Assembly: GCA_016235555.1 (NCBI GenBank)
Contig: JACRKC010000114.1
Location: forward strand, 62,001-126,000
Length of the DNA: 64,000 nucleotides
Reading direction: 5' to 3'
Origin: Verrucomicrobiota bacterium
GTDB taxonomy: Bacteria; Verrucomicrobiota; Verrucomicrobiia; Opitutales; Opitutaceae
In this document: in pieces, positions 1 to 64,000 of the stretch
Layout of the letters: each line of letters begins with the position of its first letter
Position numbering within the stretch: the stretch's first letter is position 1
Notes under the pieces: generated by a model
The model's database searches: none
Told to the model about the DNA's origin: nothing
The model's input: the letters and a program-made list of their open reading frames with translations, nothing else
Made by a program: the position numbers and the translations under genes

Positions 1-277
1 CGCCGCGCAGGATGATCGCGTCGCCCGTCACGACGCGCGCGATCGCCGATTCGAGCGTCGTCGGCTGAGCCAACGCGGCACCCGGTGCCTCCGCCTGCCC
101 ATCCGGAGCGACGTAATAGACGTGCGCAGCGCCCGCCGGCACCTCGTAGGTCACCGCCAGCGGCCCGTAGGGGCCACCCGACGGCTGTGCCTGCACTGCA
201 CTAACGCTGACGAATGCCGAGAACAAAGCGCTAGCCACGAGACTCGGACGAAACGAACGCAAGAAGGTGCGCAGCAT
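1..277 (-). CDS. Exported beta-helix-like protein, N-terminal part only
   Basis: The reading frame opens with ATG at 277 and runs off the left edge, so only about 92 residues are visible. Residues 1-30 look like a signal peptide (basic MLRTFLRSFR, hydrophobic core, AQA-type cleavage site). After it comes a stretch reading YYVAPDGQAEAPG and then TLESAIARVVTGDAIILRGG-like sequence. This layout (a YYVspdG strand, then a 'tleaAva.akpGDtI.lrgG' strand) is the usual beginning of right-handed beta-helix proteins such as pectate-lyase-like enzymes and DUF1565 proteins. The fold is inferred from the N-terminus alone; no catalytic residue can be seen. It is divergent from the PurA-like gene, with 225 bp between them. 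Confidence 0.6.
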   Translation of the reverse strand, partial: MLRTFLRSFRPSLVASALFSAFVSVSAVQAQPSGGPYGPLAVTYEVPAGAAHVYYVAPDGQAEAPGAALAQPTTLESAIARVVTGDAIILRG

Positions 278-502
278 GGTGGGGTCGGGACCGGCACTCA
301 CGGTGCCAACAATTTTGACCAAAACGACTACGTCCAGGCTTCGCGCCGGCCAACGGAGATCACGCTCTAACGCTAGACATGACAATCTCCGAGACAGAGC
401 CGCACCGTTTTCTGTTTGCCCTCCTCCCGCCGCTCGCGTTTTCCCTTCCCGGCAACAGGGGGTTCGCATCGCGCGGCTTCGGTTGCCGCAACCAACCGCA
501 CC

Positions 503-2047
503 ATGTCCCTGCTTCCGTTTACCAGCCAGCTCATCGCCGACGTCGGAATTTCCCTGGGCGACGAGGGCAAAGGCCGGCTCATCCCTGAGGTCGCCGACGA
601 ACTCCGTGGCACCGCCTCCCCCGTCTCCGTGGTGCTCAAGGTCAACGGCGGCGCCAACTCCGGCCATACTGCCGGCGGCATCAAGCTCAACCTCCTCCCT
701 GCCGGTGTCGTCGTCCGGGACGCCGCGCACTTGTGCGTCGGCAGCGGCGTCGTCGCGGATCCGCGCAAAATCTGGTGGGAGACGCGGCCGCTCGAGAAGA
801 AAGGCTACGCTATTCTTCCCCGCCTCGTGATCGACGAACGCACGCTCGTCTCCGATCTCACGCACCGGCTGCTCGACCTTTCGTGGGAGGATTACCGCGT
901 CAACGTCCTCGCCGAGGAACCGCGCGGCTCGACCGGCCGCGGCATCACGCCCGCCTACCTCGACGAAGTCGGCCAGCAGCAGATCACGTTTTCCGATTTC
1001 CTCGCCGGCCCGAACTACTTCGCCCGCAAACTCGCGCAGCGCGCCGACCGCGCCTGCCGCACGATCCAGCACGTGTGCCGCGTGAGCCCCGCGACGTGGA
1101 ACGCGTTTTTCGAAAAGCTCACCGCCGCCGAGCTGCGCGCCAACGCCGAGGCCATCGAACTCGGCGTGTTTGCCAGGGACGAGTTTGACTTCCTGCGTTT
1201 CCGCGGCGCCGCGCCGTTCACGCTCAATCTCGAAGCGCTCACCGCGGTCTACTGGGCCGCCGGCACGGCGCTCGCGCAAAACATCGGCGAGGTGCGCGAA
1301 CTCATCCTCCGCGAGCTGCACGCCGGCCGCACCATCATCGGCGAGTTCGGCCAGGCCTACTGGCTCGACAAACGCCACGGCTTCTCGCCCAACGTCACCG
1401 CGTCGCACACCTACACGCCGGAATTTTTCGAGAGCGCCGGCATCCCCGTGCAGCGCATCCACACGTTCGGCGTGGCCAAGGCCTACGACACCAAAGTCGG
1501 CACGCACACCTTCCTCACGCAGATGGACGACGCGCATCCGCTCGCCGCCAAGCTCAAGCAAATCGAGTTCGGCACGAGCACCGGCCGCCAGCGCATGGTC
1601 GGCTGGTATGACGCCGTGGAGAAAGGCGACGCCCTCCGCTACGGCGGCTTTCAGGACGTGATGATCAACAAATCCGACGCCCTCACCCACAGCGGCGAGT
1701 GGCGCGGCGACTTGCTCATCTGCACCGCCTATCAGGACGCCGCGGGAAAAATCTACCACCACGTCCCGCGCAACGAAGCCGTGCGGAAGACCCTGCGGCC
1801 CGTCTATTCGAAACACGCCGGCTGGCCGGAAGACATCTCGCAGATCCGCTGCTTCGCCTCGCTACCGAAAAACGCGCAGCGTTACGTCGCCGCCATGATG
1901 AAAGCCACGCTCGACGTCGCCTACGAAGGCGCCCCGTGGCCGCCCGCCGACAAGCTCCCGAACCTCCGCTACCTCGGCGTCGGCCCCGAGCCTTCGCAGA
2001 TCATCAAGGACGTGCCGGCCACGACCGAACTCGTGCGGCTGGCCTAG
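503..2047 (+). CDS. Adenylosuccinate synthetase-like protein, long form
   Basis: A 514-residue member of the PurA family, which joins IMP and aspartate using GTP in AMP synthesis. Visible motifs: GDEGKG at 19-24 with the catalytic Asp, GGANSGHT at 49-56 with the catalytic His, then [19 protein letters not shown], a KAYDTKVG stretch, the aspartate/IMP loop [12 protein letters not shown] and NKSDAL at the guanine site. Normal PurA has about 430 residues, so this one carries roughly 80 extra, and several signature positions differ ([10 protein letters not shown] where AQWGDEGKG is usual). The ATG at 503 is chosen because the family's first strand starts right after it. It could be the cell's only PurA or a paralogue with another substrate. 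The catalytic Asp argues against phage-type PurZ, which has Ser there. Confidence 0.8.
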
Positions 2048-2063
2048 CGACCCCGCACCTTTG

Positions 2064-2183
2064 AGGTGGAGCGCGTTGACCTCAACGCGCTGGTTTGAAG
2101 GCGGGAGCGGGTTTAACCCGCGACTGGTCGGGGCGTAAAGCCCCTCCCACCAAAAGCGCGTTGGGGTCAACGCGCTCCACCTC
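2064..2183. repeat. Composite palindromic repeat between purA-like gene and folC
   Basis: Two 28-29 bp arms, 2064-2091 and 2155-2183, are inverted copies of each other, and each is itself a hairpin (GCGCGTTG....CAACGCGC). Two smaller hairpins lie between them (GCGGGTTTAACCCGC and GGGGCGTAAAGCCCC). A near copy of the right arm occurs inside a methyltransferase gene at 36432-36461. The element lies between two convergent genes and might also end transcription from either side, but I see no T-run. Confidence 0.8.
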
Positions 2184-2232
2184 GATCCAAAATGTTTTGC
2201 AGCGAACGCCGCTTCGGCTCCACGACTCCGAC

Positions 2233-3537
2233 TCAGAAATCCTGCAACCGCCCCTCGCCCGCGCCGCGCTCCGGCTCGATCCGCGCCATCACTTCGCCGA
2301 GCAGGTAGATCGATCCCGTGACGACCACCACGTCGTCGGCGCCGCCCGCCGTGCAGCGCCCCGGCTCCGGGAAAAGCTCTTCCACCGTCGCGCGATAAAC
2401 CCGCCCCCCAAACGCCGGCGGAATCAACGTCTCCAGCTCCGCGTGCGAACACGCCCGCGCCTGGTGCGGCACCGCGAGATGGACCTCCCGCGCGTGATGC
2501 GCCACCGTTTCCAGCAGCGCCCGCGCCCGCGCGGCCCCGAGTGCGCCCGTGATCACCACCGGCGCGCGGCCCGTCTCCGCCACGAGTCGCTTGAGATTGG
2601 CGTCGAGCACCTGCGCCCCCTCGGGGTTGTGTGACGCGTCGAGGATCGTCAGCCGCCCGCCGAGGTGCACGCGTTGCCAACGACCCGGCCAGTCCACATG
2701 CGCGAGCCCGCGCGCGATCGCGTCCGGCGTGATGCGCCAGCGCGAACCCAGTGCGCGCGCCGCGAGCGTGGCGGTGGCCGCGTTCCAGCGCTGGTATTCG
2801 CACTCGAGGTTGGTCGTCGGGTAGCCCGCTACGTCGTCGCCGAACGCCTCGTGCACCGCGGTGACGGCGCAGCCGCGCTCCGCCGCCACCTGGCGGATGA
2901 CTTGTTCCGCTTCCGCCGCCATCCGCCCGATCACCACGGGCCGGCCGGGCTTGATGATGCCGGCCTTCTCGCCAGCGATTTTCTCCAGCGTCTCGCCGAG
3001 GAATTCGCAGTGATCGAGGCTGATCGACGTGATGATGCTCACTTCCGGCGTGACGATGTTGGTCGCGTCCAGCCGCCCGCCCATCCCGACCTCGATCACG
3101 CTCACATCGCAGCGCTTCCGGGCAAACTGGAGAAACGCCATGGCCGTCATGAACTCGAAGAAACTCGGATGATCGTCCGGCTCCGTCGCCGCCAGCTTCT
3201 CCGCCACCGGCCGCAGCTCCGCTGAAAATGCCACGATCTCCGCTTCCGTCAGCGCATGTCGCTCCACCTGCACGCGCTCGCCCAGCTTCACCAGGTGCGG
3301 CGAGGTGTAGAGTCCCGTGCGCCACCCGGCGGCATGCAGGATCGCTTCGAGCATCGCCGCCACGGAGCCTTTGCCGTTGGTCCCCGCCACATGCACGCCC
3401 GGCACCGCCCGCTCCGGCTGACCCAGCGCGGCGGCGAGGAGTTGCATGCGATCGACGCCGAACTTCGCTCCCCGCGCCTTCAAGCCGAAGAGATAGTCCG
3501 TCACCGCCGCGTAGTCAGTGGTGGCGCGGTTGGGCAT
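2233..3537 (-). CDS. folC: Folylpolyglutamate / dihydrofolate synthase FolC
   Basis: A 434-residue Mur-ligase-family enzyme that adds glutamate to (dihydro)folate in an ATP-dependent reaction in the cytoplasm. The P-loop GTNGKGS is at residues 52-58, preceded by the family's VHVAGTNGKGS strand and followed by GLYTSPHLV, the SFFEFMTAMAF segment and the EVGMGGRLDATN motif (FolC-specific). The central HCEFLGETLEKIAGEKAGIIK motif region (quoted in part: GEKAGIIK) and the C-terminal DASHNPEGA are also present. The length is normal. The gene is the last of the minus-strand series comF-accD-folC; its start lies 16 bp after the accD stop, which suggests one transcript. Confidence 0.95.
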   Translation of the reverse strand: MPNRATTDYAAVTDYLFGLKARGAKFGVDRMQLLAAALGQPERAVPGVHVAGTNGKGSVAAMLEAILHAAGWRTGLYTSPHLVKLGERVQVERHALTEAEIVAFSAELRPVAEKLAATEPDDHPSFFEFMTAMAFLQFARKRCDVSVIEVGMGGRLDATNIVTPEVSIITSISLDHCEFLGETLEKIAGEKAGIIKPGRPVVIGRMAAEAEQVIRQVAAERGCAVTAVHEAFGDDVAGYPTTNLECEYQRWNAATATLAARALGSRWRITPDAIARGLAHVDWPGRWQRVHLGGRLTILDASHNPEGAQVLDANLKRLVAETGRAPVVITGALGAARARALLETVAHHAREVHLAVPHQARACSHAELETLIPPAFGGRVYRATVEELFPEPGRCTAGGADDVVVVTGSIYLLGEVMARIEPERGAGEGRLQDF

Positions 3538-3553
3538 CGGGGCGCGTCCGCGC

Positions 3554-4426
3554 TCAGGTTTTGGCGGCGACGGGCGCGGCGGATTTCTTTTTCACGTGCA
3601 ACGCGAGCAACACATCCCGCAACCGGTCGCGCAGCTCGAGCCGGCTCACGATCTGATCGATCAGACCATGCTTCAGGAGAAATTCCGCCGTTTGAAAGCC
3701 CGCCGGCAGCGTCTGCTTCGTCGTGTCCTTGATCACGCGCGCCCCGGCAAATCCCACCAGCGCGCCCGGCTCGGCGATGATGACATCGCCCAGCGTCGCA
3801 AAGCTCGCCGTCACCCCGCCCATCGTCGGATGCGTGAGCACGGAGATGAACGGCAACCGCGCCTCCGCCAGCCGGCCGAGCGCCGCGCTGGTCTTGGCCA
3901 TCTGCATGAGCGAGTAGATGCCCTCCTGCATGCGCGCACCGCCGGAGGCGCTGAAGATGATGCAGGGGATTTTCTTCGTCAGCGCCGCTTCGATCGCCCG
4001 CGTGATTTTCTCGCCGGCCGCCGCGCCCATCGCGCCGCCGCAGAACTTGAAATCCATCACGGCCACCGAGACTTCGATTCCGTGGATTTTGCCGGTGCCG
4101 CTGATGACCGCCTCGGGCAGACCGCTGTCCTTCTCATAGCGTTTGATGCGCTCGGGATACGCCTGCGAATCGACGAACTTCAGCGGATCGCTCGACTTCA
4201 CGCCCGCGTCGGCCTCGGCAAACGTCCCGGCGTCGAACAACCGCGCGATGCGCGCCCGTGCGCCGATCGGGAAATGATGCCCGCTCTTCGGGACGACCAT
4301 CAGGTTGTCCTCGACCTCCTTGTTGAAGACGATCTCCCCTGACACCGGGTCCTTGGTGTAAACCCCTTTCGGGATGTCTTTCTTCTTCGCTTTGCGGACC
4401 GTGTAGGTCGGTTTGTCAAAATGCAT
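3554..4426 (-). CDS. accD: Acetyl-CoA carboxylase carboxyltransferase subunit beta AccD, zinc-ribbon cysteines missing
   Basis: A 290-residue carboxyltransferase beta subunit, which with AccA moves the carboxyl group from biotin to acetyl-CoA in the first step of fatty acid synthesis. The crotonase-fold core is well conserved: GGAMGAAAGEK, FSASGGARMQEG, SLMQMAKTSAAL, DPTMGG-like HPTMGGVTASFA, IGFAG-like VGFAGARVI and LPAGFQ. The usual N-terminal zinc ribbon is recognisable by position (GVYTKDPVSG at 21-30 and VVPKSGHH at 44-51), but all four Cys (CxxC...CxxC) are replaced. In E. coli AccD this ribbon is involved in RNA binding and activity. The call is firm; the lost metal site is unusual. 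It lies between comF and folC, with small gaps on both sides. Confidence 0.95.
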   Translation of the reverse strand: MHFDKPTYTVRKAKKKDIPKGVYTKDPVSGEIVFNKEVEDNLMVVPKSGHHFPIGARARIARLFDAGTFAEADAGVKSSDPLKFVDSQAYPERIKRYEKDSGLPEAVISGTGKIHGIEVSVAVMDFKFCGGAMGAAAGEKITRAIEAALTKKIPCIIFSASGGARMQEGIYSLMQMAKTSAALGRLAEARLPFISVLTHPTMGGVTASFATLGDVIIAEPGALVGFAGARVIKDTTKQTLPAGFQTAEFLLKHGLIDQIVSRLELRDRLRDVLLALHVKKKSAAPVAAKT

Positions 4427-4443
4427 GGCGGAAACGAGGGCGG

Positions 4444-5190
4444 TTAACCGTGACCGAGCGTGACCACGTCGAGATTCAACGCCCCCGCCCGCCGCAGCGT
4501 GCGTGCGCAGTTGTTAAGCGTGGAACCGGTCGTAAAAACGTCATCGACGAGGATGTAATGCTGCCCGGGGATTAGGGTGGCGCCGCGGGCAAGTGCAAAG
4601 GCATTTTTCAGATTCGCCATTCGTGTGCGACGGTCGAATGCCGTCTGGCTCGCCGTGTCCTGCGCCCGCCGCAGCAGCCGCTCGACCCGTGCCCCGCCGC
4701 CGGCTTGGGCGGCCAGCGTATCCGCCAGGAGCACGGCCTGATTGTAGCCCCGCTCGCGCTCTTTGCGCGCGTGCAACGGCACCGGCACGAGCACCGCCCC
4801 GCGCGCCAGCTCGAGCACGTGCGGCGCGCGACGCAGGATTTCGGCCAGATCCGCCACCACGTGCAGGCCCCGGTGGTATTTCAATTCGATGACGAGCGAC
4901 CGCGCCGGCCCCTTGAACAGCACCGCCGTGCGCCCCTCACGAAACGCCGGTCCGAGGCCCTCGCAGTGCGGACACATCCGCTCGCCTTCCACCTCGCCGT
5001 AGAACGGGTGGCCGCAAGTCGTGCAGTGCGGCGGCCGGACGAAATCGATCTGCGCCGCGCACGCGACGCACAGGTGCTGGAATCCCGCGCGATCGTCGTC
5101 GCGCGCCACGAGCCCGCGGCAGTGCACGCACGCCGGCGGAAACACCACGTTGGCCAATCCGTCCAGCAGTCGGGCCGCCACGCGCTTCAT
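4444..5190 (-). CDS. comF: ComF family phosphoribosyltransferase-like protein
   Basis: A 248-residue ComF/GntX-type protein. The N-terminal part has four CxxC pairs (Cys 21/24, 41/44, 56/59, 73/76), enough for two zinc ribbons. The C-terminal part has a type I phosphoribosyltransferase core with the PRPP-binding motif YILVDDVFTTGST at 212-224 and the VPVPLHARKERERGYNQA segment. In Bacillus and Haemophilus members act in DNA uptake for transformation; what this protein does here is not shown. Its ATG overlaps the truA stop as ATGA (4 bp), so the two are probably translated together. Confidence 0.9.
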   Translation of the reverse strand: MKRVAARLLDGLANVVFPPACVHCRGLVARDDDRAGFQHLCVACAAQIDFVRPPHCTTCGHPFYGEVEGERMCPHCEGLGPAFREGRTAVLFKGPARSLVIELKYHRGLHVVADLAEILRRAPHVLELARGAVLVPVPLHARKERERGYNQAVLLADTLAAQAGGGARVERLLRRAQDTASQTAFDRRTRMANLKNAFALARGATLIPGQHYILVDDVFTTGSTLNNCARTLRRAGALNLDVVTLGHG

Positions 5191-5948
5191 GCGTAGAAGA
5201 CCCGTTCCAAAAACAACCCCTGCGGCGGCGCCGTCTGGACCGCCACGGTGCGTTTCCGCGCCTCGAGGATGGCTCGCACCTCGCCCGCCGTCATCCGGCC
5301 CTCGCCCACCGTCACCAACACGCCGGTCAGGCTGCGCACCATCTTGTAGAGAAATCCGTCCGCCTCGGCGATGATCCGCACCTGCCGGCCGCGCTGCACG
5401 ACCTCCAGTCGCCGCACCTCCCGGACGGTCTCTTCCTTTTCCGGTCCGTTCAGCGCTGTGAACGCCCGGAAATCATGCCGGCCGCACAGCACCCCGGCCG
5501 CCGCCCGCATCGCCGCCACGTCGAGCTTCCGGAAAATCGCCCAGCAATACGGTCGCGTAAACGGGTCCGCGTCGCCGAGGTGCAGGTGATAGATGTAGCG
5601 TTTGCCCGTGGCCCGGAAGCGGGCGTGAAAATCCGCCGCCACCGCGTGCACGCTCTTGATCTGAATCGCCGCGGGTAATTCCGTGCGCAGCGCCGCCAGC
5701 AGCTTGCCGGTGCCGTGGCGCCACGCCGCGTCAAAATGAAACACCTGCCCGCGGGCATGCACGCCCGCATCCGTGCGGCCGCTGGCATGGATGCGGACCT
5801 GGCGTTTGAAGATCTGCGCCAGCCGCACCTCGATGACATCCTGGATCGAGTTTCCCCCCACCTGACTCTGCCAGCCTCCGAACGCGCTGCCGTCGTAGGC
5901 GCACACGCATTTCCAACGCTGGAGAGATTCTGATTCGACCGCCTTCAT
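5187..5948 (-). CDS. truA: tRNA pseudouridine(38-40) synthase TruA
   Basis: A 253-residue TruA that turns uridines 38-40 of the tRNA anticodon stem into pseudouridine. The SGRTDAGVHARGQ motif places the catalytic Asp at residue 60; KRYIYHLHL-type strand, RHDFRAFTA and the C-terminal FLYKMVRSL motif are also present. I chose ATG 5948 rather than an upstream in-frame ATG at 5987 because the longer form would run through a palindromic repeat (5951-6015). The MKAVESE start precedes the family's first strand (WKCVCAYDGSAFGGWQ). The stop overlaps the comF start. Confidence 0.95.
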   Translation of the reverse strand: MKAVESESLQRWKCVCAYDGSAFGGWQSQVGGNSIQDVIEVRLAQIFKRQVRIHASGRTDAGVHARGQVFHFDAAWRHGTGKLLAALRTELPAAIQIKSVHAVAADFHARFRATGKRYIYHLHLGDADPFTRPYCWAIFRKLDVAAMRAAAGVLCGRHDFRAFTALNGPEKEETVREVRRLEVVQRGRQVRIIAEADGFLYKMVRSLTGVLVTVGEGRMTAGEVRAILEARKRTVAVQTAPPQGLFLERVFYA

Positions 5949-5950
5949 GA

Positions 5951-6015
5951 AGGAGCCTGCTTGCAGGCGATGGTGGTTTGCACACACATCCCATCGCCTG
6001 CAAGCAGGCTCCTAC
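5951..6015. repeat. GTAG-type palindromic repeat, inverted pair (copy 1)
   Basis: Arms 5951-5973 and 5991-6013 are perfect inverted copies (23 bp, 17-bp loop). Each arm holds the small hairpin GCCTGCTTGCAGGC. The right arm ends in CTAC at 6012-6015, which is GTAG read on the minus strand. The same element occurs at 59243-59302. It lies between the divergent truA and HAD genes, so it occupies their promoter region. Confidence 0.9.
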
Positions 6016-6025
6016 CTTCACGCTA

Positions 6026-6682
6026 ATGCCCGCCCGCTACCGCCACATCATTTGGGACTGGAATGGAACGCTCCTCAATGACGTCGATTTCTCGATCGAC
6101 ATCATGAACGGCCTCCTGCGCCGCCGCGGTCTGCCGCTGCTTGACCGCGCACGCTACCACGCCTTGTTCGATTTTCCGGTGCGCGACTACTACTACCGCC
6201 TCGGCTTCGATCCCGCCCGCGACTCGTTCGAGGCCCTCAGCGTCGAATTCATCGGCGGCTACGATGAGCGCCGGTGGGAATGCCGGCTCCACTCCGGCAC
6301 GCGCCCCGCCCTCACCGCGGCCCGCGCCGCCGGCATCTCCCAATCCATCCTCTCCGCCTACCGGCAGGAGACGCTGCACGAAATCGTCGCGCACTTCGGG
6401 CTCACGGATTTTTTCCTGCGTCTGACCGGCCTCGACAACATCTACGCCCACAGCAAAGCCGAACTCGGCCGAGCCTGGGTCGCCGAACTCGGCCTGCCGC
6501 GCTCCGATATCCTCATGGTCGGCGACACCCTGCACGACCTCGATGTCGCCGCCGAGATGGGCGTCGACTGCGTGCTTGTCGCCGCCGGTCACCATCCGGA
6601 GGCGCGCCTGCGCGCCCGCACGCCGCGCGTCGTGCCGCACCTCGAAGCGCTGCTCGCCGACGCGGAAATCTTTCCAACCTGA
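6026..6682 (+). CDS. HAD-family hydrolase, phosphoglycolate phosphatase-like
   Basis: A 218-residue haloacid-dehalogenase-superfamily protein. Motif I is WDWNGTLLND near residues 10-19, motif II is the ILSAYRQE segment, the motif III Lys is in AHSKAELGRAW, and motif IV is ILMVGDTLHDLDVA. A helical cap sits between motifs I and II, as in phosphoglycolate phosphatases (Gph). The second position of the usual DxD is Asn (DWN), so the general acid of standard phosphatases is absent; this variant occurs in part of the family and may change the rate or the substrate. The ATG at 6026 comes 11 bp after the palindromic repeat; earlier in-frame starts would lie in that repeat. Confidence 0.85.
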   Translation: MPARYRHIIWDWNGTLLNDVDFSIDIMNGLLRRRGLPLLDRARYHALFDFPVRDYYYRLGFDPARDSFEALSVEFIGGYDERRWECRLHSGTRPALTAARAAGISQSILSAYRQETLHEIVAHFGLTDFFLRLTGLDNIYAHSKAELGRAWVAELGLPRSDILMVGDTLHDLDVAAEMGVDCVLVAAGHHPEARLRARTPRVVPHLEALLADAEIFPT

Positions 6683-6686
6683 ACCG

Positions 6687-7124
6687 CTACACCGACGTTT
6701 CGTCGCCGGCGGTCGGCGGAAAACGCAGGTTCAAATAGTCCTGTAGAATGAGCGTCGCCGACCGGGAGTCGATGATCCCGCTCCCCCGGACATCACGCCG
6801 CTTCGATTTCGCGATGGTCGACTCGGCTTCGTAACTCGTGAGGCGCTCGTCCACCAGGTGCACCGGCAGGCCAAGCTCGGCCTTCAATCTGTCGGCAAAA
6901 ATTCGCACCTCTTTCGCCTTGAACCCCTCGGTGTCGTCCATGTTCAACGGCCATCCGACCACGAGGTCCGTGATGCGCCGCTGCCGCACGACCGCAATCA
7001 GTGCCGTCCACCGTTTTCCCTCGTCCGCCTCGGTGAGCGCCGGCAACGGCGTCGCCACGCCGAGTTCGTCACCGAAACTCAGGCCGATCCGGCGCGTGCC
7101 ATGGTCGATGCCGAGGAAACGCAT
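6687..7124 (-). CDS. ruvX: Pre-16S rRNA nuclease / Holliday junction resolvase-like YqgF
   Basis: A 145-residue RNase-H-fold protein of the YqgF/RuvX family, which in E. coli trims the 5' end of 16S rRNA. Motifs: GIDHGTRRIGLSFGD with Asp7, VVGWPLNMDDTEG, HLVDERLTSYEA and the C-terminal DSRSATLILQDYL with the last acidic residue. The length is typical. It converges with the HAD gene (4 bp between stops) and diverges from the MoeB-like gene. Confidence 0.95.
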   Translation of the reverse strand: MRFLGIDHGTRRIGLSFGDELGVATPLPALTEADEGKRWTALIAVVRQRRITDLVVGWPLNMDDTEGFKAKEVRIFADRLKAELGLPVHLVDERLTSYEAESTIAKSKRRDVRGSGIIDSRSATLILQDYLNLRFPPTAGDETSV

Positions 7125-7200
7125 GGCGCATTTCCGCGCGGGCCGCCGGCGCGTGCAATTTCAATTGCGCGACCGCGCCTTCAGCCTCTCTTTCGCGGCG

Positions 7201-8367
7201 ATGGCCGAACCGTCCAGTCTCTCGCCCGCCGAACTCGCCCGCTACAGCCGCCACGTCCTCCTCGGCGAGGTCGGCGTCGCCGGCCAGCAAAAGCTCGCCG
7301 CCGCCCGCGTGCTCGTCGTCGGCGCCGGCGGCCTCGGCAGCCCCGCCGCGCTCTATCTCGCCGCCGCCGGCGTCGGCACGATCGGGCTCGCCGACTTCGA
7401 CCGCGTCGCTGCGCACAACCTCCAGCGCCAACTCCTCCACGACGACTCCACCGTGGGCCAGCCCAAGGTTTCATCCGGCGCCGCCCGCCTGCGCGCGACG
7501 AACCCCTTCATCCGCGTCGTCGAACATCCCGAGGGCGTCACGCCCGAAAACGCCGTCGCGCTCTTCGGCGCCTACGACATCGTGGTCGACGGCACCGACA
7601 ATTTCTCCGCCCGCTACCTGAACAACGACGCCGCCGTGCTCGCGCGCCGACCGCTGGTTTTCGGCAGCGTGTTCAAATTTGAGGGCCAGGTGTCCGTCTT
7701 CGCGCCCCATCTGGGCGGTCCCTGCTACCGGTGCATTTTCCCCGAGCCGCCCGCGCCGGGCAGCGTGCCCGGTTGCGGCGAGGCCGGCGTGCTCGGCGCG
7801 CTCTGCGGCGTGATCGGCAGTCTCCAGGCCGTCGAGGTTTTGAAACTGATCGTCGGCGCCGGCGAGCCGCTGCTCGGCCGCCTGCTCACTTACGACGGCC
7901 TCGCACAAAATTTTCGCGTGCTTGCGCTCAAACGCGACCGCGCCTGCCCCGCCTGCGGTGAGCATCCGCCCATCCGCGCCATCGACCCGGCCCGCTACCG
8001 CGACACCTGCCAACCGTCGACTCCGGCCGCCGAGCCGGAGGAGGTGCCGTGGGAGATTTCGGTGACCGAAGCGAAACACCAACTCGACCACGCTTCCGCC
8101 CGCACGTTGCTTCTCGACGTGCGCGAATCCTACGAATGGCAAATCTGCCACGTCGCCCACGCCGAGCATATCCCGATGCGCCAGATTCCGGAGCGCCTGG
8201 GCGATTTGCCGCGCGACCGCCGCCTGCTGGTCATCTGCCACTCGGGCGTGCGCAGCCTGCGCGTTACCGAATTCCTCCGCGCAAACGGATTCACCGCGGT
8301 CTCCAACGTCGCCGGCGGGATCGACGCGTGGGCCGCCCAGATCGATCCGACCATGCCGCGCTATTAA
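7201..8367 (+). CDS. moeB: MoeB/ThiF-type adenylyltransferase fused to rhodanese domain
   Basis: A 388-residue E1-like enzyme. Residues 1-250 form the adenylating domain: RYSRHVLLGEVG, nucleotide loop VGAGGLGSP at 40-48, DGTDNFSARYL, and Zn ligands in the CYRC and CPAC pairs. It activates the C-terminal glycine of a small sulfur carrier (MoaD or ThiS). Residues from about 290 form a rhodanese domain with active-site Cys346 in CHSGVRS, able to supply sulfur. This fused layout is like MoeZ/MoeBR proteins and lets one protein both activate and thiolate the carrier. The ATG at 7201 is chosen because SLSPAELARYSRH is the usual start of the family. No molybdopterin or thiamine genes are adjacent, so the partner carrier is unknown. 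Confidence 0.9.
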   Translation: MAEPSSLSPAELARYSRHVLLGEVGVAGQQKLAAARVLVVGAGGLGSPAALYLAAAGVGTIGLADFDRVAAHNLQRQLLHDDSTVGQPKVSSGAARLRATNPFIRVVEHPEGVTPENAVALFGAYDIVVDGTDNFSARYLNNDAAVLARRPLVFGSVFKFEGQVSVFAPHLGGPCYRCIFPEPPAPGSVPGCGEAGVLGALCGVIGSLQAVEVLKLIVGAGEPLLGRLLTYDGLAQNFRVLALKRDRACPACGEHPPIRAIDPARYRDTCQPSTPAAEPEEVPWEISVTEAKHQLDHASARTLLLDVRESYEWQICHVAHAEHIPMRQIPERLGDLPRDRRLLVICHSGVRSLRVTEFLRANGFTAVSNVAGGIDAWAAQIDPTMPRY

Positions 8368-8405
8368 CCTGCAGGCGATCGGCGCGCTGGTGCTGTCAGT
8401 GAGAA

Positions 8406-9323
8406 CTATACCCGCTGATGCGGGCGCGCGGCCACATACGTCCGCATCTCCGACTCGAACGCCCGCTTTAACCGCAGGCCCACGGTGTCGTCACCCACCG
8501 CAAACGTGACGTCGTCAATCGCGCTCACCGGCGAAACATCCTTCGTCGTCGAGAGCAGAAAACATTCGCTGCACCCCGCTAGATCCTCCGGACACACGAT
8601 CTCTTCGCGAATCGCAACGCCGGCCGCCGTCGCCACCCCGCGCAGGAGAAAATCCCGCGTGATGCCGCCGAGGATGCCCACCGCCAGCGGCGGCGTCACC
8701 ACCACGCCACCGCGCACAAAGGCGATGTTCGACACGGCCGACTCCGTGATCTCGCCCGCACGATTCAGCATCACCACCTCGTCGGCGCCGCGCGCCCGCG
8801 CCTCGCGGAGGCACAGGATGTTGTTGAGATAGTTGCCGGTCTTCCACGCCGGATTGAGGCTTTCGATCGGGTTGCGGCGCAGCGAGGTCGCGAGCGCGAG
8901 GCGCAGACCGGTGCGAACTTTTTCCGACGGCGTCACCGGGCACGGTTGCACCATGAGGACAAAGTCCGCGCGATCCGCCAGCGCCACATCGAGCCCGATC
9001 GCGCCACCGCCGCGGGTGATCTGAAGCCGGATATACAACTCGCCGCTCGCGGTGGATCGCTCGCGATAGGCCGCCACCGTGCGTTTGATCTCCGCAAAAA
9101 TCTCGCCGGCCGACCACGGCAATTCCAGATGCAACGCCGCCGCCGAACGCAGCAGCCGCTGCCAGTGCTCGTCCCACGCGAACACCACGCCGTCATAGGT
9201 CCGCCACACTTCGTAGATCGCGTCGCCATAAAGATAGCCGCGGTTGAGCGGCGACAGCGACGGTTCGTCCGCCGGGTGCAGCCGGCCGTTGGTGTTGGCT
9301 TGGATGTAGTGGGCAGGTTTCAC
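8406..9323 (-). CDS. PLP-dependent class IV aminotransferase
   Basis: A 305-residue fold-type IV aminotransferase (branched-chain aminotransferase, D-amino-acid aminotransferase and aminodeoxychorismate lyase family). The catalytic Lys is residue 161 in NPAWKTGNYLNN; the family's LNRGYLYGDAIYEVWRT, DEVVMLNRAGEITES and GGITRDFLL motifs are present. The start is taken as GTG at 9323 (MKPAHYIQANTNG), preceded by GGAGG; there is no ATG nearby and the frame further upstream runs through a terminator and repeats. Which amino donor it uses cannot be told from the sequence. Confidence 0.85.
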   Translation of the reverse strand: MKPAHYIQANTNGRLHPADEPSLSPLNRGYLYGDAIYEVWRTYDGVVFAWDEHWQRLLRSAAALHLELPWSAGEIFAEIKRTVAAYRERSTASGELYIRLQITRGGGAIGLDVALADRADFVLMVQPCPVTPSEKVRTGLRLALATSLRRNPIESLNPAWKTGNYLNNILCLREARARGADEVVMLNRAGEITESAVSNIAFVRGGVVVTPPLAVGILGGITRDFLLRGVATAAGVAIREEIVCPEDLAGCSECFLLSTTKDVSPVSAIDDVTFAVGDDTVGLRLKRAFESEMRTYVAARPHQRV

Positions 9324-9361
9324 GGCCTCCGAAGTCCGGGGAACTTCGCCCGGCGGGCAAA

Positions 9362-9387
9362 CAAAAAGCCCCGCCGAAGCGGGGCTC
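9362..9387 (-). terminator. Intrinsic terminator after the small HTH gene
   Basis: An 8-bp stem, AGCCCCGC / GCGGGGCT (9367-9374 with 9379-9386), has a CGAA loop and is followed on the minus strand by a run of T (9363-9367). It lies 150 bp downstream of the minus-strand gene ending at 9538. Confidence 0.8.
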
Positions 9388-9430
9388 GATGCGGGAGGGG
9401 CAATCGCGCGCCTCTCACCTTCTTGCCATG

Positions 9431-9484
9431 CGGAGGGGCGCTTTTCCAAGCGCCCAAGCTCGGCGGTTGAAAACCGCCGCTCCG
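9431..9484. repeat. Double-hairpin palindromic repeat
   Basis: Two hairpins, GGGCGCTTTTCCAAGCGCCC and GGCGGTTGAAAACCGCC, are enclosed by an outer CGGAG...CTCCG pair. They resemble in build, though not in sequence, the other hairpin repeats in the window. Just downstream, 9502-9520 (GTAGAAAACTGAGATACGC) matches the outer arm of the larger repeats at 17976-18064 and 53909-53997, so a solo arm of that family may be here. Confidence 0.7.
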
Positions 9485-9537
9485 CCGCCTTCACCGGACG
9501 GTAGAAAACTGAGATACGCCCGGAACAATCTTCCCAG

Positions 9538-9909
9538 CTATTTCTTCCCGACGAGGCCGAGCGCCTTCTTGATGTTTTGCACGCTCGGCAGCGAGATGCC
9601 CACGGCCGCGGCGATCTCTCCGCCGGTCTTGCCGGCTTCGACCAGCTTTTTGACTTCGGCGCGCGTGGCGTCGGTGATGACGGCACGCTTGCGACGTTTC
9701 TTGCCCGCCGCTTTCGCCTTCTTCGGCGCCGATCCGCGGCGTTTGCCGGCGGCCGCTTTCACGGCCTTGCAGAACGCCTCGACGCTATCGAATCCATACT
9801 GACCCGGCAAAGCCGCGAGTTCCTTGGTGAGCTGCGCGGCGATCGATTGCTCCAACTTGGTGACCCGGGCCTTGGTGGCCTCGAGTTCCTTGATTTTGTC
9901 GGTTACCAT
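9538..9909 (-). CDS. Small DNA-binding protein with coiled coil, Lys-rich linker and HTH
   Basis: A 123-residue protein. Residues 3-35 are charged and likely coiled coil (DKIKELEATKARVTKLEQS). Residues 50-78 are rich in Lys, Arg and Ala, as in histone-like tails. Residues 80-118 (TRAEVKKLVEAGKTGGEIAAAVGIS, then SVQNIKKALG) read as a resolvase- or sigma-type helix-turn-helix. I do not recognise a named family. The build suggests a nucleoid-associated or regulatory DNA-binding protein that forms dimers. It has its own terminator (9362-9387). Confidence 0.65.
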   Translation of the reverse strand: MVTDKIKELEATKARVTKLEQSIAAQLTKELAALPGQYGFDSVEAFCKAVKAAAGKRRGSAPKKAKAAGKKRRKRAVITDATRAEVKKLVEAGKTGGEIAAAVGISLPSVQNIKKALGLVGKK

Positions 9910-9980
9910 AGGCCGCCAGCAAACCGTAACCGGTCAATATAGCAAGCCTGCGCCCTGTAGTATCGGACACTACAGCTATA

Positions 9981-10772
9981 TCAAATCGTCATCGCATGGA
10001 ACCCGCCGTCCACAATGATTTCCGACCCGGTGATAAAGCCGCCCGCCGTGTCGCTCGCGAGCAGCAGGGTCGCGCCGATGAGTTCGCGGGCCTCGCCAAA
10101 ACGCTTCGCGGGCGTGTGCCCCATGATGCTGGCGACGCGCTCCGGGGAGAGAATCTTGCGGTTCTGCTCGGCCGGGAAGAAGCCCGGCACCAGCAGATTG
10201 ACCCGCACGCGCTTGGTCGCCCACTCGCGGGCGAGGTTCTTCGACAGGTTGTGGACCGCCGCCTTGCTCGCCGAATAGGTGAACACGCGCGACAGCGGCA
10301 CCACCGCCGACATCGAGCCGAGGTTGATGATCGAGCCGCCCTCGCCGCGATCGACGAGATACTTGCCGAAAATCTGGCAGCCGAGGAACACCCCCTTGAC
10401 GTTGATTTTCATGATGCGGTCGAACTCGTCCTCCGCGATGTCGAGGTAGGGCGTGGCCGAGTTTACGCCGGCGCCGTTCACCACGATGTCGACCTTGCCC
10501 GACCGCTTCAGGACGGTGTCGAGCAGCTGCTGCAAGGCGGCCTTCTCGCTCGCTTCCGCCGACACGAAATACCCCTTGCCGCCCGCCGCCTGGATGCGCT
10601 CGAGGCGCGGCCTGGCCTTTTCCTCGTTGCGCCCCACCAGCACCACTTCGGCGCCGGCGCCCGCCATGCCTTCCGCCATCGCGCCGCACAATTCGCCGGT
10701 GCCGCCGATGACCACCGCGACTTTGCCGCTAAGTGAATAGAGTGACGTGAGGTATTCGGAAGGAGTGCTCAT
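9981..10772 (-). CDS. Short-chain dehydrogenase/reductase (SDR)
   Basis: A 263-residue classical SDR. The dinucleotide motif is GGTGELCG at 23-30 (a variant of TGxxxGIG), the NNAG-like motif is NGAG, and the catalytic set is Ser in GSMSAV with Tyr166 and Lys170 (YSASK). The C-terminus ends in [11 protein letters not shown]. SDRs of this shape beside sugar-acid genes often reduce fructuronate or similar ketoses (UxuB-like), but the substrate is not defined. The ATG at 10772 is preferred; a TTG 15 bp upstream is also open. The RbsD-like gene lies 72 bp upstream in the same direction. Confidence 0.85.
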
Positions 10773-10844
10773 GAGAGCAAAAAGCAAAGGCGGCCCGACG
10801 CCCGAGTGGCAACGGCAAACCTCTCCCCGCCGCCCCGGCGCGTG

Positions 10845-11234
10845 TCATCCCGAGACCAGGATCGTGTTGGCGTATTGCACGGTGTCGCCGGTCCGGATGA
10901 GTCCGATCGCTCCCGGCACGCGCTTCTTGAAGTCCACGTGCGGCTCATGCGTGACCTTCGCGCCCGCCAGCGCAGCCGCGAACGCCCGCCGCGTCGCCGG
11001 CGGATTCACCCGCAAGAATTCCTCCGCCATGAACGCCTCGGCGACGATCCACTCCCGTCGCAGCGCCGCGATCACCTGCAACACCGTGGGCACGCCGTCG
11101 ACCAGCGACAAATCCACCGTTTCGATCCCCGGCCACGATGGAAAACCGCGATCGGCGATCACCAGGGCGTTGGTGTGGCGCACCCGCGCGACCAGCGAAC
11201 GCACGTGCGGATTGAGCAGGCCTGACTTGAGCAT
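10845..11234 (-). CDS. RbsD/FucU family sugar mutarotase
   Basis: A 129-residue protein of the RbsD/FucU family, which interconverts pyranose and furanose or alpha and beta forms of ribose or fucose. The signature is at the N-terminus: MLKSGLLNPHV, then His20 in ARVRHTNALVIADRGFP with Asp28, the two catalytic positions of the family. The C-terminal YANTILVSG keeps the typical end (RTGdt.pYAN). With the SDR next to it, a sugar degradation role is plausible. Confidence 0.9.
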   Translation of the reverse strand: MLKSGLLNPHVRSLVARVRHTNALVIADRGFPSWPGIETVDLSLVDGVPTVLQVIAALRREWIVAEAFMAEEFLRVNPPATRRAFAAALAGAKVTHEPHVDFKKRVPGAIGLIRTGDTVQYANTILVSG

Positions 11235-11315
11235 GGTGCGCGGACCGTAACGCCGCCGGCGGCGCGGACTCCAGTTTTATCTCGGCGCGCGCGGACGGCA
11301 CCCTTTACTCGCCGC

Positions 11316-12161
11316 ATGGCCCGCATCCCACTGGAGGACAATTTCAACGACGTCATCAACAAGGCCCAGCGCGGCCTCAAGCTCTCCGACGCCGACCTCG
11401 CCGGCCGGGCCGAGGTGTCCGCCGCCGATCTCGCCGCCGTTAAAGCCGGCACGCCCATCGTCGCGGTGATCCGCCGCGTCGCCCGCCACCTGCGCCTTTC
11501 GCCCGACGCCCTCGAAGCGCTCACCCGCAAATCCTGGTATCCCCAGCAGCCGCTCTTCCCGCACGGCTTCGCGATGTTCAACACCCCGCACGACGACATC
11601 ACGGTCAACAGCTACCTCGTGTGGGACACGCGCACCAAAGCCGCCGCCGCGTTCGACACCGGCGACAAATGCGACGGCGTGCTCGACCTCATCCGCGCCG
11701 AGGGGCTCACCCTCCGCTATATCTTCGTCACCCACACCCACGAAGACCACATCGCCGATCTGGCAAAACTCGCCGCCACGGGCGCCGAAGTCTGGGCCAG
11801 CGAACGCGAACCCGTCGCCCACCCGGGCGCCCGCACCTTTGCCGAAAACGCCCACTTCCATGTCGGCGGCCTCGCGATCAAAACCCTCCTCACCTGGGGT
11901 CACTCACCGGGCATGACGACGTTCTACGTCACCGGCCTGAGCTGGCCCCTCGCGATCATCGGCGACGCGATCTTCGCCAGCTCGATGGGCGGCAGCCCCA
12001 CGAATTTCGCGGACCAATTCCGCAACAACCGCGAAAAAATCCTCACGCTCCCGCGCGACACCGTGCTCGCCTGCGGTCACGGCCCGCTCACCACGCTCGC
12101 GCAGGAAAAACGCCACAACCCGTTTTTCTCCCACTCTCCCAAACCATCCCAGACCACATGA
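11316..12161 (+). CDS. HTH domain fused to metallo-beta-lactamase-fold hydrolase
   Basis: A 281-residue protein with an unusual N-terminus. Residues about 8-72 (NFNDVINKAQRGLKLSDADL, then a second helix pair ending LSPDALEAL) look like an XRE/Cro-type helix-turn-helix. The rest is a glyoxalase II-like MBL fold: NSYLVWD, the metal motif THTHEDH at 139-145, a HSPG motif (GHSPGMTTFYV), DAIFASSMGG and the last His in ACGHGP. This would be a thioester hydrolase or similar with a DNA-binding or protein-binding head. Its TGA overlaps the next gene's ATG by 4 bp. Confidence 0.8.
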   Translation: MARIPLEDNFNDVINKAQRGLKLSDADLAGRAEVSAADLAAVKAGTPIVAVIRRVARHLRLSPDALEALTRKSWYPQQPLFPHGFAMFNTPHDDITVNSYLVWDTRTKAAAAFDTGDKCDGVLDLIRAEGLTLRYIFVTHTHEDHIADLAKLAATGAEVWASEREPVAHPGARTFAENAHFHVGGLAIKTLLTWGHSPGMTTFYVTGLSWPLAIIGDAIFASSMGGSPTNFADQFRNNREKILTLPRDTVLACGHGPLTTLAQEKRHNPFFSHSPKPSQTT

Positions 12162-13042
12162 CCGAAAAAATCGCCTTCGTCGGAGTCGGCCGCATGGGCG
12201 GCAACATGGCCCGCCGCCTCAAGGATTGCGGCTACCACATCACCGCCGTCTACGACACCCACGCGCCCACCGCCGCCGCGCTCGCCCGGGAACTCGGCGC
12301 GCGCCACGCCACCAAACTTGCGGCCGTCACCAAGGCGGCCGACGTCATCTTCACCGTCGTCACCGACGATGCCGCGCAGCTCGGCGTGTTCGCCGAAAGC
12401 GGCGACTCCCTGCTCACCGGTGCGCGCGGAAAAATCTTCGTCAACTGCGCCACGATCACGCCGAAGACCCACGTCGAAGTCGCCCGCCGCGCCCGAAAAG
12501 CCGGCGCCGTCTCCCTCGAAGGCTGCATGGCCTCGTCGATCCCACAGGCGCGCAACGGCACGCTCTACCTCATGTGCGGCGGCGACAAGAAGGCCTTCGA
12601 GCGCGTGCGCCCCGTCCTCGAAAAACTCAGCACCGCGCTCCGCTACGTCGGATCCGACGGTCGCGCCGCGCAGGTGAAGGCGCTCGTCAACATGGTCATG
12701 AACATCAACACCGCCGGCCTCGCCGAGGGCCTCGGCCTCGGCGCCGCGCTCGGCCTCGACCTCGACACGCTGCGCGAGGTCTTCGCGCAGACCGGCGCGA
12801 ATTCCCAGGTCCTCAAAACCGACGGCGAAGATATGCAGAACCGCGCCCACGATTGCTTCTTCTCCGGCGCGCACGCCGCGAAGGACTCGACCATCGCCTG
12901 GGTGCTCGGCTGCGAAGCCGGCCTCAATCTCCCGCTCGCCGCCGCGACCAAGCAGCAGTTCGACAAACTCACCGCCCTCGGCCTCGGCTCCCTCGACAAG
13001 AGCGGCGTCGCCGAACTCACGTTCAAGGGCCGCCACACCTGA
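12158..13042 (+). CDS. NAD(P)-dependent 3-hydroxyisobutyrate dehydrogenase-family protein
   Basis: A 294-residue beta-hydroxyacid dehydrogenase. The Rossmann motif is GVGRMGGN at 8-15; the substrate loop reads EGCMASSIPQARNGTL in place of the common DAPVSGG...G.L; the catalytic Lys lies in AAQVKALVNMVMN; the C-terminal helical domain follows (GLGLGAALGLDLDTLREVF). Relatives reduce tartronate semialdehyde, 3-hydroxyisobutyrate or glyoxylate. The start overlaps the MBL gene's stop (ATGA), so the pair is probably co-translated. Confidence 0.88.
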   Translation: MTEKIAFVGVGRMGGNMARRLKDCGYHITAVYDTHAPTAAALARELGARHATKLAAVTKAADVIFTVVTDDAAQLGVFAESGDSLLTGARGKIFVNCATITPKTHVEVARRARKAGAVSLEGCMASSIPQARNGTLYLMCGGDKKAFERVRPVLEKLSTALRYVGSDGRAAQVKALVNMVMNINTAGLAEGLGLGAALGLDLDTLREVFAQTGANSQVLKTDGEDMQNRAHDCFFSGAHAAKDSTIAWVLGCEAGLNLPLAAATKQQFDKLTALGLGSLDKSGVAELTFKGRHT

Positions 13043-13136
13043 AAAGGCCGAAAGACTGAAAAGTGGAAGGGCTGAACTCACCCGAGCGCCGTCCCCGCCA
13101 ATTCAGCCTTTCAGTCCTTCAGCCTTCAGTCCTTTC
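13043..13136. repeat. CTGAAAGG/CCTTTCAG word repeats, inverted
   Basis: The spacer between two plus-strand genes is mostly built from short words: GCCGAAAGACTGAAAAG and GGCTGAA on the left, then their complement TTCAGCCTTTCAGTCCTTCA on the right, so the ends can pair. The last copies touch the start codon at 13137. Confidence 0.6.
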
Positions 13137-13964
13137 ATGCACCTCGCCCACATCGCGAACCTCTGGTCGCTCGTCGGCCACCCCTCGCCCGCCCGCGAGT
13201 GGTCGCTCGACCGCAAAATCCGCGCGTGCGCCGACGCCGGGTTCGACGGCATCACCACCCTGCTCACTCCCGAGCACCGCCGCCTCGCCGCGAAACACGG
13301 CCTCACCCACCTCCTCGGTTTCATCTCCTCCAGCGATCCCGCCGAGTTTGCGCGCTGCCTGCGCGAGCAGAAGGAGGGCGGCGCGGTGCACATCAACGTC
13401 CAGCTCGACGACCACGACACCCCGCCCGCCGTCGCCACGCGCCACTGGATCAAGCTCGTGCGCGAAGCCGGGAAGATCGGCGGCCTCGTCCCCGCGCTCG
13501 AAGTCCACCGCGACACCTGCACCGAAACCCCGGAGAAAACCTTTGAAATCGCCGAGCGTTTCCACCGGGCGACGGGCGAGATGATCAAGCTCAACTTCGA
13601 CTTCTCCCACTTCGCCGTCGTCAAGCACCTCACCGCCGCCAACTACGCCGGGCGCCTGCTCACCCACCCCGGCCTCATCCAGCATTCCGATCAGTCGCAC
13701 TGCCGTCCCTTCAACGGCCACCATTGCCAGGTCGCCGTCACGCACCGCGGCGCACTCACCCCCGAGGCGCGCGACTACCTCGCGTTCATCGTCGAGTTGT
13801 TTCGTTGCTGGAAATCCGCCCCCGCCAACCGCGATCGCACCCTCTTCGTCTGCCCCGAACTCGGCCCCTACTCCTCCGGCTACAACACCACCGGCCTGCC
13901 GCCCGCGTGGCCCGACGCCATCGTCCTCCGCCGCGAACTCGCCCGGGCCTGGGCCCGCGCCTGA
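13137..13964 (+). CDS. Sugar phosphate isomerase/epimerase-like TIM-barrel protein
   Basis: A 275-residue protein of the xylose-isomerase-like TIM-barrel family (AP endonuclease 2 superfamily). Candidate metal ligands of this fold are seen in order: the EVHRDTCTETPE strand, NFDFSHF, HSDQSHCRPF-like strand and the final CPELGPYSSGY with a Glu. The family includes epimerases, inositol catabolic enzymes and endonuclease IV, so the substrate is open. The context (dehydrogenase, mutarotase, SDR) favours carbohydrate metabolism. Confidence 0.8.
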   Translation: MHLAHIANLWSLVGHPSPAREWSLDRKIRACADAGFDGITTLLTPEHRRLAAKHGLTHLLGFISSSDPAEFARCLREQKEGGAVHINVQLDDHDTPPAVATRHWIKLVREAGKIGGLVPALEVHRDTCTETPEKTFEIAERFHRATGEMIKLNFDFSHFAVVKHLTAANYAGRLLTHPGLIQHSDQSHCRPFNGHHCQVAVTHRGALTPEARDYLAFIVELFRCWKSAPANRDRTLFVCPELGPYSSGYNTTGLPPAWPDAIVLRRELARAWARA

Positions 13965-14025
13965 CCCGCTCGCCGGCACTTTTTCACCGGCGGGCGGTCG
14001 CACCGCCTGCACCCCTCCGCTTCAC

Positions 14026-14943
14026 ATGAAACCCCTCCGCCTGCTGCCCGCCTCCGGTTTCGTCGCCGCGCTGCTGCTCGCGCTCCCCGCCGCCGCGCAA
14101 CGATCCGCCACCGCCCGCGCGATCTTCTACACCGAGCCCGGCTACCGCGGCGAATCGCTCGTCGTCGAAGCCGGCGCCGTCGTCGAAAATCTCGAATTCG
14201 TCCGCGACCGCCGCGGCCGCGCGCTCAACGACCGCATCTCCTCCGTCCGGTTCGAGGGTCCGGTGCGCGCCGCGATTTTCGAGCACTCGCAGTTCCGCGG
14301 CGCGTTCACCTGGATCAGCCGCGACATCCCCGACCTCTCCGCCCACTCGCTCGGCGACCAGCGCTCCGCCGAGACCTGGAACGAAAACGTCTCCTCCCTC
14401 CAGGTCGAGGCCCTCAAGACCGACGGCCCGCGCGACTTCGTTGCGTGGGAGCGCCGCGATGCCGAGCGCGCCGTGCGCGCCACCTTCCGCGACTACCTCG
14501 GCCGCGATCCCGATGCGCAGGGCCTCCGGTTCTACACCGGCCGTCTCATGGACGCCGGCTGGAGCGAGGAGCAACTCCGCGACGCGTTCCGCCGCAGCGA
14601 CGAATTCCGCACCCGCGACGTCGACGCCATCATCCGCAAAACCTACCGCGAAGTCCTCGGCCGCGATCCCGATCCGTCCGGCCTCGCCGCCTATCGCCGC
14701 GGACTCGGCCGCGGCATGACCGAGCCGCAGATGCGGGCCGAACTCGGCCGCAGCCGCGAGGCCGCGGAATTTCGCGCCCGCGAGACCATCACCCGCGTTT
14801 ACCGGGAGATGCTGAAACGCGATCCCGACGCCGACGGCCTGGCCACGCACACCAAGGCGTTTCTCGAAAAAGGCTGGGACGAAGGCCGCCTGCGCGAGGC
14901 GATCCGCCGCGGCGACGAGTATCGCAAGCTTCGCGGCAATTGA
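14026..14943 (+). CDS. Exported beta/gamma-crystallin protein with three DUF4214-like repeats
   Basis: A 305-residue secreted protein. Residues 1-25 are a signal peptide ending AAAQ. Residues about 30-126 form a beta/gamma-crystallin domain with two Greek keys; the calcium-site signatures NDRISS and NENVSS (N/D-N/D-x-x-S/T-S) are both visible. Residues about 145-300 hold three copies of a roughly 50-residue helical repeat with the core GRDPDxxGL (third copy KRDPDADGL), as in DUF4214. Such domains are common in outer-surface and S-layer-associated proteins. A calcium-stabilised surface role is inference. Confidence 0.8.
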   Translation: MKPLRLLPASGFVAALLLALPAAAQRSATARAIFYTEPGYRGESLVVEAGAVVENLEFVRDRRGRALNDRISSVRFEGPVRAAIFEHSQFRGAFTWISRDIPDLSAHSLGDQRSAETWNENVSSLQVEALKTDGPRDFVAWERRDAERAVRATFRDYLGRDPDAQGLRFYTGRLMDAGWSEEQLRDAFRRSDEFRTRDVDAIIRKTYREVLGRDPDPSGLAAYRRGLGRGMTEPQMRAELGRSREAAEFRARETITRVYREMLKRDPDADGLATHTKAFLEKGWDEGRLREAIRRGDEYRKLRGN

Positions 14944-15021
14944 CCGGAGCGACTCCCTCGCTCTCTTAGCGCTACAGAATTCGGCCGGGAGGCCGATGTA
15001 AGAGGGCCACGACCACTTTTC

Positions 15022-17898
15022 ATGGCCGCGATTTTGATTTTGCGAATGAGTCCCGGCTCCGGTTGCGTGCTCCGTGTGCCCACCCGCCGACTTGTCCACG
15101 CGTCCCTTTGGGTGGCGATGCTTGCCCTGGCGTTTTCGGCCGGCGCGGCACCACTGCGCGTGGGCATCGAGCCCGACACCCAGCCACTCTCCCTGCTCGA
15201 CTCCGATGGCCGGCCCTCCGGGTTCGCACCCGATCTGATCCGGGCCGTGGCGGCCGGTGCGGGACTCGAAGTCGAGTTTGTCGCCGCTTCTTGGGAAAAC
15301 ATCTTCGCCGACTTTCGCGGGGGCCGGATCGATGTTCTGGCCGCCTGTGGCCGGAACGCCGAGCGCGACCGGCAGATGATCTTTTCGGTGCCGCACATCG
15401 ACCTCAAGACCGGCGTCTTCATCAACTCCTCGCAGCGCCCGCCGGCCTCGCTGGACGACCTCGAACACCGCCTGCTCGGGACGACTCGCGCGAGCCTCTC
15501 CGACGCCTTCGCCGGCCGGCGGGGCTGGAAGCGTGTGGTGTATTTCGACACGCTGCCGCAGGCCCTCGCCGCTCTCGATCGCGGCGAGATCGAAGTCGTC
15601 ATGGCCTCCCAGGTCGTCACGAGCTACTACGTGCGCGAATACGGGTTTCGCCGGGTCTCCCTGACTTCGGTCGAGGCTCCCGGCCTCAGCTACGAACTGC
15701 ACATGGCGGTGCCGCCGGGCGAGACCGCCCTGCTCTACGCGCTGAACCGCAGTCTCGTCCATCTCCGGGTCGACGGCACCTACGATCGTATCTACGAACG
15801 CTGGATCGGACCGCTGGAGCCGCGGCGTTTGCGGTTGCGCGACGTCCAGCGCTACCTCCTCGGGCTGGCCGCCCTCGGCGGTCTGGCGGCGATCGCCCTC
15901 GCCTGGCAGCGCCGGCTCCTGCGCCAGCTCGCCCGCCAGGCGGCGCTACTCCGCGACAGCGAACAACGCCTCTCGCTCGTCCTCGAGGGCAGCGAGGATG
16001 CCTTCTGGGATTGGGATATGCGCACCGGGCGCATCGCGCGGAGCGAACGCTGGGCCACCATGCTCGGCTACACACTCGGCGAGATCGAACCCACGCAGGA
16101 AGGCGGCCGCACGCTGATCCATCCCGACGATCTGCCTGCCTACGCCGCGTGGCGGCCCCGGCTCGAGTCCGGCGAGACCGACCGCTATGACATCGAGTAT
16201 CGCATGCGCGCGAAGTCCGGCGAGTGGCGCTGGGTGCATGATCGCGGCAAAGTCGTCGCGCGTGACGCCACCGGGCAGCCGCTGCGCATGGCCGGCACCC
16301 ACACCGACATCACCGCCCGCAAACGCACCGAGGCCGCCCTGATCGAAAGCCAGGAGATGCTCCGGCGGTCGGCGAAACTGCTGCAACAGACCCAGGCCAC
16401 CGCCCACATCGGCGGGTGGGAGGTCGACCTGCGCACCGACAAACTCTTCTGGTCCGAGGAAACCTTCCGCCTGCACGACACCACGCCGGCCGACTACACG
16501 CCGAACGTTGAAACCGCCATCGGGTTTTACGCGCCGGAAAGCCGCGCCATCATCAGCGCCGCCGTCGAAAACTCCGTGCGCCACGGCACCCCCTACGAAC
16601 TCGAACTCGATGTGATCACCGCCAAGGGGCGGCCGATCCGCGTCCACACCACGGGGCGCGTCGAACTGGAGGCGGGGCGCGTCGTGAAACTCTACGGCTC
16701 CTTCCGCGACATCACCGCGGAGAAACACGCCGAGGAAGACCGGCGCAAACTCCACTTGAAGATGCTGGAGGCGCAGAAACTCGAAAGCCTCGGCGTGCTC
16801 GCCGGCGGCATCGCCCACGATTTCAACAACCTCCTCACCGTCATCCTCGCCAACGCCACGTTTGCCCGCGACAGCTCCGCCGGCGGTGATGCGCGTCTCG
16901 CCCACATCGAGACGGCGGCCCGTCGGGCGGCCGACCTTTGCCGCCAGCTCCTCGCCTACGCCGGACGCGGCAGCTTCATCGTCGCCCGCACCGATCTCGG
17001 CCACGTCGTCCGCGACACCGCGCAGCTCCTGCAGGTCTCGATCAGCAAAAAAGCGCGGCTGGCCGTCACCCTCGCCCCCGATCTGCCGCCCGTCGAGGGC
17101 GACGTGTCCCAGCTCCGCCAGGTGATCGTGAACCTCGTGATCAACGCGTCCGAGGCCCTGGGCGACAACACCGGCGACATCCGCCTCGTCACCCGCCTCA
17201 CGCGGCCGCCCGAAGCGCCGGCGGGAGGGTTGATCCATTCCTTCGATCTGCCGCCGGGCGATTGCGTGAGCGTCGAAATCTCCGACACGGGCCATGGCAT
17301 GACGCCGGCGACCCTCGCCCGCATTTTCGATCCGTTCTTCACGACCAAGTTCGCCGGACGGGGTCTCGGGCTGGCCGCCGTGCTCGGGATCGTCCGGGCG
17401 CATCGTGGCGCGCTCACCGTCGAAAGCACCGCCGGCGCCGGGACCACCTTCCGCCTGTTTTTCCCTGCGGCCGCGCCGCTGCCGGCCCCCGCGGCGCCCG
17501 TCGCCGCCAAGGCGATGAACCCGGCCCCCGGCGGCACCCTGCTGCTCGTCGACGACGAACCGGTGGTGCTCGCCACCGCGGATGCGCTGCTCCGCTATCA
17601 AGGCTACAAGACCGTGCTCGCGGCCGACGGGCACGAGGCCGTGCACCAATTCCGCGCCAACCCCCGTGGCTTCGCCGCGGTCCTCCTCGATCTCACCATG
17701 CCGGGACTCGACGGTGGTGAAGTCCTCCGCGTCATCCGCGCCCTCAATCCGAACGTCCGCGTCCTGATCATGAGCGGTTTCAGCGAACACGACATCCTCG
17801 CCCGCGTGCGCGGCCAGGGTGACGTGCCCGTGCTGCGCAAACCCTTCACCCACGACTCACTCCTGGCCAAGGTCGCCGAGGTCATCGCCACCGGCTGA
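15022..17898 (+). CDS. Hybrid sensor kinase: SBP3-TM-PAS-PAS-HisKA-HATPase-REC
   Basis: A 958-residue membrane hybrid kinase. After a signal-like N-terminus (to about residue 45) comes a periplasmic solute-binding domain of the SBP_bac_3 type (APLRVGIEPDTQPLS, FDTLPQALAALDRGEIEVVMA), as in BvgS/EvgS sensors. A membrane helix (YLLGLAALGGLAAIALAW) follows, then two PAS domains, a HisKA region with phospho-His599 in GGIAHDFNNLL, an ATPase domain (NLVINASEAL, DTGHGM, GLGLAAVLGIV), and a receiver with phospho-Asp890 in LLDLTMPGLDGG. It probably senses an amino acid or similar small molecule. No separate regulator gene is adjacent. Confidence 0.93.
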   Translation: MAAILILRMSPGSGCVLRVPTRRLVHASLWVAMLALAFSAGAAPLRVGIEPDTQPLSLLDSDGRPSGFAPDLIRAVAAGAGLEVEFVAASWENIFADFRGGRIDVLAACGRNAERDRQMIFSVPHIDLKTGVFINSSQRPPASLDDLEHRLLGTTRASLSDAFAGRRGWKRVVYFDTLPQALAALDRGEIEVVMASQVVTSYYVREYGFRRVSLTSVEAPGLSYELHMAVPPGETALLYALNRSLVHLRVDGTYDRIYERWIGPLEPRRLRLRDVQRYLLGLAALGGLAAIALAWQRRLLRQLARQAALLRDSEQRLSLVLEGSEDAFWDWDMRTGRIARSERWATMLGYTLGEIEPTQEGGRTLIHPDDLPAYAAWRPRLESGETDRYDIEYRMRAKSGEWRWVHDRGKVVARDATGQPLRMAGTHTDITARKRTEAALIESQEMLRRSAKLLQQTQATAHIGGWEVDLRTDKLFWSEETFRLHDTTPADYTPNVETAIGFYAPESRAIISAAVENSVRHGTPYELELDVITAKGRPIRVHTTGRVELEAGRVVKLYGSFRDITAEKHAEEDRRKLHLKMLEAQKLESLGVLAGGIAHDFNNLLTVILANATFARDSSAGGDARLAHIETAARRAADLCRQLLAYAGRGSFIVARTDLGHVVRDTAQLLQVSISKKARLAVTLAPDLPPVEGDVSQLRQVIVNLVINASEALGDNTGDIRLVTRLTRPPEAPAGGLIHSFDLPPGDCVSVEISDTGHGMTPATLARIFDPFFTTKFAGRGLGLAAVLGIVRAHRGALTVESTAGAGTTFRLFFPAAAPLPAPAAPVAAKAMNPAPGGTLLLVDDEPVVLATADALLRYQGYKTVLAADGHEAVHQFRANPRGFAAVLLDLTMPGLDGGEVLRVIRALNPNVRVLIMSGFSEHDILARVRGQGDVPVLRKPFTHDSLLAKVAEVIATG

Positions 17899-17941
17899 CG
17901 CGAACGTCCGTCCGCCGCTACAACCGAGGCATTCGAGAACG

Positions 17942-18064
17942 GACCTCAGTTTGAGATGCACCCGTCCGCCGGGGGGCGCATCTCACTTTTCTGCGATCGA
18001 CGAGGCGGGACGCCTCGTCCACGTGGCTGAGGCGTCCCGCCTCAGTCAGAAAACTGAGATGCGC
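17942..18064. repeat. Large composite palindrome (copy 1 of the GCGCATCTCA family)
   Basis: The outer arms, GCGCATCTCA(c)TTTTCTG from 17976 and its complement ending at 18064, enclose two inverted inner hairpins, GAGGCGGGACGCCTC and GAGGCGTCCCGCCTC. A further partial outer arm (CTCAGTTTGAGATGC) lies at 17945-17959. A diverged copy at 53909-53997 is part of a coding sequence. The element fills most of the gap between the kinase and the MFS gene. Confidence 0.85.
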
Positions 18065-18131
18065 GCTCCGCCGGCTGCGGCACGAAACCGACTCGCCACC
18101 CCGGGCGAATTGTGAGTGCCTGCGGACGCCG

Positions 18132-19493
18132 ATGCCCGCCCCTGCCACCGAAGCGCAACACGATCCCTACGCCGCGCTGCGGATCGCCAATTTTCGCGAT
18201 TACCTCATCGGCAGCACGCTCGCACTGGTCGGCCGGCAGGCGGTGGTCGCGGTCGCGATCTGGCAGGTTTACGCGTGGACGCATTCCTCCGCCATGCTCG
18301 GCCTGGTCGGCATCATCAACGTCCTGCCCTTGCTCGCCCTGATCCTGCCCGCCGGCGCCCTCGCCGACCGCTATGACCGAAAGCGCCTGATCGCTTGGGG
18401 CACCGCCTGTTTGTGCGGGCTGAACATCGCCCTCGCCGTGCTCGCCATCGCCCATGAAGCCGTGCCGGCCCTGGCGCCCCTGCGCTGGGGCAACGCGCTG
18501 CTCCAGCACCTTGCCATGCCGTTCGAGCGCCACGCCGATCCCGCCACCCTCCGCTTCGATCAACCCGCCCTCTCGCTGCTGTTTCTCCTGCTGATCGCCC
18601 ACGCGTGCGTGCGCGTGCTCATCTGGCCGGCTCGCGGCAGCATCACGCCGTTGCTGGTCCCGGCCGAGGCGCTGGGCAACGCTATCACCTGGAACACGAG
18701 CGCGTTCGAACTCGCCACCATCACCGGCCCGGCGGTCGGCGGCATGCTCATCGACCGCGTCGGCTTTCCCATCGTCTACGCCGGTGGCGCGGTGCTGGAG
18801 ATCGGTTTTCTCGTGCTGCTGCGCCCGGTGCGGTATTTCGTGGCGCCGGTGCGCTCCGCGGCCCGGCGGACCTGGGGCGAAGTGCTGGCCGGCGCGGAGT
18901 TTATCTGGAAACGCAAGGTCATGCTCGGCGCCAGCACGCTCGATCTGTTCGCCGTGGTGCTCGGCGGCACGACGGCGCTCCTGCCCGTCTTCGCCGATCA
19001 AGTCCTCCACGTCGGTCCCACGGGTTTCGGCTGGCTGCGCGCCGCGCCGTCGCTCGGCGCATTTTCCATGGCGATGTGGCTCGCCCACCGGCCGCCGCTG
19101 CTGCGCCCCGGCCTCGCGTTGCTGTGGTCGGTCGCCGGCTTTGGCGCCGCCACGGTCGTTTTCGGCTGGTCGCACTGGTTCTGGCTCTCGCTGGTGGCGC
19201 TGTTCCTGACCGGCGCGCTCGACAACATCAGCGTCGTCGTCCGCCAGTCGCTCCTGCAGTTCATGACGCCGGACGAACTGCGGGGCCGCGTCACGGCGGT
19301 GAACCAGATTTTCGTCGGCTCCTCCAACGAGATCGGCGCCCTGCGCGCCGGGCTGAGCGCCGCGCTGGTGGGCCCGGTGGCCGCCGTCGTCTGGGGCGGC
19401 CTCGGCACGATCGCGGTCACCGCCGGGATCGCCCGCGCCGTGCCCGCGTTACGCAGTCTCCGCAGCCTCAAGGACCTTCGGCCCGCGCCCTGA
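18132..19493 (+). CDS. MFS transporter, enterobactin-exporter-like (MFS_3)
   Basis: A 453-residue major facilitator with about 12 hydrophobic segments. The N-half has the ADRYDRKRLI loop between helices 2 and 3; the C-half has the DELRGRVTAVNQIFVGSSNEIGALRAG motif (quoted in parts: RGRVTAVNQ, SNEIGALRAG), typical of EntS-type exporters. No siderophore genes are nearby, so the cargo is not known. There is a 70-residue loop region around residues 120-150 (LAMPFERHADPATL) that is longer than usual. It lies between two sensor kinases but in no tight operon (67 bp to the next gene). Confidence 0.85.
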   Translation: MPAPATEAQHDPYAALRIANFRDYLIGSTLALVGRQAVVAVAIWQVYAWTHSSAMLGLVGIINVLPLLALILPAGALADRYDRKRLIAWGTACLCGLNIALAVLAIAHEAVPALAPLRWGNALLQHLAMPFERHADPATLRFDQPALSLLFLLLIAHACVRVLIWPARGSITPLLVPAEALGNAITWNTSAFELATITGPAVGGMLIDRVGFPIVYAGGAVLEIGFLVLLRPVRYFVAPVRSAARRTWGEVLAGAEFIWKRKVMLGASTLDLFAVVLGGTTALLPVFADQVLHVGPTGFGWLRAAPSLGAFSMAMWLAHRPPLLRPGLALLWSVAGFGAATVVFGWSHWFWLSLVALFLTGALDNISVVVRQSLLQFMTPDELRGRVTAVNQIFVGSSNEIGALRAGLSAALVGPVAAVVWGGLGTIAVTAGIARAVPALRSLRSLKDLRPAP

Positions 19494-19560
19494 CGCCCGG
19501 CGGCGCGCGGCGCTTTTTCAATAGACTTCGCCGCAGCCCCCATGCATTTCTAACGCCGCC

Positions 19561-21027
19561 ATGTCCGCCAGCAACACGCGCAAATCGCTTTTCCTTCTCA
19601 CCTTGGCGGCGAGCCTGATGGTCGCGATGGTCGCGATCGTCATCCGTGTGCTGCAGGACGAGGAGTTGCGCGACAAGTTGGGCGAGGACTACTACATCCT
19701 CGGCCTCGCCATCATCGGCACCGTGCTGCTGGTGCTCTCCGGCTACGTTTGGGATCGCGGCGTCATGCAGCGCCTCAAATCCCTCCGCACCACCGCCGCC
19801 GCCGTGCCGGGCGAGGAAGCGCCCGGCGAGGAGCCGGATCACGATGAGATCATCGGTCTCGCCCGCAATATCGAGCGCATGGCCCAGACGCTTCAGAAAA
19901 CGGAGGCCAGTTACCGCGGCATCGTCGAGGATCAGGTGGACTTGATCTGCCGCTACCGCCTCGACGGCAAACTCACCTTCGTCAACCGCGCCTACGCCGA
20001 CTCCTTCGGCCGCAAGCGCAACGAACTGGTCGGCCAGCCCTTCGCCCTCTACACCCCCGGCGGCGCCATCGCGGACGAGCCTTACACCTTCGAGCGCGAA
20101 CTCGACTTCGCCGACGGCAAGCGCCGCTGGCTCATGTGGACGCAGCGGCCCATCAAGGACGAAGCCAACAACACCCTCGAATACCAGGCCGTCGGCCACG
20201 ACATCACCCTGCGCAAGGAGGCCGAGGCCGCGCTCCTCCACGCCAAGGAGGCCGCCGAGGCCGCCGACCGCGCCAAGAGCGACTTTCTCGCCATCGTCTC
20301 CCACGAGATCCGCACGCCCATCAACGGCGTGATCGGCTTCGCCCAGATTCTCGCCGAGTCCCCGCTCTCCCCGGAGCAACGCGAGCAGGTCGCGATCATC
20401 AAGTCGAGCGGCCAGGCGCTCGAAAAACTCATCGCCGACATCCTCGACCTCTCGAAGATCGAGGCCGGCAAGATCGAGATCGAGTCGGCGCCGTTCGGCC
20501 TGCACAAGAGCGTCGAGGAAGTGCTCGCGTTCTTCCAGCCGAAGGCCCGCGCCGCCGCCCTCGCCCTCACCGCCAAAATCGAGCCCGACGTGCCCGCGAT
20601 CGTAAACAGCGACGAGGCGCGCCTCCGCCAGATCCTCACCAATCTCGTGAACAACGCGCTCAAGTTCACCGAGCGCGGCAGCGTGACGGTGCACATCTCG
20701 TGCATGCGCGGCGAGCCCGTGGGGATGGACGACACGCGCCGCGCCCTGCGCCTGTTCTTCGAGGTGGTCGATACCGGCATCGGCATCCCGCCCGAGAAAA
20801 TCTCGAAGCTCTTCAAACCGTTCTCGCAGGTCGACAGCTCGTCCGAGCGCCGCCGCAGCGGCACGGGCCTCGGCCTGATCATCTCGAAACGCCTCTGTGA
20901 ACTCATGGGCGGCTCGATCTCCGTCGACAGCAAACCGGGCGAAGGCACGACCTTCCGCTTCTCGCTGCTGACCGACTACGAAAAGGGCGACACCTCCCCG
21001 CCGATGTCGATGCGCCGCGGGGCGTGA
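19561..21027 (+). CDS. Membrane sensor histidine kinase with PAS domain
   Basis: A 488-residue kinase. Two membrane helices (about 9-30 and 45-62) flank a very short periplasmic loop (about 15 residues), so it probably senses a membrane or cytoplasmic signal. A PAS domain covers about 115-225. The HisKA box FLAIVSHEIRTP carries phospho-His248; the ATPase domain has NLVNNALKFTE, DTGIGIPPEKI and GTGLGLIISKRL. There is no receiver domain and no regulator gene beside it, so it is an orphan kinase here. Confidence 0.93.
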   Translation: MSASNTRKSLFLLTLAASLMVAMVAIVIRVLQDEELRDKLGEDYYILGLAIIGTVLLVLSGYVWDRGVMQRLKSLRTTAAAVPGEEAPGEEPDHDEIIGLARNIERMAQTLQKTEASYRGIVEDQVDLICRYRLDGKLTFVNRAYADSFGRKRNELVGQPFALYTPGGAIADEPYTFERELDFADGKRRWLMWTQRPIKDEANNTLEYQAVGHDITLRKEAEAALLHAKEAAEAADRAKSDFLAIVSHEIRTPINGVIGFAQILAESPLSPEQREQVAIIKSSGQALEKLIADILDLSKIEAGKIEIESAPFGLHKSVEEVLAFFQPKARAAALALTAKIEPDVPAIVNSDEARLRQILTNLVNNALKFTERGSVTVHISCMRGEPVGMDDTRRALRLFFEVVDTGIGIPPEKISKLFKPFSQVDSSSERRRSGTGLGLIISKRLCELMGGSISVDSKPGEGTTFRFSLLTDYEKGDTSPPMSMRRGA

Positions 21028-21033
21028 GTTGTT

Positions 21034-21095
21034 GCGGCGGTCTATGACCGCCGTCGAATATCTCTCGCTGTTCACTCGGCGCTCATAGCGCGCCG
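21034..21095. repeat. Hairpin repeat cluster between convergent genes
   Basis: GGCGGTCTATGACCGCC (from 21036) and GGCGCTCATAGCGCGCC (from 21078) form two short hairpins between the stops of the kinase and the S10 peptidase. They have the same build as the other hairpin words in the window and may act as a two-way terminator, though no T-run is present. Confidence 0.5.
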
Positions 21096-21103
21096 CGACA
21101 AGA

Positions 21104-22732
21104 TCACCGCACCCCCGCCGCCTTCAGCGTCGTGTCGTAGAACTTCACCGCGTCGGCCTTCAGCTTCGGGAGTTCGGCCGGGACCATATACATCATGTGG
21201 CCGCCTTCGTAGAAGGTCTGCGTGAGGTGGCTGCGGACTTCCTTGTCGAGGCCCATCTGGCGCACGGTGTAGTCGGTCGCGAAGAACGGCGTCGCGAGAT
21301 CGTAGTAGCCGTTGGCGATCCAGACGTGGAGCGCGGTGTTGCGGCTCATCGCCTGGTGGAGCATCTCGGCGGTGTTGAGATATTCGTTCTGCACGTTGCT
21401 GTAGTTCCACGGGCGCACGTCGCCGGTGAGCGCGTTGTAGGGCAGATCGTTTTCGTATTTCAGTTCGCGCCGGACGTAGTCGTTGAAGCACGCCGTGTAG
21501 CTGCCGAAGACGGCCTCGTAGCTCGGATCGAAATCGGTGCGGCCCGCCGTGCCGGGCCAGTAGCGGATACCGGTGAGGCGCGCATCGTAGCGGCCGACCG
21601 AGCGGTCCTTGTCCTCGAGCAGTTTGCCGGTGAACGAAAAGATATCGATGCGCAGGCCGCGCTGGAAAACGTATTTCTCGTCGAGGCCGGTGAGACGCGC
21701 GAGTTCGGCGGCGACGGCGGCTTTCTCGGTGTCGGTGATGGCGTCGCCGCGTGCGAGAGCCGGCGCGAGCTTGTTCTGCGCGAAGTCGGTCGCGGCGGAA
21801 ATCACCGTGGCGAGCGGCGCGCCGGCCAGCGAGCCGCGCAGGCGCTTGTGATACCACGCGGCGGCGCTGTAGGTGGGCATGAAGAGCCAATACGGCAGGT
21901 CGTTGCCGGGCGCGAAACGCGCCGTGGCGAAATTCATGATCGAGGAGACGAGCGTGATGCCGTTCAGGTAGAGGCCATATTTGTCCTGCAAGTAATCGCT
22001 GAGGCCGGACGCACGCGTGGTGCCGTAGCTTTCGCCGACGAGGAATTTGGGCGAGGGCCAGCGGGCGTGGCGCGTGGTGTAGAGCCGGATGAAATCGCCG
22101 ACAGACGCGATGTCCTCGTTGAAGCCGTGGAATTGCTTCGGATCCTCGCCGGCCGCGGCGCGGCTGTAGCCGGTCGAAACCGGATCGATGAAGACGAGGT
22201 CGGTCTGGTCGAGCCAGCTCCACTCGTTGTCGGCCATCTTGTAGGGCGGCGGGAGCGACTCGCCCTTTTCGGTCATGAGCACGCGCTTCGGGCCGAGCAT
22301 GCCCATGTGCAACCAGATCGAGGCGGAGCCGGGGCCGCCGTTGAAGGAAAACGTCACGGGCCGTTTCGCGAGGTCGACCTTGTCGTCGGCGGCGCCGACT
22401 TTCGTGTAGGCGATGAAGAAGATGTTGGCCTTGGTCTTCTCGTTGCGGGCGTCCTTCATCGCCAGGTAGCCGGCGGTGGCCTTGTATTTGATGACTTTGC
22501 CGCCGAGCGTGATTTCGTGCTCGGTCACGGAGAGGACTGGCTCTTTTTCCGGCGTGGCGGGTTTGGCATCGGCGGTGGACGACGACGTTCCCGCAGTGGC
22601 CGTCGTGCCGGCCGCGGGCGGCGTGGTGGCGCCACCCGCGCGGGCGCCGCGTCGACCGGCGCCGGGCTCCTGGGCAAAGGCGGTCGAAGTGGTGAGAGCG
22701 AGCACGGAAAGGATCAGTCGGGAAGCATTCAT
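21104..22732 (-). CDS. Exported serine carboxypeptidase-like peptidase, family S10
   Basis: A 542-residue alpha/beta-hydrolase peptidase. Signal peptide at 1-21 (ends AFAQ), then a Gly/Ala/Thr-rich low-complexity region to about 65. S10 signatures: FNGGPGSASIWLHMGMLGP, FIDPVSTGYS, Ser235 in VGESYGTTR, the Asp in NGYYDLATPF and the His in EGGHMMYMV form the triad. S10 enzymes release C-terminal amino acids at acid pH. It precedes two exported amidohydrolases in the same direction (84 bp gap), suggesting a shared role in breaking down peptides or amides outside the cytoplasm. Confidence 0.93.
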   Translation of the reverse strand: MNASRLILSVLALTTSTAFAQEPGAGRRGARAGGATTPPAAGTTATAGTSSSTADAKPATPEKEPVLSVTEHEITLGGKVIKYKATAGYLAMKDARNEKTKANIFFIAYTKVGAADDKVDLAKRPVTFSFNGGPGSASIWLHMGMLGPKRVLMTEKGESLPPPYKMADNEWSWLDQTDLVFIDPVSTGYSRAAAGEDPKQFHGFNEDIASVGDFIRLYTTRHARWPSPKFLVGESYGTTRASGLSDYLQDKYGLYLNGITLVSSIMNFATARFAPGNDLPYWLFMPTYSAAAWYHKRLRGSLAGAPLATVISAATDFAQNKLAPALARGDAITDTEKAAVAAELARLTGLDEKYVFQRGLRIDIFSFTGKLLEDKDRSVGRYDARLTGIRYWPGTAGRTDFDPSYEAVFGSYTACFNDYVRRELKYENDLPYNALTGDVRPWNYSNVQNEYLNTAEMLHQAMSRNTALHVWIANGYYDLATPFFATDYTVRQMGLDKEVRSHLTQTFYEGGHMMYMVPAELPKLKADAVKFYDTTLKAAGVR

Positions 22733-22749
22733 AGAAAGGTGGTTTGAAG

Positions 22750-22819
22750 GTAGGGCAGGTCTTTGGCCTGCCCTTGGAATCCAGAGGGCGTGTGAGGGCC
22801 GGTCACGGACCGGCCCTAC
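22750..22819. repeat. GTAG...CTAC palindromic repeat pair
   Basis: GTAGGGCAGG...CCTGCCC at 22750-22773 and GGGCCGGTCACGGACCGGCC (then CTAC, to 22819) at 22796 form two hairpins with GTAG at the left end and CTAC at the right end. They occupy most of the 83-bp gap between the amidohydrolase and S10 genes. Confidence 0.9.
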
Positions 22820-24153
22820 TTTTTCAACTGCTCGTATTTTTGTTTATACTTCTCGTAGAGCCGCGTGTGGCGGCTGGAGAGATCGATGCGCGCGCCGTCG
22901 ATGTAGGCTTGCTCGATGCGCGTCGGGATTTCGATCGGATCGCCGTCGGTGACGATCAGCGTGGCGCGCTTGCCGACTTCGAGGGAGCCGAGCTCGCTCG
23001 CGACACCGAGGAGTTGCGCGGGGTAAATCGTGATGGACTTGAGTGCCTCGGCCGGAGGGAGCCCGTAGGCGGCGGCCTTGCCGGCCTGATAAGGGAGATT
23101 GCGGTCGGCCATCGGGCCCATCTCGGCGCTGCTGCCGTCGTTCGCGATGCAGAAGCGCACGCCCGCGGCGGGGAGTTTGCCGGGGTTGGCATAGGTGGCG
23201 TCGTAGGGATCTTCGCGGCGGAGCGGCAGCGTGAGCACCGGGCTCACGATCACGGGAATGTCGTTTGCCTTGAGCAGATCGGCGACCTTCCAGGCTTCGA
23301 TGCCACCGACGAGCGTGATCTTGAGTTTCTCGGCTTTCGCCCACGCAACGGCGGCCTCGATTTGTTTGCGCTCGTCGGCGTGGACGAACACCGGCAAATC
23401 GCCGCGCAGCACGGGAATCATCGCTTCCCAACGCGAGTCGAGATCGACGGGTTTGCCGGCGCCCTCCTTGGATTTCACATAGGCGCGCGCGGTGACGAAG
23501 GCGTCGCGCAGGCGCCTGATGTTCTCGTTGATCGTGCGCTCCTGCTCGGTCGCGGCGCGGGCCGCGTTGGGATCGCGATTCACGTTCATGCTGGGCCAGT
23601 AGACGTGGAGCGCGACGGCCGGACGGATCGTGAGATCTTCCCACGTCCAGCCGTCCATGCGGATGAGCGTGGAGGTGCCGGCGATGAGGCCGGCGGAGAG
23701 TGGCACGCTGAGGGCGGTGAGGATGCCGTTGGCGCGCGAGACGGGGATGTGCTCGCTGTCGGGATTGAGCGCGGGCTGCGCGCGGGCATTGGGGTTGAGC
23801 GTGCCGGCCTCGGCGAGATCGACGGTGCCGCGGACGGAGGACGTCTCGGTGAGGCCCATGCCGGTGTAAGCGGAAATGAGGCCGGGATAGAGATGTTTGC
23901 CGGTGACATCGACGACTTGCGCGTCGCGCGGCGCGGCGAGCTTCGAACCGATCGCGGCGATCTTGCTGTCGCGCACGAGCAGATCGGTCGCGGGCAGATC
24001 GGCGCCGGTCACGGTGTGCACGGTCGCGCCGCGCAGCAGCAGCGGCTTGGCGGGGCGCACCGCCGGCACGTTGTCGGAGGCGCGGGCCGTCATTGCGACG
24101 CACGCCGCGAACAGGGCGTAGCGGAACGCGTGAGCGTTTCGCGAAAGCCTCAC
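22816..24153 (-). CDS. Exported amidohydrolase-family protein lacking the HxH motif
   Basis: About 445 residues, amidohydrolase/imidazolonepropionase-like. The typical N-terminal beta domain (LLLRGATVHTVTG, LLVRDSKIAAIGSKL) and C-terminal ELGSLEVGKRATLIVTDGDP are clear. The barrel entry reads GKHLYPGLISAYTGMGL where active enzymes have PGLIDxHxH, so the first metal-binding pair is missing. Start: GTG at 24153 gives a signal peptide (FRYALFAACVAMTARA) whose basic N-region is encoded by a GTAG palindromic repeat; ATG 24093 is the alternative but leaves no signal. The start is 20 bp after the stop of the larger amidohydrolase, so they are co-transcribed. Confidence 0.8.
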   Translation of the reverse strand: MRLSRNAHAFRYALFAACVAMTARASDNVPAVRPAKPLLLRGATVHTVTGADLPATDLLVRDSKIAAIGSKLAAPRDAQVVDVTGKHLYPGLISAYTGMGLTETSSVRGTVDLAEAGTLNPNARAQPALNPDSEHIPVSRANGILTALSVPLSAGLIAGTSTLIRMDGWTWEDLTIRPAVALHVYWPSMNVNRDPNAARAATEQERTINENIRRLRDAFVTARAYVKSKEGAGKPVDLDSRWEAMIPVLRGDLPVFVHADERKQIEAAVAWAKAEKLKITLVGGIEAWKVADLLKANDIPVIVSPVLTLPLRREDPYDATYANPGKLPAAGVRFCIANDGSSAEMGPMADRNLPYQAGKAAAYGLPPAEALKSITIYPAQLLGVASELGSLEVGKRATLIVTDGDPIEIPTRIEQAYIDGARIDLSSRHTRLYEKYKQKYEQLKK

Positions 24154-24165
24154 GGCTTCCGCTAC
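24118..24165. repeat. GTAG...CTAC palindrome overlapping the start of a gene
   Basis: GTAG at 24118-24121 and CTAC at 24162-24165 enclose imperfect inverted arms (GCGGAACGCG... / ...GGCTTCCGC). On the minus strand it supplies the probable start codon and N-region of the signal peptide of the 445-residue amidohydrolase. A related element lies at 56908-56966, again next to a signal sequence. Confidence 0.85.
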
Positions 24166-24172
24166 CGGGGAG

Positions 24173-27100
24173 TTATTGCAGCGCATGGGTCGAGCAATTG
24201 CAGGCGTCGCCGCCGTCGTGATAGATGGATTGGTATTCGCGGGCGGCGCGCTCCTCGAGGGCGCGAAGCACGCGGAGAACGTTGGGCGGCTCGGCGGCCG
24301 GCGGCTCGCCACCGCGACGCGCCGCACCCGCCGGTGCGCCGGCGCCACCGGCCAGCGCGCGAGAACGCTCGGTCAGGGCTTTTTGCGCGAGGGCCTCGCG
24401 CTCGGTCGTCGCGGCCTTGCGCAGCGCGGCATCGTCGTCGAGCGAGAAGTAGCAACGCCCGTCGATCCACGTTTGCTCGGCGCGCGTGTAGGTGGAGAGC
24501 GGGCTCGCGCTCCAGATCACGAAGTCGGCGTCCTTGCCGACCTCGAGCGAGCCCACGCGATCGTCGATGCGGAGCTGCTTGGCGGGATTGAGCGTGACGA
24601 ACTTGAGCGCCTCCTCTTCGGGCACGCCGCCGTATTTCATGGCCTTGGCGGCCTCGGTGTTGAGGCGGCGGGCGAGTTCGTTGTCGTCGGAGTTGAATGA
24701 CACCACGACGCCGGCCGAGTGCATGAGCGCACCGTCGTAGGGAATCGCATCGCCGACCTCGGCCTTGTAGGCCCACCAATCGGTGAAGCACGAGCCGCCG
24801 GCGCCGAGCTTCGCGATCTCGTCGGCGACCTTGTAGCCCTCGAGAATGTGCTGAAATGTCGCCACGGTGAGCTTCTCGCGCTGCGCGAGCCGGATGAACA
24901 TCAGCACCTCGTCCTGCCGGTAGGAATGGATGTGGATCACGCGCTCGCCCTTGAGCATCTCGAGCGCGGATTCGAGGCGGAGGTTGCGGCGCGGCGGGAG
25001 TGCGGCGCCCTCCTTGTAGTCCTTCCACTGGCGTTCGTAGTCGCGCGCCTGCGCAAACGTATCGGCCATGATCTGCTCGACGCCCATGCGCGTGGCCGGA
25101 TAGCGCAGCGTCGTGCCGGGGGTGAGCGTGCGATTCGACTGCTTCACGTTTTCGCCGAGGGCAAACTTCACGCCGGGCTTGGCGCCGGCGAACTTCAGTC
25201 CCTCGGGGAGTGCGCCCCAGCGGAGTTTGATGACTTGATTCTGGCCGCCCATCGGGTTGGCGGAACCGTGAAGGATGTTGGCCACGGTCACACCGCCGCC
25301 GAGCTGGCGGTAGATGCTCACGTCCGTGGCATCGAGCACGTCGCCCACGCGCACTTCGACCGTGACGGCGCTGCCGCCCTCGTTGACGCCGCGTGATACC
25401 GCGGTGTGCGAATGGCAATCGATCAGGCCCGCGGTCACGTGTTTTCCTGCGGCATCGATTACCACCGCGCCAGCCGGCGGCGTAAGATTTTTCGCCACCT
25501 TCTCGATCTTGCCGGAATGCACCAACAAGTCGGCTCCGGCCACGCGCCCAAGGGAGCCGCTGGTCCAAATCGTGGCATTCTTCACCAAGATCCATTCCGG
25601 CTGTGCTGGAATACCCGACCGCGCATACGCGCCCGCCGGCCACGCCTCGGCGGTCGCGAGCAGCTTTTCCTCGCGGGGCGCGGGTGGTGTGGTTTTTTCG
25701 GCCGCCGCCGAGCGTTCCGCGCTCCAGCGAAACGCCGTGCCATCTGGCAGCAAACCCGTGCCGTCGATCGTGCCGCCGGTCCCGGCGGGGACGACCGTGC
25801 CGGCGAGGCGCACCGTGCCCTTCGCGTCCTTGCCCTGAAACAAATCCGCCGGCGCGAGCAACGTGAGCTGGCCACGCGACTGCGCGAGGGTCAGGTCCTT
25901 GTCCCCCAACCGCGCCCGCGGGCGACCACCGGTCGACGGCCCGCCGGGACCACCCGTCACCCGGCTTTCGATGCGCAGCTCCTCCGGCGCGGTTGCGCCG
26001 CGCCACGCGACTTTCCATGTGCCGCGCGCGTCGATCCGCTGCGCGGCCTCGGTCTCGAAGTGAATGCCGTCCACCCACAACTCGGTGACTTCCGCCGTGC
26101 TGTCGGCGGCAAACAAATCGCCGCTGGCCACCAGCAGGTGGCCGAGCTTGCCCGGCGCGATCGTGCCCACGAGATCCGCCACGCCCAGCATCTGCGCGGG
26201 AGTCGTGGTGAGCGCGGCCAGCGCCGCATCGGGCGCGAAGCCACGTTTCACGGCGAGGCGCACCGCCGGCCAGAACTGCGAATCCGGCGCACGCAATCCC
26301 GCCGTGGTGAACGCCACCGGCACTCCTTTGGCCGCGAGCCGCGCGGCGTTTGCTGGCGCCAGCTCCCAGTGTTGCAGGGTCGATAGCGCGACATCCGCCG
26401 CCTTTTCCGGCGTCTCCACCTCGGGCACCGTCGGGAAATTCAACGGCACAATCACGGGAGTCTTTTTCTCCGCAAGCGAGGCCGCCATCCGGTATTCCGT
26501 CCCGCGGCCGCGCAACACCGCGCGAAGCTTGAATTCGTCGGCAATCTTCTGTGCCCGGAGGAGATCCAACTCATCCGCGGCATCAAACACCACCGGCTTT
26601 GCCCCGGCGACGCAGCCCTGCAGCGCTTGCAGCGACGCATTGGCCTCCGGCCGTTGCAACGCCGTGTTCCGCGCCCGCGCCGCCACCGCCGCCCCGTGCC
26701 ATTGCGCGTCGAGCAGCGTCTGGCGGATCAGGGCGATGCAGCCCATGAGCGAACTCGGATAGCCCGCACCAAATCCCCCCAGCTCGAAGGCGACGTGCTG
26801 CGCGATATTTGGCCGCAAGAGCGTCGCACCCGGCCCCCGTCCGCTCAGGCTCACCAGCGCGCTTTCGCCCCGGAAAATCCCCCGTCCCGGCGCCACCGCC
26901 GCGGAAGCGAATCCAAGTTCACGCAATGCCGACGCCCCGCGGTCGTCCGCCACGAGAACCCTGGCCATGTCGCGCTCGGGCGTCACCCGCGGATTCCACG
27001 AGCGCGCCACTGCTGCCGGCGGCATCGTTTCGGTTGGCGTCGCCGGCACCGCCCCGCGACCACCGCGACGACCGCCCTCCCCCTCGACGGCGGTGGTTTC

Positions 27101-27418
27101 CGCCTTGAGCCCCGCCGGCGCATGCACTTCGGAAAGCGGCTCGACGAAGCCCGCATAGACCGTCTTCCCGTCGGCCGGCCACAGCCGGGCATCGGCCGGG
27201 ACCTTCACCGCAGGTTCGGCACCGACCGCCTCGATCAGGCCATCCCGCAAGACCACCGTGCCGCGTTCGATCACGGCACCGGGCGCCGTCACGATCCGCG
27301 CACCCGTGATGGCGTGCACGCGCGGGCTGGCGTCCCGCAGCCCCTCCACGGGAGTGGTTGCCACCTGGGCGGGCAGCGTCGCAAGCGAGCATCCGCTGAG
27401 GAAAAGCCAACGCGCCAT
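24173..27418 (-). CDS. Large exported protein with two tandem amidohydrolase domains
   Basis: A 1081-residue protein. Residues about 30-430 form a first amidohydrolase-like domain whose barrel entry reads GKTVYAGFVEPLSEVHA, without HxH. Residues about 590-990 form a second one with a complete metal motif, AGLIDCHSHTAVSRG, followed by the metal-site strands VIHIHSYRQDE and SFNSDDNELA, then VGSLEVGKDADFVIWSAS. So only the second domain looks able to bind metal. ATG 27418 is preferred: AGGA lies just upstream, and it gives a short signal with a lipobox-like LSGC at 7-10, perhaps an anchored lipoprotein. It probably hydrolyses amide or cyclic peptide bonds, together with the S10 peptidase. Confidence 0.85.
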   Translation of the reverse strand: MARWLFLSGCSLATLPAQVATTPVEGLRDASPRVHAITGARIVTAPGAVIERGTVVLRDGLIEAVGAEPAVKVPADARLWPADGKTVYAGFVEPLSEVHAPAGLKAETTAVEGEGGRRGGRGAVPATPTETMPPAAVARSWNPRVTPERDMARVLVADDRGASALRELGFASAAVAPGRGIFRGESALVSLSGRGPGATLLRPNIAQHVAFELGGFGAGYPSSLMGCIALIRQTLLDAQWHGAAVAARARNTALQRPEANASLQALQGCVAGAKPVVFDAADELDLLRAQKIADEFKLRAVLRGRGTEYRMAASLAEKKTPVIVPLNFPTVPEVETPEKAADVALSTLQHWELAPANAARLAAKGVPVAFTTAGLRAPDSQFWPAVRLAVKRGFAPDAALAALTTTPAQMLGVADLVGTIAPGKLGHLLVASGDLFAADSTAEVTELWVDGIHFETEAAQRIDARGTWKVAWRGATAPEELRIESRVTGGPGGPSTGGRPRARLGDKDLTLAQSRGQLTLLAPADLFQGKDAKGTVRLAGTVVPAGTGGTIDGTGLLPDGTAFRWSAERSAAAEKTTPPAPREEKLLATAEAWPAGAYARSGIPAQPEWILVKNATIWTSGSLGRVAGADLLVHSGKIEKVAKNLTPPAGAVVIDAAGKHVTAGLIDCHSHTAVSRGVNEGGSAVTVEVRVGDVLDATDVSIYRQLGGGVTVANILHGSANPMGGQNQVIKLRWGALPEGLKFAGAKPGVKFALGENVKQSNRTLTPGTTLRYPATRMGVEQIMADTFAQARDYERQWKDYKEGAALPPRRNLRLESALEMLKGERVIHIHSYRQDEVLMFIRLAQREKLTVATFQHILEGYKVADEIAKLGAGGSCFTDWWAYKAEVGDAIPYDGALMHSAGVVVSFNSDDNELARRLNTEAAKAMKYGGVPEEEALKFVTLNPAKQLRIDDRVGSLEVGKDADFVIWSASPLSTYTRAEQTWIDGRCYFSLDDDAALRKAATTEREALAQKALTERSRALAGGAGAPAGAARRGGEPPAAEPPNVLRVLRALEERAAREYQSIYHDGGDACNCSTHALQ

Positions 27419-27716
27419 CCGTCCTAGATGCGCGGCACGGGGGGAACAAGGCCGACCGGAATCATTGAGCATGGGAAAGCCGCCGCAGCGCGACGGAAGG
27501 CGCGAGGCAAGGGACTGCATATGACACTAGCAATCCCCTTTTTGCGCAGCCGTTCCCGCGTCGAGTTTTCGCGTCACCTTTTGGAAATCGCCGCGTCTTT
27601 GCGCCCGCGCAACACCGCTTCTGCCGATGCCCGCGAAAATTATTTTGCGGACGAAGATTCGTGTCGCGCGCGGCGAAACTTCCTTCAACTCTCCACGTCC
27701 CCCACACCACTACCTC
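27419..27716. other. Divergent spacer between amidohydrolase and MacA-like genes
   Basis: Just under 300 bp with no convincing gene. It must hold the promoters of both directions. Around 27560-27610 it is built from T/C-rich words such as CGCGTCTTTGCGCC, like the loose word repeats elsewhere, but no clear dyad or promoter boxes stand out. Confidence 0.4.
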
Positions 27717-29258
27717 ATGGCTAAATCGAAAAGCTACGGCGGTCTCGTTTTCCTCCTCATTGTCCTGGTCGGCGGCGGTGCCGGCGCCTGGTTCTATTTC
27801 AACAAGGCGGCCGACAAGCAGCCGGAATTCACCACGGTGAAAGTCACCCGCGGCGACATCATCCAGTCCGTCACCGCCACGGGCGATCTCCAGCCCGTGG
27901 TGACGGTCGACATCGGCGCGCAAGTCTCCGGTCAGATCAAAGAGGTGTTGGTCGATTACAACTCCAAGGTTAAGGCCGGTGATGTGCTCGCCAAGATCGA
28001 CGAGTCCACGCCCACGCAGCGGCTCAACCAGGCGAAGGCGGACCTCGAATCCGCCAAGGCCAACAACCGCCTCCTGACCGTCAATGCCGAGCGCCAGCGC
28101 GATCTCTTCGCCAAGAACCTCGTCGCCCAATCGGAACTCGATAGCGTCGAGGCCCAGCTCGCGCAATCGTCCGCCACTCTTCTGACCCGCACCGCCGCCG
28201 TCGAAAATGCCAAGCTCGACCTGGATCGCTGCACCATCACCGCCCCCATCGACGGCATGGTGCTCGACCGCAAGACCGACAAGGGTCGCACCGTCAACGC
28301 GAGCATGAATGCGCCCACGCTCTTCACCCTCGTCAACGATCTCACCAAGATGCAGATCAATGCCGCGGTGGCCGAGGCCGACGTCGGCCTGATCTCCGAG
28401 GGTCAGCCCGTGAAATTCACCGTCGACGCGTTTCCCAACCGCTCCTTCAACGGTATCGTCCGCATGGTGCGCAATGCCGCCAGCGCCAACCAGAGCGTCG
28501 TCTCCTACGCCACCATCATCGACGTCACCAACGACGACTTGAAGCTCAAGCCCGGCATGACCGCCAACGTCTCGATCATCGTTTCGCAGAAAACCGATGT
28601 CATCCGCGTGGCCAACCAATCGCTCCGCGTGCGCATCCCGCAGGAACTTCTGCCCAAGACGGTGGCGGCGGCCGCCCCCGGCACCAAAGGCGGCAAGGAC
28701 GGCAAAGCCGGCGAAAAAGGCGGCCCGGCGATGACCGATGACGAAACCCGCCGTTCGATGATGGAGATCATGGCCGCCGTCGGCTTCCAACGCGGCTCGC
28801 CCGCTTCTCCCGACCAGATTGAAAAGGCCAAGACCATGGCGAAGGAGAAAGGGCTCGATCCCGATATGGTCGCCGCGCGGATGTCGATGCCCGGCGGTCG
28901 CGGCAAAGGCGGACGCGGCGGTGGCGACCGCGGCGGTGGTGGCGGCGGTTTCGGGGGTGGTGGCGGCGGTGGCGGCGGCGACCGTGGCTTCAACAACACC
29001 ATCGTCACCCGCACCGTTTACAAAATGGCCGACGTGACCGGCAAAGAGAAGAAATTCGACCCCGTGTCCGCGAAACTCGGCATCTCCGATGGCATCAACA
29101 CCGAGGTCATCGAGGGCCTCGCGGAAGGCGACGTCCTGGTCACCAACGTCACCCTGCCCGGCGCCGCCGCTCCGGTTCTCCAAGCTCCCGGCGGCATGAA
29201 CAATCCCTTCCAAGGCGGCGGGCGCGGCCCCCCCGGCATGAGCGGTCGCGGACGTTAA
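27717..29258 (+). CDS. MacA-like periplasmic adaptor subunit with Gly-rich insert
   Basis: A 513-residue membrane fusion protein. One N-terminal membrane anchor (GGLVFLLIVLVGGGAGAWFYF, about residues 8-28) precedes the beta-barrel and lipoyl halves (VTATGDLQPVVTVDIGAQVSG, quoted in part; TAPIDGMVLDRK) around an alpha-hairpin (residues about 100-170). The C-terminal half is odd: a charged helical insert (about 335-390) and then a run of about 35 residues that is almost all Gly with Arg and Lys (nucleotides 28894-28988). The DNA of that insert is a GGC/GGT repeat tract. The downstream ATPase and MacB-type permease make a MacAB-like exporter. Confidence 0.9.
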   Translation: MAKSKSYGGLVFLLIVLVGGGAGAWFYFNKAADKQPEFTTVKVTRGDIIQSVTATGDLQPVVTVDIGAQVSGQIKEVLVDYNSKVKAGDVLAKIDESTPTQRLNQAKADLESAKANNRLLTVNAERQRDLFAKNLVAQSELDSVEAQLAQSSATLLTRTAAVENAKLDLDRCTITAPIDGMVLDRKTDKGRTVNASMNAPTLFTLVNDLTKMQINAAVAEADVGLISEGQPVKFTVDAFPNRSFNGIVRMVRNAASANQSVVSYATIIDVTNDDLKLKPGMTANVSIIVSQKTDVIRVANQSLRVRIPQELLPKTVAAAAPGTKGGKDGKAGEKGGPAMTDDETRRSMMEIMAAVGFQRGSPASPDQIEKAKTMAKEKGLDPDMVAARMSMPGGRGKGGRGGGDRGGGGGGFGGGGGGGGGDRGFNNTIVTRTVYKMADVTGKEKKFDPVSAKLGISDGINTEVIEGLAEGDVLVTNVTLPGAAAPVLQAPGGMNNPFQGGGRGPPGMSGRGR

Positions 29259-29285
29259 GCCCCGTCCACTCACGTGTCCTCCACG

Positions 29286-30062
<777 letters not shown>

Positions 30063-30068
30063 TTTGCC

Positions 30069-31277
30069 ATGAGATTCACGAACACCCTCCTCGTCGCGCT
30101 CCGGGCCCTTCGGCGCAACAAGATGCGCTCGGTTCTCACGGCTCTCGGCATCATCATCGGCATCGGGGCCGTCATCACCATTGTCAGCATGGGCAACGGC
30201 GCCAAGGCCCGGGTCGAGGCCCAGGTCGCCGCCCTCGGCCAGAACATCATCACGGTCTATCCCGGCAGCTTCTCGTCGGGCGGCATGCGTGGTGGGTTCG
30301 GCTCGTCGGCCACTCTCACCGTGGAAGACGCCGAGGCCATCGCCGCCGAAATCGAGGACATCGATGGTGTCAGCCCCGAAGTCCGCGACCGTAATCAGGT
30401 TCTCGCCAACGGCCTCAACTGGAACACCTCGGTCAACGGCGAGTCGCCCGACTACCCTTACATCAAGAACTGGCCCATCGTGCAGGGCGCCATGTTCAGC
30501 GATCAGGACGTCAAGTCCCTCGCCAAGGTGTGCGTCATCGGCAAGACCGTCGTCGATCAACTCTTCCCGAACGAGGATCCGATCGGGCAGACGCTCCGCA
30601 TCCGCAATCTCCCGTTCCGCGTCGTCGGCGTGCTCGATGTGAAGGGCTTCAGCCTCTTCGGCTCCGATCAGGACGATGTCGTCATCATTCCCTACACGTC
30701 GCACATGCGCCGCGTATCGCGGCGCGCCAACATTTCGTCGATCCTCGTCCAGGGCGCTTCGCCGGAAAAACTCGACGTCGTCAAGCAGCGCATCGAAGAC
30801 CTCCTCACCCAGCGCCGCCGCGGCCGTGAGCCGGATTTCACCGTGCGCACCCAGGAGGAAATCGCCCAGACCGCGACCGAAACTTCCAAGACCATGACGC
30901 TCCTGCTCGGCGGCATCGCGGTCGTCTCACTCATCGTCGGCGGCATCGGCGTCATGAACATCATGCTTGTGTCCGTGACCGAGCGCACCCGCGAGATTGG
31001 CATCCGCCTCGCCATCGGCGCGCACGGCCGGGATGTGCTCACGCAATTCCTCATCGAGGCTGTGTTGCTCTCCGTGCTCGGCGGCGTCCTCGGCATCCTC
31101 TGCGGCGTCGGCGCCTCGGAATTTGCCTCGGCGTATTTCGGCATGCCCACCTTGGTGTCGCCCGGCTCGATCGTGGCTGCCGTCGGATTCTCGACCGCCA
31201 TCGGCGTCTTCTTCGGTTTTTATCCGGCCCGCAAAGCCGCCCAGCTCGACCCGATCGAAGCCCTGCGTTACGAATAG
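30069..31277 (+). CDS. MacB-like ABC transporter permease
   Basis: A 402-residue permease: one N-terminal helix (LTALGIIIGIGAVITIVSMG) after the amphipathic RRNKMRSVL segment, a large periplasmic MacB_PCD domain (about 45-260), then three C-terminal helices of the FtsX type (GGIAVVSLIVGGIGVMNIML, the ERTREIGIRLAIGA motif, and the last two helices). MacB pumps mechanotransmit substrate from the periplasm through an outer membrane duct; no TolC-like gene is in the operon. Third gene of the adaptor-ATPase-permease set. Confidence 0.95.
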   Translation: MRFTNTLLVALRALRRNKMRSVLTALGIIIGIGAVITIVSMGNGAKARVEAQVAALGQNIITVYPGSFSSGGMRGGFGSSATLTVEDAEAIAAEIEDIDGVSPEVRDRNQVLANGLNWNTSVNGESPDYPYIKNWPIVQGAMFSDQDVKSLAKVCVIGKTVVDQLFPNEDPIGQTLRIRNLPFRVVGVLDVKGFSLFGSDQDDVVIIPYTSHMRRVSRRANISSILVQGASPEKLDVVKQRIEDLLTQRRRGREPDFTVRTQEEIAQTATETSKTMTLLLGGIAVVSLIVGGIGVMNIMLVSVTERTREIGIRLAIGAHGRDVLTQFLIEAVLLSVLGGVLGILCGVGASEFASAYFGMPTLVSPGSIVAAVGFSTAIGVFFGFYPARKAAQLDPIEALRYE

Positions 31278-31593
31278 GCGCGTCCGGCCACGACGGGCTG
31301 TGTCTCGACCGCCCGGAGGGGCGACAGTTGATCGCCCGGGGCGCCCAGCCCTGGGTTTCTTGTTGATATACAGAGCGTCAGAAGTTGCCGGCCGAGATTG
31401 GCCATCGCGTAGCGGCGGGCGTCCCCGCCCGCCGACTCTGCCGCATGGGGACCGGCAGGCGCAGGGACGCCTGCCTCTACATCACGTCTTCTGACTCCCT
31501 GTGTAGTAAACCAAGCCCTGCAAGGGCCACACTCCGTGCCATGACCGCTTCCCCGCTTGCCACCACGCGCCCTCTGCGTGTGTTTGCCGACGC
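31278..31593. other. Spacer between the MacAB-like and importer operons
   Basis: 316 bp without a credible gene. It holds a GC-rich hairpin soon after the permease stop (31340-31362, CCCGGGGC...CCCTGGG followed by TTTCTTGTT, a possible terminator), the REP-like pair at 31409-31480, and an outer TCAGAAG...CTTCTGA pair (31379-31496) around that pair. I looked for a thiamine-pyrophosphate riboswitch because of the downstream importer and did not find its conserved CTGAGA and ACCTGA segments. Confidence 0.5.
31409..31480. repeat. GTAG...CTAC palindromic repeat pair
   Basis: GTAG (31409) heads the hairpin GGCGGGCGTCCCCGCCCGCC; a second hairpin GGCAGGCGCAGGGACGCC(TGCC) ends in CTAC at 31477-31480. 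The first hairpin recurs nearly unchanged at 55197-55221. Confidence 0.9.
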
Positions 31594-32364
31594 ATGTCCG
31601 CGCCGCCCATCGTCGAGTTCCGCGAAGTCACCAAGCGCTTCGGTGCCGGCCCGCTTGTGCTCGACCGCCTGAGCCTCGCCGCGCAACCCGGCGAGTTCGT
31701 GTCTCTGATCGGCCCGAGCGGCTGCGGCAAGTCCACCATCCTCCGCCTCATCGCCGGCCTCAGCGCGCCTTCCGGCGGCACGCTCACCGTCGACGGCATG
31801 ACGCCCGACGACGCCGCGGCCGAGCTCGCCTTCGTGTTTCAGGAACCGACACTCCTCCCCTGGCTCACCGTCGCAAAAAACGTCGAGCTCGCCCTGAAAC
31901 TCCGCGGCGTCCCGGCCGCGGACCACGCCGTCCTTCGCCAGCGCGTGCTCGACCTCGTCCGCCTCGGCGACCGTGGCGATGCGTTTCCCCGCCAGCTCTC
32001 CGGCGGCCAGAAGATGCGCGTCTCCCTCGCCCGCGCCCTCGCCCTCACGCCGAAAATTCTCCTGCTCGACGAACCGTTCGGCGCTCTCGACGAAATGACC
32101 CGCGAGCACCTCAACGAAGAGTTGCTCGCCATCCGCGGCGCCGCGGCGTGGACCGCCTTCTTCGTCACGCACTCCGTGGCCGAGGCCGTGTTTCTCTCCA
32201 ACCGCATCCTCGTCCTCGCCGCCAACCCCGGCCGCGTGCACACCGAGATTCGCGTCGCCCTGCCCTACCCGCGCACCGAGGAGACGCGCCTTTCGCGCCC
32301 CTACCACGACCTCGTCGCCGACGTGTCGCGCATCCTGCGCACCGCCGAGTCCGCCGCCGCCTGA
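31594..32364 (+). CDS. ABC importer ATP-binding protein, SsuB/TauB/ThiZ-like
   Basis: A 256-residue ATPase of the nitrate/sulfonate/taurine/pyrimidine importer group. Walker A GPSGCGKST at 40-48, FVFQEPTLLPWLTV Q-loop region, signature LSGGQKMR, Walker B ILLLDEPFGALD and FFVTHSVAEAVFLS. Its stop is 3 bp before the permease start. The substrate-binding partner is two genes downstream. Confidence 0.93.
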   Translation: MSAPPIVEFREVTKRFGAGPLVLDRLSLAAQPGEFVSLIGPSGCGKSTILRLIAGLSAPSGGTLTVDGMTPDDAAAELAFVFQEPTLLPWLTVAKNVELALKLRGVPAADHAVLRQRVLDLVRLGDRGDAFPRQLSGGQKMRVSLARALALTPKILLLDEPFGALDEMTREHLNEELLAIRGAAAWTAFFVTHSVAEAVFLSNRILVLAANPGRVHTEIRVALPYPRTEETRLSRPYHDLVADVSRILRTAESAAA

Positions 32365-32367
32365 GTC

Positions 32368-33159
32368 ATGTCGCGCAAGCTGCTCAACGTCCTCCTCCCC
32401 GCCGCCATCGGCGCCCTCGTGATCGCGGCGTGGTATGGCGTGCGCTTCGCGCTCTCCGACGACACGAAGTTCCTCCTGCCCGCGCCCGACCGCATCGTCG
32501 CCGCGCTGATCGAACAATGGCCCGACCTCGGCCGTGCCGCCTACAACACCACCGAAGGCGCGCTGCTCGGCTTCGGTCTCTCGATCACCGTCAGCTTCGT
32601 GCTGGCGATCCTGCTCTCGCTGTCGCCGTGGGTCCGTGTGGGCCTCTATCCCTACCTTATGATCCTTCAGATGACACCCGTGATCGTGATCGCCCCGATC
32701 CTCGTGCTGTGGGTCGGCGCCGGATTGAAGAGCGTCACGCTCATCACGTTTCTCATCTGTTTTTTCCCGCTCGTCGTGAACACCACGCAGGGCCTCGTCT
32801 CCACCGACCGCCACCTCGTCGAGCTTTTCGCCATGTGGCGCGCCAGCCGCTGGCAGCAGCTCTGGCACCTGCGCGTGCCCGCGGCGCTGCCGTATTTTTT
32901 CACCGGCCTGCGCATCGCCGCCACGCTCGCCCCGATCGGCGCGCTCGTCGGCGATTACACCGCCGGCAGCTCCGCCGGCGATGGTGGCGGTCTCGGCTTC
33001 CAAACGATCATCTACTCGAACCAGGCGAAATATCCCGCCCTGTTCGCCACCGCCGCCGTCACCTGCGTGCTTGGCTTCATCTTCACCGCCGGGGTGCTTG
33101 CGCTGAGTTGGTTCGCGCTGCACCAGTGGCACGACTCCTACGAACGCCCTGACAAGTAA
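32368..33159 (+). CDS. ABC importer permease, SsuC/ThiX-like
   Basis: A 263-residue permease with about six membrane helices. The EAA-type cytoplasmic loop reads ELFAMWRASRWQQLWHLRVPAALPY (key residues RAS, LRVPAALPY), followed by GLRIAATLAPIGALVGDY, as in SsuC-like proteins. Between the ATPase and binding-protein genes with gaps of 3 and 6 bp. Confidence 0.93.
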   Translation: MSRKLLNVLLPAAIGALVIAAWYGVRFALSDDTKFLLPAPDRIVAALIEQWPDLGRAAYNTTEGALLGFGLSITVSFVLAILLSLSPWVRVGLYPYLMILQMTPVIVIAPILVLWVGAGLKSVTLITFLICFFPLVVNTTQGLVSTDRHLVELFAMWRASRWQQLWHLRVPAALPYFFTGLRIAATLAPIGALVGDYTAGSSAGDGGGLGFQTIIYSNQAKYPALFATAAVTCVLGFIFTAGVLALSWFALHQWHDSYERPDK

Positions 33160-33165
33160 CCTCCC

Positions 33166-34137
33166 ATGACCCGCCGCTTCTTTCTCCTTCTTGCTCTCAG
33201 CTCTCAACTCTCAGCTCTCAGCTACGCCGCTGCGGCGTTGACCAAAATCACCATCCAACTCGACTGGGTCGCCGAGCCCGAGCATGGCGGCCTCTACCAG
33301 GCGCTCGCCCGCGGCTTTTTCCGTGACGAGGGCCTCGACGTCACGCTCCTCCCCGGCGGCCCCGGCGCGCAGGTCCTCCCGAGCGTCGCGACCGGCAAAG
33401 CCGACATCGCGCAGGCCGACAGCTCCAACGTCCTCCTGCAACAAGCCGAGGGCCTCCCCTTCGTTCAGTTCGCCGCCGTGTTTCAAGACGACCCGTCCGG
33501 CATCCTCGTGCATGCTTCGAGTCCGGTGAAGAAATTCGAGGACCTCCAGGGTCGCACCATCATTGCGCGCCCGGCGTGGCCGTTCCTCAAGTTCATCGAG
33601 AAAAAATACCGCGTCACCTTCAGCATCGTGCCGCAGAATTTCTCGGTCGCCGCCTTCCTCGGCAACAAGGAGGCGCTCCAGCAGGGTTATTTCATCGCCG
33701 AGCCTTATCACATCGTGAACGCCGGCGGACAGATGCCGCGCTTCCTCTCCACCTGGGACGCCGGCTTCCGCTCCTACGCCGTTCTGGTCACGAACAAGAA
33801 ATTCGCCCGCGAACACCCCGCCGAACTCCGCGCGTTCGTGCGCGCCAACATCCGCGGCTGGCAGGACTACCTCACCGGCGACCCCACCGCCGCCCACGCT
33901 GCGCTCAAGGCCGCCAACAAGAGCAACGACGACGACTTCATGCGGTTCTCCCGCAAAATGATCATCGACGAGAAACTCGTCACCGGCCGCGACGCCGACG
34001 GCGGCCCCGCCAGAATCTGCCGCCTCGACCCCACCCGCTACGCCACGCAAATCGCGCAGCTCGAGGAACTCGGCATCCTCGCCAAAGGCAAAATCACCGC
34101 CGCCACCGCGATGACGACGGAGTTCCTGCCGAAATAG
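33166..34137 (+). CDS. ABC importer substrate-binding protein, NMT1/THI5-like
   Basis: A 323-residue periplasmic binding protein. Residues 1-23 are a signal peptide whose hydrophobic core is coded by four tandem CTCTCAG-like heptads. The mature start ITIQLDWVAEPEHGGLYQAL and GGPGAQVLPSVATGKADIAQAD are typical of the NMT1/ThiY branch, which carries thiamine pyrimidine precursors, riboflavin precursors or sulfonates. No thiamine gene or riboswitch is next to it, so the ligand is undecided. Confidence 0.9.
   Translation: MTRRFFLLLALSSQLSALSYAAAALTKITIQLDWVAEPEHGGLYQALARGFFRDEGLDVTLLPGGPGAQVLPSVATGKADIAQADSSNVLLQQAEGLPFVQFAAVFQDDPSGILVHASSPVKKFEDLQGRTIIARPAWPFLKFIEKKYRVTFSIVPQNFSVAAFLGNKEALQQGYFIAEPYHIVNAGGQMPRFLSTWDAGFRSYAVLVTNKKFAREHPAELRAFVRANIRGWQDYLTGDPTAAHAALKAANKSNDDDFMRFSRKMIIDEKLVTGRDADGGPARICRLDPTRYATQIAQLEELGILAKGKITAATAMTTEFLPK
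33194..33221 (+). repeat. Tandem heptanucleotide repeat inside a signal peptide
   Basis: Four CTCTCAG heptads in a row (the second has A at the last base). Because 7 is not a multiple of 3, the three frames alternate and give Leu-Ser-Gln/Ala-Leu, which is hydrophobic enough to serve as the signal core (ALSSQLSALS). Confidence 0.85.
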
Positions 34138-34209
34138 TGCGGCGCGTCAGCCCGCACTCGAGCATCGCAAAGCCATCCGTCGCGGTCCGCCGCGTCGCTT
34201 TTTTCATTT

Positions 34210-34303
34210 GTCATTCTGAGCGTAGCGAAGAATCCAAAGCGAATCACGTCACGCTTTCAGCCTTCGCCTCTCCTGCCGGATTTTTCGCTGCGCTCAGAAT
34301 GAC
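34210..34303. repeat. Inverted GTCATTCTGAGCG...AGCGAAGAATCC repeat
   Basis: Left arm 34210-34235 and right arm 34278-34303 are inverted copies of one word (one mismatch or two). The word GTCATTCTGAGCGnAGCGAA is, from general knowledge, common as an interspersed repeat in many unrelated bacterial genomes. Here the right arm contributes the ATG used as the start of the next gene (34299-34301). Confidence 0.85.
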
Positions 34304-35888
34304 CACCGAAGCGGGCACCGCCACCGTCCACGCCGAGGACCGCCACAACCACTTCGCTCTGGCCACGTGGCTCTTCCTCCGCGCGCTCGGGCTCATTTTC
34401 CTCGTCGCGTTCGCTTCGACGTGGATTCAGCTCCCGGGTCTCGTCGGTCCGCACGGCATCCTGCCGGCCCAGCCGTTTTTCAACGCCGTCCGCGAGCAAC
34501 TCGGCCCCGGCGCCTACCTCGCGCTCCCTTCGCTCTGCTGGATTTTCGGCGCCGGAAAATTCCTGCCCATCCTCTGCGCCCTCGGCTGCGGGCTCTCTTT
34601 GTCGCTCTTCGCCGGACTCGCGCCCGGCCCGTGCCTCGTCGCGCTCTGGGCCTGCTACCTGTCCCTGTGCGGAGCGGGCCAGGTGTTTTTCAATTTCCAG
34701 TGGGATGCGCTCCTGCTCGAAACGACCCTCCTCGCCGTCTTCCTCGCACCGTGGTCGAGGCGTGAGTTCCGCTGGAGTCGCGGCGCCCTCGCCGTGCTGC
34801 CCGAGCCACCCCGCCTTGCCCGCTGGCTGCTGTGGTGGCTGCTCTTCCGCCTCATGTTCGTCTCGGGCGTCGTCAAGCTCACGAGTGGCGACCCCACGTG
34901 GCGGGATCTCTCGGCGCTCACGTTTCACTATGAAACCCAGCCGCTCCCCACGCCGCTCGCGTGGTTCGTGCATCAGCTGCCCGCGTGGTTGCACCGCGCT
35001 TCCTGCGCCGGCATGTTCGCCATCGAACTTGTCGCACCGTTCCTCCTCTTCGCGCCGCGCGCCTTCCGCCACCGCGCCGCGTTGCTCACCATCGCCCTCA
35101 TGGTCGCCATCGCGCTCACCGGCAACTACACCTATTTCAACTTCCTCACGATCGCCCTCTGCGTGCTCTGCCTCGACGATGCATGGTGGGCCCGCCTGCC
35201 ACGCCGCCTCCTCGCCCTCAGTGTTTGTAACGTAATACGTTACAAGTTCCGCCCTGCACCCCCTCCGGGCGAAGCCGGAGTTTGTAACGTATTACGTTAC
35301 AAACTCCCGTCTCCGCGCAGCGGCATTCGAGTGTGGTCGCTGCGCGTTTTCGCAGGGCACACGTTCATTTTTACCGCCCTCCTCGCCGTGCCCTCGTTCA
35401 CCCGTTCGGCGTTTCTGCCCGCCATCGTGGGCCCGCTCCAAAACGCCCTCGGCCCCCTCCGCAGCTTCAACTCCTACGGCCTCTTCGCCGTGATGACCAA
35501 CCCGCGCCCCGAACTCATCATCGAAGGCAGCGACGACGGCCGCGACTGGCGCGCTTACGAATTTCCGCACAAACCCGGCGCGCCCGCCCGCCGCCCAACG
35601 TGGGTCGCGCCGCACCAGCCGCGGCTAGACTGGCAGTTGTGGTTTGCCGCGCTCGCACCGCCGCAGCACAATCGCTGGATGCTCGCGCTCGCCGAACACC
35701 TGCTCCGCGGCACACCCGACGTGCTCGCGTTGCTCGCGCCCGATCCCTTCCCGCAAAAACCGCCGCGCTTCGTGCGCATCGTGCGCTACGAATACCACTT
35801 CACCGACGCCGCCACGCGCGCCCGCACCGGCGAGTGGTGGCGCCGCACGCCGCTCGATTTCTATCTTCAACCCGCCTCGCTGCGCTGA
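34299..35888 (+). CDS. Lipase maturation factor-like integral membrane protein
   Basis: A 529-residue membrane protein related to lipase maturation factor (LMF1) and bacterial homologues. It has 8-10 hydrophobic segments and the family's motifs FFNFQWDALLLET, LMFVSGVVKL, TFHYETQPLPTPLAW and, near the C-terminus, NSYGLFAVMT...R.E.iiEGSdDG, WQLWFAAL and VRIVRYEYHFT. Its substrate in bacteria is not established. The start codon lies in an inverted repeat. About 26 residues near position 310-335 (CNVIRYK ... CNVLRYK) are coded by two palindromes and look inserted. Only 2 bp separate it from the methyltransferase gene. Confidence 0.85.
   Translation: MTTEAGTATVHAEDRHNHFALATWLFLRALGLIFLVAFASTWIQLPGLVGPHGILPAQPFFNAVREQLGPGAYLALPSLCWIFGAGKFLPILCALGCGLSLSLFAGLAPGPCLVALWACYLSLCGAGQVFFNFQWDALLLETTLLAVFLAPWSRREFRWSRGALAVLPEPPRLARWLLWWLLFRLMFVSGVVKLTSGDPTWRDLSALTFHYETQPLPTPLAWFVHQLPAWLHRASCAGMFAIELVAPFLLFAPRAFRHRAALLTIALMVAIALTGNYTYFNFLTIALCVLCLDDAWWARLPRRLLALSVCNVIRYKFRPAPPPGEAGVCNVLRYKLPSPRSGIRVWSLRVFAGHTFIFTALLAVPSFTRSAFLPAIVGPLQNALGPLRSFNSYGLFAVMTNPRPELIIEGSDDGRDWRAYEFPHKPGAPARRPTWVAPHQPRLDWQLWFAALAPPQHNRWMLALAEHLLRGTPDVLALLAPDPFPQKPPRFVRIVRYEYHFTDAATRARTGEWWRRTPLDFYLQPASLR
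35226..35301. repeat. Pair of TGTAACGTAwTACGTTACA palindromes inside a gene
   Basis: Two near-identical 19-bp dyads (35226-35244 and 35283-35301) flank a hairpin CTCCGGGCGAAGCCGGAG (35263-35280). They are much richer in A+T than the surrounding gene and keep its frame open, giving VCNVIRYK and VCNVLRYK. The dyads have the form of regulator operators but sit inside a coding region. Confidence 0.85.
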
Positions 35889-35890
35889 AC

Positions 35891-37144
35891 ATGTCGCCCC
35901 CCGCCGCCCGCGAACGTTTCCTCGCCCTCCTCCGCACCGCCCTCGCCGACGGCACGCTCACCAAGCTCACGCTCGGCAAATACCGCGGCGCCGATTCCAC
36001 GCTCCGCAATCTCTTCGTCCGCCCGGTTGCCCTGAAATCCGGCCCCCACCTCGCCTTCGTCTGGCGCCACGCCACGCGCGACACCACCAAAAACCATCTG
36101 CCCGCCGAGGCTCTCGCCCAACTCGAAGCGCTCATCGGCGCCGATTTTCTCGACGCGCACCTCTTCACCGCCGCGCAGACCGCCCAGCTCGAAACCCAGC
36201 CCGACGGCACCGCGCGCCTGAAAGTAGGACCGGTCTCTGACCGGCCCTCCGCCGCGCCCACGAGCCACGACCGCGCGAAACATCACCTCATCCCCGCCGA
36301 CGCCCCCTGGCTCCGCACCCTCGGCGTCACCAACGACCGCGCCCGCCCCCGCGAGGGCATGACGGACAAGTTCAGCCAGATTCAGAAATTCGCAGAACTG
36401 CTCTCGCACTTGATCGCCGAGGCCTTCCCCGGGTGGAGCGCGTTGCCCCCAACGCGCTTGTCCGACGGTCCCGCGCCGCCCCAGCGCGTCGAAAGCGGTG
36501 CGCCCCACCCCCTGCTTGTCCTCGATGCCGGCTCCGGCAAAGGCTACCTCACCTTCGCCGTCGCCACGCTCCTTGGCCCGCGCGCCACCGTGCGCGGCAT
36601 CGAAGTCCGCCCTGAGCTCGTCGACCTCTGCAACCGCGCCGCCCGCGAGAACCAACTCGCCCATCTCACTTTCGCCGCCGGCACCATCGCCGATGCCGCG
36701 CCCGGCCCGCTCGACGTGCTCCTCGCCCTCCACGCCTGCGACACCGCCACCGACGACGCACTCGCCAAGGGCATCGTCGCCGACGCCCGGCTCCTCGTCG
36801 TCGCCCCGTGCTGTCAGAAGGAACTCCGCCCGCAACTCACCGCGCCACCGGTCCTCGCCGACGCCCTGCGCCACGGCATCTTTCAGGAACGCACGGCCGA
36901 ATTCGTGACCGACGCCCTGCGCGCCCAGCTCCTCGAATGGGCCGGCTACAAAACGAAGGTCTTCGAGTTCATCTCCACCGAGCACACGGCGAAAAATCTC
37001 ATGATCGCCGCGATCAAATCGCGCCCGGCCGGCGCACCCGACGACGCCACCGCCCAGCGCCTCCGCGCCTTCGCCGCGTTCTACGGCATCCGCACCCACC
37101 GCCTCGCCGCCCACCTCGGCTTTTCACTCCAGTGCCTGTTGTAG
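35891..37144 (+). CDS. SAM-dependent methyltransferase (Methyltransf_32-like)
   Basis: A 417-residue protein. The C-terminal half holds a class I methyltransferase: LVLDAGSGKGYLTFAV (SAM loop, about residues 212-227), IEVRPELVDLC with the acidic ribose contact, ALHACDTATDDAL and VVAPCCQKEL, a layout like METTL25/RRNAD1-type enzymes. The N-terminal part (about 1-170) is an accessory domain with KLTLGKYRG and TDKFSQIQKF. Two palindromic repeats appear as in-frame extra segments: VGPVSDRPSA near 112-121 and GWSALPPTRL near 181-190. The target (probably an RNA) is not known. Fifth gene of a tight plus-strand series. Confidence 0.8.
   Translation: MSPPAARERFLALLRTALADGTLTKLTLGKYRGADSTLRNLFVRPVALKSGPHLAFVWRHATRDTTKNHLPAEALAQLEALIGADFLDAHLFTAAQTAQLETQPDGTARLKVGPVSDRPSAAPTSHDRAKHHLIPADAPWLRTLGVTNDRARPREGMTDKFSQIQKFAELLSHLIAEAFPGWSALPPTRLSDGPAPPQRVESGAPHPLLVLDAGSGKGYLTFAVATLLGPRATVRGIEVRPELVDLCNRAARENQLAHLTFAAGTIADAAPGPLDVLLALHACDTATDDALAKGIVADARLLVVAPCCQKELRPQLTAPPVLADALRHGIFQERTAEFVTDALRAQLLEWAGYKTKVFEFISTEHTAKNLMIAAIKSRPAGAPDDATAQRLRAFAAFYGIRTHRLAAHLGFSLQCLL
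36224..36250. repeat. GTAG-headed palindrome inside the methyltransferase gene
   Basis: GTAG at 36224 heads the hairpin GGACCGGTCTCTGACCGG(CCC). It matches the intergenic elements at 22796-22819 and 43375-43441 in sequence. Read in the gene's frame it gives VGPVSDRPSA. Confidence 0.85.
36432..36461. repeat. GGTGGAGCGCGTTG hairpin inside the methyltransferase gene
   Basis: The hairpin GAGCGCGTTG(cccc)CAACGCGCTT is a near copy, on the opposite strand, of the repeat arm at 2155-2183. The following 50 bp up to about 36510 (GACGGTCC...GGTGCGCC) also look foreign to the protein family, so the inserted piece may be longer. Confidence 0.8.
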
Positions 37145-37152
37145 CTTTTCCG

Positions 37153-37581
37153 ATGAAACCCACTGCTATACTCTTTGCGCTGCTCGCCACCGCAGGCGGT
37201 GCGCGCGCTGAAATCGAACTTACTGGCGTTCTTGTTGATTCAGGTGGCCTGAGATTGCATCTAGTCGACACCACACGCGGAGCCAAAAATTGGGTTCGGC
37301 TGGGAGAAATCTTCGCCGGTCATAAGGTGGCCTCCTTCGACGACCGCGAAGGCAGCGCAATCTTAACGGGAGACGGCCATTCGATTCAGCTGAAGCTCAA
37401 GACCCCGAAAGTCCAGAGCGACGAGCCGCCTGAAGCGCGAAAAGAATATGTGATCAAGGCGGGAGACACTATAGCCAAAATTGCCCGCGCTCATGAGATC
37501 ACGATCGCCCAACTACTGGAGGTGAATCCCGGAGTTAACGCCTCGAAGCTCAAAGTCGGGCAAACAATCAATCTGCCGTAG
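37153..37581 (+). CDS. Small exported LysM-domain protein
   Basis: A 142-residue protein: signal peptide 1-19 (ALLATAGGARA), a middle beta-rich region of about 70 residues (GVLVDSGGLRLHLVDT), and a C-terminal LysM domain (KEYVIKAGDTIAKIARAHEI, LLEVNPGVNASKLKVGQTI) at about 98-142, which binds peptidoglycan. The gene is visibly richer in A+T than its neighbours and uses codons such as TTA, ATA and CTA that they avoid. It sits 8 bp after one methyltransferase gene and 1 bp before another. Confidence 0.85.
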   Translation: MKPTAILFALLATAGGARAEIELTGVLVDSGGLRLHLVDTTRGAKNWVRLGEIFAGHKVASFDDREGSAILTGDGHSIQLKLKTPKVQSDEPPEARKEYVIKAGDTIAKIARAHEITIAQLLEVNPGVNASKLKVGQTINLP

Positions 37582-37582
37582 A

Positions 37583-38605
37583 ATGAACTGGGAAACCTTG
37601 GACTGGGAAGCGCTCGACCGCCTGCGCGAGCAGTTTCTCCGCGGCCAGCCCGCCGGTCCCTACTGGACCTCGCCCGCCGACCTCGCGAGCTACGATGCCA
37701 CCTACGCCGAACGCATCGGCTGGAAATGGGATCACGTCCTCCGCGAGCTGCGCCTGCGCAGTTGGCAGCCCACTTCGCGCACCGTCTTCGATTGGGGCTG
37801 CGGCAGCGGCATCGCATCCCGCCGCGTGCTCTCCTTCTTCGGCGCGGAAAACTTCGACTCGCTCACCGTCTGGGACCACTCGCCGCTCGCGTGCGACTTC
37901 GCCATCGAGGCTGCCCAGCGCGCCTTTCCCGCCCTCAAGATCGATCAGGCCACGCCGGGCTTCCTCACCTCGCCCGAGCCGCTCGGTCTTCTGCTCGTCA
38001 GCCACGTGCTCACCGAGGTCACGCCCGACCAACTCGCTGCGCTCATCGCCCTCGTCGATCGCGCCGAGGCGGTGCTGTGGGTCGAGCCCGGCACGCACGA
38101 AACCAGCCGCGAACTCGGTGCCATCCGCGACGATTTGCGCGGCGAATTCCGCATGGTCGCGCCCTGCACTCACCAGCATTCGTGCCCGATGCTCCGGCCC
38201 GACGCGGCCCGCCACTGGTGCCATCATTTCGCGCCGCCGCCGGCGGAAATTTTCTCCAACCCCGACTGGGTGAAGTTCGGCCAGCGCGCCGGCATCGACC
38301 TGCGCAGCCTGCCCTACAGTTTTCTCGCGCTGGAACGCTGCCGCGCGACGGACGGCGACGGCGCTCATGAGCCGCCACTACCGCCGGACTTCGCCCGCGT
38401 CATCGGCCGCCCTGAACATTTCAAACCCTACGCCCGCGTCCTGAGCTGCGACGCCTCCGGTCTGGCTGAACTCGAGTTGCCCAAGCGCGCCGACCCGGCG
38501 CTCTACAAACAGCTCGAACGCACGAAGGCGCCGCTGATCTATCGTTGGACCCTCAACGGCGACAAAATCACCGCCGGCGCGCCGCTCGCTGGCGGCGGCG
38601 TGTAA
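37583..38605 (+). CDS. Rsm22-like methyltransferase
   Basis: A 340-residue SAM-dependent methyltransferase. SAM loop DWGCGSGIAS at 70-79, then VWDHSPLACDFA and VLTEVTPDQL. The Cys-rich part HQHSCPM...WCHHF, followed by FSNPDWVKFGQRAG and LPYSFLALER, matches the Rsm22 family, first known from mitochondrial ribosome assembly, where conserved Cys can hold a metal cluster. Likely substrate: an rRNA or the small ribosomal subunit. Last gene of the series starting at 31594. Confidence 0.75.
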   Translation: MNWETLDWEALDRLREQFLRGQPAGPYWTSPADLASYDATYAERIGWKWDHVLRELRLRSWQPTSRTVFDWGCGSGIASRRVLSFFGAENFDSLTVWDHSPLACDFAIEAAQRAFPALKIDQATPGFLTSPEPLGLLLVSHVLTEVTPDQLAALIALVDRAEAVLWVEPGTHETSRELGAIRDDLRGEFRMVAPCTHQHSCPMLRPDAARHWCHHFAPPPAEIFSNPDWVKFGQRAGIDLRSLPYSFLALERCRATDGDGAHEPPLPPDFARVIGRPEHFKPYARVLSCDASGLAELELPKRADPALYKQLERTKAPLIYRWTLNGDKITAGAPLAGGGV

Positions 38606-38620
38606 TCGCTTTTTTCTTTC

Positions 38621-38666
38621 GTAGCGGCCGACGTAAGGAGGCCGGCCTCGTCACCTCGGCCGCTAC
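38621..38666. repeat. GTAG...CTAC palindromic repeat
   Basis: GTAGCGGCCGA at 38621 pairs with TCGGCCGCTAC ending at 38666, with a second small pair (GAGGCCGGCCTC) inside. It lies between convergent genes and follows a T-run (38608-38618), so it may also stop transcription. Confidence 0.9.
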
Positions 38667-38688
38667 ACCTTTTCGCCGAACGCCCGCC

Positions 38689-39930
38689 TCACCGCCCGTC
38701 GTTCCACACGATGTGCGTGCCGCTCTTGCCGGCGGCGACGAGATCCTTCCAGCCGTTGCCGTCGAGGTCGACGAGCCGCAGTTGGAGCCCGATGCCCGGA
38801 CCGCCGTCGGCGATCATGTGCTTGGAAAACTGCCGGCGCGCCGCGTCCCATTTGTAGTAGACCATGCAGCCGGGTTCGTTGTCGCCCGGATCGCCACCGC
38901 TGTGGGCGCGCACGCGCCGACCCGTGATGAGGTCGGGCTTCCCGTCGTTGTCGATGTCGCCCCAGACGAGGCAGTGATTCTGCGAAATCTTGTCGTCGAT
39001 CACGAAGTGCCGCCAGTTCGTGCTGCCGTCCTTGTTGTCGTCGCGGCGCTCTTCCCAATAGAGGCCGTAGTTGTGGCCGTGGCCCCAGATGATGTCGTTG
39101 CGGCCGTCGCCGGTCAGATCGACGATGATCATCGGTGTGCTCGCGTGCGGCCAGGTCCAGTCCGCATGGCGGATCCACGGCTTCATGGTCGCGCCGTCGG
39201 CGGGGCGCTCATACCAGCCGTTGCCGTAGACAATGTCGTCGCGACCGTCGCCATTGATGTCGCCGAAGCCGATGCCATGGCCGTTCACGAACGGACCGCC
39301 GGGCTGGATCGTCCACGGAGTGAGGATGGGCTCGCCCTGGGCGTTCTTGGCGAGGCGATAGGCCATGACGGCGTTGGCGGGGCCGTAGGAGTTGACGATA
39401 TATTCAGGCACGCCGTCGCCGTCCAGGTCGCGAAAATCGCTCCATTCGTTCTGCGCGAGCTTCGTGTCGATGAGCAGGTGGGGCGTCCAAAGGGTCCCGG
39501 CTTTCAGGCCGGCCGCACCCGGATTCTCATACCAAAATATCCGCGAGTCCATGAACGCACTGCTGATGATGTCGGGAAAACCGTCGCCGTTCACGTCATA
39601 GGCATGCTCGCCGTTGTTGGTCAGATAATCCTTCCCGAAGGGCTCCAGCTTGCGCACCGGCCGCTTCGTCTTGAAGTCGGGTCCGGCATACCAGAACTCG
39701 CCCGCGCTGATGTCGAGTTTCCCATCGCGGTCGAAGTCGGCGACGGCGCAGCCCTCGTTGTTGTCGACGTGCAGTTGCTGCACCCGGAATTTCAGGGCGA
39801 CCGGCCCCGCTTTCTTGGGCGCGCCTTTGCCCTTGGGCGCATCGGCGGCAGGAGCCGGCACAGCAAGCGTGCAGGCGACGAGGAGTTGGAGGCCGGCGAC
39901 CAGCGCGCGGCAGGGGTGGAGTCGTCTCAT
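38689..39930 (-). CDS. Exported FG-GAP/VCBS beta-propeller protein
   Basis: A 413-residue secreted protein with signal peptide 1-28 (ends VPAPAA). At least seven calcium-binding-loop repeats are visible: DFDRDGKLDI, DVNGDGFPDI, DLDGDGVPEY, DINGDGRDDI, DLTGDGRNDI, DIDNDGKPDL and DLDGNGWKDL, as expected for a seven-bladed propeller. Such proteins bind polysaccharides or other surface ligands, or act as lectin-like parts; no enzyme domain is attached. Convergent with the Rsm22-like gene. Confidence 0.9.
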   Translation of the reverse strand: MRRLHPCRALVAGLQLLVACTLAVPAPAADAPKGKGAPKKAGPVALKFRVQQLHVDNNEGCAVADFDRDGKLDISAGEFWYAGPDFKTKRPVRKLEPFGKDYLTNNGEHAYDVNGDGFPDIISSAFMDSRIFWYENPGAAGLKAGTLWTPHLLIDTKLAQNEWSDFRDLDGDGVPEYIVNSYGPANAVMAYRLAKNAQGEPILTPWTIQPGGPFVNGHGIGFGDINGDGRDDIVYGNGWYERPADGATMKPWIRHADWTWPHASTPMIIVDLTGDGRNDIIWGHGHNYGLYWEERRDDNKDGSTNWRHFVIDDKISQNHCLVWGDIDNDGKPDLITGRRVRAHSGGDPGDNEPGCMVYYKWDAARRQFSKHMIADGGPGIGLQLRLVDLDGNGWKDLVAAGKSGTHIVWNDGR

Positions 39931-40039
39931 GTCGATGGTGGGGATTGGGGCACGTTTCGACTACCCGGCGGCCCGGGAGGTGCAAGTGCCAATCCTGCGC
40001 AGGCCTTGCGGCCGCGGTTTCACGGCGCGAGCCCCACGC

Positions 40040-40068
40040 TTGACTCGCCCCGGGTGGTCTGACTCATT
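40040..40068 (+). promoter_or_regulatory. Possible sigma70-type promoter for the small basic protein gene
   Basis: TTGACT (40040-40045) is followed after 17 bp by CTCATT (40063-40068), about 25 bp before the ATG at 40093. The -35 box is good and the -10 box poor, so this is a weak call. Confidence 0.3.
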
Positions 40069-40092
40069 GCGCGCTTCACTCGACCAAACAAC

Positions 40093-40197
40093 ATGGGCCA
40101 ACAGTTCAACAAAGTCATCAAACGCAAACGCCGTGCCGCTTACTTGAAGCGCCGCAAAGCCCGCGATAAAGCCGCGGCCGCCGCGAAGAAGAAGTAA
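40093..40197 (+). CDS. Very small basic protein, 34 residues
   Basis: The frame reads MGQQFNKVIKRKRRAAYLKR, then RKARDKAAAAAKKK and stop. About 40 percent of residues are Lys or Arg, with no hydrophobic segment. It has its own strong terminator (40227-40258), which speaks for a real, separately transcribed gene. In size and charge it resembles small ribosome-associated proteins (bTHX or Sra type), but I cannot assign it to them. I believe similar short basic proteins are annotated as hypothetical in Verrucomicrobiota; this should be checked. Confidence 0.7.
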   Translation: MGQQFNKVIKRKRRAAYLKRRKARDKAAAAAKKK

Positions 40198-40226
40198 CGT
40201 CCGCGCCGAAGCGCCCCTCGCTGTCG

Positions 40227-40258
40227 CGGCCCCGACCCATCGGGGCCGTTTTTATTTT
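40227..40258 (+). terminator. Strong intrinsic terminator just before rimO
   Basis: A 9-bp stem CGGCCCCGA / TCGGGGCCG (40227-40235 with 40240-40248), CCCA loop, followed by TTTTTATTTT. The rimO ATG is at 40261, two bases after the tract, so there is no room for a separate rimO promoter or ribosome binding site downstream of it. Confidence 0.92.
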
Positions 40259-40260
40259 CG

Positions 40261-41673
40261 ATGCTCAAAGTCAGCCTCATCTCCCTCGGTTGCGCCAAGA
40301 ATCTCGTCGATTCCGAGATCATGGTCGGCCACCTGCACCAGGCCGGCATGCAGGTGATCCCTGAAGCCGAGAAGGCCGATGTCGTCATCGTCAACACCTG
40401 TTCGTTCATCGACTCCTCGAAGGAGGAATCGATCGGGCACATCCTCGAGGTGAATCAGAACCGCGGCATGCGGAAGCGCCGCAAGGAGCAGAAACTCATC
40501 GTCGCCGGCTGCATGTCGCAGCGTTTCGCCAAGGACCTGCCGAACTCCCTTCCCGAGGTCGACGCCTTCATCGGCCTCGACCAGGTCACCAAGGTCGCGC
40601 CGATCATCGAGGAGATTTACGCCAAAGAACGCGGCAAAGCCGACGCGCCCGCCTCGTTCATCGCGGGCCGCTCCACCTACATTCCGGACTACGACACCCC
40701 GCGCTTCCGGCTCACGCCGAAACATTTCGCCTACGTCAAGATCGCCGAGGGCTGCAACCACCCGTGCACCTTCTGCATCATCCCGCAGATTCGCGGCCGC
40801 CACCGCAGCCGCACCGTCGCGAGCGTCGTCGCCGAAGCCCGTCAGCTCGTCGCCGAGGGCGTCAAGGAGCTGAACCTCATTTCGCAGGACACGACGTTCT
40901 TCGGCATGGACCAGTGGGAACAACGGCCCGGCCCGCGCACGCCCGTCGACTCCTCGCGCGGCGACGCCCTCACCACGCTCCTCCGCGGGCTCAACGCGAT
41001 CCCGGGCGATTTTTGGATTCGGCTGCTCTACACGCACCCGGCGCACTGGAGCGACGAGCTCATCAAGACCATCGCCGAGTGCCCGAAGGTCGCGCGCTAC
41101 GTCGACATGCCGCTGCAACACATCTCCGACCGCATGCTCACCACCATGCAGCGTGAGACCAGCGGCGACTACATCCGCGACCTCGTGCGCCGCATCCGCG
41201 CCGGCATCCCCGGCATCGCGGTGCGCACGACGTTCATCGTCGGGTTCCCCGGCGAGACCGGCGCCGATGTCGACGAACTCTGCCAGTTCATCGAAGAAAC
41301 GAAGTTCGAACGTCTCGGCGTCTTTCGCTACTCCCAGGAAGAAGGCACGCGCGCCGCGAAGATGGACGACCAGATCACCAAGAAGGTGAAGGAAGCCCGC
41401 TGGCACCGCCTCATGGCGCTCCAGCAGAAAATCGCCACCGAGGTCAGCCAGCGTGCCGTCGGCAAAAAACTCCGTGTGCTCGTCGAGGAGCCCGGCGTCG
41501 CCCGCGGCGAGGCCGATGCACCCGACATCGACGGCCGCGTCTACGTCCCGCGCACGCTGCCCGTCGGCGAATTTGTCGAGGTCACGATCACCGGTCATCA
41601 CGATTACGATTTGCTCGCACTCCCGCCCGGCGAGAAACCGGCGCAGTGGAAAGTCGCCCGTCAGGCCCAGTGA
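40261..41673 (+). CDS. rimO: Ribosomal protein S12 methylthiotransferase RimO
   Basis: A 470-residue radical-SAM enzyme that adds a methylthio group to an Asp of ribosomal protein S12. The N-terminal cluster ligands are Cys11 (SLGCAKN), Cys47 (NTCSF) and Cys84 (AGCMSQ); the radical-SAM triad is Cys165, 169 and 172 (CNHPCTFC), followed by IIPQIRGRHRSR typical of RimO. A TRAM domain ends the protein (LRVLVEEPG...DGRVYVP). The ATG follows a terminator immediately; translation may start on a read-through transcript or leaderless. Confidence 0.96.
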   Translation: MLKVSLISLGCAKNLVDSEIMVGHLHQAGMQVIPEAEKADVVIVNTCSFIDSSKEESIGHILEVNQNRGMRKRRKEQKLIVAGCMSQRFAKDLPNSLPEVDAFIGLDQVTKVAPIIEEIYAKERGKADAPASFIAGRSTYIPDYDTPRFRLTPKHFAYVKIAEGCNHPCTFCIIPQIRGRHRSRTVASVVAEARQLVAEGVKELNLISQDTTFFGMDQWEQRPGPRTPVDSSRGDALTTLLRGLNAIPGDFWIRLLYTHPAHWSDELIKTIAECPKVARYVDMPLQHISDRMLTTMQRETSGDYIRDLVRRIRAGIPGIAVRTTFIVGFPGETGADVDELCQFIEETKFERLGVFRYSQEEGTRAAKMDDQITKKVKEARWHRLMALQQKIATEVSQRAVGKKLRVLVEEPGVARGEADAPDIDGRVYVPRTLPVGEFVEVTITGHHDYDLLALPPGEKPAQWKVARQAQ

Positions 41674-41786
41674 GCCGCGGGTAGCAACACGTATGGGCTC
41701 ACCGGTTCGGGCCTACGTATCGGATAAGTAAGACCTTCTTTTGCCGGCGGCGGACGGCTCCCGCAATTATTTGCGTGCCACCTGCC

Positions 41787-43370
41787 ATGCACGCCACGGC
41801 GCTCATCGAAACAATCCTCCGCTACCGGCTCGACGCCGTCGCGTTGGTCGCGGTCACGGCCCTCGCCTGCCGGCTGTGCTGCGGCTACGTCCGTCGGCGC
41901 CACGCCGCGGCCGAGTTCGCCCTGAGCACCTGCTGGATGCTGGTTTCGCTGGCCGTGGTCGGCGCGCTGCTGACCGAGTGGCTCTCCGCCGTGTTCGAAG
42001 TCCCCGAGTCCGTGCGAACCGCCGGACTGTTTACCGTCCGCGTGCTGGCGTTCACCGGCGTGGGCAGCGTGATCGCCGTGCTGCTGGCCAGCGCCACGCT
42101 CGTGGCCCGCATGCGCGCCGAGATCCGCGAACACGCCGAGACCACCCGCCAGCTTCAAGCCGCCAAAACGGCGGCGGATGACGCCAACCGGGCCAAGAGC
42201 AATTTCCTCGCGGTGATGAGCCACGAAATCCGCACCCCCCTCAACGCCGTGATGGGTTTCGCCAACCTGCTCTCCGAGACCAAGCTCGATGAAGCCCAGC
42301 GCGGCTACCTTGCGACCATCACCGGCGAAGGCGGCCGGCTGACTTCGCTCATCAACGACATCCTCGATCTCTCCAAAATCGAGGAGGGCCGTCTCGCGCT
42401 CGAGCGCCTGCCCTTCGCGCCGTCCGAGACGGCGCATGAAGTGCTGCGCTTGCTCGGCCCGCGCGCGCAGGAGAAGAAAATCGACCTCCGGTTCGAGGCG
42501 CAGCTGGCGGGCCCGCTCCTCATCGCCGGCGACCCGCTGCGCTTCCGCCAGGTCATCCTCAATCTCGTCGACAACGCCCTCAAGTTCACGCCGCACGGTT
42601 CGGTCACACTCTTCCTCAACTGGCGCGAACCCGGGGACGGCGAAGCGCACGGTCACCTGCGGGTGCGCGTGCGCGACACCGGCATCGGCATCTCCCCGGA
42701 AAAGCAAAAATCGCTTTTCCAGATGTTCATGCAGGCCGATGCGTCAACCACCCGCCGCTATGGCGGCACCGGCCTCGGCCTCGCGATTTGCCACCGCCTT
42801 GTCGGCCTCATGGGTGGCGCGATTGCTGTGACCAGCCAGCCCGGCCAGGGCGCCGAGTTCGATTTCACGATTCCCGCCGCCGTGGTCGCGCTGCCCGAGG
42901 AGGAGGCGTCCACCATTCTCGAACCCGCCACCACGTCGGTTCATCGGCCGCGCGTGCTCGTCGTCGACGACATGGAGACGAACCGCTTTCTCCTGGAGGT
43001 CTTTCTCACCCGCAACGGCTTCGATCCGGAGCTGGCCGCCAGCGGCGAGGAGGCCATCCGCCTGGCGGCCGCGAAGCGCTACGATGCCATCCTGATGGAT
43101 CTGCACATGCCGGACCTCGACGGCTACGCCACCACCCAGCGTCTCCGGGCCGCCGAGCCACCGGGCACCCACACGCCGATCATCGCGCTCACCGCGAGCA
43201 TCGCGAAAGACACCCGACAGAAATGCCTCGCCGCCGGCATGGACGAGCACCTCACGAAGCCCCTCGATCTGCGGAAATTCAAGACTCTGCTCCAAAACTA
43301 CGTCGCGGCGGCGAAAGCCCCGACGCCCTCGGCGCCCCTCGCGCAGCCATCCACCGGCGCTCCGGCGTGA
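41787..43370 (+). CDS. Membrane hybrid histidine kinase with receiver domain
   Basis: A 527-residue kinase. Three hydrophobic segments at the N-terminus ([44 protein letters not shown]), no PAS or periplasmic domain, then HisKA with phospho-His146 ([14 protein letters not shown]), ATPase motifs [22 protein letters not shown] and [12 protein letters not shown], and a receiver with phospho-Asp438 ([13 protein letters not shown]) and [10 protein letters not shown]. Built like the TMAO/BarA-type hybrid kinases but with no Hpt domain, so phosphotransfer would need a partner elsewhere. ATG 41787 is preferred to GTG 41775. Confidence 0.93.
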
Positions 43371-43374
43371 AAGC

Positions 43375-43441
43375 AGGGCCGGTCTCCGACCGGCCCATCG
43401 AACACTTCTTCGGGTCCGTGGGCCGGTCTGAGACCGGCCCT
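43375..43441. repeat. GGGCCGGTC...GACCGGCCC palindromic repeat pair
   Basis: GGGCCGGTCTCCGACCGGCCC (head GCAG instead of GTAG) and GGGCCGGTCTGAGACCGGCC(C) flank a 25-bp spacer between convergent genes. The same hairpin word is at 22796-22819 and, inside a gene, at 36224-36250. Confidence 0.88.
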
Positions 43442-43470
43442 CTCCCAAGTCAGTCGTCCGCCCCCACCGC

Positions 43471-44961
43471 TCAGGTCGCCTTCGCCGCCGCCACGTAGCG
43501 GCCGATGATTCCGTCGAACGATCCGTTGGAAAAAAACGCCACGACCCGCGGCTTCTCCGCGAGATCCGCCGGCAGCGTGCGCCCGATCAGCTTGTCGAGG
43601 ATCGCGGCATTCGTCGGCGCATGGCAGGCCTCCACTCCCTGCGATTCCAAATGCTGCACCACGGCCTCCGGATCGAAGCGTTCGTCCTCGCGCAACCGGG
43701 CGGGCCGGTTGAGCGCGCCGATGAACACCTCGTCCGCCTGCGCCAGCGCCCGCATGATCGCATCCTGCATGGTGCGCCGCGACGTGGTGTTGGTGCGCGG
43801 CTCGAACACCGCCGCGAGCAGCGAGCCCGGATAACGCGCGCGCAGCGACTGGAGTGTTTCCGCGAGCGCCGTCGGGTGATGCCCGAAATCCTCGATCACC
43901 GTCAGCTTCGGCGTGCCGAGCAGCACCTCCTGCCGGCGTTTCACGCCGCGGAAATTCGCCAGCGCCCCGAGCGCGAGGCCCGTCGGATCGTCCGTAGGTC
44001 GGGCTTTATGCCCGACATCGGGCAGTGTCGGAGATGAACCCCGATCTACGTCGTCCGCCAATATGAGTCCGGCCGCGGTCGCCGCCATCGCCGCGTTGCG
44101 CGCATTGAACAGCCCCGGCAGCGCCCATTTTACCTCCGCCCATCGCGTGCCTTTCCAGACCAGCGTGAAGCTCGCACCCGCCGCCGACTCCGCGAAATCG
44201 ACGATGCGCGTGTCGCACGCCTCGCCCGTGCCCACGGTCACGACGCGCGTCCACGGCGTCGGCCCGAGCGCGCGCAGGTTGCCGTCGTCGCCATTCATCA
44301 CGATCCACCCGTTGCGCGGCACGATGCGCACGAGGTGCGTGAACGTCCGCTGCACATCCACGAGATCGCGGAAGATGTCCGCGTGATCGAACTCCAGGTT
44401 GTTCAGCACCGCGACGTGCGGCGCGTAGTGGATGAACTTGCTGCGCTTGTCGAAGAACGCGCTGTCATACTCGTCCCCCTCGATCACAAACGGATCCGCC
44501 GCCGCGCCGAGGTGCGCGCCCACCGGCGGATCCTGCGGCACACCGCCGATGAGAAATCCCGGATCGCGCCCCGCCGCGCGCAGCAGAAACGCCGCGAGCG
44601 AGGTCGTCGTCGTCTTGCCGTGCGTGCCGCACACGACGACGTTGCGCCGCCGCCGCAGCACGTGGTCGTGCAGCATCGCGGGCAGCGACGTGCACGGAAA
44701 CGCTCGCCTCTCCCACAACCATTCGATCTCGGCGTTGCCGCGCGACATCGCGTTGCCCACCACGACGAGATCGGGCGCGAGTTTTTCCAGCCGCGCGGGA
44801 TCGTAGCCCTCGTGCAGCGCGATGCCCGCCGCGGCGAGCACGGTGCTCATGGGCGGATAGACGTTCGTGTCGGAGCCGAGCACCTCGTGCCCCGAGGCGC
44901 GCGCAAGAAGTGCGGCATTGCCCATCGCCGTGCCGCAGATGCCGAGGAAATAGATGCGCAT
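43471..44961 (-). CDS. mpl: UDP-N-acetylmuramate:L-alanyl-gamma-D-glutamyl-meso-diaminopimelate ligase Mpl
   Basis: A 496-residue Mur ligase that re-attaches recycled murein tripeptide to UDP-MurNAc. The start MRIYFLGICGTAMGNAALLA and the P-loop CGTHGKTTTT at 111-120 are Mpl-like rather than MurC-like; EGDEYDSAFFDKRSKF is the Mpl signature, followed by NNLEFDHADIF, NARNAAMA, FRGVKRRQE and DFGHHPTA. Around residues 304-325 there are 21 extra residues coded by a GTAG palindrome (43994-44049). Without them the family sequence reads straight on (ILADDPTG). Frame is kept, so the enzyme is presumably active with an added loop. Confidence 0.93.
   Translation of the reverse strand: MRIYFLGICGTAMGNAALLARASGHEVLGSDTNVYPPMSTVLAAAGIALHEGYDPARLEKLAPDLVVVGNAMSRGNAEIEWLWERRAFPCTSLPAMLHDHVLRRRRNVVVCGTHGKTTTTSLAAFLLRAAGRDPGFLIGGVPQDPPVGAHLGAAADPFVIEGDEYDSAFFDKRSKFIHYAPHVAVLNNLEFDHADIFRDLVDVQRTFTHLVRIVPRNGWIVMNGDDGNLRALGPTPWTRVVTVGTGEACDTRIVDFAESAAGASFTLVWKGTRWAEVKWALPGLFNARNAAMAATAAGLILADDVDRGSSPTLPDVGHKARPTDDPTGLALGALANFRGVKRRQEVLLGTPKLTVIEDFGHHPTALAETLQSLRARYPGSLLAAVFEPRTNTTSRRTMQDAIMRALAQADEVFIGALNRPARLREDERFDPEAVVQHLESQGVEACHAPTNAAILDKLIGRTLPADLAEKPRVVAFFSNGSFDGIIGRYVAAAKAT
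43988..44056. repeat. GTAG...CTAC palindrome inserted in mpl, with 6-bp flanking repeats
   Basis: GTAG at 43994 and CTAC ending at 44049 bound a 56-bp element with hairpin GTCGGGCTTTATGCCCGAC and a second arm TCGGAGATGAACCCCGA. TCGTCC stands on both sides (43988-43993 and 44051-44056). The distance between the two copies is 63 bp, exactly 21 codons. Confidence 0.9.
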
Positions 44962-45005
44962 GAAGTTTTGTTGCGCGGTGCCGCGCGAGAATCCACACGA
45001 AAACC

Positions 45006-47048
45006 ATGCTTCGACGCCTGTCCCCCATCGGCCTCGCCCTCCTGATCGCGTTCGCCCGCGCGCAGACCGCCCCGGAGAGCCCGGTCAAACTCGCCGAGTT
45101 CGTCGTCACCCCCAGCCAGTTCGGCGTCGCCGATCAGCGCAGCGCCTCGCTGGCCTCGCTCACGAGCACCGAACTCGACACCCTGCCGCAGGTGGGCGAC
45201 GACCTCTTCCGCTCCATCGCGCGCCTGCCGGGGCTCTCCGCCGCCGACTTCACCGCGTCGTTCTGGGTGCGCGGCGCGCCCAATTCCCAGGTCCTCGCCC
45301 GCCTCGACGGCGCGCAGCTCATCGAACCCTTTCACCTCAAGGACGTCGACGGCGCCCTTTCCATCATCGATCCGCGCAGCATCAGCCGGCTCGATCTGAT
45401 CACGGGCGGTTTCGGCGCCGACTACGGCGACCGGCAGGCCGGCGTGCTCACGCTCGACACCCGCACGCCCACCCGCAAGCGCACCGGCCTCGAACTCAGC
45501 CTCACCGGCGTGGGCGCACACAGCGAGGGGGTGTTCGCCGCCAACCGCGGTCGTTGGCTCGTCTCCGCGCGCCGCGGTTATCCCGACATCGCGCTGCGGG
45601 TCGCCCATCGCGACGACGAGGTGAGCCCGCGCTACTACGACGCCTTCGCCAAGGTCGAATACGAGCCCGCGGCCGGCCACACGCTGTCGTTTCACGTGCT
45701 CCACGCTGGCGACACCTTTCGCTACCACCGCAAGAACAACCCCGACCTCGTCTCCGACTACGACAGCGATTACGCGTGGGCGCGTTGGCGCGGTGCCGCC
45801 GGTCCGCAGCTCAACGGCGAGGCCGTGCTCGCGTTCACCCGTCTCACCTGGGGCCGCAACGGCGCCGGCACAATGGACGGTTATCCGTTTTTCCTGCGCG
45901 ACCACCGGTCCCTGCGGCAGGTCAGCCTGCGCAACGACTGGTCGCTCACCCTCGGCGAGCGCGCCTTGGTGCGCAGCGGATTCGAAGCCGCGACCGGCTC
46001 CGCGCGTTACAACTACGGTTTCTCGCACCAATTCAACTCCGTCAGCGCCGGCCGCCAGATCGTCGTCACCGACACCCGCTCCGTCGCGCCCAACCCCGAT
46101 GGCGACACGCTCGGCGCCTTCGTCGCGGCACGCGTCCAACCGCTCGGCGCTCTCGTGCTGGAGCCCGGCCTCCGCTTCGACCGCCACACCGCCTCGCGCG
46201 ACCGCGACGTGAGCCCGCGCTTCAACGCCGCGCTCCCGCTCGGCCGCGCCACCCTGCGCGCCGCCTGGGGCCTCTATTTCCAATCGCAGGGCCTGCACGA
46301 ACTCGCCGCCAACGCCGGCGACACCCGTTTCTACCGCTCCGAGCAGGCCGAGCACCGCGTGCTCAGCGTCGAAACTCCCCTCGCCCGCGGGCTCGGCCTG
46401 CGCGTCGAGGCTTACGAACGCCTCATGACCCACGTCCGCCCGCGCTGGGAGAACCTCGACAACGCCTACGACCTCTTCCCCGAGGCCCAGGACGACCGCG
46501 TGCGCCTCAACCCGTCGCGGGGCCGGGCCCGGGGCGTCGAATTCCTCCTCACCGGCCGGGCCGCCTCCCGCCTCACCTGGAACGCCACCTACGCCCTCGC
46601 CCGGGCCGAGGAACTCCTCGTCGGACGCTGGACCCCGCGCGCCCGCGACCAGCGCCACACGTTCTACGTCGACACCACCTACACCCCCAGCCCGCGCTGG
46701 CAGTTCAGCGCCGCGTGGCAATATCACTCCGGCAATCCCACCACCGACGTCGCCTACTCGCTCGCCACCCTCACCAACGGCCGCCGCGTCCTCGTCTCCG
46801 CCAACGACCCCATCTACGGCCTGCGCCTCCCCGGCTACCACCGGCTGGACGCCCGATTGACCCGGAAAATCACCCTAGCCCGCGGCGAGCTCCGCCTCTT
46901 CCTCGACGTGTTCAACGCCTACGACCGCGACAACCTCGTCGGCTACGACCACAACGTCGTCGTGTCCGGCACTACAGTCACCGACACCCGCAAACCCCGG
47001 AAGCAGCTCCCGCTCCTCCCCAGCGTCGGCGGTAGCTGGGAATTCTAA
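45006..47048 (+). CDS. TonB-dependent receptor
   Basis: A 680-residue outer membrane receptor. Signal peptide 1-19 (ends ARAQ), a plug domain from about 25 to 150 (VKLAEFVVTPSQF, LFRSIARLPGL, FWVRGAPNSQVLARLDG, RLDLITGGFGADYGDRQAGVL) and a long beta-barrel ending in the usual terminal Phe (VGGSWEF). It takes up a ligand with energy from TonB-ExbBD. No carboxypeptidase-like N-terminal domain is seen. Divergent from mpl with only 44 bp between, so the two promoters must overlap. The adaptor gene starts 73 bp downstream. Confidence 0.9.
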   Translation: MLRRLSPIGLALLIAFARAQTAPESPVKLAEFVVTPSQFGVADQRSASLASLTSTELDTLPQVGDDLFRSIARLPGLSAADFTASFWVRGAPNSQVLARLDGAQLIEPFHLKDVDGALSIIDPRSISRLDLITGGFGADYGDRQAGVLTLDTRTPTRKRTGLELSLTGVGAHSEGVFAANRGRWLVSARRGYPDIALRVAHRDDEVSPRYYDAFAKVEYEPAAGHTLSFHVLHAGDTFRYHRKNNPDLVSDYDSDYAWARWRGAAGPQLNGEAVLAFTRLTWGRNGAGTMDGYPFFLRDHRSLRQVSLRNDWSLTLGERALVRSGFEAATGSARYNYGFSHQFNSVSAGRQIVVTDTRSVAPNPDGDTLGAFVAARVQPLGALVLEPGLRFDRHTASRDRDVSPRFNAALPLGRATLRAAWGLYFQSQGLHELAANAGDTRFYRSEQAEHRVLSVETPLARGLGLRVEAYERLMTHVRPRWENLDNAYDLFPEAQDDRVRLNPSRGRARGVEFLLTGRAASRLTWNATYALARAEELLVGRWTPRARDQRHTFYVDTTYTPSPRWQFSAAWQYHSGNPTTDVAYSLATLTNGRRVLVSANDPIYGLRLPGYHRLDARLTRKITLARGELRLFLDVFNAYDRDNLVGYDHNVVVSGTTVTDTRKPRKQLPLLPSVGGSWEF

Positions 47049-47121
47049 TGCGGCGAAAAATTTTCCGACTTCCTGCCGGCCGCTTGTTTCCATACGCCTT
47101 TTTCTCCGTCATTAGGAACTC

Positions 47122-48354
47122 ATGTCAGACCCTAGAAAACCCCGCTGGATCAAACGCACCGTCAAGCTCGTCATCACCCTCGTCGTCTTGGCCGCGCTCG
47201 GCTGGGGCGGCCGGTGGGGCTGGCAGAAACTCAGCCCGGGCCTGTTCGGCAGCCGGCGCGTCGAGAAGATGCCCACCTCCAAGACGCGCATCGCTTCCAT
47301 CTCCGAGGAGATCATCGCCGTCGGTCGCGTGCGCGCCGTGTTTTCCACCGAGCTTCGCTCCGAGATCAACGGTCGCATCGTCAAGATCGTCGCCGTCGAC
47401 GGACAGGCGGTGAAGAAAGACGACGAAATCCTCCGGCTCGACCAGACGGACATCCTCACCCAGTTGCAGGAAGCCGAGCGCAGCATCGAGGCCGCCAAAC
47501 TCCGCGCCGAGCGCGCCAAGGCCGACTTCGCCCGGCAAAAAGCCCTGCGCGATTCCGGCCTCATCACGGCCAAGGATTTCGACGAGGCCCGCATCACCTT
47601 TTCGCTCGCCGAAAACGACAACCGCATCTTCGAGGCCCGCGCCGCCAACCTCCGCGACAAACTCACCAAGACCATCATCCGCGCCCCCCATAACGGCACC
47701 CTCCTCCTCCGCGACCTCACCGAGGGCCAGGTCATCACCGGCGCGGCGGCCCAGAACGGCGGCATGCTCCTCGGCGAAGTCGCCGACCTCTCCGTGCTCA
47801 TGGTCCGCACCAACATCAACGAAATCGACGTCGCCCGCCTCAAAGTCAGCGACGCCGCCCGCGTGCGCGTCGATTCCATCCGCAGCATGATCGTCAACGG
47901 CACGATCAAGCGCATCTCCACCAGCGCCACCGACAGCAGCGTGGACCGCACCCGCATCTTCCCCGTCGACGTCGTGCTCGAAAACGCCACCGACCGCATC
48001 CGCCCCGGCATGTCCGCCACCGTGTTTGTCACCCTCGCGCACGTGGAAAACGCCCTGACGCTCCCGCTCGCCGGCGTGTTTTCCACCGCCGAGGCGGTGC
48101 GTTACGTCTTTGTCGCAAAAGGCGAGCGTTTCGAGGTTCGCGAAATCGAAGCCGGCATCGCCGACAACCGCCGGGTGCAGGTGCTTTCCGGTCTGGAGGA
48201 CAACGAGGAGGTCGCGCTCACCCGTCCCCTGGAGTTCGACGGCGAGATTCCCGCCGGCGCCCAACCCGTCGTCCCCACCAAGCCCAAGGGCGCCGCCGGC
48301 GGCCCGTCCCTGGGGCCTCCCGGCGGCGGTCGGTCCCGCGGTCGCGGCAACTAA
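47122..48354 (+). CDS. Periplasmic adaptor subunit (membrane fusion protein)
   Basis: A 410-residue HlyD/MacA-family adaptor. One N-terminal membrane helix (about 13-32), lipoyl-like halves (RSEINGRIVKIVAVDGQAV, quoted in part, and IIRAPHNGTLLLRDLTEGQ), a helical hairpin (about 100-165), a beta-barrel and a membrane-proximal domain. It lies 9 bp before a MacB-like permease, and no ATPase gene follows; the MacB-type ATPase at 29286 could serve both pairs. Confidence 0.9.
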   Translation: MSDPRKPRWIKRTVKLVITLVVLAALGWGGRWGWQKLSPGLFGSRRVEKMPTSKTRIASISEEIIAVGRVRAVFSTELRSEINGRIVKIVAVDGQAVKKDDEILRLDQTDILTQLQEAERSIEAAKLRAERAKADFARQKALRDSGLITAKDFDEARITFSLAENDNRIFEARAANLRDKLTKTIIRAPHNGTLLLRDLTEGQVITGAAAQNGGMLLGEVADLSVLMVRTNINEIDVARLKVSDAARVRVDSIRSMIVNGTIKRISTSATDSSVDRTRIFPVDVVLENATDRIRPGMSATVFVTLAHVENALTLPLAGVFSTAEAVRYVFVAKGERFEVREIEAGIADNRRVQVLSGLEDNEEVALTRPLEFDGEIPAGAQPVVPTKPKGAAGGPSLGPPGGGRSRGRGN

Positions 48355-48363
48355 TCCCCCGTC

Positions 48364-49599
48364 ATGCGGCTGATCTGGATGGGAATTGTCAGCGGGTGCG
48401 GCGAAGTTTGGGCTCACAAACTCCGCTCGTTTCTCACGCTCTTCGGCATCGTGCTCGGGGCCGCCGCGCTCGTCGGCATGATCGGCGTCGTCAACGGCCT
48501 GCTCCGCAGTTGGGAGATCATGATCTACGAAACCGGCGGCATCGAGCGCATCACCGTCAACGCCGGCCCCGCCCCGGAAGCCCAGCGCGAGAAAGCCGCG
48601 CTGTCCCCGGGCCGCACGCTCAACGACGTCGACGCCATCCTCGCCGCCGTACCCCTCGCCCGCCGCGTTTCCGCCGAGGTGCAGATTCCCGGCGGCGCCC
48701 GGCTCTATTTCCAGGGCAACGCCAGCACGCAGCTTGTGCGCGGCGTGCTGCCCGCGACGTTCATCATGGACCGTTTCGAGGTCGCCCAAGGCCGCCTCAT
48801 CGGCGAACTCGACCTCGAACTCCAGACGCAGGTGTGCGTCATCGGCATCTACGTCGCCCAAAATCTCTTTCGCCGCGGGATCGACCCGCTCGGCCGCGTC
48901 ATCACGATCAATGGCCAGCCCTTCACCGTCGTCGGTGTCCTCAAGGACTACACCGCCAGCGGTTCCGGCGGCGGCCGCGTCAGCTCGAAAAACTACTCCG
49001 TCTTCATCCCGCTCACCACCGCGCAGACCCTTTACCGCATCGACGAAAACGTCGACACCATCAGCGTCCAGCTCGCCGACATCGAGGACATGCCCCACGC
49101 CCTCGAGCAGGTGAAAAACGTGCTCACCCAGACGCACCGCGGCATTCAGGACATCCGGCTCGAAACCCGCGAAGACCTCCTCCGCAGTTTTCAGAAGACC
49201 CGCGACAGCTACTTCGTCTCCCTCGGTGGCGTCGCGGCGATCGGCCTCATCGTCGGCGGCATCGGCATCATGAACGTCATGCTCGCCTCCATCAGCGAGC
49301 GCGTCCGCGAGATCGGCGTCCGCCGCGCGCTCGGTGCGACGCGCATGGACATCCTCGTGCAGATCCTCTCCGAATCCATCACCCTCGCGATGGCCGGCGG
49401 CGTGCTCGGGCTGTTTGCCAGTGTGGGCCTGATTCTGATCCTGCAAGTCTTCGCCTTGGAATCCAACCGCCCGGTCCTCTCCGTGTGGGCGATGGCCATC
49501 GGCATCGGATCGAGCGCGGTGGTCGGCGTCCTTGCCGGCCTCTACCCCGCCGTCCGCGCCTCACGTCTGCCCGTGGTGGAAGCGCTGCGCACGGATTGA
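48364..49599 (+). CDS. MacB-like ABC transporter permease
   Basis: A 411-residue permease of the MacB/FtsX type. N-terminal helix (LTLFGIVLGAAALVGMIGVV) after the KLRS motif, a periplasmic MacB_PCD domain (about 45-270), and three C-terminal helices with VGGIGIMNVMLASISERVREIGVRRALGA (key part ERVREIGVRRALGA). Homologous in layout to the permease at 30069 but clearly different in sequence. Operon partner: the adaptor at 47122. Confidence 0.93.
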   Translation: MRLIWMGIVSGCGEVWAHKLRSFLTLFGIVLGAAALVGMIGVVNGLLRSWEIMIYETGGIERITVNAGPAPEAQREKAALSPGRTLNDVDAILAAVPLARRVSAEVQIPGGARLYFQGNASTQLVRGVLPATFIMDRFEVAQGRLIGELDLELQTQVCVIGIYVAQNLFRRGIDPLGRVITINGQPFTVVGVLKDYTASGSGGGRVSSKNYSVFIPLTTAQTLYRIDENVDTISVQLADIEDMPHALEQVKNVLTQTHRGIQDIRLETREDLLRSFQKTRDSYFVSLGGVAAIGLIVGGIGIMNVMLASISERVREIGVRRALGATRMDILVQILSESITLAMAGGVLGLFASVGLILILQVFALESNRPVLSVWAMAIGIGSSAVVGVLAGLYPAVRASRLPVVEALRTD

Positions 49600-49829
49600 T
49601 ACACAACGTCCCGTAGCTTTCCGACTTTCCGTTGTAGGCCCGCCCGCTGGGCGGGCCTACCGTCCAAAAGCACGGTGATGTTGGTATGAGCTTTCGGCGT
49701 TGAGCGTCCACGCGCAACTCGCAGCGGGGCGCGGCTGCCCTCGTGTCCGGCCATACCTTCCGCCATATCGACGATGTCTTCCGCAAGGAAGCCGGTGGCA
49801 CCACGAAACACGATCACCCGGGCAGACAT
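49542..49829 (-). CDS. Doubtful small frame in the gap before priA
   Basis: A 95-codon frame starts with ATG 49829 (MSARVIVFRGATGFLAEDIV) and could be a small hypothetical protein. The middle (DGRPAQRAGLQ) is coded by the palindrome at 49634-49660 and the end is antisense to the permease gene. I do not recognise it; only the first 55 residues look protein-like. It may be a decayed gene into which a palindrome landed. Otherwise the 302-bp stretch 49600-49901 holds nothing I can name. Confidence 0.25.
   Translation of the reverse strand: MSARVIVFRGATGFLAEDIVDMAEGMAGHEGSRAPLRVARGRSTPKAHTNITVLLDGRPAQRAGLQRKVGKLRDVVYQSVRSASTTGRREARTAG
49634..49660. repeat. Perfect 27-bp GTAG...CTAC palindrome
   Basis: GTAGGCCCGCCC, a 3-base loop GCT, then GGGCGGGCCTAC: the simplest single-hairpin form of the element, with both conserved ends. 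It lies 35 bp after the permease stop and could also act as a terminator hairpin, though no T-run follows. Confidence 0.92.
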
Positions 49830-49901
49830 CGTGGCGCCTCTGCCTGAAATAGCTCTGGATCTCGCCTGCGGCGGGCCCGTCGAACCGTCATTTGCGATCC
49901 C

Positions 49902-52139
49902 TCACGTCAGGTTCACCGGATCCACGTCCAGCACCTGCGTGATGCCATCCGGCCACGCGAACTCCTCCCGCAATTTCATCAGCACCGGCACCACCTTCGT
50001 CACGCCGTTGGTGAAATACCACAGCTGCCAGCGATACTCGTCCTTGATCTTCTCGATCGGCGAGGCGGAGGGACCGCGCAGCTCGACCCGGTCGCCGATG
50101 TGTTTCTCCACCAGCTTCGCCCATTGCTCCGCGAAAAACTTCAACTTGTCCGGGTTCGGCCCGCGGAAGAGATGATGGATCAGATGCCGCGCCGGCGGAT
50201 ACTTGAAGTCCGTCCGGATTTTCATCTCGGACGCCGCAAAGCCCGCATAGTCCGCCCGTCGCGAAAACTGGATCGCCTCCGCCTGCGGCGTGAACGTCTG
50301 CACGATCACTTCGCCCGCCCGGTCCCCCCGGCCGGCGCGCCCGGCCACCTGCACGAGAAGTTGAAACGTGCGTTCGTTCGCCCGGAAATCCGGCACGTGC
50401 ATGGAAATGTCGGCATCGACCAGCCCGACCAGGGTGACATTCGGGAAGTCGAGCCCCTTCCCGATCATCTGCGTGCCCACCAGCACATCGATCTTGCCGG
50501 CGCGGAACCGCGACAACACCTCGCGGAAGCGGTTCTTCTTCGCCATCGTGTCCGTGTCCATCCGCTCGACGTGCGCACGCGGGAGCACGCGCTTCACCGC
50601 TTCCTCCACGCGCTGGGTGCCGAGGCCGCGCCAGCGGATGTCGGGCGCGGCGCATTGCGGACAGCGCACCGGCGCCGGGCGGATGTCGCCGCACAGGTGG
50701 CAGCGCAGCGTCTCGTCCGTGCGATGATACGTCATCGCGATGCTGCAATGGTTGCACTCCTCCGTGTGCCCGCACTTCGTGCAGAGCATCGCCGACGAAT
50801 AGCCGCGGCGGTTGATGAACAGGATCGTCTGCTCGCGGCGCTCGAACCGTGCCTGCATCGCCGCCACGAGTTTGCCCGAGAGCGCCGGCAACGCGCGCTG
50901 CTTGGCCGCCTCGATGCGCAGGTCGACGATGTCGATGTAGGGCAGTTGCCGTGCGTCCACCCGCTGCGGAAGCTGGAGCAGGCGGTATTTGCCCGCGGTC
51001 GCGTTGGCGAAGCTTTCGAGCGACGGCGTGGCCGAGCCGAGCACGCACACCGCGCCCGCGAGCTTCGCCCGCATCACCGCCACGTCGCGCCCGTGGTAGC
51101 GCGGCGTCTCGTCCTGTTTGTAGGCCGGCTCGTGCTCCTCGTCGACGACGATGAGCCGCAGATCGTGCACCGGTGCAAACACCGCCGACCTCGCGCCGAC
51201 GACCACCCGCGCCTCGCCGGTCGCGAGGGCGAGCCAGCCGTCGAAGCGCTCCCCGTCGCTGAGGAAACTGTGCCACACCACACAGCGGTGCCCCGGTGCG
51301 ATCGCCTCCAGCCGCGCGCGCAGCCGCGCCACCGTCTGCGGCGTGAGCGCCACCTCCGGCACGAGAAACATCACCCCGCCGCCGGCCTTGAGCGCATGAT
51401 CGATCGCCCGCAGGTAAACCTCGGTCTTGCCCGAGCCGGTCACGCCGTGGAGCAGCGACACGCCAAATTTTTTCCCGGCCAACGCCCCCGTCAACGCCTG
51501 CACCGCCGCCGCCTGGTCCGCGTTGAGCGCGTGCGGCTGCGAGGCCACCAGTTCGCCGGCGTCATGCGAGTCGGCGTAGGCGATGCGTTCGATCCGCCGC
51601 GTGTCCTCGCGCACGAGGCCGCGCTTCACCAGTGCGGTGACGGCCGCCGGGGCGGCGTCGAGCCGGCCCAGCACCAGGCCCTTCGGCTGCGGGCGCAGTT
51701 GCTGGACGAGAAACGAGTAGAGCCGCGCCTGCTGTGGTGCGCGCTTTTCCAGCGTCGCGAGTTCCTCGGCGGTGGCGCGGCGGGCCACCGCGAGGAGTTT
51801 TTCCTGTTTCACTCCCGCGCCCCGCCGCACGGCCACGGGCAGCATCGTTTCGATGATGCTGTCGAGCCCGCAGGCGTAGTAGCCGGCCATCCAGCGCGCG
51901 AGGTCGAGCAGATCGCGCGTCAGCGCCGGAAAGGGATACACCACCTGCGCCACCGCCTTGAGCTTCTCGACGGGAAAGTCACTCGGCGCCCCGATCTCGC
52001 CCACGATCCCGAGCCGCATCGTGTGGCCCACCGGCACCCGCACCAGCGAGCCGACCGCCGTGTGGGCACGCTGCGACTCCGGCACGCGGTAATGCAGCAC
52101 CTTGTCGAACCCGGCGAGCGGATGCACTCCAACCATCAT
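49902..52139 (-). CDS. priA: Primosomal protein N' (replication restart helicase PriA)
   Basis: A 745-residue PriA, a 3'-5' helicase that reloads the replisome at stalled forks. Walker A GVTGSGKTEVYL, DEEH box VVDEEHEPAYKQDE, GSATPSLES, zinc-binding Cys pairs (CTKCGHTEECNHC, CHLCGD, CPQC) and the motif V/VI region GTQMIGKGLDFPNV, QVAGRAGRGDR. ATG 52139 is chosen: the DNA-binding N-terminus begins right after it (VGVHPLAGFDKVLHYRVP), while longer forms run antisense into the TPR gene. Length is normal. Confidence 0.95.
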   Translation of the reverse strand: MMVGVHPLAGFDKVLHYRVPESQRAHTAVGSLVRVPVGHTMRLGIVGEIGAPSDFPVEKLKAVAQVVYPFPALTRDLLDLARWMAGYYACGLDSIIETMLPVAVRRGAGVKQEKLLAVARRATAEELATLEKRAPQQARLYSFLVQQLRPQPKGLVLGRLDAAPAAVTALVKRGLVREDTRRIERIAYADSHDAGELVASQPHALNADQAAAVQALTGALAGKKFGVSLLHGVTGSGKTEVYLRAIDHALKAGGGVMFLVPEVALTPQTVARLRARLEAIAPGHRCVVWHSFLSDGERFDGWLALATGEARVVVGARSAVFAPVHDLRLIVVDEEHEPAYKQDETPRYHGRDVAVMRAKLAGAVCVLGSATPSLESFANATAGKYRLLQLPQRVDARQLPYIDIVDLRIEAAKQRALPALSGKLVAAMQARFERREQTILFINRRGYSSAMLCTKCGHTEECNHCSIAMTYHRTDETLRCHLCGDIRPAPVRCPQCAAPDIRWRGLGTQRVEEAVKRVLPRAHVERMDTDTMAKKNRFREVLSRFRAGKIDVLVGTQMIGKGLDFPNVTLVGLVDADISMHVPDFRANERTFQLLVQVAGRAGRGDRAGEVIVQTFTPQAEAIQFSRRADYAGFAASEMKIRTDFKYPPARHLIHHLFRGPNPDKLKFFAEQWAKLVEKHIGDRVELRGPSASPIEKIKDEYRWQLWYFTNGVTKVVPVLMKLREEFAWPDGITQVLDVDPVNLT

Positions 52140-52232
52140 CGCCGCGATCACGGCGCGCCGCGCGGCCACTGGCAAACCCGAAGCACAGCGCAAAGTTGAC
52201 AGCACCGCCCGCGCGCGCATTTCAATCCCCCG

Positions 52233-52607
52233 ATGTCGCGTGCGCCCAAATCCGATCCGCAGTTCGAAATCGCCTTCTACGAGTCGGTGCTCCGCCGCGA
52301 TCGCACTTACACCGACGTGATCGAACTGCTGGGCGGTCTCTACACCAAGCAGGGACGCATCGCCGACGGTCTGCGCATGGACCGCCGGCTCGTGAAGCTC
52401 CATCCGGCCAACGCCACCGCGCACTACAACCTCGCGTGCAGCCTTGCGCTCTCGAAGCGCAACCGTGACGCCCTCCGCTCCCTTCGCCGGGCCATCGACC
52501 TCGGCTACCGCGACCTTGAGTGGATGACACAAGACCCGGACCTCGACAGCCTCAAGTCGCACCCGGAGTTCGAGTCACTCGTCACCGAACTGAAACCGCA
52601 AAGCTGA
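52233..52607 (+). CDS. Small TPR-repeat protein
   Basis: A 124-residue protein of two to three tetratricopeptide-like helical pairs: TDVIELLGGLYTKQGRIADG, ATAHYNLACSLALSKRNRDA and LRSLRRAIDLGYRDLEWM, ending DPDLDSLKSHPEFESLV, a tail seen in many TPR proteins. Probably a protein-binding scaffold. Divergent from priA with a 93-bp gap. Confidence 0.85.
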   Translation: MSRAPKSDPQFEIAFYESVLRRDRTYTDVIELLGGLYTKQGRIADGLRMDRRLVKLHPANATAHYNLACSLALSKRNRDALRSLRRAIDLGYRDLEWMTQDPDLDSLKSHPEFESLVTELKPQS

Positions 52608-52760
52608 AATCCGGCCATCGCGGCAGGGTGAGTTGAAAGCCTCCGTGCCGTCGGAGTGTCCGACACTCTGCGTCACTTGACGCGCCCGCCACTCTGCGCA
52701 ACGGTTCCGCCGCTTTCCCCCAATCCGCCGCACGTCCCGTTGGCGTCGGCCCCACCCACC

Positions 52761-53882
52761 ATGAAACTGACCCTCCCCCGCCTCGCGGCCGCGTCGCTTG
52801 CACTCGGCCTTTCCGTCCTCACCACCCACGCTGGCGTCACCGCCGGCATGACCGAAGGTGCGCCCGCGCTGAAATCCGTCGGCCCCCTCGCCTTCGGGCC
52901 CGACGGCATCCTGTTCGCCGCCGACACCAAGTCCGCCGCGATCTTCGCCATCGCCACCGGCGACACCAAGTCCGCGCCGAACGCCGCGCAGCCGCTCAAG
53001 ATCGAGGCCGTCAACGAAAAGATCGCCGCGCTGCTCGGCACCACGGCAGACCAGATTTTGATCGCGGACCTCGCCGTCAACCCGGCCTCGCGCAACGCCT
53101 ATCTCTCCGTCTCGCGCGGCCGCGGGCCCGACGCCGTGCCAGTGATCGTGCGCGCCAGGCTCGACGGCCAGATCGAGGTCGTCTCCCTCGCCAAGGTGAT
53201 GTTCTCCAAAGTCGAGCTGCCCGATGCACCCGTTGACCGCGTGGTCAGCCAGGGCAAACGCCAGAGCAATCCCCGCCAGCTCTCCATCACCGACATCGCC
53301 TTCCTCGACGGCCGCGTGATCGTGGCCGGACTCGCCAACGAGGAGTTCGCCTCGTCCCTGCGTGCGATCACCTTCCCGTTCAAGCAAGCCGCCGGCGGCA
53401 CGACGGTCGAGATCTACCACGGGGCGCACGGCCAGTTCGAGACGCGCGCACCGGTCCGCACGTTCGTCGCCCGCAACGTCGGCGGCCAGTCGCAGCTCCT
53501 CGCCGCCTACACCTGCACACCGCTCGTCGAATTCGCCCTGAGCGAGATCCAGCCCGACGCCAAGGTGAAGGGCAAGACCATCGCCGAGCTCGGCAACGGC
53601 AACACTCCGCTCGACATGATCGTCTACCAAAAGAACGGCAAAGACTTCCTGCTCATGGCCAACACGTCCCGTGGCGTGATGAAAATCGGCACCGACGGCA
53701 TGGAACGCGCCCAGCGCATCGAGTCCCGCGTGAGCGGCACGAAACACGAAACGTTCTCCGTCGAAGCCATCGCCGACTGGAAAGGCGTCGAGCAACTCGA
53801 CCGGCTCGACGCAGCCAACGCCGTCGTCGTGCGCAAGGCGACCAACGGCGCGCTCAACCTCGAAGCGCTCCCGCTCCCGTGA
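52761..53882 (+). CDS. Exported protein of unknown function
   Basis: A 373-residue protein with a clear signal peptide (1-24, ends TTHA). The mature part has repeated beta strands with motifs like VGPLAFGPDGILFAADT and DLAVNPASRNAYLSVSRG, ITDIAFLDGRVIVAGLANEE and PLDMIVYQKNGKDFLLMANT, which read as blades of a beta-propeller (SMP-30/NHL-like). I do not recognise a named family. Its TGA overlaps the ATG of the next gene by one base, so the two are probably made together and may act together. Confidence 0.75.
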   Translation: MKLTLPRLAAASLALGLSVLTTHAGVTAGMTEGAPALKSVGPLAFGPDGILFAADTKSAAIFAIATGDTKSAPNAAQPLKIEAVNEKIAALLGTTADQILIADLAVNPASRNAYLSVSRGRGPDAVPVIVRARLDGQIEVVSLAKVMFSKVELPDAPVDRVVSQGKRQSNPRQLSITDIAFLDGRVIVAGLANEEFASSLRAITFPFKQAAGGTTVEIYHGAHGQFETRAPVRTFVARNVGGQSQLLAAYTCTPLVEFALSEIQPDAKVKGKTIAELGNGNTPLDMIVYQKNGKDFLLMANTSRGVMKIGTDGMERAQRIESRVSGTKHETFSVEAIADWKGVEQLDRLDAANAVVVRKATNGALNLEALPLP

Positions 53883-55168
53883 TGGTGCGCCCCGCCGCCC
53901 GGCCCGGCGCGCATCTCGCTCTTCAATCATCTACCAGTCCGGACGCCGCCTCCCCGTGGCTGACGCGTCCCGCCTCAGTCAGAAAACCGCGGTGCGCCGC
54001 CCGGCTCACCGCCGGGATCTGGGTGCTGTGCAGCGCCGTCGTTTTCGCGGCAGCCCCGGTTCCTCCGGCGCCACCGCTGTCGCTTCGGTGGCTTCCTCCC
54101 GCAGATGGCGCGAACGCCGCCGTCGAGGTCTCGGGGCTTGGTGCCGACGAGCTCCGTCGCCTTTCCGCGGCCAATTACGATCTGCCACACTGGCAGCAGT
54201 TCTTCAAAGTTTTCGCTGAACCCAAGGGCGCATCGGCCGAGGGGAAATTGCCTCCGATGATCGGCGCCTATCGCGTGGTCGGAGCCGCGCTCCGCTTCGA
54301 ACCGCAATTTCCACTGCATCCGGGCGTAACCTACCGCGCAGTGTTTTCTCCGGGTTGGACCATGGATCAGACGAGTGCATCCACGCCGCTCACGGCGCTC
54401 TTCGAGGTGCCCGCTGCGGCCCGCACCGCCACCACGCGCGTGAGCGCCATCTACCCCAGCGGCGACGTGCTGCCCGAAAATCTGCTCAAGTTCTATCTGC
54501 ACTTCTCGGCGCCGATGCGTGGCGGCGACATTTATCGCCACATTCACCTGCGTGACGCCCAAGGCCGCGAAGTCGCCCAGCCCTTTCTCCAAATCGGCGA
54601 GGAGCTGTGGAGCCCCGACATGACGCGCCTCACGCTCCTCCTCGATCCCGGCCGCATCAAACGCGGCCTCCGGCTGCTGGAGGAACTCGGCCCCGCCCTC
54701 GAGGCCGGTGGGAGCTACACCCTCACCATCGATCGTGCGTGGCCCGATGCCGCCGGCATCCCGCTCGCCGCAGACGGCACGAAGACGTTTCGCGCCGCGC
54801 CCGCCGATCGCACGCCGCTTGATCCGACGCGGTGGGCGATCCGCGCACCCGCTGGCGGCTCGCGCGACGCCCTGGCGGTCGCTCCCGGCGAGGCGCTCGA
54901 TCGGGCGCTCGCCCTCCGCCTCATCCGGGTGTTCGCCGCGGGCGGCCCCGAAATCGAGGGCGACGTCGAGCTCAGCGCGAATGAAACCATGTGGAAATTT
55001 GTGCCGGACGCCGCATGGCGCGCCGGCGACTACCGCCTCGTCGTCGCGACGACGATCGAGGATCTCGCCGGCAACAACGTCGGGAAACCGTTCGACGTGG
55101 ATGTGTTTGAAAAAATCGACCGGCGCATCCCGAACGAATCAGTGGCGGTGCCGTTCAGCATTCGCTGA
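53882..55168 (+). CDS. Exported protein with SbsA/Ig-like domains
   Basis: A 428-residue protein. A hydrophobic stretch (GIWVLCSAVVFAAA, about residues 45-60) serves as signal or anchor, unusually far from the start, because the first 40 residues are coded by a palindromic repeat (53909-53997). The rest shows two to three SbsA-type Ig-like domains (AIYPSGDVLPENLLKFYLHF with the motif P.g..lP.N.Lk.Y..Fs, and GRIKRGLRLLEELGPALEAG). These domains are common in surface proteins. Start: ATG 53882 in TGATG overlap with the upstream gene; GTG 53879 is possible. Confidence 0.7.
   Translation: MVRPAARPGAHLALQSSTSPDAASPWLTRPASVRKPRCAARLTAGIWVLCSAVVFAAAPVPPAPPLSLRWLPPADGANAAVEVSGLGADELRRLSAANYDLPHWQQFFKVFAEPKGASAEGKLPPMIGAYRVVGAALRFEPQFPLHPGVTYRAVFSPGWTMDQTSASTPLTALFEVPAAARTATTRVSAIYPSGDVLPENLLKFYLHFSAPMRGGDIYRHIHLRDAQGREVAQPFLQIGEELWSPDMTRLTLLLDPGRIKRGLRLLEELGPALEAGGSYTLTIDRAWPDAAGIPLAADGTKTFRAAPADRTPLDPTRWAIRAPAGGSRDALAVAPGEALDRALALRLIRVFAAGGPEIEGDVELSANETMWKFVPDAAWRAGDYRLVVATTIEDLAGNNVGKPFDVDVFEKIDRRIPNESVAVPFSIR
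53909..53997. repeat. Large composite palindrome (copy 2), coding
   Basis: A diverged copy of the element at 17976-18064: GCGCATCTCGCTCTTC, a partly decayed left inner arm, then an intact GCGTCCCGCCTCAGTCAGAAAA and a final GTGCGC. It lies wholly in the 5' part of the SbsA-like gene and codes for residues about 10-39. Confidence 0.85.
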
Positions 55169-55196
55169 GCGGGTGTCGCCAAGGGTGCCGGGCCGG

Positions 55197-55289
55197 GTAG
55201 CGGCGGGCGTCCCTGCCCGCCTATGTTTGGGTTTCCTGCGTTATAATCCGGGGGGCAGCGACGCCCGCCGCGACGCCACCGCTTGCTAC
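55197..55289. repeat. GTAG...CTAC palindromic repeat
   Basis: GTAGCGGCGGGCGTCCCTGC is almost identical to the head of the repeat at 31409. GGCGTC-type arms return at 55260-55270 (GACGCCCGCCG) and the element ends with CTAC at 55286-55289. It starts 29 bp after the SbsA-like gene. Confidence 0.85.
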
Positions 55290-55330
55290 CCAACTTCTGT
55301 TGCGGGCCTTTTTCGCCGCTCTCCGAACGA

Positions 55331-55394
55331 GTGGCACGGGCCTTCCAGCCCGTGACGTCTTGCGTCGCAACACAGGCCAGAAAGCCCGTGCCAC
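55331..55394. repeat. GTGGCACGGGC inverted repeat
   Basis: GTGGCACGGGC at 55331 and GCCCGTGCCAC ending at 55394 are inverted copies, each with an inner hairpin word (GGGCCTTCCAGCCC and GGCCAGAAAGCCC), plus a GACGTCTTGCGTC hairpin in the middle. It lies just beyond the stop of the M23 peptidase gene. Confidence 0.85.
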
Positions 55395-55400
55395 TTCCGC

Positions 55401-56420
55401 TCACCGCGCCAGCCCGAGTTGCTGCAGCACCATCTCGAGATCCTTGCCGACGCCCCAGACACCGCCGCGCCGGGCGACCGCGAGCGACTTGCTCCGCTCC
55501 CGCTGCTCGATCTCGGCATTCACCTCGACGATCACGGGCACGTCGGGCGTGAGCGCCATCACTTCCAACGCGGTGAGCGGCGTCCAGCTGAACGGCACGC
55601 CCGTCCAGTTGAACCGGATCTCCCAGCCCGCCACGCCGCCCAGCGGCACGGGTTTGGTCAACAGACCGGGATACCGCGCCGTAAAATCCGGGACCCGCTT
55701 CGTCGCGATGCGCAGGCGCACCACCGTCGGCAGCCGGGAAAAATATTCCTGGAAATTGTCCACGCGCCGCAGCCGCCACTGGTTCAGAAAATCGAGCGGA
55801 TCGATGCCGAGGAGATTCATGCCGTTCCACATGCCATGCTCGTTGCGACTGCCGAAACGACGCCGGTCATACCACAGCCCGAAGTCCTTCGTCACCGCCA
55901 CGCCGATCTCGAAATGCACATGCGCCCGGTCCTTCGGAATCATGTAGCCGCCCGAACTGTGCCCCATGGTGCCGATGACCTGCCCCCGGGGGACAGGATT
56001 GCCGACGCGCAGGCCGGGCGCGATCTGCGCCAGGTGCGCATAGAGCGTGTAGACCGCCGGCACCTGCCCCGGGTGTTCCAGCACGATGTAGCGTCCATAG
56101 CTGCTCCCGCCAGCCGCGGCGCAGATGTATCGCACGACGCCATCCATCGCCGCCATCGCGCTGTCGAGCGCCTCGCCGCGCTTGTCCCGGGCCGTGGCCC
56201 GGATGTCGATGCCCTCGTGAAATTGCCGGCCGCCATTGCGCACGCCGCCGAACAGACCCGACGCGGGATCACCCGAGCCCGCGTGTTGGATGAACTCGCT
56301 GAACGGCTTCCCCGCCGCCCAAGCGGGATTCGCCGTCGGGAAAACGATCTCCACCCGCTCGCCGCTCGCTGCGACGGTGGACGCCAGCACCACAGTGAAC
56401 AGGACAAGACGGGCGATCAT
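55401..56420 (-). CDS. Exported M23 family metallopeptidase-like protein
   Basis: A 339-residue protein with signal peptide 1-19. The LAS/M23 zinc ligands are present: His68 and Asp72 (HEGIDI), His129 (YAHL) and His167/His169 (HVHFE). M23 enzymes cut peptide cross-links in peptidoglycan. The C-terminal 130 residues (from about 210) form an extra domain without known motif. Its ATG overlaps the lipoprotein gene's stop (ATGA, 4 bp): third gene of the coupled hemW-lipoprotein-peptidase series. Confidence 0.9.
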   Translation of the reverse strand: MIARLVLFTVVLASTVAASGERVEIVFPTANPAWAAGKPFSEFIQHAGSGDPASGLFGGVRNGGRQFHEGIDIRATARDKRGEALDSAMAAMDGVVRYICAAAGGSSYGRYIVLEHPGQVPAVYTLYAHLAQIAPGLRVGNPVPRGQVIGTMGHSSGGYMIPKDRAHVHFEIGVAVTKDFGLWYDRRRFGSRNEHGMWNGMNLLGIDPLDFLNQWRLRRVDNFQEYFSRLPTVVRLRIATKRVPDFTARYPGLLTKPVPLGGVAGWEIRFNWTGVPFSWTPLTALEVMALTPDVPVIVEVNAEIEQRERSKSLAVARRGGVWGVGKDLEMVLQQLGLAR

Positions 56421-57019
56421 TTCTTCTTCACCGCGCGTTGGATTTCCGCGGACGTGAGCTTCAGGTTCTTCGCCAGGGCAGGAAGCGTTTCGTCGGGCAC
56501 CTCGACAAAGACGAACACCCGGCCATCCGCGATCGCTCCGTCGATCCGTCGCGCCCCGAACGCCGCGCCATTCACCAGCAGCACAAGCCGACCGCCTTGG
56601 TTCACCACCGAAAACCGGTAAAGATCACGCGCCGCGGCCGGCGTCAGTTCGAAGAGGAGGCACCGACCAAGCTCCACCTGCGCGACCTCGACGTTCACGA
56701 TGTCCCCTTCGGTGATCGCCGGCGTGGCTGCCAGATGGAGCTGGATGCCGCTCTTGGGCAGGGTGACCGCCGCGGACCGCGTGTCGCGCGACTCGAGGAA
56801 AAACCGCGCCACCGTCGGCGTGTGGTCGCTTTTGCCGCCGGTCTGGCAACCTGCCGGAAGCACGAGCGCGAAAACCAAGAGGGCGCTGAAAAAGGTCACA
56901 CCGTGGCGTAGCGGAAGCCGTGAAGCCTTCGCCCCACCGCGTGAAGCGCTCACGCGCCCCGCTGCTCCTCCATACGGCGGGGAGGATGTTTGGGTGGCTT
57001 CCACGTCGAGGCGTTTCAT
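56417..57019 (-). CDS. Lipoprotein of unknown function, start region altered by a repeat
   Basis: Up to 200 residues. A lipobox LPAGC puts the lipidated Cys at residue 58 if translation starts at ATG 57019, which overlaps the hemW stop (ATGA). That makes the signal sequence abnormally long; residues about 18-38 are coded by a GTAG palindrome (56908-56966). GTG 56899 (VTFFSALLVF) would give a short signal of 18 residues but no basic N-region. The mature part has a beta-rich domain (GDIVNVEVAQVELGRCLLF, VVNQGGRLVLLVNG) ending in KLTSAEIQRAVKKK. No family recognised. Confidence 0.65.
   Translation of the reverse strand: MKRLDVEATQTSSPPYGGAAGRVSASRGGAKASRLPLRHGVTFFSALLVFALVLPAGCQTGGKSDHTPTVARFFLESRDTRSAAVTLPKSGIQLHLAATPAITEGDIVNVEVAQVELGRCLLFELTPAAARDLYRFSVVNQGGRLVLLVNGAAFGARRIDGAIADGRVFVFVEVPDETLPALAKNLKLTSAEIQRAVKKK
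56908..56966. repeat. GTAG-headed palindrome in the 5' part of the lipoprotein gene
   Basis: GTAGCGGAAGCCGTGAAGCC (from 56908) is the same word as the minus-strand copy at 24118-24165; a right arm GAAGCGCTCACGCGC and a degenerate end CCGCTGCTCC follow. It lies between the likely start codon and the hydrophobic signal core. Confidence 0.8.
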
Positions 57020-58239
57020 GCCGTTTCGAGCAAGGGCTCGAACGCCGCCATGATCTCGGTTCCGATCGTATCGGCGATCAACCGCCCTCGAGTCGTGAGC
57101 CTCACCCTGTCGCCTTCCCGCATCAACAACTCACCGGCCGCCAGCGTGGCCAGGGAATCCTCGACCGTCGCCCACGGCGCCTCCGGCGCACGCAGGCGCC
57201 ACGCCGCGAGATCGACGCCCGCATTCATGCGCAGGCCGAAAATCAACGCATCCTCCGCCAGCAGGCGCGGGGTGAGCGCCACGCGGTCCTCGGTCAGGCG
57301 CACGCCCCGCTCGACGCCGGTCCACCACTTGTCCAAGTCGGACACATTCGCGCCGCGCCAGCCTCCGTGCTGCGACGCCGCCGAGGGTCCGAGGCCGATC
57401 CACTCGTGCATGCGCCACGTATTGAGATTGTGCCGGCAGATATGGCCGGGCCGGGCGAAGTTCGAAATCTCGTATTGCGCGAAGCCCGCCGCCTCCAGCT
57501 GCGACCATGTCGCCTCGTAGAGCCGCGCCTCGTGCTCCGGGTCCAGTTTGACGCGCCCTTGCGAGAGCTTCACCCAGAGTTTCGTGTCTTCCTCGAACGT
57601 CAGGCAGTAAGTCGAAAGATGATCCGGCGCGAGCGCGGCGGCCTCACGCACATCGGCGGCCCATTCCTCCTCACTCTGGCCCGGCAGCGCAAACATGAGG
57701 TCGAGGTTGACGCTCGCAAAACCAGCCGCGCGGATGCGCTCGTAGGCTCGAAAAATCCGGTCGCGAGTGTGCTGGCGCCCCAGCGCCTCAAGCAAAGCCG
57801 GCTGGAAGCTCTGCACGCCCAACGAGACCCGTGTCACCCCCGCCTCCCGCAGCACGGCGAGTCGCTCCGCTGTGACAGTGGTCGGCGCGAGCTCAACCGT
57901 CCATTCTTCCGGCACCCCGGCGCAATGTGCCCGCACGATTTCCGCCAGCCGCCCGAGGTCGCGCGGCGCAAGCAGGCCCGGCGTGCCGCCGCCCCAAAAC
58001 ACGGTGTGCACCGGCCGATCCCAGTTCACCAACTCCGCCTCCTTTCGCACCGTGCCGAGGAACCGGTCGACCGACCCCGCGGTCGGCTGCGTCTGGTAAA
58101 AGGCGCAGAAGTCGCACGTCGATGCGCAGAACGGCACATGCACGTAGAGCCCGAGGGGCGCGGGCACCTCCGCCGCACTCGCACCGGAGTGCGCGGCTGC
58201 GGCGGAAGCTTTGGCTTGCTCTGTGCCTAGGCCGCTCAT
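57016..58239 (-). CDS. hemW: Radical-SAM HemW-like protein (coproporphyrinogen oxidase-related)
   Basis: A 407-residue radical-SAM protein. The cluster triad is Cys38, 42 and 45 (PFCASTCDFC), preceded by LGLYVHVPFC as in HemW/HemN. Further HemW marks: TVFWGGGTPGLL, GVTRVSLGVQSF, NLDLMFALPGQSEEEW, and YEISNFARPGHICRHNLNTW. HemW proteins are heme chaperones rather than the oxygen-independent oxidase HemN. The first 25 residues are a low-complexity Ala-rich extension. First gene of a three-gene coupled series. Confidence 0.92.
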   Translation of the reverse strand: MSGLGTEQAKASAAAAHSGASAAEVPAPLGLYVHVPFCASTCDFCAFYQTQPTAGSVDRFLGTVRKEAELVNWDRPVHTVFWGGGTPGLLAPRDLGRLAEIVRAHCAGVPEEWTVELAPTTVTAERLAVLREAGVTRVSLGVQSFQPALLEALGRQHTRDRIFRAYERIRAAGFASVNLDLMFALPGQSEEEWAADVREAAALAPDHLSTYCLTFEEDTKLWVKLSQGRVKLDPEHEARLYEATWSQLEAAGFAQYEISNFARPGHICRHNLNTWRMHEWIGLGPSAASQHGGWRGANVSDLDKWWTGVERGVRLTEDRVALTPRLLAEDALIFGLRMNAGVDLAAWRLRAPEAPWATVEDSLATLAAGELLMREGDRVRLTTRGRLIADTIGTEIMAAFEPLLETA

Positions 58240-58282
58240 TACTAACGCGTTTTATTCCGCTCGGGTTTCACTGAATAAGCCA

Positions 58283-59206
58283 ATGCACACCAACCGAATT
58301 TCTCCCGCGAGAAAAATCCTCTCCAGCCTCGTCGCCACGGCGCTGCTGGTCCTGCTCGCGGGCTGCGACACGGTCACGCTCTCCAACCTGACCCCGGCGT
58401 CGATGCCGGAGAATCCCTCGCAGATTTACACCTTCACGCTCCGCGTCACGCCGCGCACCAACACGGTTCCCCCGGCCAGCATCAAAACGCACATCATCAC
58501 CGACGGGAAGAGTTTCGACATGAAAGCCAGCGCACTCGGCGGCGGCCTCTACGAGTTCGAATACCAGGTTCCGGCCGGCCGCGACGAGATCGCCTACTAC
58601 TTCCTCGTGAACTACGAGACCGAGGGCAACAACACCTCCACGCCTGGCGAGGTCTACACCGATGTCTCCAAGGTCAAGATCGTGCGCCGCTACGTGCTGT
58701 CGCTGGAGGTCAACCGCGGCCCCGTGGGCGCGCGCGTGAGTGTGCTGGGCCGCGGCTTCACGCCGCAGGATGTCGTGTTTTTCAGCGGCGTCGCCGCGCG
58801 CACGGTCTGCGAGTCGCCCAACGCCCTTTCCTTCTTCGTTCCCCCGCTCGAAGCCGGCAAAAACTACTCCGTCGCCCTCAATGGCGGCAACGGCTACTCG
58901 CCGGTCGGCACCTTCCACATCGACCCCAGCTCGGTCACTGTGTCGCCCACCTCGCTGACGCTGCGAGTCAAGGAACGGCAAACCCTCACCTTCTCGATTC
59001 CGAATCCTGCCCCTCCGGGAGGCACGCTCCTCGACATCACCACCGACGTGCCCGAATGCGTGATCATGCCCGAGGTGGTCGTTCCCGCCGGCAACACCAG
59101 TGTGACGATCACCGTCGAAGGCGGCCGTCCCGGCACCGGCAATCTCTTCCTGAAGGGCTTTGGCGCCGGCGAGCTGACGGTGCCGGTCACCGTCGCGGCC
59201 AGGTAA
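58283..59206 (+). CDS. Lipoprotein with IPT/TIG-like Ig domains
   Basis: A 307-residue lipoprotein: basic N-region, hydrophobic core and lipobox LAGC with Cys28. The mature part reads as several beta-sandwich domains: a first with YTFTLRVTPRT and AYYFLVNYET, then an IPT/TIG-type domain (NRGPVGARVSVLGRGFTPQD, VALNGGNGYSPVGTFHI), and a last one with SVTVSPTSLTLRVKERQTLT. Probably attached to the outer membrane and involved in binding; no enzyme motif. Divergent from hemW by 43 bp. Confidence 0.8.
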   Translation: MHTNRISPARKILSSLVATALLVLLAGCDTVTLSNLTPASMPENPSQIYTFTLRVTPRTNTVPPASIKTHIITDGKSFDMKASALGGGLYEFEYQVPAGRDEIAYYFLVNYETEGNNTSTPGEVYTDVSKVKIVRRYVLSLEVNRGPVGARVSVLGRGFTPQDVVFFSGVAARTVCESPNALSFFVPPLEAGKNYSVALNGGNGYSPVGTFHIDPSSVTVSPTSLTLRVKERQTLTFSIPNPAPPGGTLLDITTDVPECVIMPEVVVPAGNTSVTITVEGGRPGTGNLFLKGFGAGELTVPVTVAAR

Positions 59207-59242
59207 TTCCAATTCGCTTTCAAGATCGGCCCCACGCGATTT

Positions 59243-59302
59243 GTAGGAGCCTGCTTGCAGGCGATGGGCTGCGAGCTGAATCGCCTGCAAGCAGGCTCCT
59301 AC
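59243..59302. repeat. GTAG...CTAC palindromic repeat, inverted pair (copy 2)
   Basis: Same element as at 5951-6015: GTAGGAGCCTGCTTGCAGGC at the left, GCCTGCAAGCAGGCTCCTAC at the right, with a 20-bp different spacer between. Here both GTAG and CTAC ends are intact. It lies between convergent genes. Confidence 0.95.
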
Positions 59303-59393
59303 CTCCCGGTAAATTCGTCCATCTTGATCGCGAAATAGAATAAGCGGTTTCGTGGACGCAGGGCGTCTCGCCGCGATTTTCGCCCCCCCGGCG

Positions 59394-60305
59394 CTACCGC
59401 TTCGCCTCCAGCACGAGCGTGATCATCACCGGCCGGTGATCGCTCGCCTCACGCACGCCCTCGCCGTCGTAAATCCGCGCCACGCCACCCGGCACAGCCG
59501 CGCGCAATCCCGGCGACACCAGCACATGATCGACGTGCGTGTAAGATTCCTCGCGGCGATAAACATGCGTCCACGCCTCGCCCCGCGAGTCGGCGGCCGG
59601 CAGCAGCTCCAATACCGTGCGCTCACCGCGCTTGATGAGGTGCGCGAGGGTCCGGCTGCTCCTGCCGTCGTTGCAGTCGCCCAGCACGACGACGCGCGAC
59701 TCCGCGGGGCTCGGAAACCGTTTCAAGATCCGGTCACGCACCGCCGTCGCCTCGGCTCCGCGCCGGACGGCGCTCATCGGATCATCCGGCCGATCCGTGA
59801 ATCGGCTTTTCAAGTGCACCGCGAATAGCGTCACCTCGCCGGCCACCGTGGTCACGGCGACTTCGAGCAAGCCCCGCTTCACCTTCTCCTTCGCCCCGAA
59901 ATAGGAAAACGCGAGATCGTCGTGCGTTGTCACCCGCACGAGCGGGCGCAACGACAGCACCGCGATGTGCCGGTCCGCATCCGCCGCCGTGGCCAGCGCA
60001 GCATGGGGATAGTCGAGTCCCTCGTTCTTCAAATCACGGCGCAACTCGTCGAGATACGCCTGTCCGCCCATCTCCTGCACCACGAGCACGTCGGCGCGCA
60101 GCGCACGAATGACCGCCCGCAGGGCGCGCTTCTCGGGCTCCGGCTTCGGGTAGTCCTTCCGGTAGCCGCCCTCGGTCAGACGGTTCGCCGGGCCGTAATT
60201 TTCGATGTTGTAGGTGGCGATGGTGAGCGTCTCGGCCCGGCCCGATGCAGCAGAAACCACGAAACACACCAAACACGCGAAAGAGTTCAGCTTCCGGAAG
60301 CGCAT
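59394..60305 (-). CDS. Exported endonuclease/exonuclease/phosphatase-family protein
   Basis: A 303-residue protein. ATG 60305 gives signal peptide RFRKLNSFACLVCFVVSAASG. The EEP (DNase I-like) fold is shown by IATYNIENYG, DVLVVQEMGG with the metal Glu, FAVHLKSR, VVLGDCNDG, and the final SDHRPVMI with the catalytic His. Members cut nucleic acids or phosphoesters; the exported form is probably a nuclease or phosphodiesterase. The signal core is coded by CGTGTTTGGTGTGTTTCGTG, a word that recurs inverted just upstream (60304-60329). Confidence 0.88.
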   Translation of the reverse strand: MRFRKLNSFACLVCFVVSAASGRAETLTIATYNIENYGPANRLTEGGYRKDYPKPEPEKRALRAVIRALRADVLVVQEMGGQAYLDELRRDLKNEGLDYPHAALATAADADRHIAVLSLRPLVRVTTHDDLAFSYFGAKEKVKRGLLEVAVTTVAGEVTLFAVHLKSRFTDRPDDPMSAVRRGAEATAVRDRILKRFPSPAESRVVVLGDCNDGRSSRTLAHLIKRGERTVLELLPAADSRGEAWTHVYRREESYTHVDHVLVSPGLRAAVPGGVARIYDGEGVREASDHRPVMITLVLEAKR

Positions 60306-60329
60306 TTCGTGTGTTTTGTGTATTTCGCA
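60255..60329. repeat. Inverted TTTCGTGTGTTTnGTG words at a gene start
   Basis: CACGAAACACACCAAACACG (from 60258, inside the signal peptide code) and TTTCGTGTGTTTTGTGTATT (from 60306, just upstream of and at the start codon) are inverted relatives. To my knowledge such words are a frequent interspersed motif in several bacterial genomes. Confidence 0.65.
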
Positions 60330-60333
60330 GCGC

Positions 60334-61575
60334 CTACCTCGCCAGCGCCGCCTCACGCTCCACGAGTGTCGGGTGCGAGTAGAAAAACGCACTGAACCAC
60401 GGGTGTGGCGTGAGATTGCTCAGATTCTTCTGCGCGAGTTTGCGCAGCGCGCCCACCATCGCGGCGGGACCACCGACCGCATCGCGCGCGAAGGCATCCG
60501 CCTCGTATTCGTGTTTGCGCGAGAGCAGGTTTCCGAGCGGCGAGAACCAAAACGTCACCAACCCGCTCAACAGACCGAACAACAGAAACGACGCCGCCAT
60601 CTCACCACGCGGAAATCCAAACGCAGCGTTGAACCAACCGCTGCCCGCCAGCCACGCCACCGCCGCAAAGCCCGCGAGCTGCATCGCCGCCGACAGCGCG
60701 ATCATCTTCGGAATGTGACCGCGCCGGTAGTGCCCGATCTCGTGCGCGAGCACCGCTTCGAGTTCCTCCGGCGTGAGCTGGGCGATGAGCGTGTCGAACA
60801 ACACGATCCGCCGGAACCGCCCGAAGCCGGTGAAGTAGGCGTTGGAGTGCCCCGAGCGCTTCGACCCGTCGATCACCTCGATGGTTGACGCGCGAAATCC
60901 CGTCCGGTCGCCGAGCGCCATCAACCGCGCGCGCAGGTCGCTCTCCGGCAGCGGCGTGAGCTTGTTGAAGAGCGGCAGGATCACCTTCGGGTAGAGGACG
61001 ATCATCAGCAGTTGAAACGAAAACATCAGCGCGAAGCCCCACACCCACCACGCCGCGCCGGCCTTCTGCACCACCCACAGCAGCGCCCACAGCAGCGGCC
61101 CGCCGATCACGAACATCAGGAGTGCGCCCTTGATCTTGTCCATCACCCACAGGCCGCGCGTGCTCTTGTTGAAGCCGAAACGTTCCTCGAGACGAAACTG
61201 CTCCCACCATTCGAGCGGCAGCGCCGGCACCGACATCACCACCCCCGCCAGCAACACGAAGAGCGCGCGGCTCCACAGCGCGCCGGCCGCGCCCCACGCC
61301 GTCACCTGCGCAAACAGCCAGGGTAGCACTCCGCCGAACAGGAAGCCCGCCAGCACGACCGTATCGAAGATCTCCGTCACGACGCCGAACCGCGACTTGG
61401 CCAGCGTGTAGTCGACCGATTTGGCGTAGGTCGGTGCGTCCATGATCGCCGCGGCCGCCGGGGGCGCGACGGCGGCGTGGCGCCGCACCTCGGCCCGATT
61501 GAGTGCCGAGAGCAACAATTCACCCGCCAGCCGCACGATCATCAGTGCGGCAGTGATCCACAGGACGATTGACAT
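60334..61575 (-). CDS. M48 family membrane metalloprotease (Ste24-like)
   Basis: A 413-residue protease with about seven membrane segments. The zinc motif HEIGHY has His278, Glu279 and His282; the third ligand Glu is in RKHEYEADAFARDAVG. FVVLTGFGRFRRIVLFDTL-like part reads YFTGFGRFRRIVLFDTLI. This matches CAAX prenyl protease 1/Ste24 homologues, which in bacteria degrade damaged or mislocalised membrane proteins. It lies 28 bp upstream of the nuclease gene, in the same direction. Confidence 0.93.
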   Translation of the reverse strand: MSIVLWITAALMIVRLAGELLLSALNRAEVRRHAAVAPPAAAAIMDAPTYAKSVDYTLAKSRFGVVTEIFDTVVLAGFLFGGVLPWLFAQVTAWGAAGALWSRALFVLLAGVVMSVPALPLEWWEQFRLEERFGFNKSTRGLWVMDKIKGALLMFVIGGPLLWALLWVVQKAGAAWWVWGFALMFSFQLLMIVLYPKVILPLFNKLTPLPESDLRARLMALGDRTGFRASTIEVIDGSKRSGHSNAYFTGFGRFRRIVLFDTLIAQLTPEELEAVLAHEIGHYRRGHIPKMIALSAAMQLAGFAAVAWLAGSGWFNAAFGFPRGEMAASFLLFGLLSGLVTFWFSPLGNLLSRKHEYEADAFARDAVGGPAAMVGALRKLAQKNLSNLTPHPWFSAFFYSHPTLVEREAALAR

Positions 61576-61627
61576 CGACCCAATCCACGCGAAACCGCCG
61601 GCGCCGCCAGCTCAAAGATTGTTTGAA

Positions 61628-61903
61628 ATGCCAGTCGGCCGCCGCATCGTCCGAGCCGTGGAAGTCAAAGACAGCAAACTCACCTTCGAGGCCGCCCTGG
61701 CCAGGCTCGAGTCCATCGTGGATGCGATGGAGGCGGGCGACGTGCCGCTGGCCGAGCTCCTCGCCAAGTTCGAGGAAGGCTCCAAGCTGCTGAAGGTGTG
61801 CGAAGCCCGGCTCAAGGACGCCGAACTCAAGATCGAGCAGCTCAAGCGGTCCAAGGACGGCAAGCCCGCCCTCGAAAAATTCGCCGTCACCAACGACGAA
61901 TGA
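61628..61903 (+). CDS. xseB: Exodeoxyribonuclease VII small subunit XseB
   Basis: A 91-residue protein; residues about 15-80 show the XseB helical hairpin: KLTFEAALARLESIVDAMEA, VPLAELLAKFEEGSKLLKVC, LKDAELKIEQL. XseB binds XseA to form the single-strand-specific nuclease. ATG 61628 is used; GTG 61658 (MEVKDSKLTF) would be closer to the usual length. It lies 28 bp before dxs, a gene order found in many bacteria. Confidence 0.93.
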   Translation: MPVGRRIVRAVEVKDSKLTFEAALARLESIVDAMEAGDVPLAELLAKFEEGSKLLKVCEARLKDAELKIEQLKRSKDGKPALEKFAVTNDE

Positions 61904-61931
61904 CCCTCTGCCGTTCGCTTCCCGCCCACTG

Positions 61932-63860
61932 ATGAATCCGCCCTCGCCCGCCCGCTTGCTGGACAACATTCGCGGCCCGTTCGACGTCAAGATGCTCGCG
62001 CCTGCGCAGCTCCCGCAGCTGGCGCAGGAGATTCGTGACGAGCTCATCGCCGTCACCGCGAAAAATGGCGGCCACATCGGCCCGAATCTCGGCGTGGTCG
62101 AGCTCACGATCGCGCTGCATCGCGTGTTCTCCACGCCGGACGACCAGTTCGTCTTCGACGTCGCCCACCAAGGCTACGTCCACAAGCTGCTCACCGGCCG
62201 GCACGGGGAGTTTTTCCGCAAACTCCGCCAGACCGGCGGCGCGAGCGGCTTCCTCTATCGCAGCGAAAGCGAGCACGACGCCTTCGGCGCCGGCCACGCC
62301 GGCACCGCGCTCAGTGCCGCGCTCGGCATGGCCACGGCCCGCGATCTGCGCGGCACCGGCGAACATGTGGTCGCGGTGTGCGGCGATGCGGCCTTCACCT
62401 GCGGCGTCACGCTGGAGGCGCTCAACAACGTCGTCTCCTCCACGAAGCGCCTGATCGTCATCCTCAACGACAACGAGTGGTCGATCGCCAAGAACGTCGG
62501 CGCGATTTCGAGTTACCTCAACCGTATCAGCACGAGCCCCGCCTACAACAAGCTGCACCACGACATCGAGGCGTTCTTCACCAGCTTCCCGACCGGCGTG
62601 GAGATGAACCGCGTTTACATGAAGTGGAAGCGTGAGACGAAGGACTTCTTCGTCGGTTCGTCGCTCTTCGAGAAATTCGGCCTGCGCTACCTCGGTCCGG
62701 TCGACGGCCACAACCTCGACGCCCTGCTGAAGAACCTCGAATTCGCCCGGCACTGCGATGTGCCCGTGCTCATCCACGTGCTCACGAAGAAAGGCAAGGG
62801 GCTCGAGGCCGCGCAGGCCCACCCGGAGAAGTTCCACGGCCTCGGCGCCTTCGATCCGACGACCGGCGAGAGCAAGAAGCCCGCGCCCGGCTCGCCACCG
62901 AACTACCAGGATGTCTTCGGCCAGGCGCTCACCCGGTTCGCCAAGGCCGACCGCAACATCGTCGGCATCACGGGCGCGATGCCGAGCGGCACGGGCCTCT
63001 CCCATCTCGCCAGCGAGGTGCCGGCCCAGTTTTTCGACGTGGGCATCGCCGAGGAGCACGCCGTCCTGTTCGCCGCCGGCCTCGCCACGAAAGGCATCCG
63101 GCCGGTGTGCGCGATCTACTCGACGTTCCTCCAGCGCGCCTACGATCAGGTGATCCACGACGTGGCGCTGCAAAATCTCCCCGTCACCTTCTGTCTCGAT
63201 CGCGCCGGCCTCTCGCCCAATGACGGACCGACCCATCATGGGCTTTTCGACCTCTCCTACCTGCGCTGTGTCCCCAACGCCGTCGTGATGCAACCGAAGG
63301 ACGAGGATGAACTCGTCGACATGTTGCACACCGGCCTCACGCATCGCGGTCCGACCTTCATCCGCTACCCCCGCGGCGCCGGCGTCGGCGTGCCGATCAA
63401 GCCGCAACCGGCGGCGCTCCCAATCGGCCACGCGGAGGTCTTGCGCGAGGGGTCAAACATCATGATCTGGGCGCTTGGCAGCATGGTGCAGGACGCCCAT
63501 CAACTCGCCCGCCGCCTCGCCACCGAGGAAAATCTATCGGTCGGCGTGGTGAATGCCCGGTTCGCCAAACCGCTCGATCGCGCGCTCCTGCTCAGCCACG
63601 CCGCATGCATTCCCCTGCTGGTCACGATGGAGGACAACGTCCTCGCGGGTGGCTTTGGCAGTGCGGTGTTGGAGGCGTTGCACGAGGCGGATTGTCCGGT
63701 CGCGGTCGAGCGCATCGGTTGGCCGGACCGCTTCGTGGAACATGGCTCCTCCGCCGAAGGACTGCGCGCGGCCTACGGCCTCTCCCCCGACGACCTCTAC
63801 CGCCGCGTGCTGGACCGGTGGCGCAACCTCAGCCACGAGCGCGTCGCCGCCGCCGTCTGA
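61932..63860 (+). CDS. dxs: 1-deoxy-D-xylulose-5-phosphate synthase Dxs
   Basis: A 642-residue thiamine-diphosphate enzyme, first step of the MEP isoprenoid pathway (pyruvate plus glyceraldehyde 3-phosphate). Motifs: GGHIGPNLGVVELTIALH, DVAHQGYVHKLLTGR, SESEHDAFGAGHAGTALSAA, the ThDP loop CGDAAFTCG...LNDNEWSI, the catalytic Glu in GIAEEHAV and DRAGLSPNDGPTHHG. The ThDP motif has GDA where most Dxs have GDG, and the region around it (TLEALNNV) differs from the standard EAMNNA. The length and the C-terminal transketolase domain are normal. Confidence 0.96.
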   Translation: MNPPSPARLLDNIRGPFDVKMLAPAQLPQLAQEIRDELIAVTAKNGGHIGPNLGVVELTIALHRVFSTPDDQFVFDVAHQGYVHKLLTGRHGEFFRKLRQTGGASGFLYRSESEHDAFGAGHAGTALSAALGMATARDLRGTGEHVVAVCGDAAFTCGVTLEALNNVVSSTKRLIVILNDNEWSIAKNVGAISSYLNRISTSPAYNKLHHDIEAFFTSFPTGVEMNRVYMKWKRETKDFFVGSSLFEKFGLRYLGPVDGHNLDALLKNLEFARHCDVPVLIHVLTKKGKGLEAAQAHPEKFHGLGAFDPTTGESKKPAPGSPPNYQDVFGQALTRFAKADRNIVGITGAMPSGTGLSHLASEVPAQFFDVGIAEEHAVLFAAGLATKGIRPVCAIYSTFLQRAYDQVIHDVALQNLPVTFCLDRAGLSPNDGPTHHGLFDLSYLRCVPNAVVMQPKDEDELVDMLHTGLTHRGPTFIRYPRGAGVGVPIKPQPAALPIGHAEVLREGSNIMIWALGSMVQDAHQLARRLATEENLSVGVVNARFAKPLDRALLLSHAACIPLLVTMEDNVLAGGFGSAVLEALHEADCPVAVERIGWPDRFVEHGSSAEGLRAAYGLSPDDLYRRVLDRWRNLSHERVAAAV

Positions 63861-63869
63861 GGTCCAAAG

Positions 63870-63900
63870 AAAAAGCCGCGCCTCTTGCGAAGCGCGGCTG
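63870..63900 (-). terminator. Intrinsic terminator for the gene at the right edge
   Basis: An 8-bp stem AGCCGCGC / GCGCGGCT (63874-63881 with 63892-63899) with a 10-base loop is followed on the minus strand by TTTTTCTTT. It lies 24 bp after the stop of the partial minus-strand gene and could also end dxs transcripts as a hairpin. Confidence 0.8.
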
Positions 63901-63923
63901 AAGAATCGGTCGCGGAGCCGGCG

Positions 63924-64000
63924 TTATTTCTTCGCCTCGGCCTTCTTGGCAAGGGCACCCGAGCCGCCGCATTTTTCGCAGTTCTTGCCGGCCTTGGCCG
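63924..64000 (-). CDS. Small zinc-ribbon-like protein, C-terminal end only
   Basis: The frame enters from the right edge and ends at TAA 63924-63926. The visible 24 residues are AKAGKNCEKCGGSGALAKKA followed by EAKK: one CxxCGGSG knuckle, as in DnaJ-type zinc motifs, and a Lys/Ala tail. The body of the gene lies outside the window, so no function is given. Confidence 0.6.
   Translation of the reverse strand, partial: AKAGKNCEKCGGSGALAKKAEAKK

Follow-up and report, generated by a model that had tools for sequence, protein, structure and literature searches.

An in-frame REPIN in mpl and the recurrent filling of one Mpl loop by different families of palindromic repeats

The mpl gene of the source genome carries within its open frame a 56-bp REPIN, an inverted heterodimer of GTAG-type REPs, and the same loop of the enzyme is filled in relatives by elements of six or seven families. 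Most probably, this REPIN was spread by RAYT (REP-associated Y1 tyrosine) transposases. We have considerable confidence that one such copy landed in frame in mpl and was tolerated, and that the Mpl loop is a survivor site where different element families are captured over and over.

The element in mpl and its family in the source genome

The window, i.e. the whole stretch of 64,000 nucleotides that was analysed, contains an mpl gene (Table 1) whose product matches the Pfam domains Mur_ligase, Mur_ligase_M and Mur_ligase_C, in that order, and has as its best solved relatives 3hn7, deposited as a UDP-N-acetylmuramate-L-alanine ligase, and 3eag, an Mpl by name. An initial annotation had described a GTAG palindrome of 56 bp, bounded by GTAG and CTAC, inside the mpl frame. 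Its existence and position are borne out, as the 496-aa ORF is unbroken, both halves of Mpl and its frame are intact around the element, and the coding strand of the element reads without a stop from V305 to T323. The term palindrome holds only in part. The symmetry exceeds chance, but the element consists of two different REPs in inverted orientation, the second bearing substitutions, with 10 bp between them. The GTAG tag is followed by an imperfect palindrome, and the combination of GTAG/CTAC ends with a 23-bp REP, a spacer and an inverted second REP identifies the element as a REPIN. The window has a single occurrence of its first 23 bases and 100 shuffles have none, and a 69-nt stretch folded as DNA yields a z of -3.77 (0/200 shuffles); a 102-nt coding-strand stretch folded as RNA yields a z of only -1.2.

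Table 1. Positions of mpl, of the REPIN and its parts, and of the flanking repeat in the window
Feature	Position	Strand	Remarks
mpl, murein peptide ligase (UDP-N-acetylmuramate:L-alanyl-gamma-D-glutamyl-meso-diaminopimelate ligase), 496 aa	43471-44961	-	Mur ligase domains and solved relatives
Left TCGTCC, proposed target duplication copy 1, probably chance	43988-43993	+	
56-bp REPIN (inverted REP heterodimer)	43994-44049	.	In frame, corresponding to V305-T323 of Mpl
REP unit 1, 23 bp, GTAGGTCGGGCTTTATGCCCGAC	43994-44016	+	First 23 bases, tested by shuffling
Codons of Mpl residues 306-320, predicted disordered (pLDDT <50)	44002-44046	-	Between helices 284-308 and 332-336
Spacer, 10 bp, ATCGGGCAGT, separating the two REPs	44017-44026	+	Spacers vary in other copies
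REP unit 2, 23 bp, inverted, partly decayed, GTAGATCGGGGTTCATCTCCGAC on the minus strand	44027-44049	-	Common form GTAGGTCGGGGTTTATCCCCGAC
Right TCGTCC, proposed target duplication copy 2, probably chance	44051-44056	+	

The element belongs to a large family. Queried with 106 bases around the element, the source genome, a draft of 8,028,152 bases in 140 contigs, yields at least 52 matches, the mpl copy counted, and the REP unit occurs with up to 2 mismatches at 302 sites (158 forward, 144 reverse), whereas the reversed control pattern occurs at none. The best-scoring other copies are 81-84% identical to the mpl element, which does not demonstrate the recent insertion that the initial annotation had proposed. 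Both REP ends are GTAG/CTAC in all 29 copies whose ends were read, with total lengths of 48-67 bp and variable spacers, these copies being the best matches to the mpl copy and hence an uneven sample. Among 40 REPIN copies, 14 (L006, L009, L011-L013, L015-L018, L028, L355, L357, L359 and L360) lie inside a longer repeat with shared flanks, e.g. GGACTATTGGGTCGCGTGG ... GATCATCCAAATCTCAACAGCCG.

Ten loci of the source genome encode a Y1_Tnp domain (PF01797). Two of these, L035 and L040, are Y1 transposase ORFs of 173 and 188 aa with the same REP on both flanks, which resembles the published REP/RAYT arrangement, in which high-copy GTAG REPs accompany a Y1 transposase gene situated between inverted copies of the same REP (cited part of PMC2817692), as does the high REP copy number. 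Three further Y1 loci, L037, L038 and L039, each lie between a hairpin pair of their own with other GTAG or GTGG sequences, and several REP systems thus coexist in this genome; no flanking hairpin pair was seen at the remaining 5 of the 10.

Other repeats are also present in the window. A second REPIN family (GTGGAGCGCGTTGACC...), with arms that are 97% complementary, occupies 2063-2183 between purA- and folC-like genes (named by eye), and elements similar to it fill the Mpl loop in genomes G017 and G120. Between the end of mpl and an ORF that by eye resembles a histidine kinase gene, a GGGCCGGTCTCCGACCGGCCC hairpin pair lies at 43375-43441. A third family, (GT)AGGAGCCTGCTTGCAGGCGAT, is represented by perfect inverted pairs at 5951-6013 and 59243-59302, the former containing the listed starts of both adjoining ORFs. 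At 35223-35304, the inverted pair GTTTGTAACGTAATACGTTACAAGTTCCG has a higher A+T content than the GTAG REPs and does not resemble them.

The mpl copy is one of several that have become coding. The 40 copies examined (29 + 11) are again the best matches to the mpl copy and an uneven sample, and among the 33 ORFs that span copies (at least 200 aa for the first 29 copies, at least 150 aa for the next 11), 8 have Pfam domains and 25 have none. In-frame insertions were counted in 7 genes, i.e. mpl and 6 others: gatB (L002), the NAD(P)H-hydrate dehydratase gene (L003), purL (L029), an ABC exporter gene with the REPIN between the membrane and ATPase domains (L352), an Ada/AlkA-type gene (L362) and, less certainly because domains are found downstream only, a histidine kinase gene (L004). 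The copy L355 was not counted; within an ATPase-like ORF it sits upstream of the domains, close to the stop codon from which the frame opens and perhaps before the true start.

The initial annotation had also proposed an insertion mechanism in which a short target, here 6 bp, is duplicated, on account of a TCGTCC on each side of the element and a 63-bp shift between the two. Both are present as described, but the mechanism is not borne out. Among the 29 copies, a flank repeat of at least 6 bp occurs at the mpl copy only, with nothing consistent across copies, and since pairing the flanks of different copies gives matches of at least 6 bp in about 3% of cases, about 1 in 29 is expected by chance. 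Target duplication as a feature of the family was rejected on this comparison of flanks. A duplication directly at both ends, as in a MITE made by a DDE transposase, measures 5 bp in one of the 29 copies (L027) and at most 3 bp in the other 28, and none directly adjoins both ends of the mpl copy. Known IS200/IS605 relatives likewise make no larger target duplications (cited part of PMC2817692). The two TCGTCC are best taken as Asp-Asp codons and a chance repeat, a caveat that the initial annotation itself had raised. Its further claim, that removal of 63 bp restores a normal Mpl, needs correction. The span from FNARN to FRGVxR is 58 residues in the window Mpl and usually 38 in relatives, which puts the net gain relative to the usual loop at 60 bp, i.e. 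the element plus 4, rather than 63; removal of 63 bp would leave a span of 37 residues, a length found in 2 of 147 complete loops as against 83 of 147 for 38.

The same Mpl loop in relatives

Mpl was read in 148 of the 199 relatives searched and in the source genome; 3 of the 199 had no match, and a second Mpl-like row of G168 was excluded. The loop is complete in 147 of these 149 proteins, L173 and L175 stopping at contig ends. Alleles without the element, which the initial annotation had suggested looking for in relatives, do exist: 108 of the 147 complete loops measure 36-44 residues, and 83 of them exactly 38. The other 39 measure at least 46 residues.

Seventeen alleles, that of the window included, are filled by recognizable elements, the repeat classes having been assigned by eye from the DNA ahead of the genome searches. 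A GTAG REPIN like that of the window is found in L042 and in L216, from a named genome. The loop holds GTGGAGCGcGTTG elements in L046, L052 and L174, GTGGAGCGyGACC elements in L045 and L067, a GTAGCGCAGG element in L154, a GGGGCGAAGCCTCC element in L130 and L133, a long ATTTTCGATTCTCGATT element in L149 and L159, and a GGTAGGGCGAG-type element in L056, L125 and L128 and, more weakly, in L085. These amount to six or seven families, as the two GTGGAGC families share 11-13 end bases and may therefore count as one. The 90-residue loop of L174 (G137) contains several GTGGAGC-type repeat copies, as if it had been hit more than once, and the start of a GTGGAGC insert is visible in L175 where it is cut at the contig end. 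Among the 39 long loops, 16 were classed as repeat inserts, L216 being the seventeenth allele, and 23 were not; the unclassified loops include L063, L076, L122, L071, L082 and L055.

Like the window element, most of these inserts are repeated elsewhere in their genomes. Eight loop-insert queries were run against 19 genomes, a set that excludes the genome of L216, and found matches in 18, with at least 16-91 each in 16. Among the matches listed, in which the mpl copy is included where matched and palindromes are counted on both strands, there are at least 91 in G045, 85 in G049, 81 in G076, 72 in G017, 66 in G160, 60 in G115, 52 in G000, 50 in G027, 49 in each of G079 and G095, 38 in G078, 37 in each of G002 and G137, 22 in G050, 16 in each of G120 and G162, and 7 in G001. 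Queries taken from the inserts of other alleles found at least 3 matches in G101 (L063) and none in G186 (L076). L052, L174, L067, L133, L159, L128, L056 and L085 were searched with the query of a related allele rather than their own, and L085 resembles its query over short stretches only.

Long loops were also folded, 36 from the genomes above and 3 from named ones. Of these 39, 13 reach a z of at most -3; each of the 13 falls in a repeat class, and the repeat classes had themselves been picked by eye for palindromes. Among 78 loops of 38 residues, 2 fall below -2.5. In four of the 17 filled alleles, the advantage in folding over shuffled sequence is not clear: L056 (-1.4), L128 (-1.3), L030, the window allele (-1.2), and L085 (0.5).

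Most filled alleles agree in position. The element starts 17-21 codons past FNARN in 15 of 17, the exceptions being L159 (codon 12) and L128 (codon 30), and the bases outside the element number 94-100 nt in 12 of 17, as compared to 96 in the common 38-residue allele; the other five have 62, 87, 87, 109 and 133. Within the protein, this position falls between domains. In the window Mpl, the Pfam middle domain ends at residue 297 and the C-terminal domain starts at 342. The connection is shorter in 3hn7, as the matched stretches stop at its residue 354 (query 297) and restart at 364 (query 330). In an AlphaFold model (mean pLDDT 81, 35 sequences), the inserted residues include a coil of pLDDT below 50 between the domains, and the insert is therefore predicted to form a disordered loop linking the middle Mur ligase domain to the C-terminal one. 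Elsewhere in Mpl, internal insertions of at least 10 residues occur in 5 of 168 sequences (L067, L121, L166, L167 and L169) and none is REP-like by eye, the excess of the interdomain loop over other sites being judged from one alignment. Long N-terminal stretches in 7 of the 168 are stop-to-stop reads ahead of the start.

Probable separate landings and the likely cause of recurrence

Trees were built from Mpl proteins with the loop left out and with L173 and L175 dropped. In the tree of 168 proteins, the filled alleles are scattered among empty ones. An 81-row tree requires at least 9 changes between presence and absence, or at least 13 when scored by family; these counts exclude 5 uncertain rows, score long loops of uncertain origin as element-free and do not distinguish gain from loss.

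At least where the GTAG family of the window and the Lacunisphaera-like genomes is concerned, recombination between mpl alleles could conceivably have spread a single older insertion. The elements of the window allele, L042 and L216 belong to one family, are all 56 bp long and lie at the same codon position in the same phase, and 33 identical bases, extending into the flank, are common to L030 and L042. Furthermore, a clade of L042 and L216 is not rejected (p 0.386), though both have empty neighbours. Against this, uniting the window allele, L042 and L216 in one clade is rejected (AU p 7.9e-5), and with it a single origin of the GTAG element in these alleles on the Mpl tree; the spacers differ as well. 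Over 60 nt of flank, the window allele is 0.73 (upstream) and 0.76 (downstream) identical to L042, much as it is to five empty alleles of the clade (L088, L090, L080, L075 and L223; 0.72-0.77 upstream, 0.73-0.82 downstream), with a sixth, L081, at 0.72 and 0.64. Local conversion was sought in these mpl flanks and not seen, L042 being no closer than most empty alleles of the clade. In any event, the other families at the site require separate landings of their own. We thus consider spread by recombination unlikely; two separate landings are the likeliest origin of the window allele and L042, with transfer of a short tract between lineages as an alternative that could account better for the features they have in common.

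The constancy of the position could instead reflect the DNA, if the transposase or the insertion process favoured a sequence at the site (e.g. a motif at the DPxNPT codons) and selection on the protein played no part. The narrow range of start codons is consistent with such a target preference, as is the fact that the window allele, L042 and L216 agree in position and phase and each carry GACGATCC directly to the right of the element. However, the six or seven families that use the site have mostly different ends, and by eye no common motif is apparent at the junctions of those filled alleles that were compared or in the flanks of the 29 copies from the source genome. Target preference is distinctly improbable.

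Still less probable, in our judgement, is that the added loop is used, for example in regulation or partner binding, and that lineages swap palindrome-derived loops adaptively. In its favour, every Mpl whose loop was read in genus g2 (5/5) and in g3 plus g46 (5/5) has an insert or a long loop, with an element family that varies between members; these counts exclude G049 (g2, cut at the contig end), G102 (g3) and G099 (g46). Nevertheless, most relatives do without an insert (108 of the 147 complete loops), the peptides inserted by different families have no evident common sequence, and the loop is predicted to be disordered. Lastly, a repeat-driven misjoin in a 140-contig draft with hundreds of REPs could in principle have placed the REPIN in mpl, which we regard as scarcely credible given the intact frame and Mpl halves and the inserts at the same loop in other genomes, including the single-contig G050.

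We favour transposition filtered by the tolerance of a disordered interdomain loop as the likely cause of the recurrence. The REPIN, being non-autonomous, would spread through the genome by means of RAYT transposases, and one copy would have landed in frame in mpl, to be read as about 19 residues of unstructured loop and tolerated. Palindromic elements presumably land widely, and within Mpl it would be mainly the interdomain connection that accepts 20-50 extra residues with function kept, so that different families are captured at the same few codons repeatedly. By this reasoning, the inserted residues are probably expressed, the enlarged enzyme is presumably functional, and the insertion would be tolerated rather than beneficial.

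Known systems and the meaning of the Mpl loop

GTAG REPs and REP dimers inside ORFs have been published, most of them in Opitutus terrae, and intragenic dimers or groups lengthen the protein by 20 to 30 residues (Di Nocera et al. 2013, PMC3733652, main text). The REPs in the cited part of PMC2817692 are described as extragenic, unlike the coding copy in the window; this difference was not used to exclude REP identity because intragenic members have been published (PMC3733652). Different REPs at approximately the same site are on record for recB of X. campestris and X. oryzae, which is the only same-site case among the intragenic GTAG REPs in the main text of that paper, other genes of the same category being hit at different sites, and the same main text, as distinct from the ORF list of its Additional file 3, makes no mention of Mpl (PMC3733652). 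The comparison with Rickettsia palindromic elements that was drawn at the outset is supported, insofar as both cases involve tolerated in-frame insertion of palindromic repeats in unrelated genes. The Rickettsia elements measure about 150 bp (review PMC10969869, cited part, on Ogata et al. 2000, 2002), as opposed to 56 bp for the REPIN, and recurrence in one loop is a feature of the present case; the two were compared by description only, and the REPIN is not classed as a Rickettsia element. Among titles and the beginnings of abstracts, a range that leaves most subscription journals outside, we found no report of palindromes in Mpl or of one loop filled by several families. As in-frame GTAG REPs are already published, the element is of a known kind, and what is new is the scale on which a single loop has captured such elements.

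On balance, we lean towards viewing the Mpl loop as a gateway for mobile palindromes, in which six or seven families were captured separately, some perhaps replacing others, and the loop in these lineages derives largely from mobile DNA. The alleles of mpl amount to an experiment, run and replicated by nature, in the conversion of mobile repeats into protein, with the same enzyme and the same loop, different elements, and empty alleles for comparison. They allow a test of whether such loops are put to use or simply tolerated, and of whether the protein, through selection, or the DNA, through target choice, sets the position of an insert.
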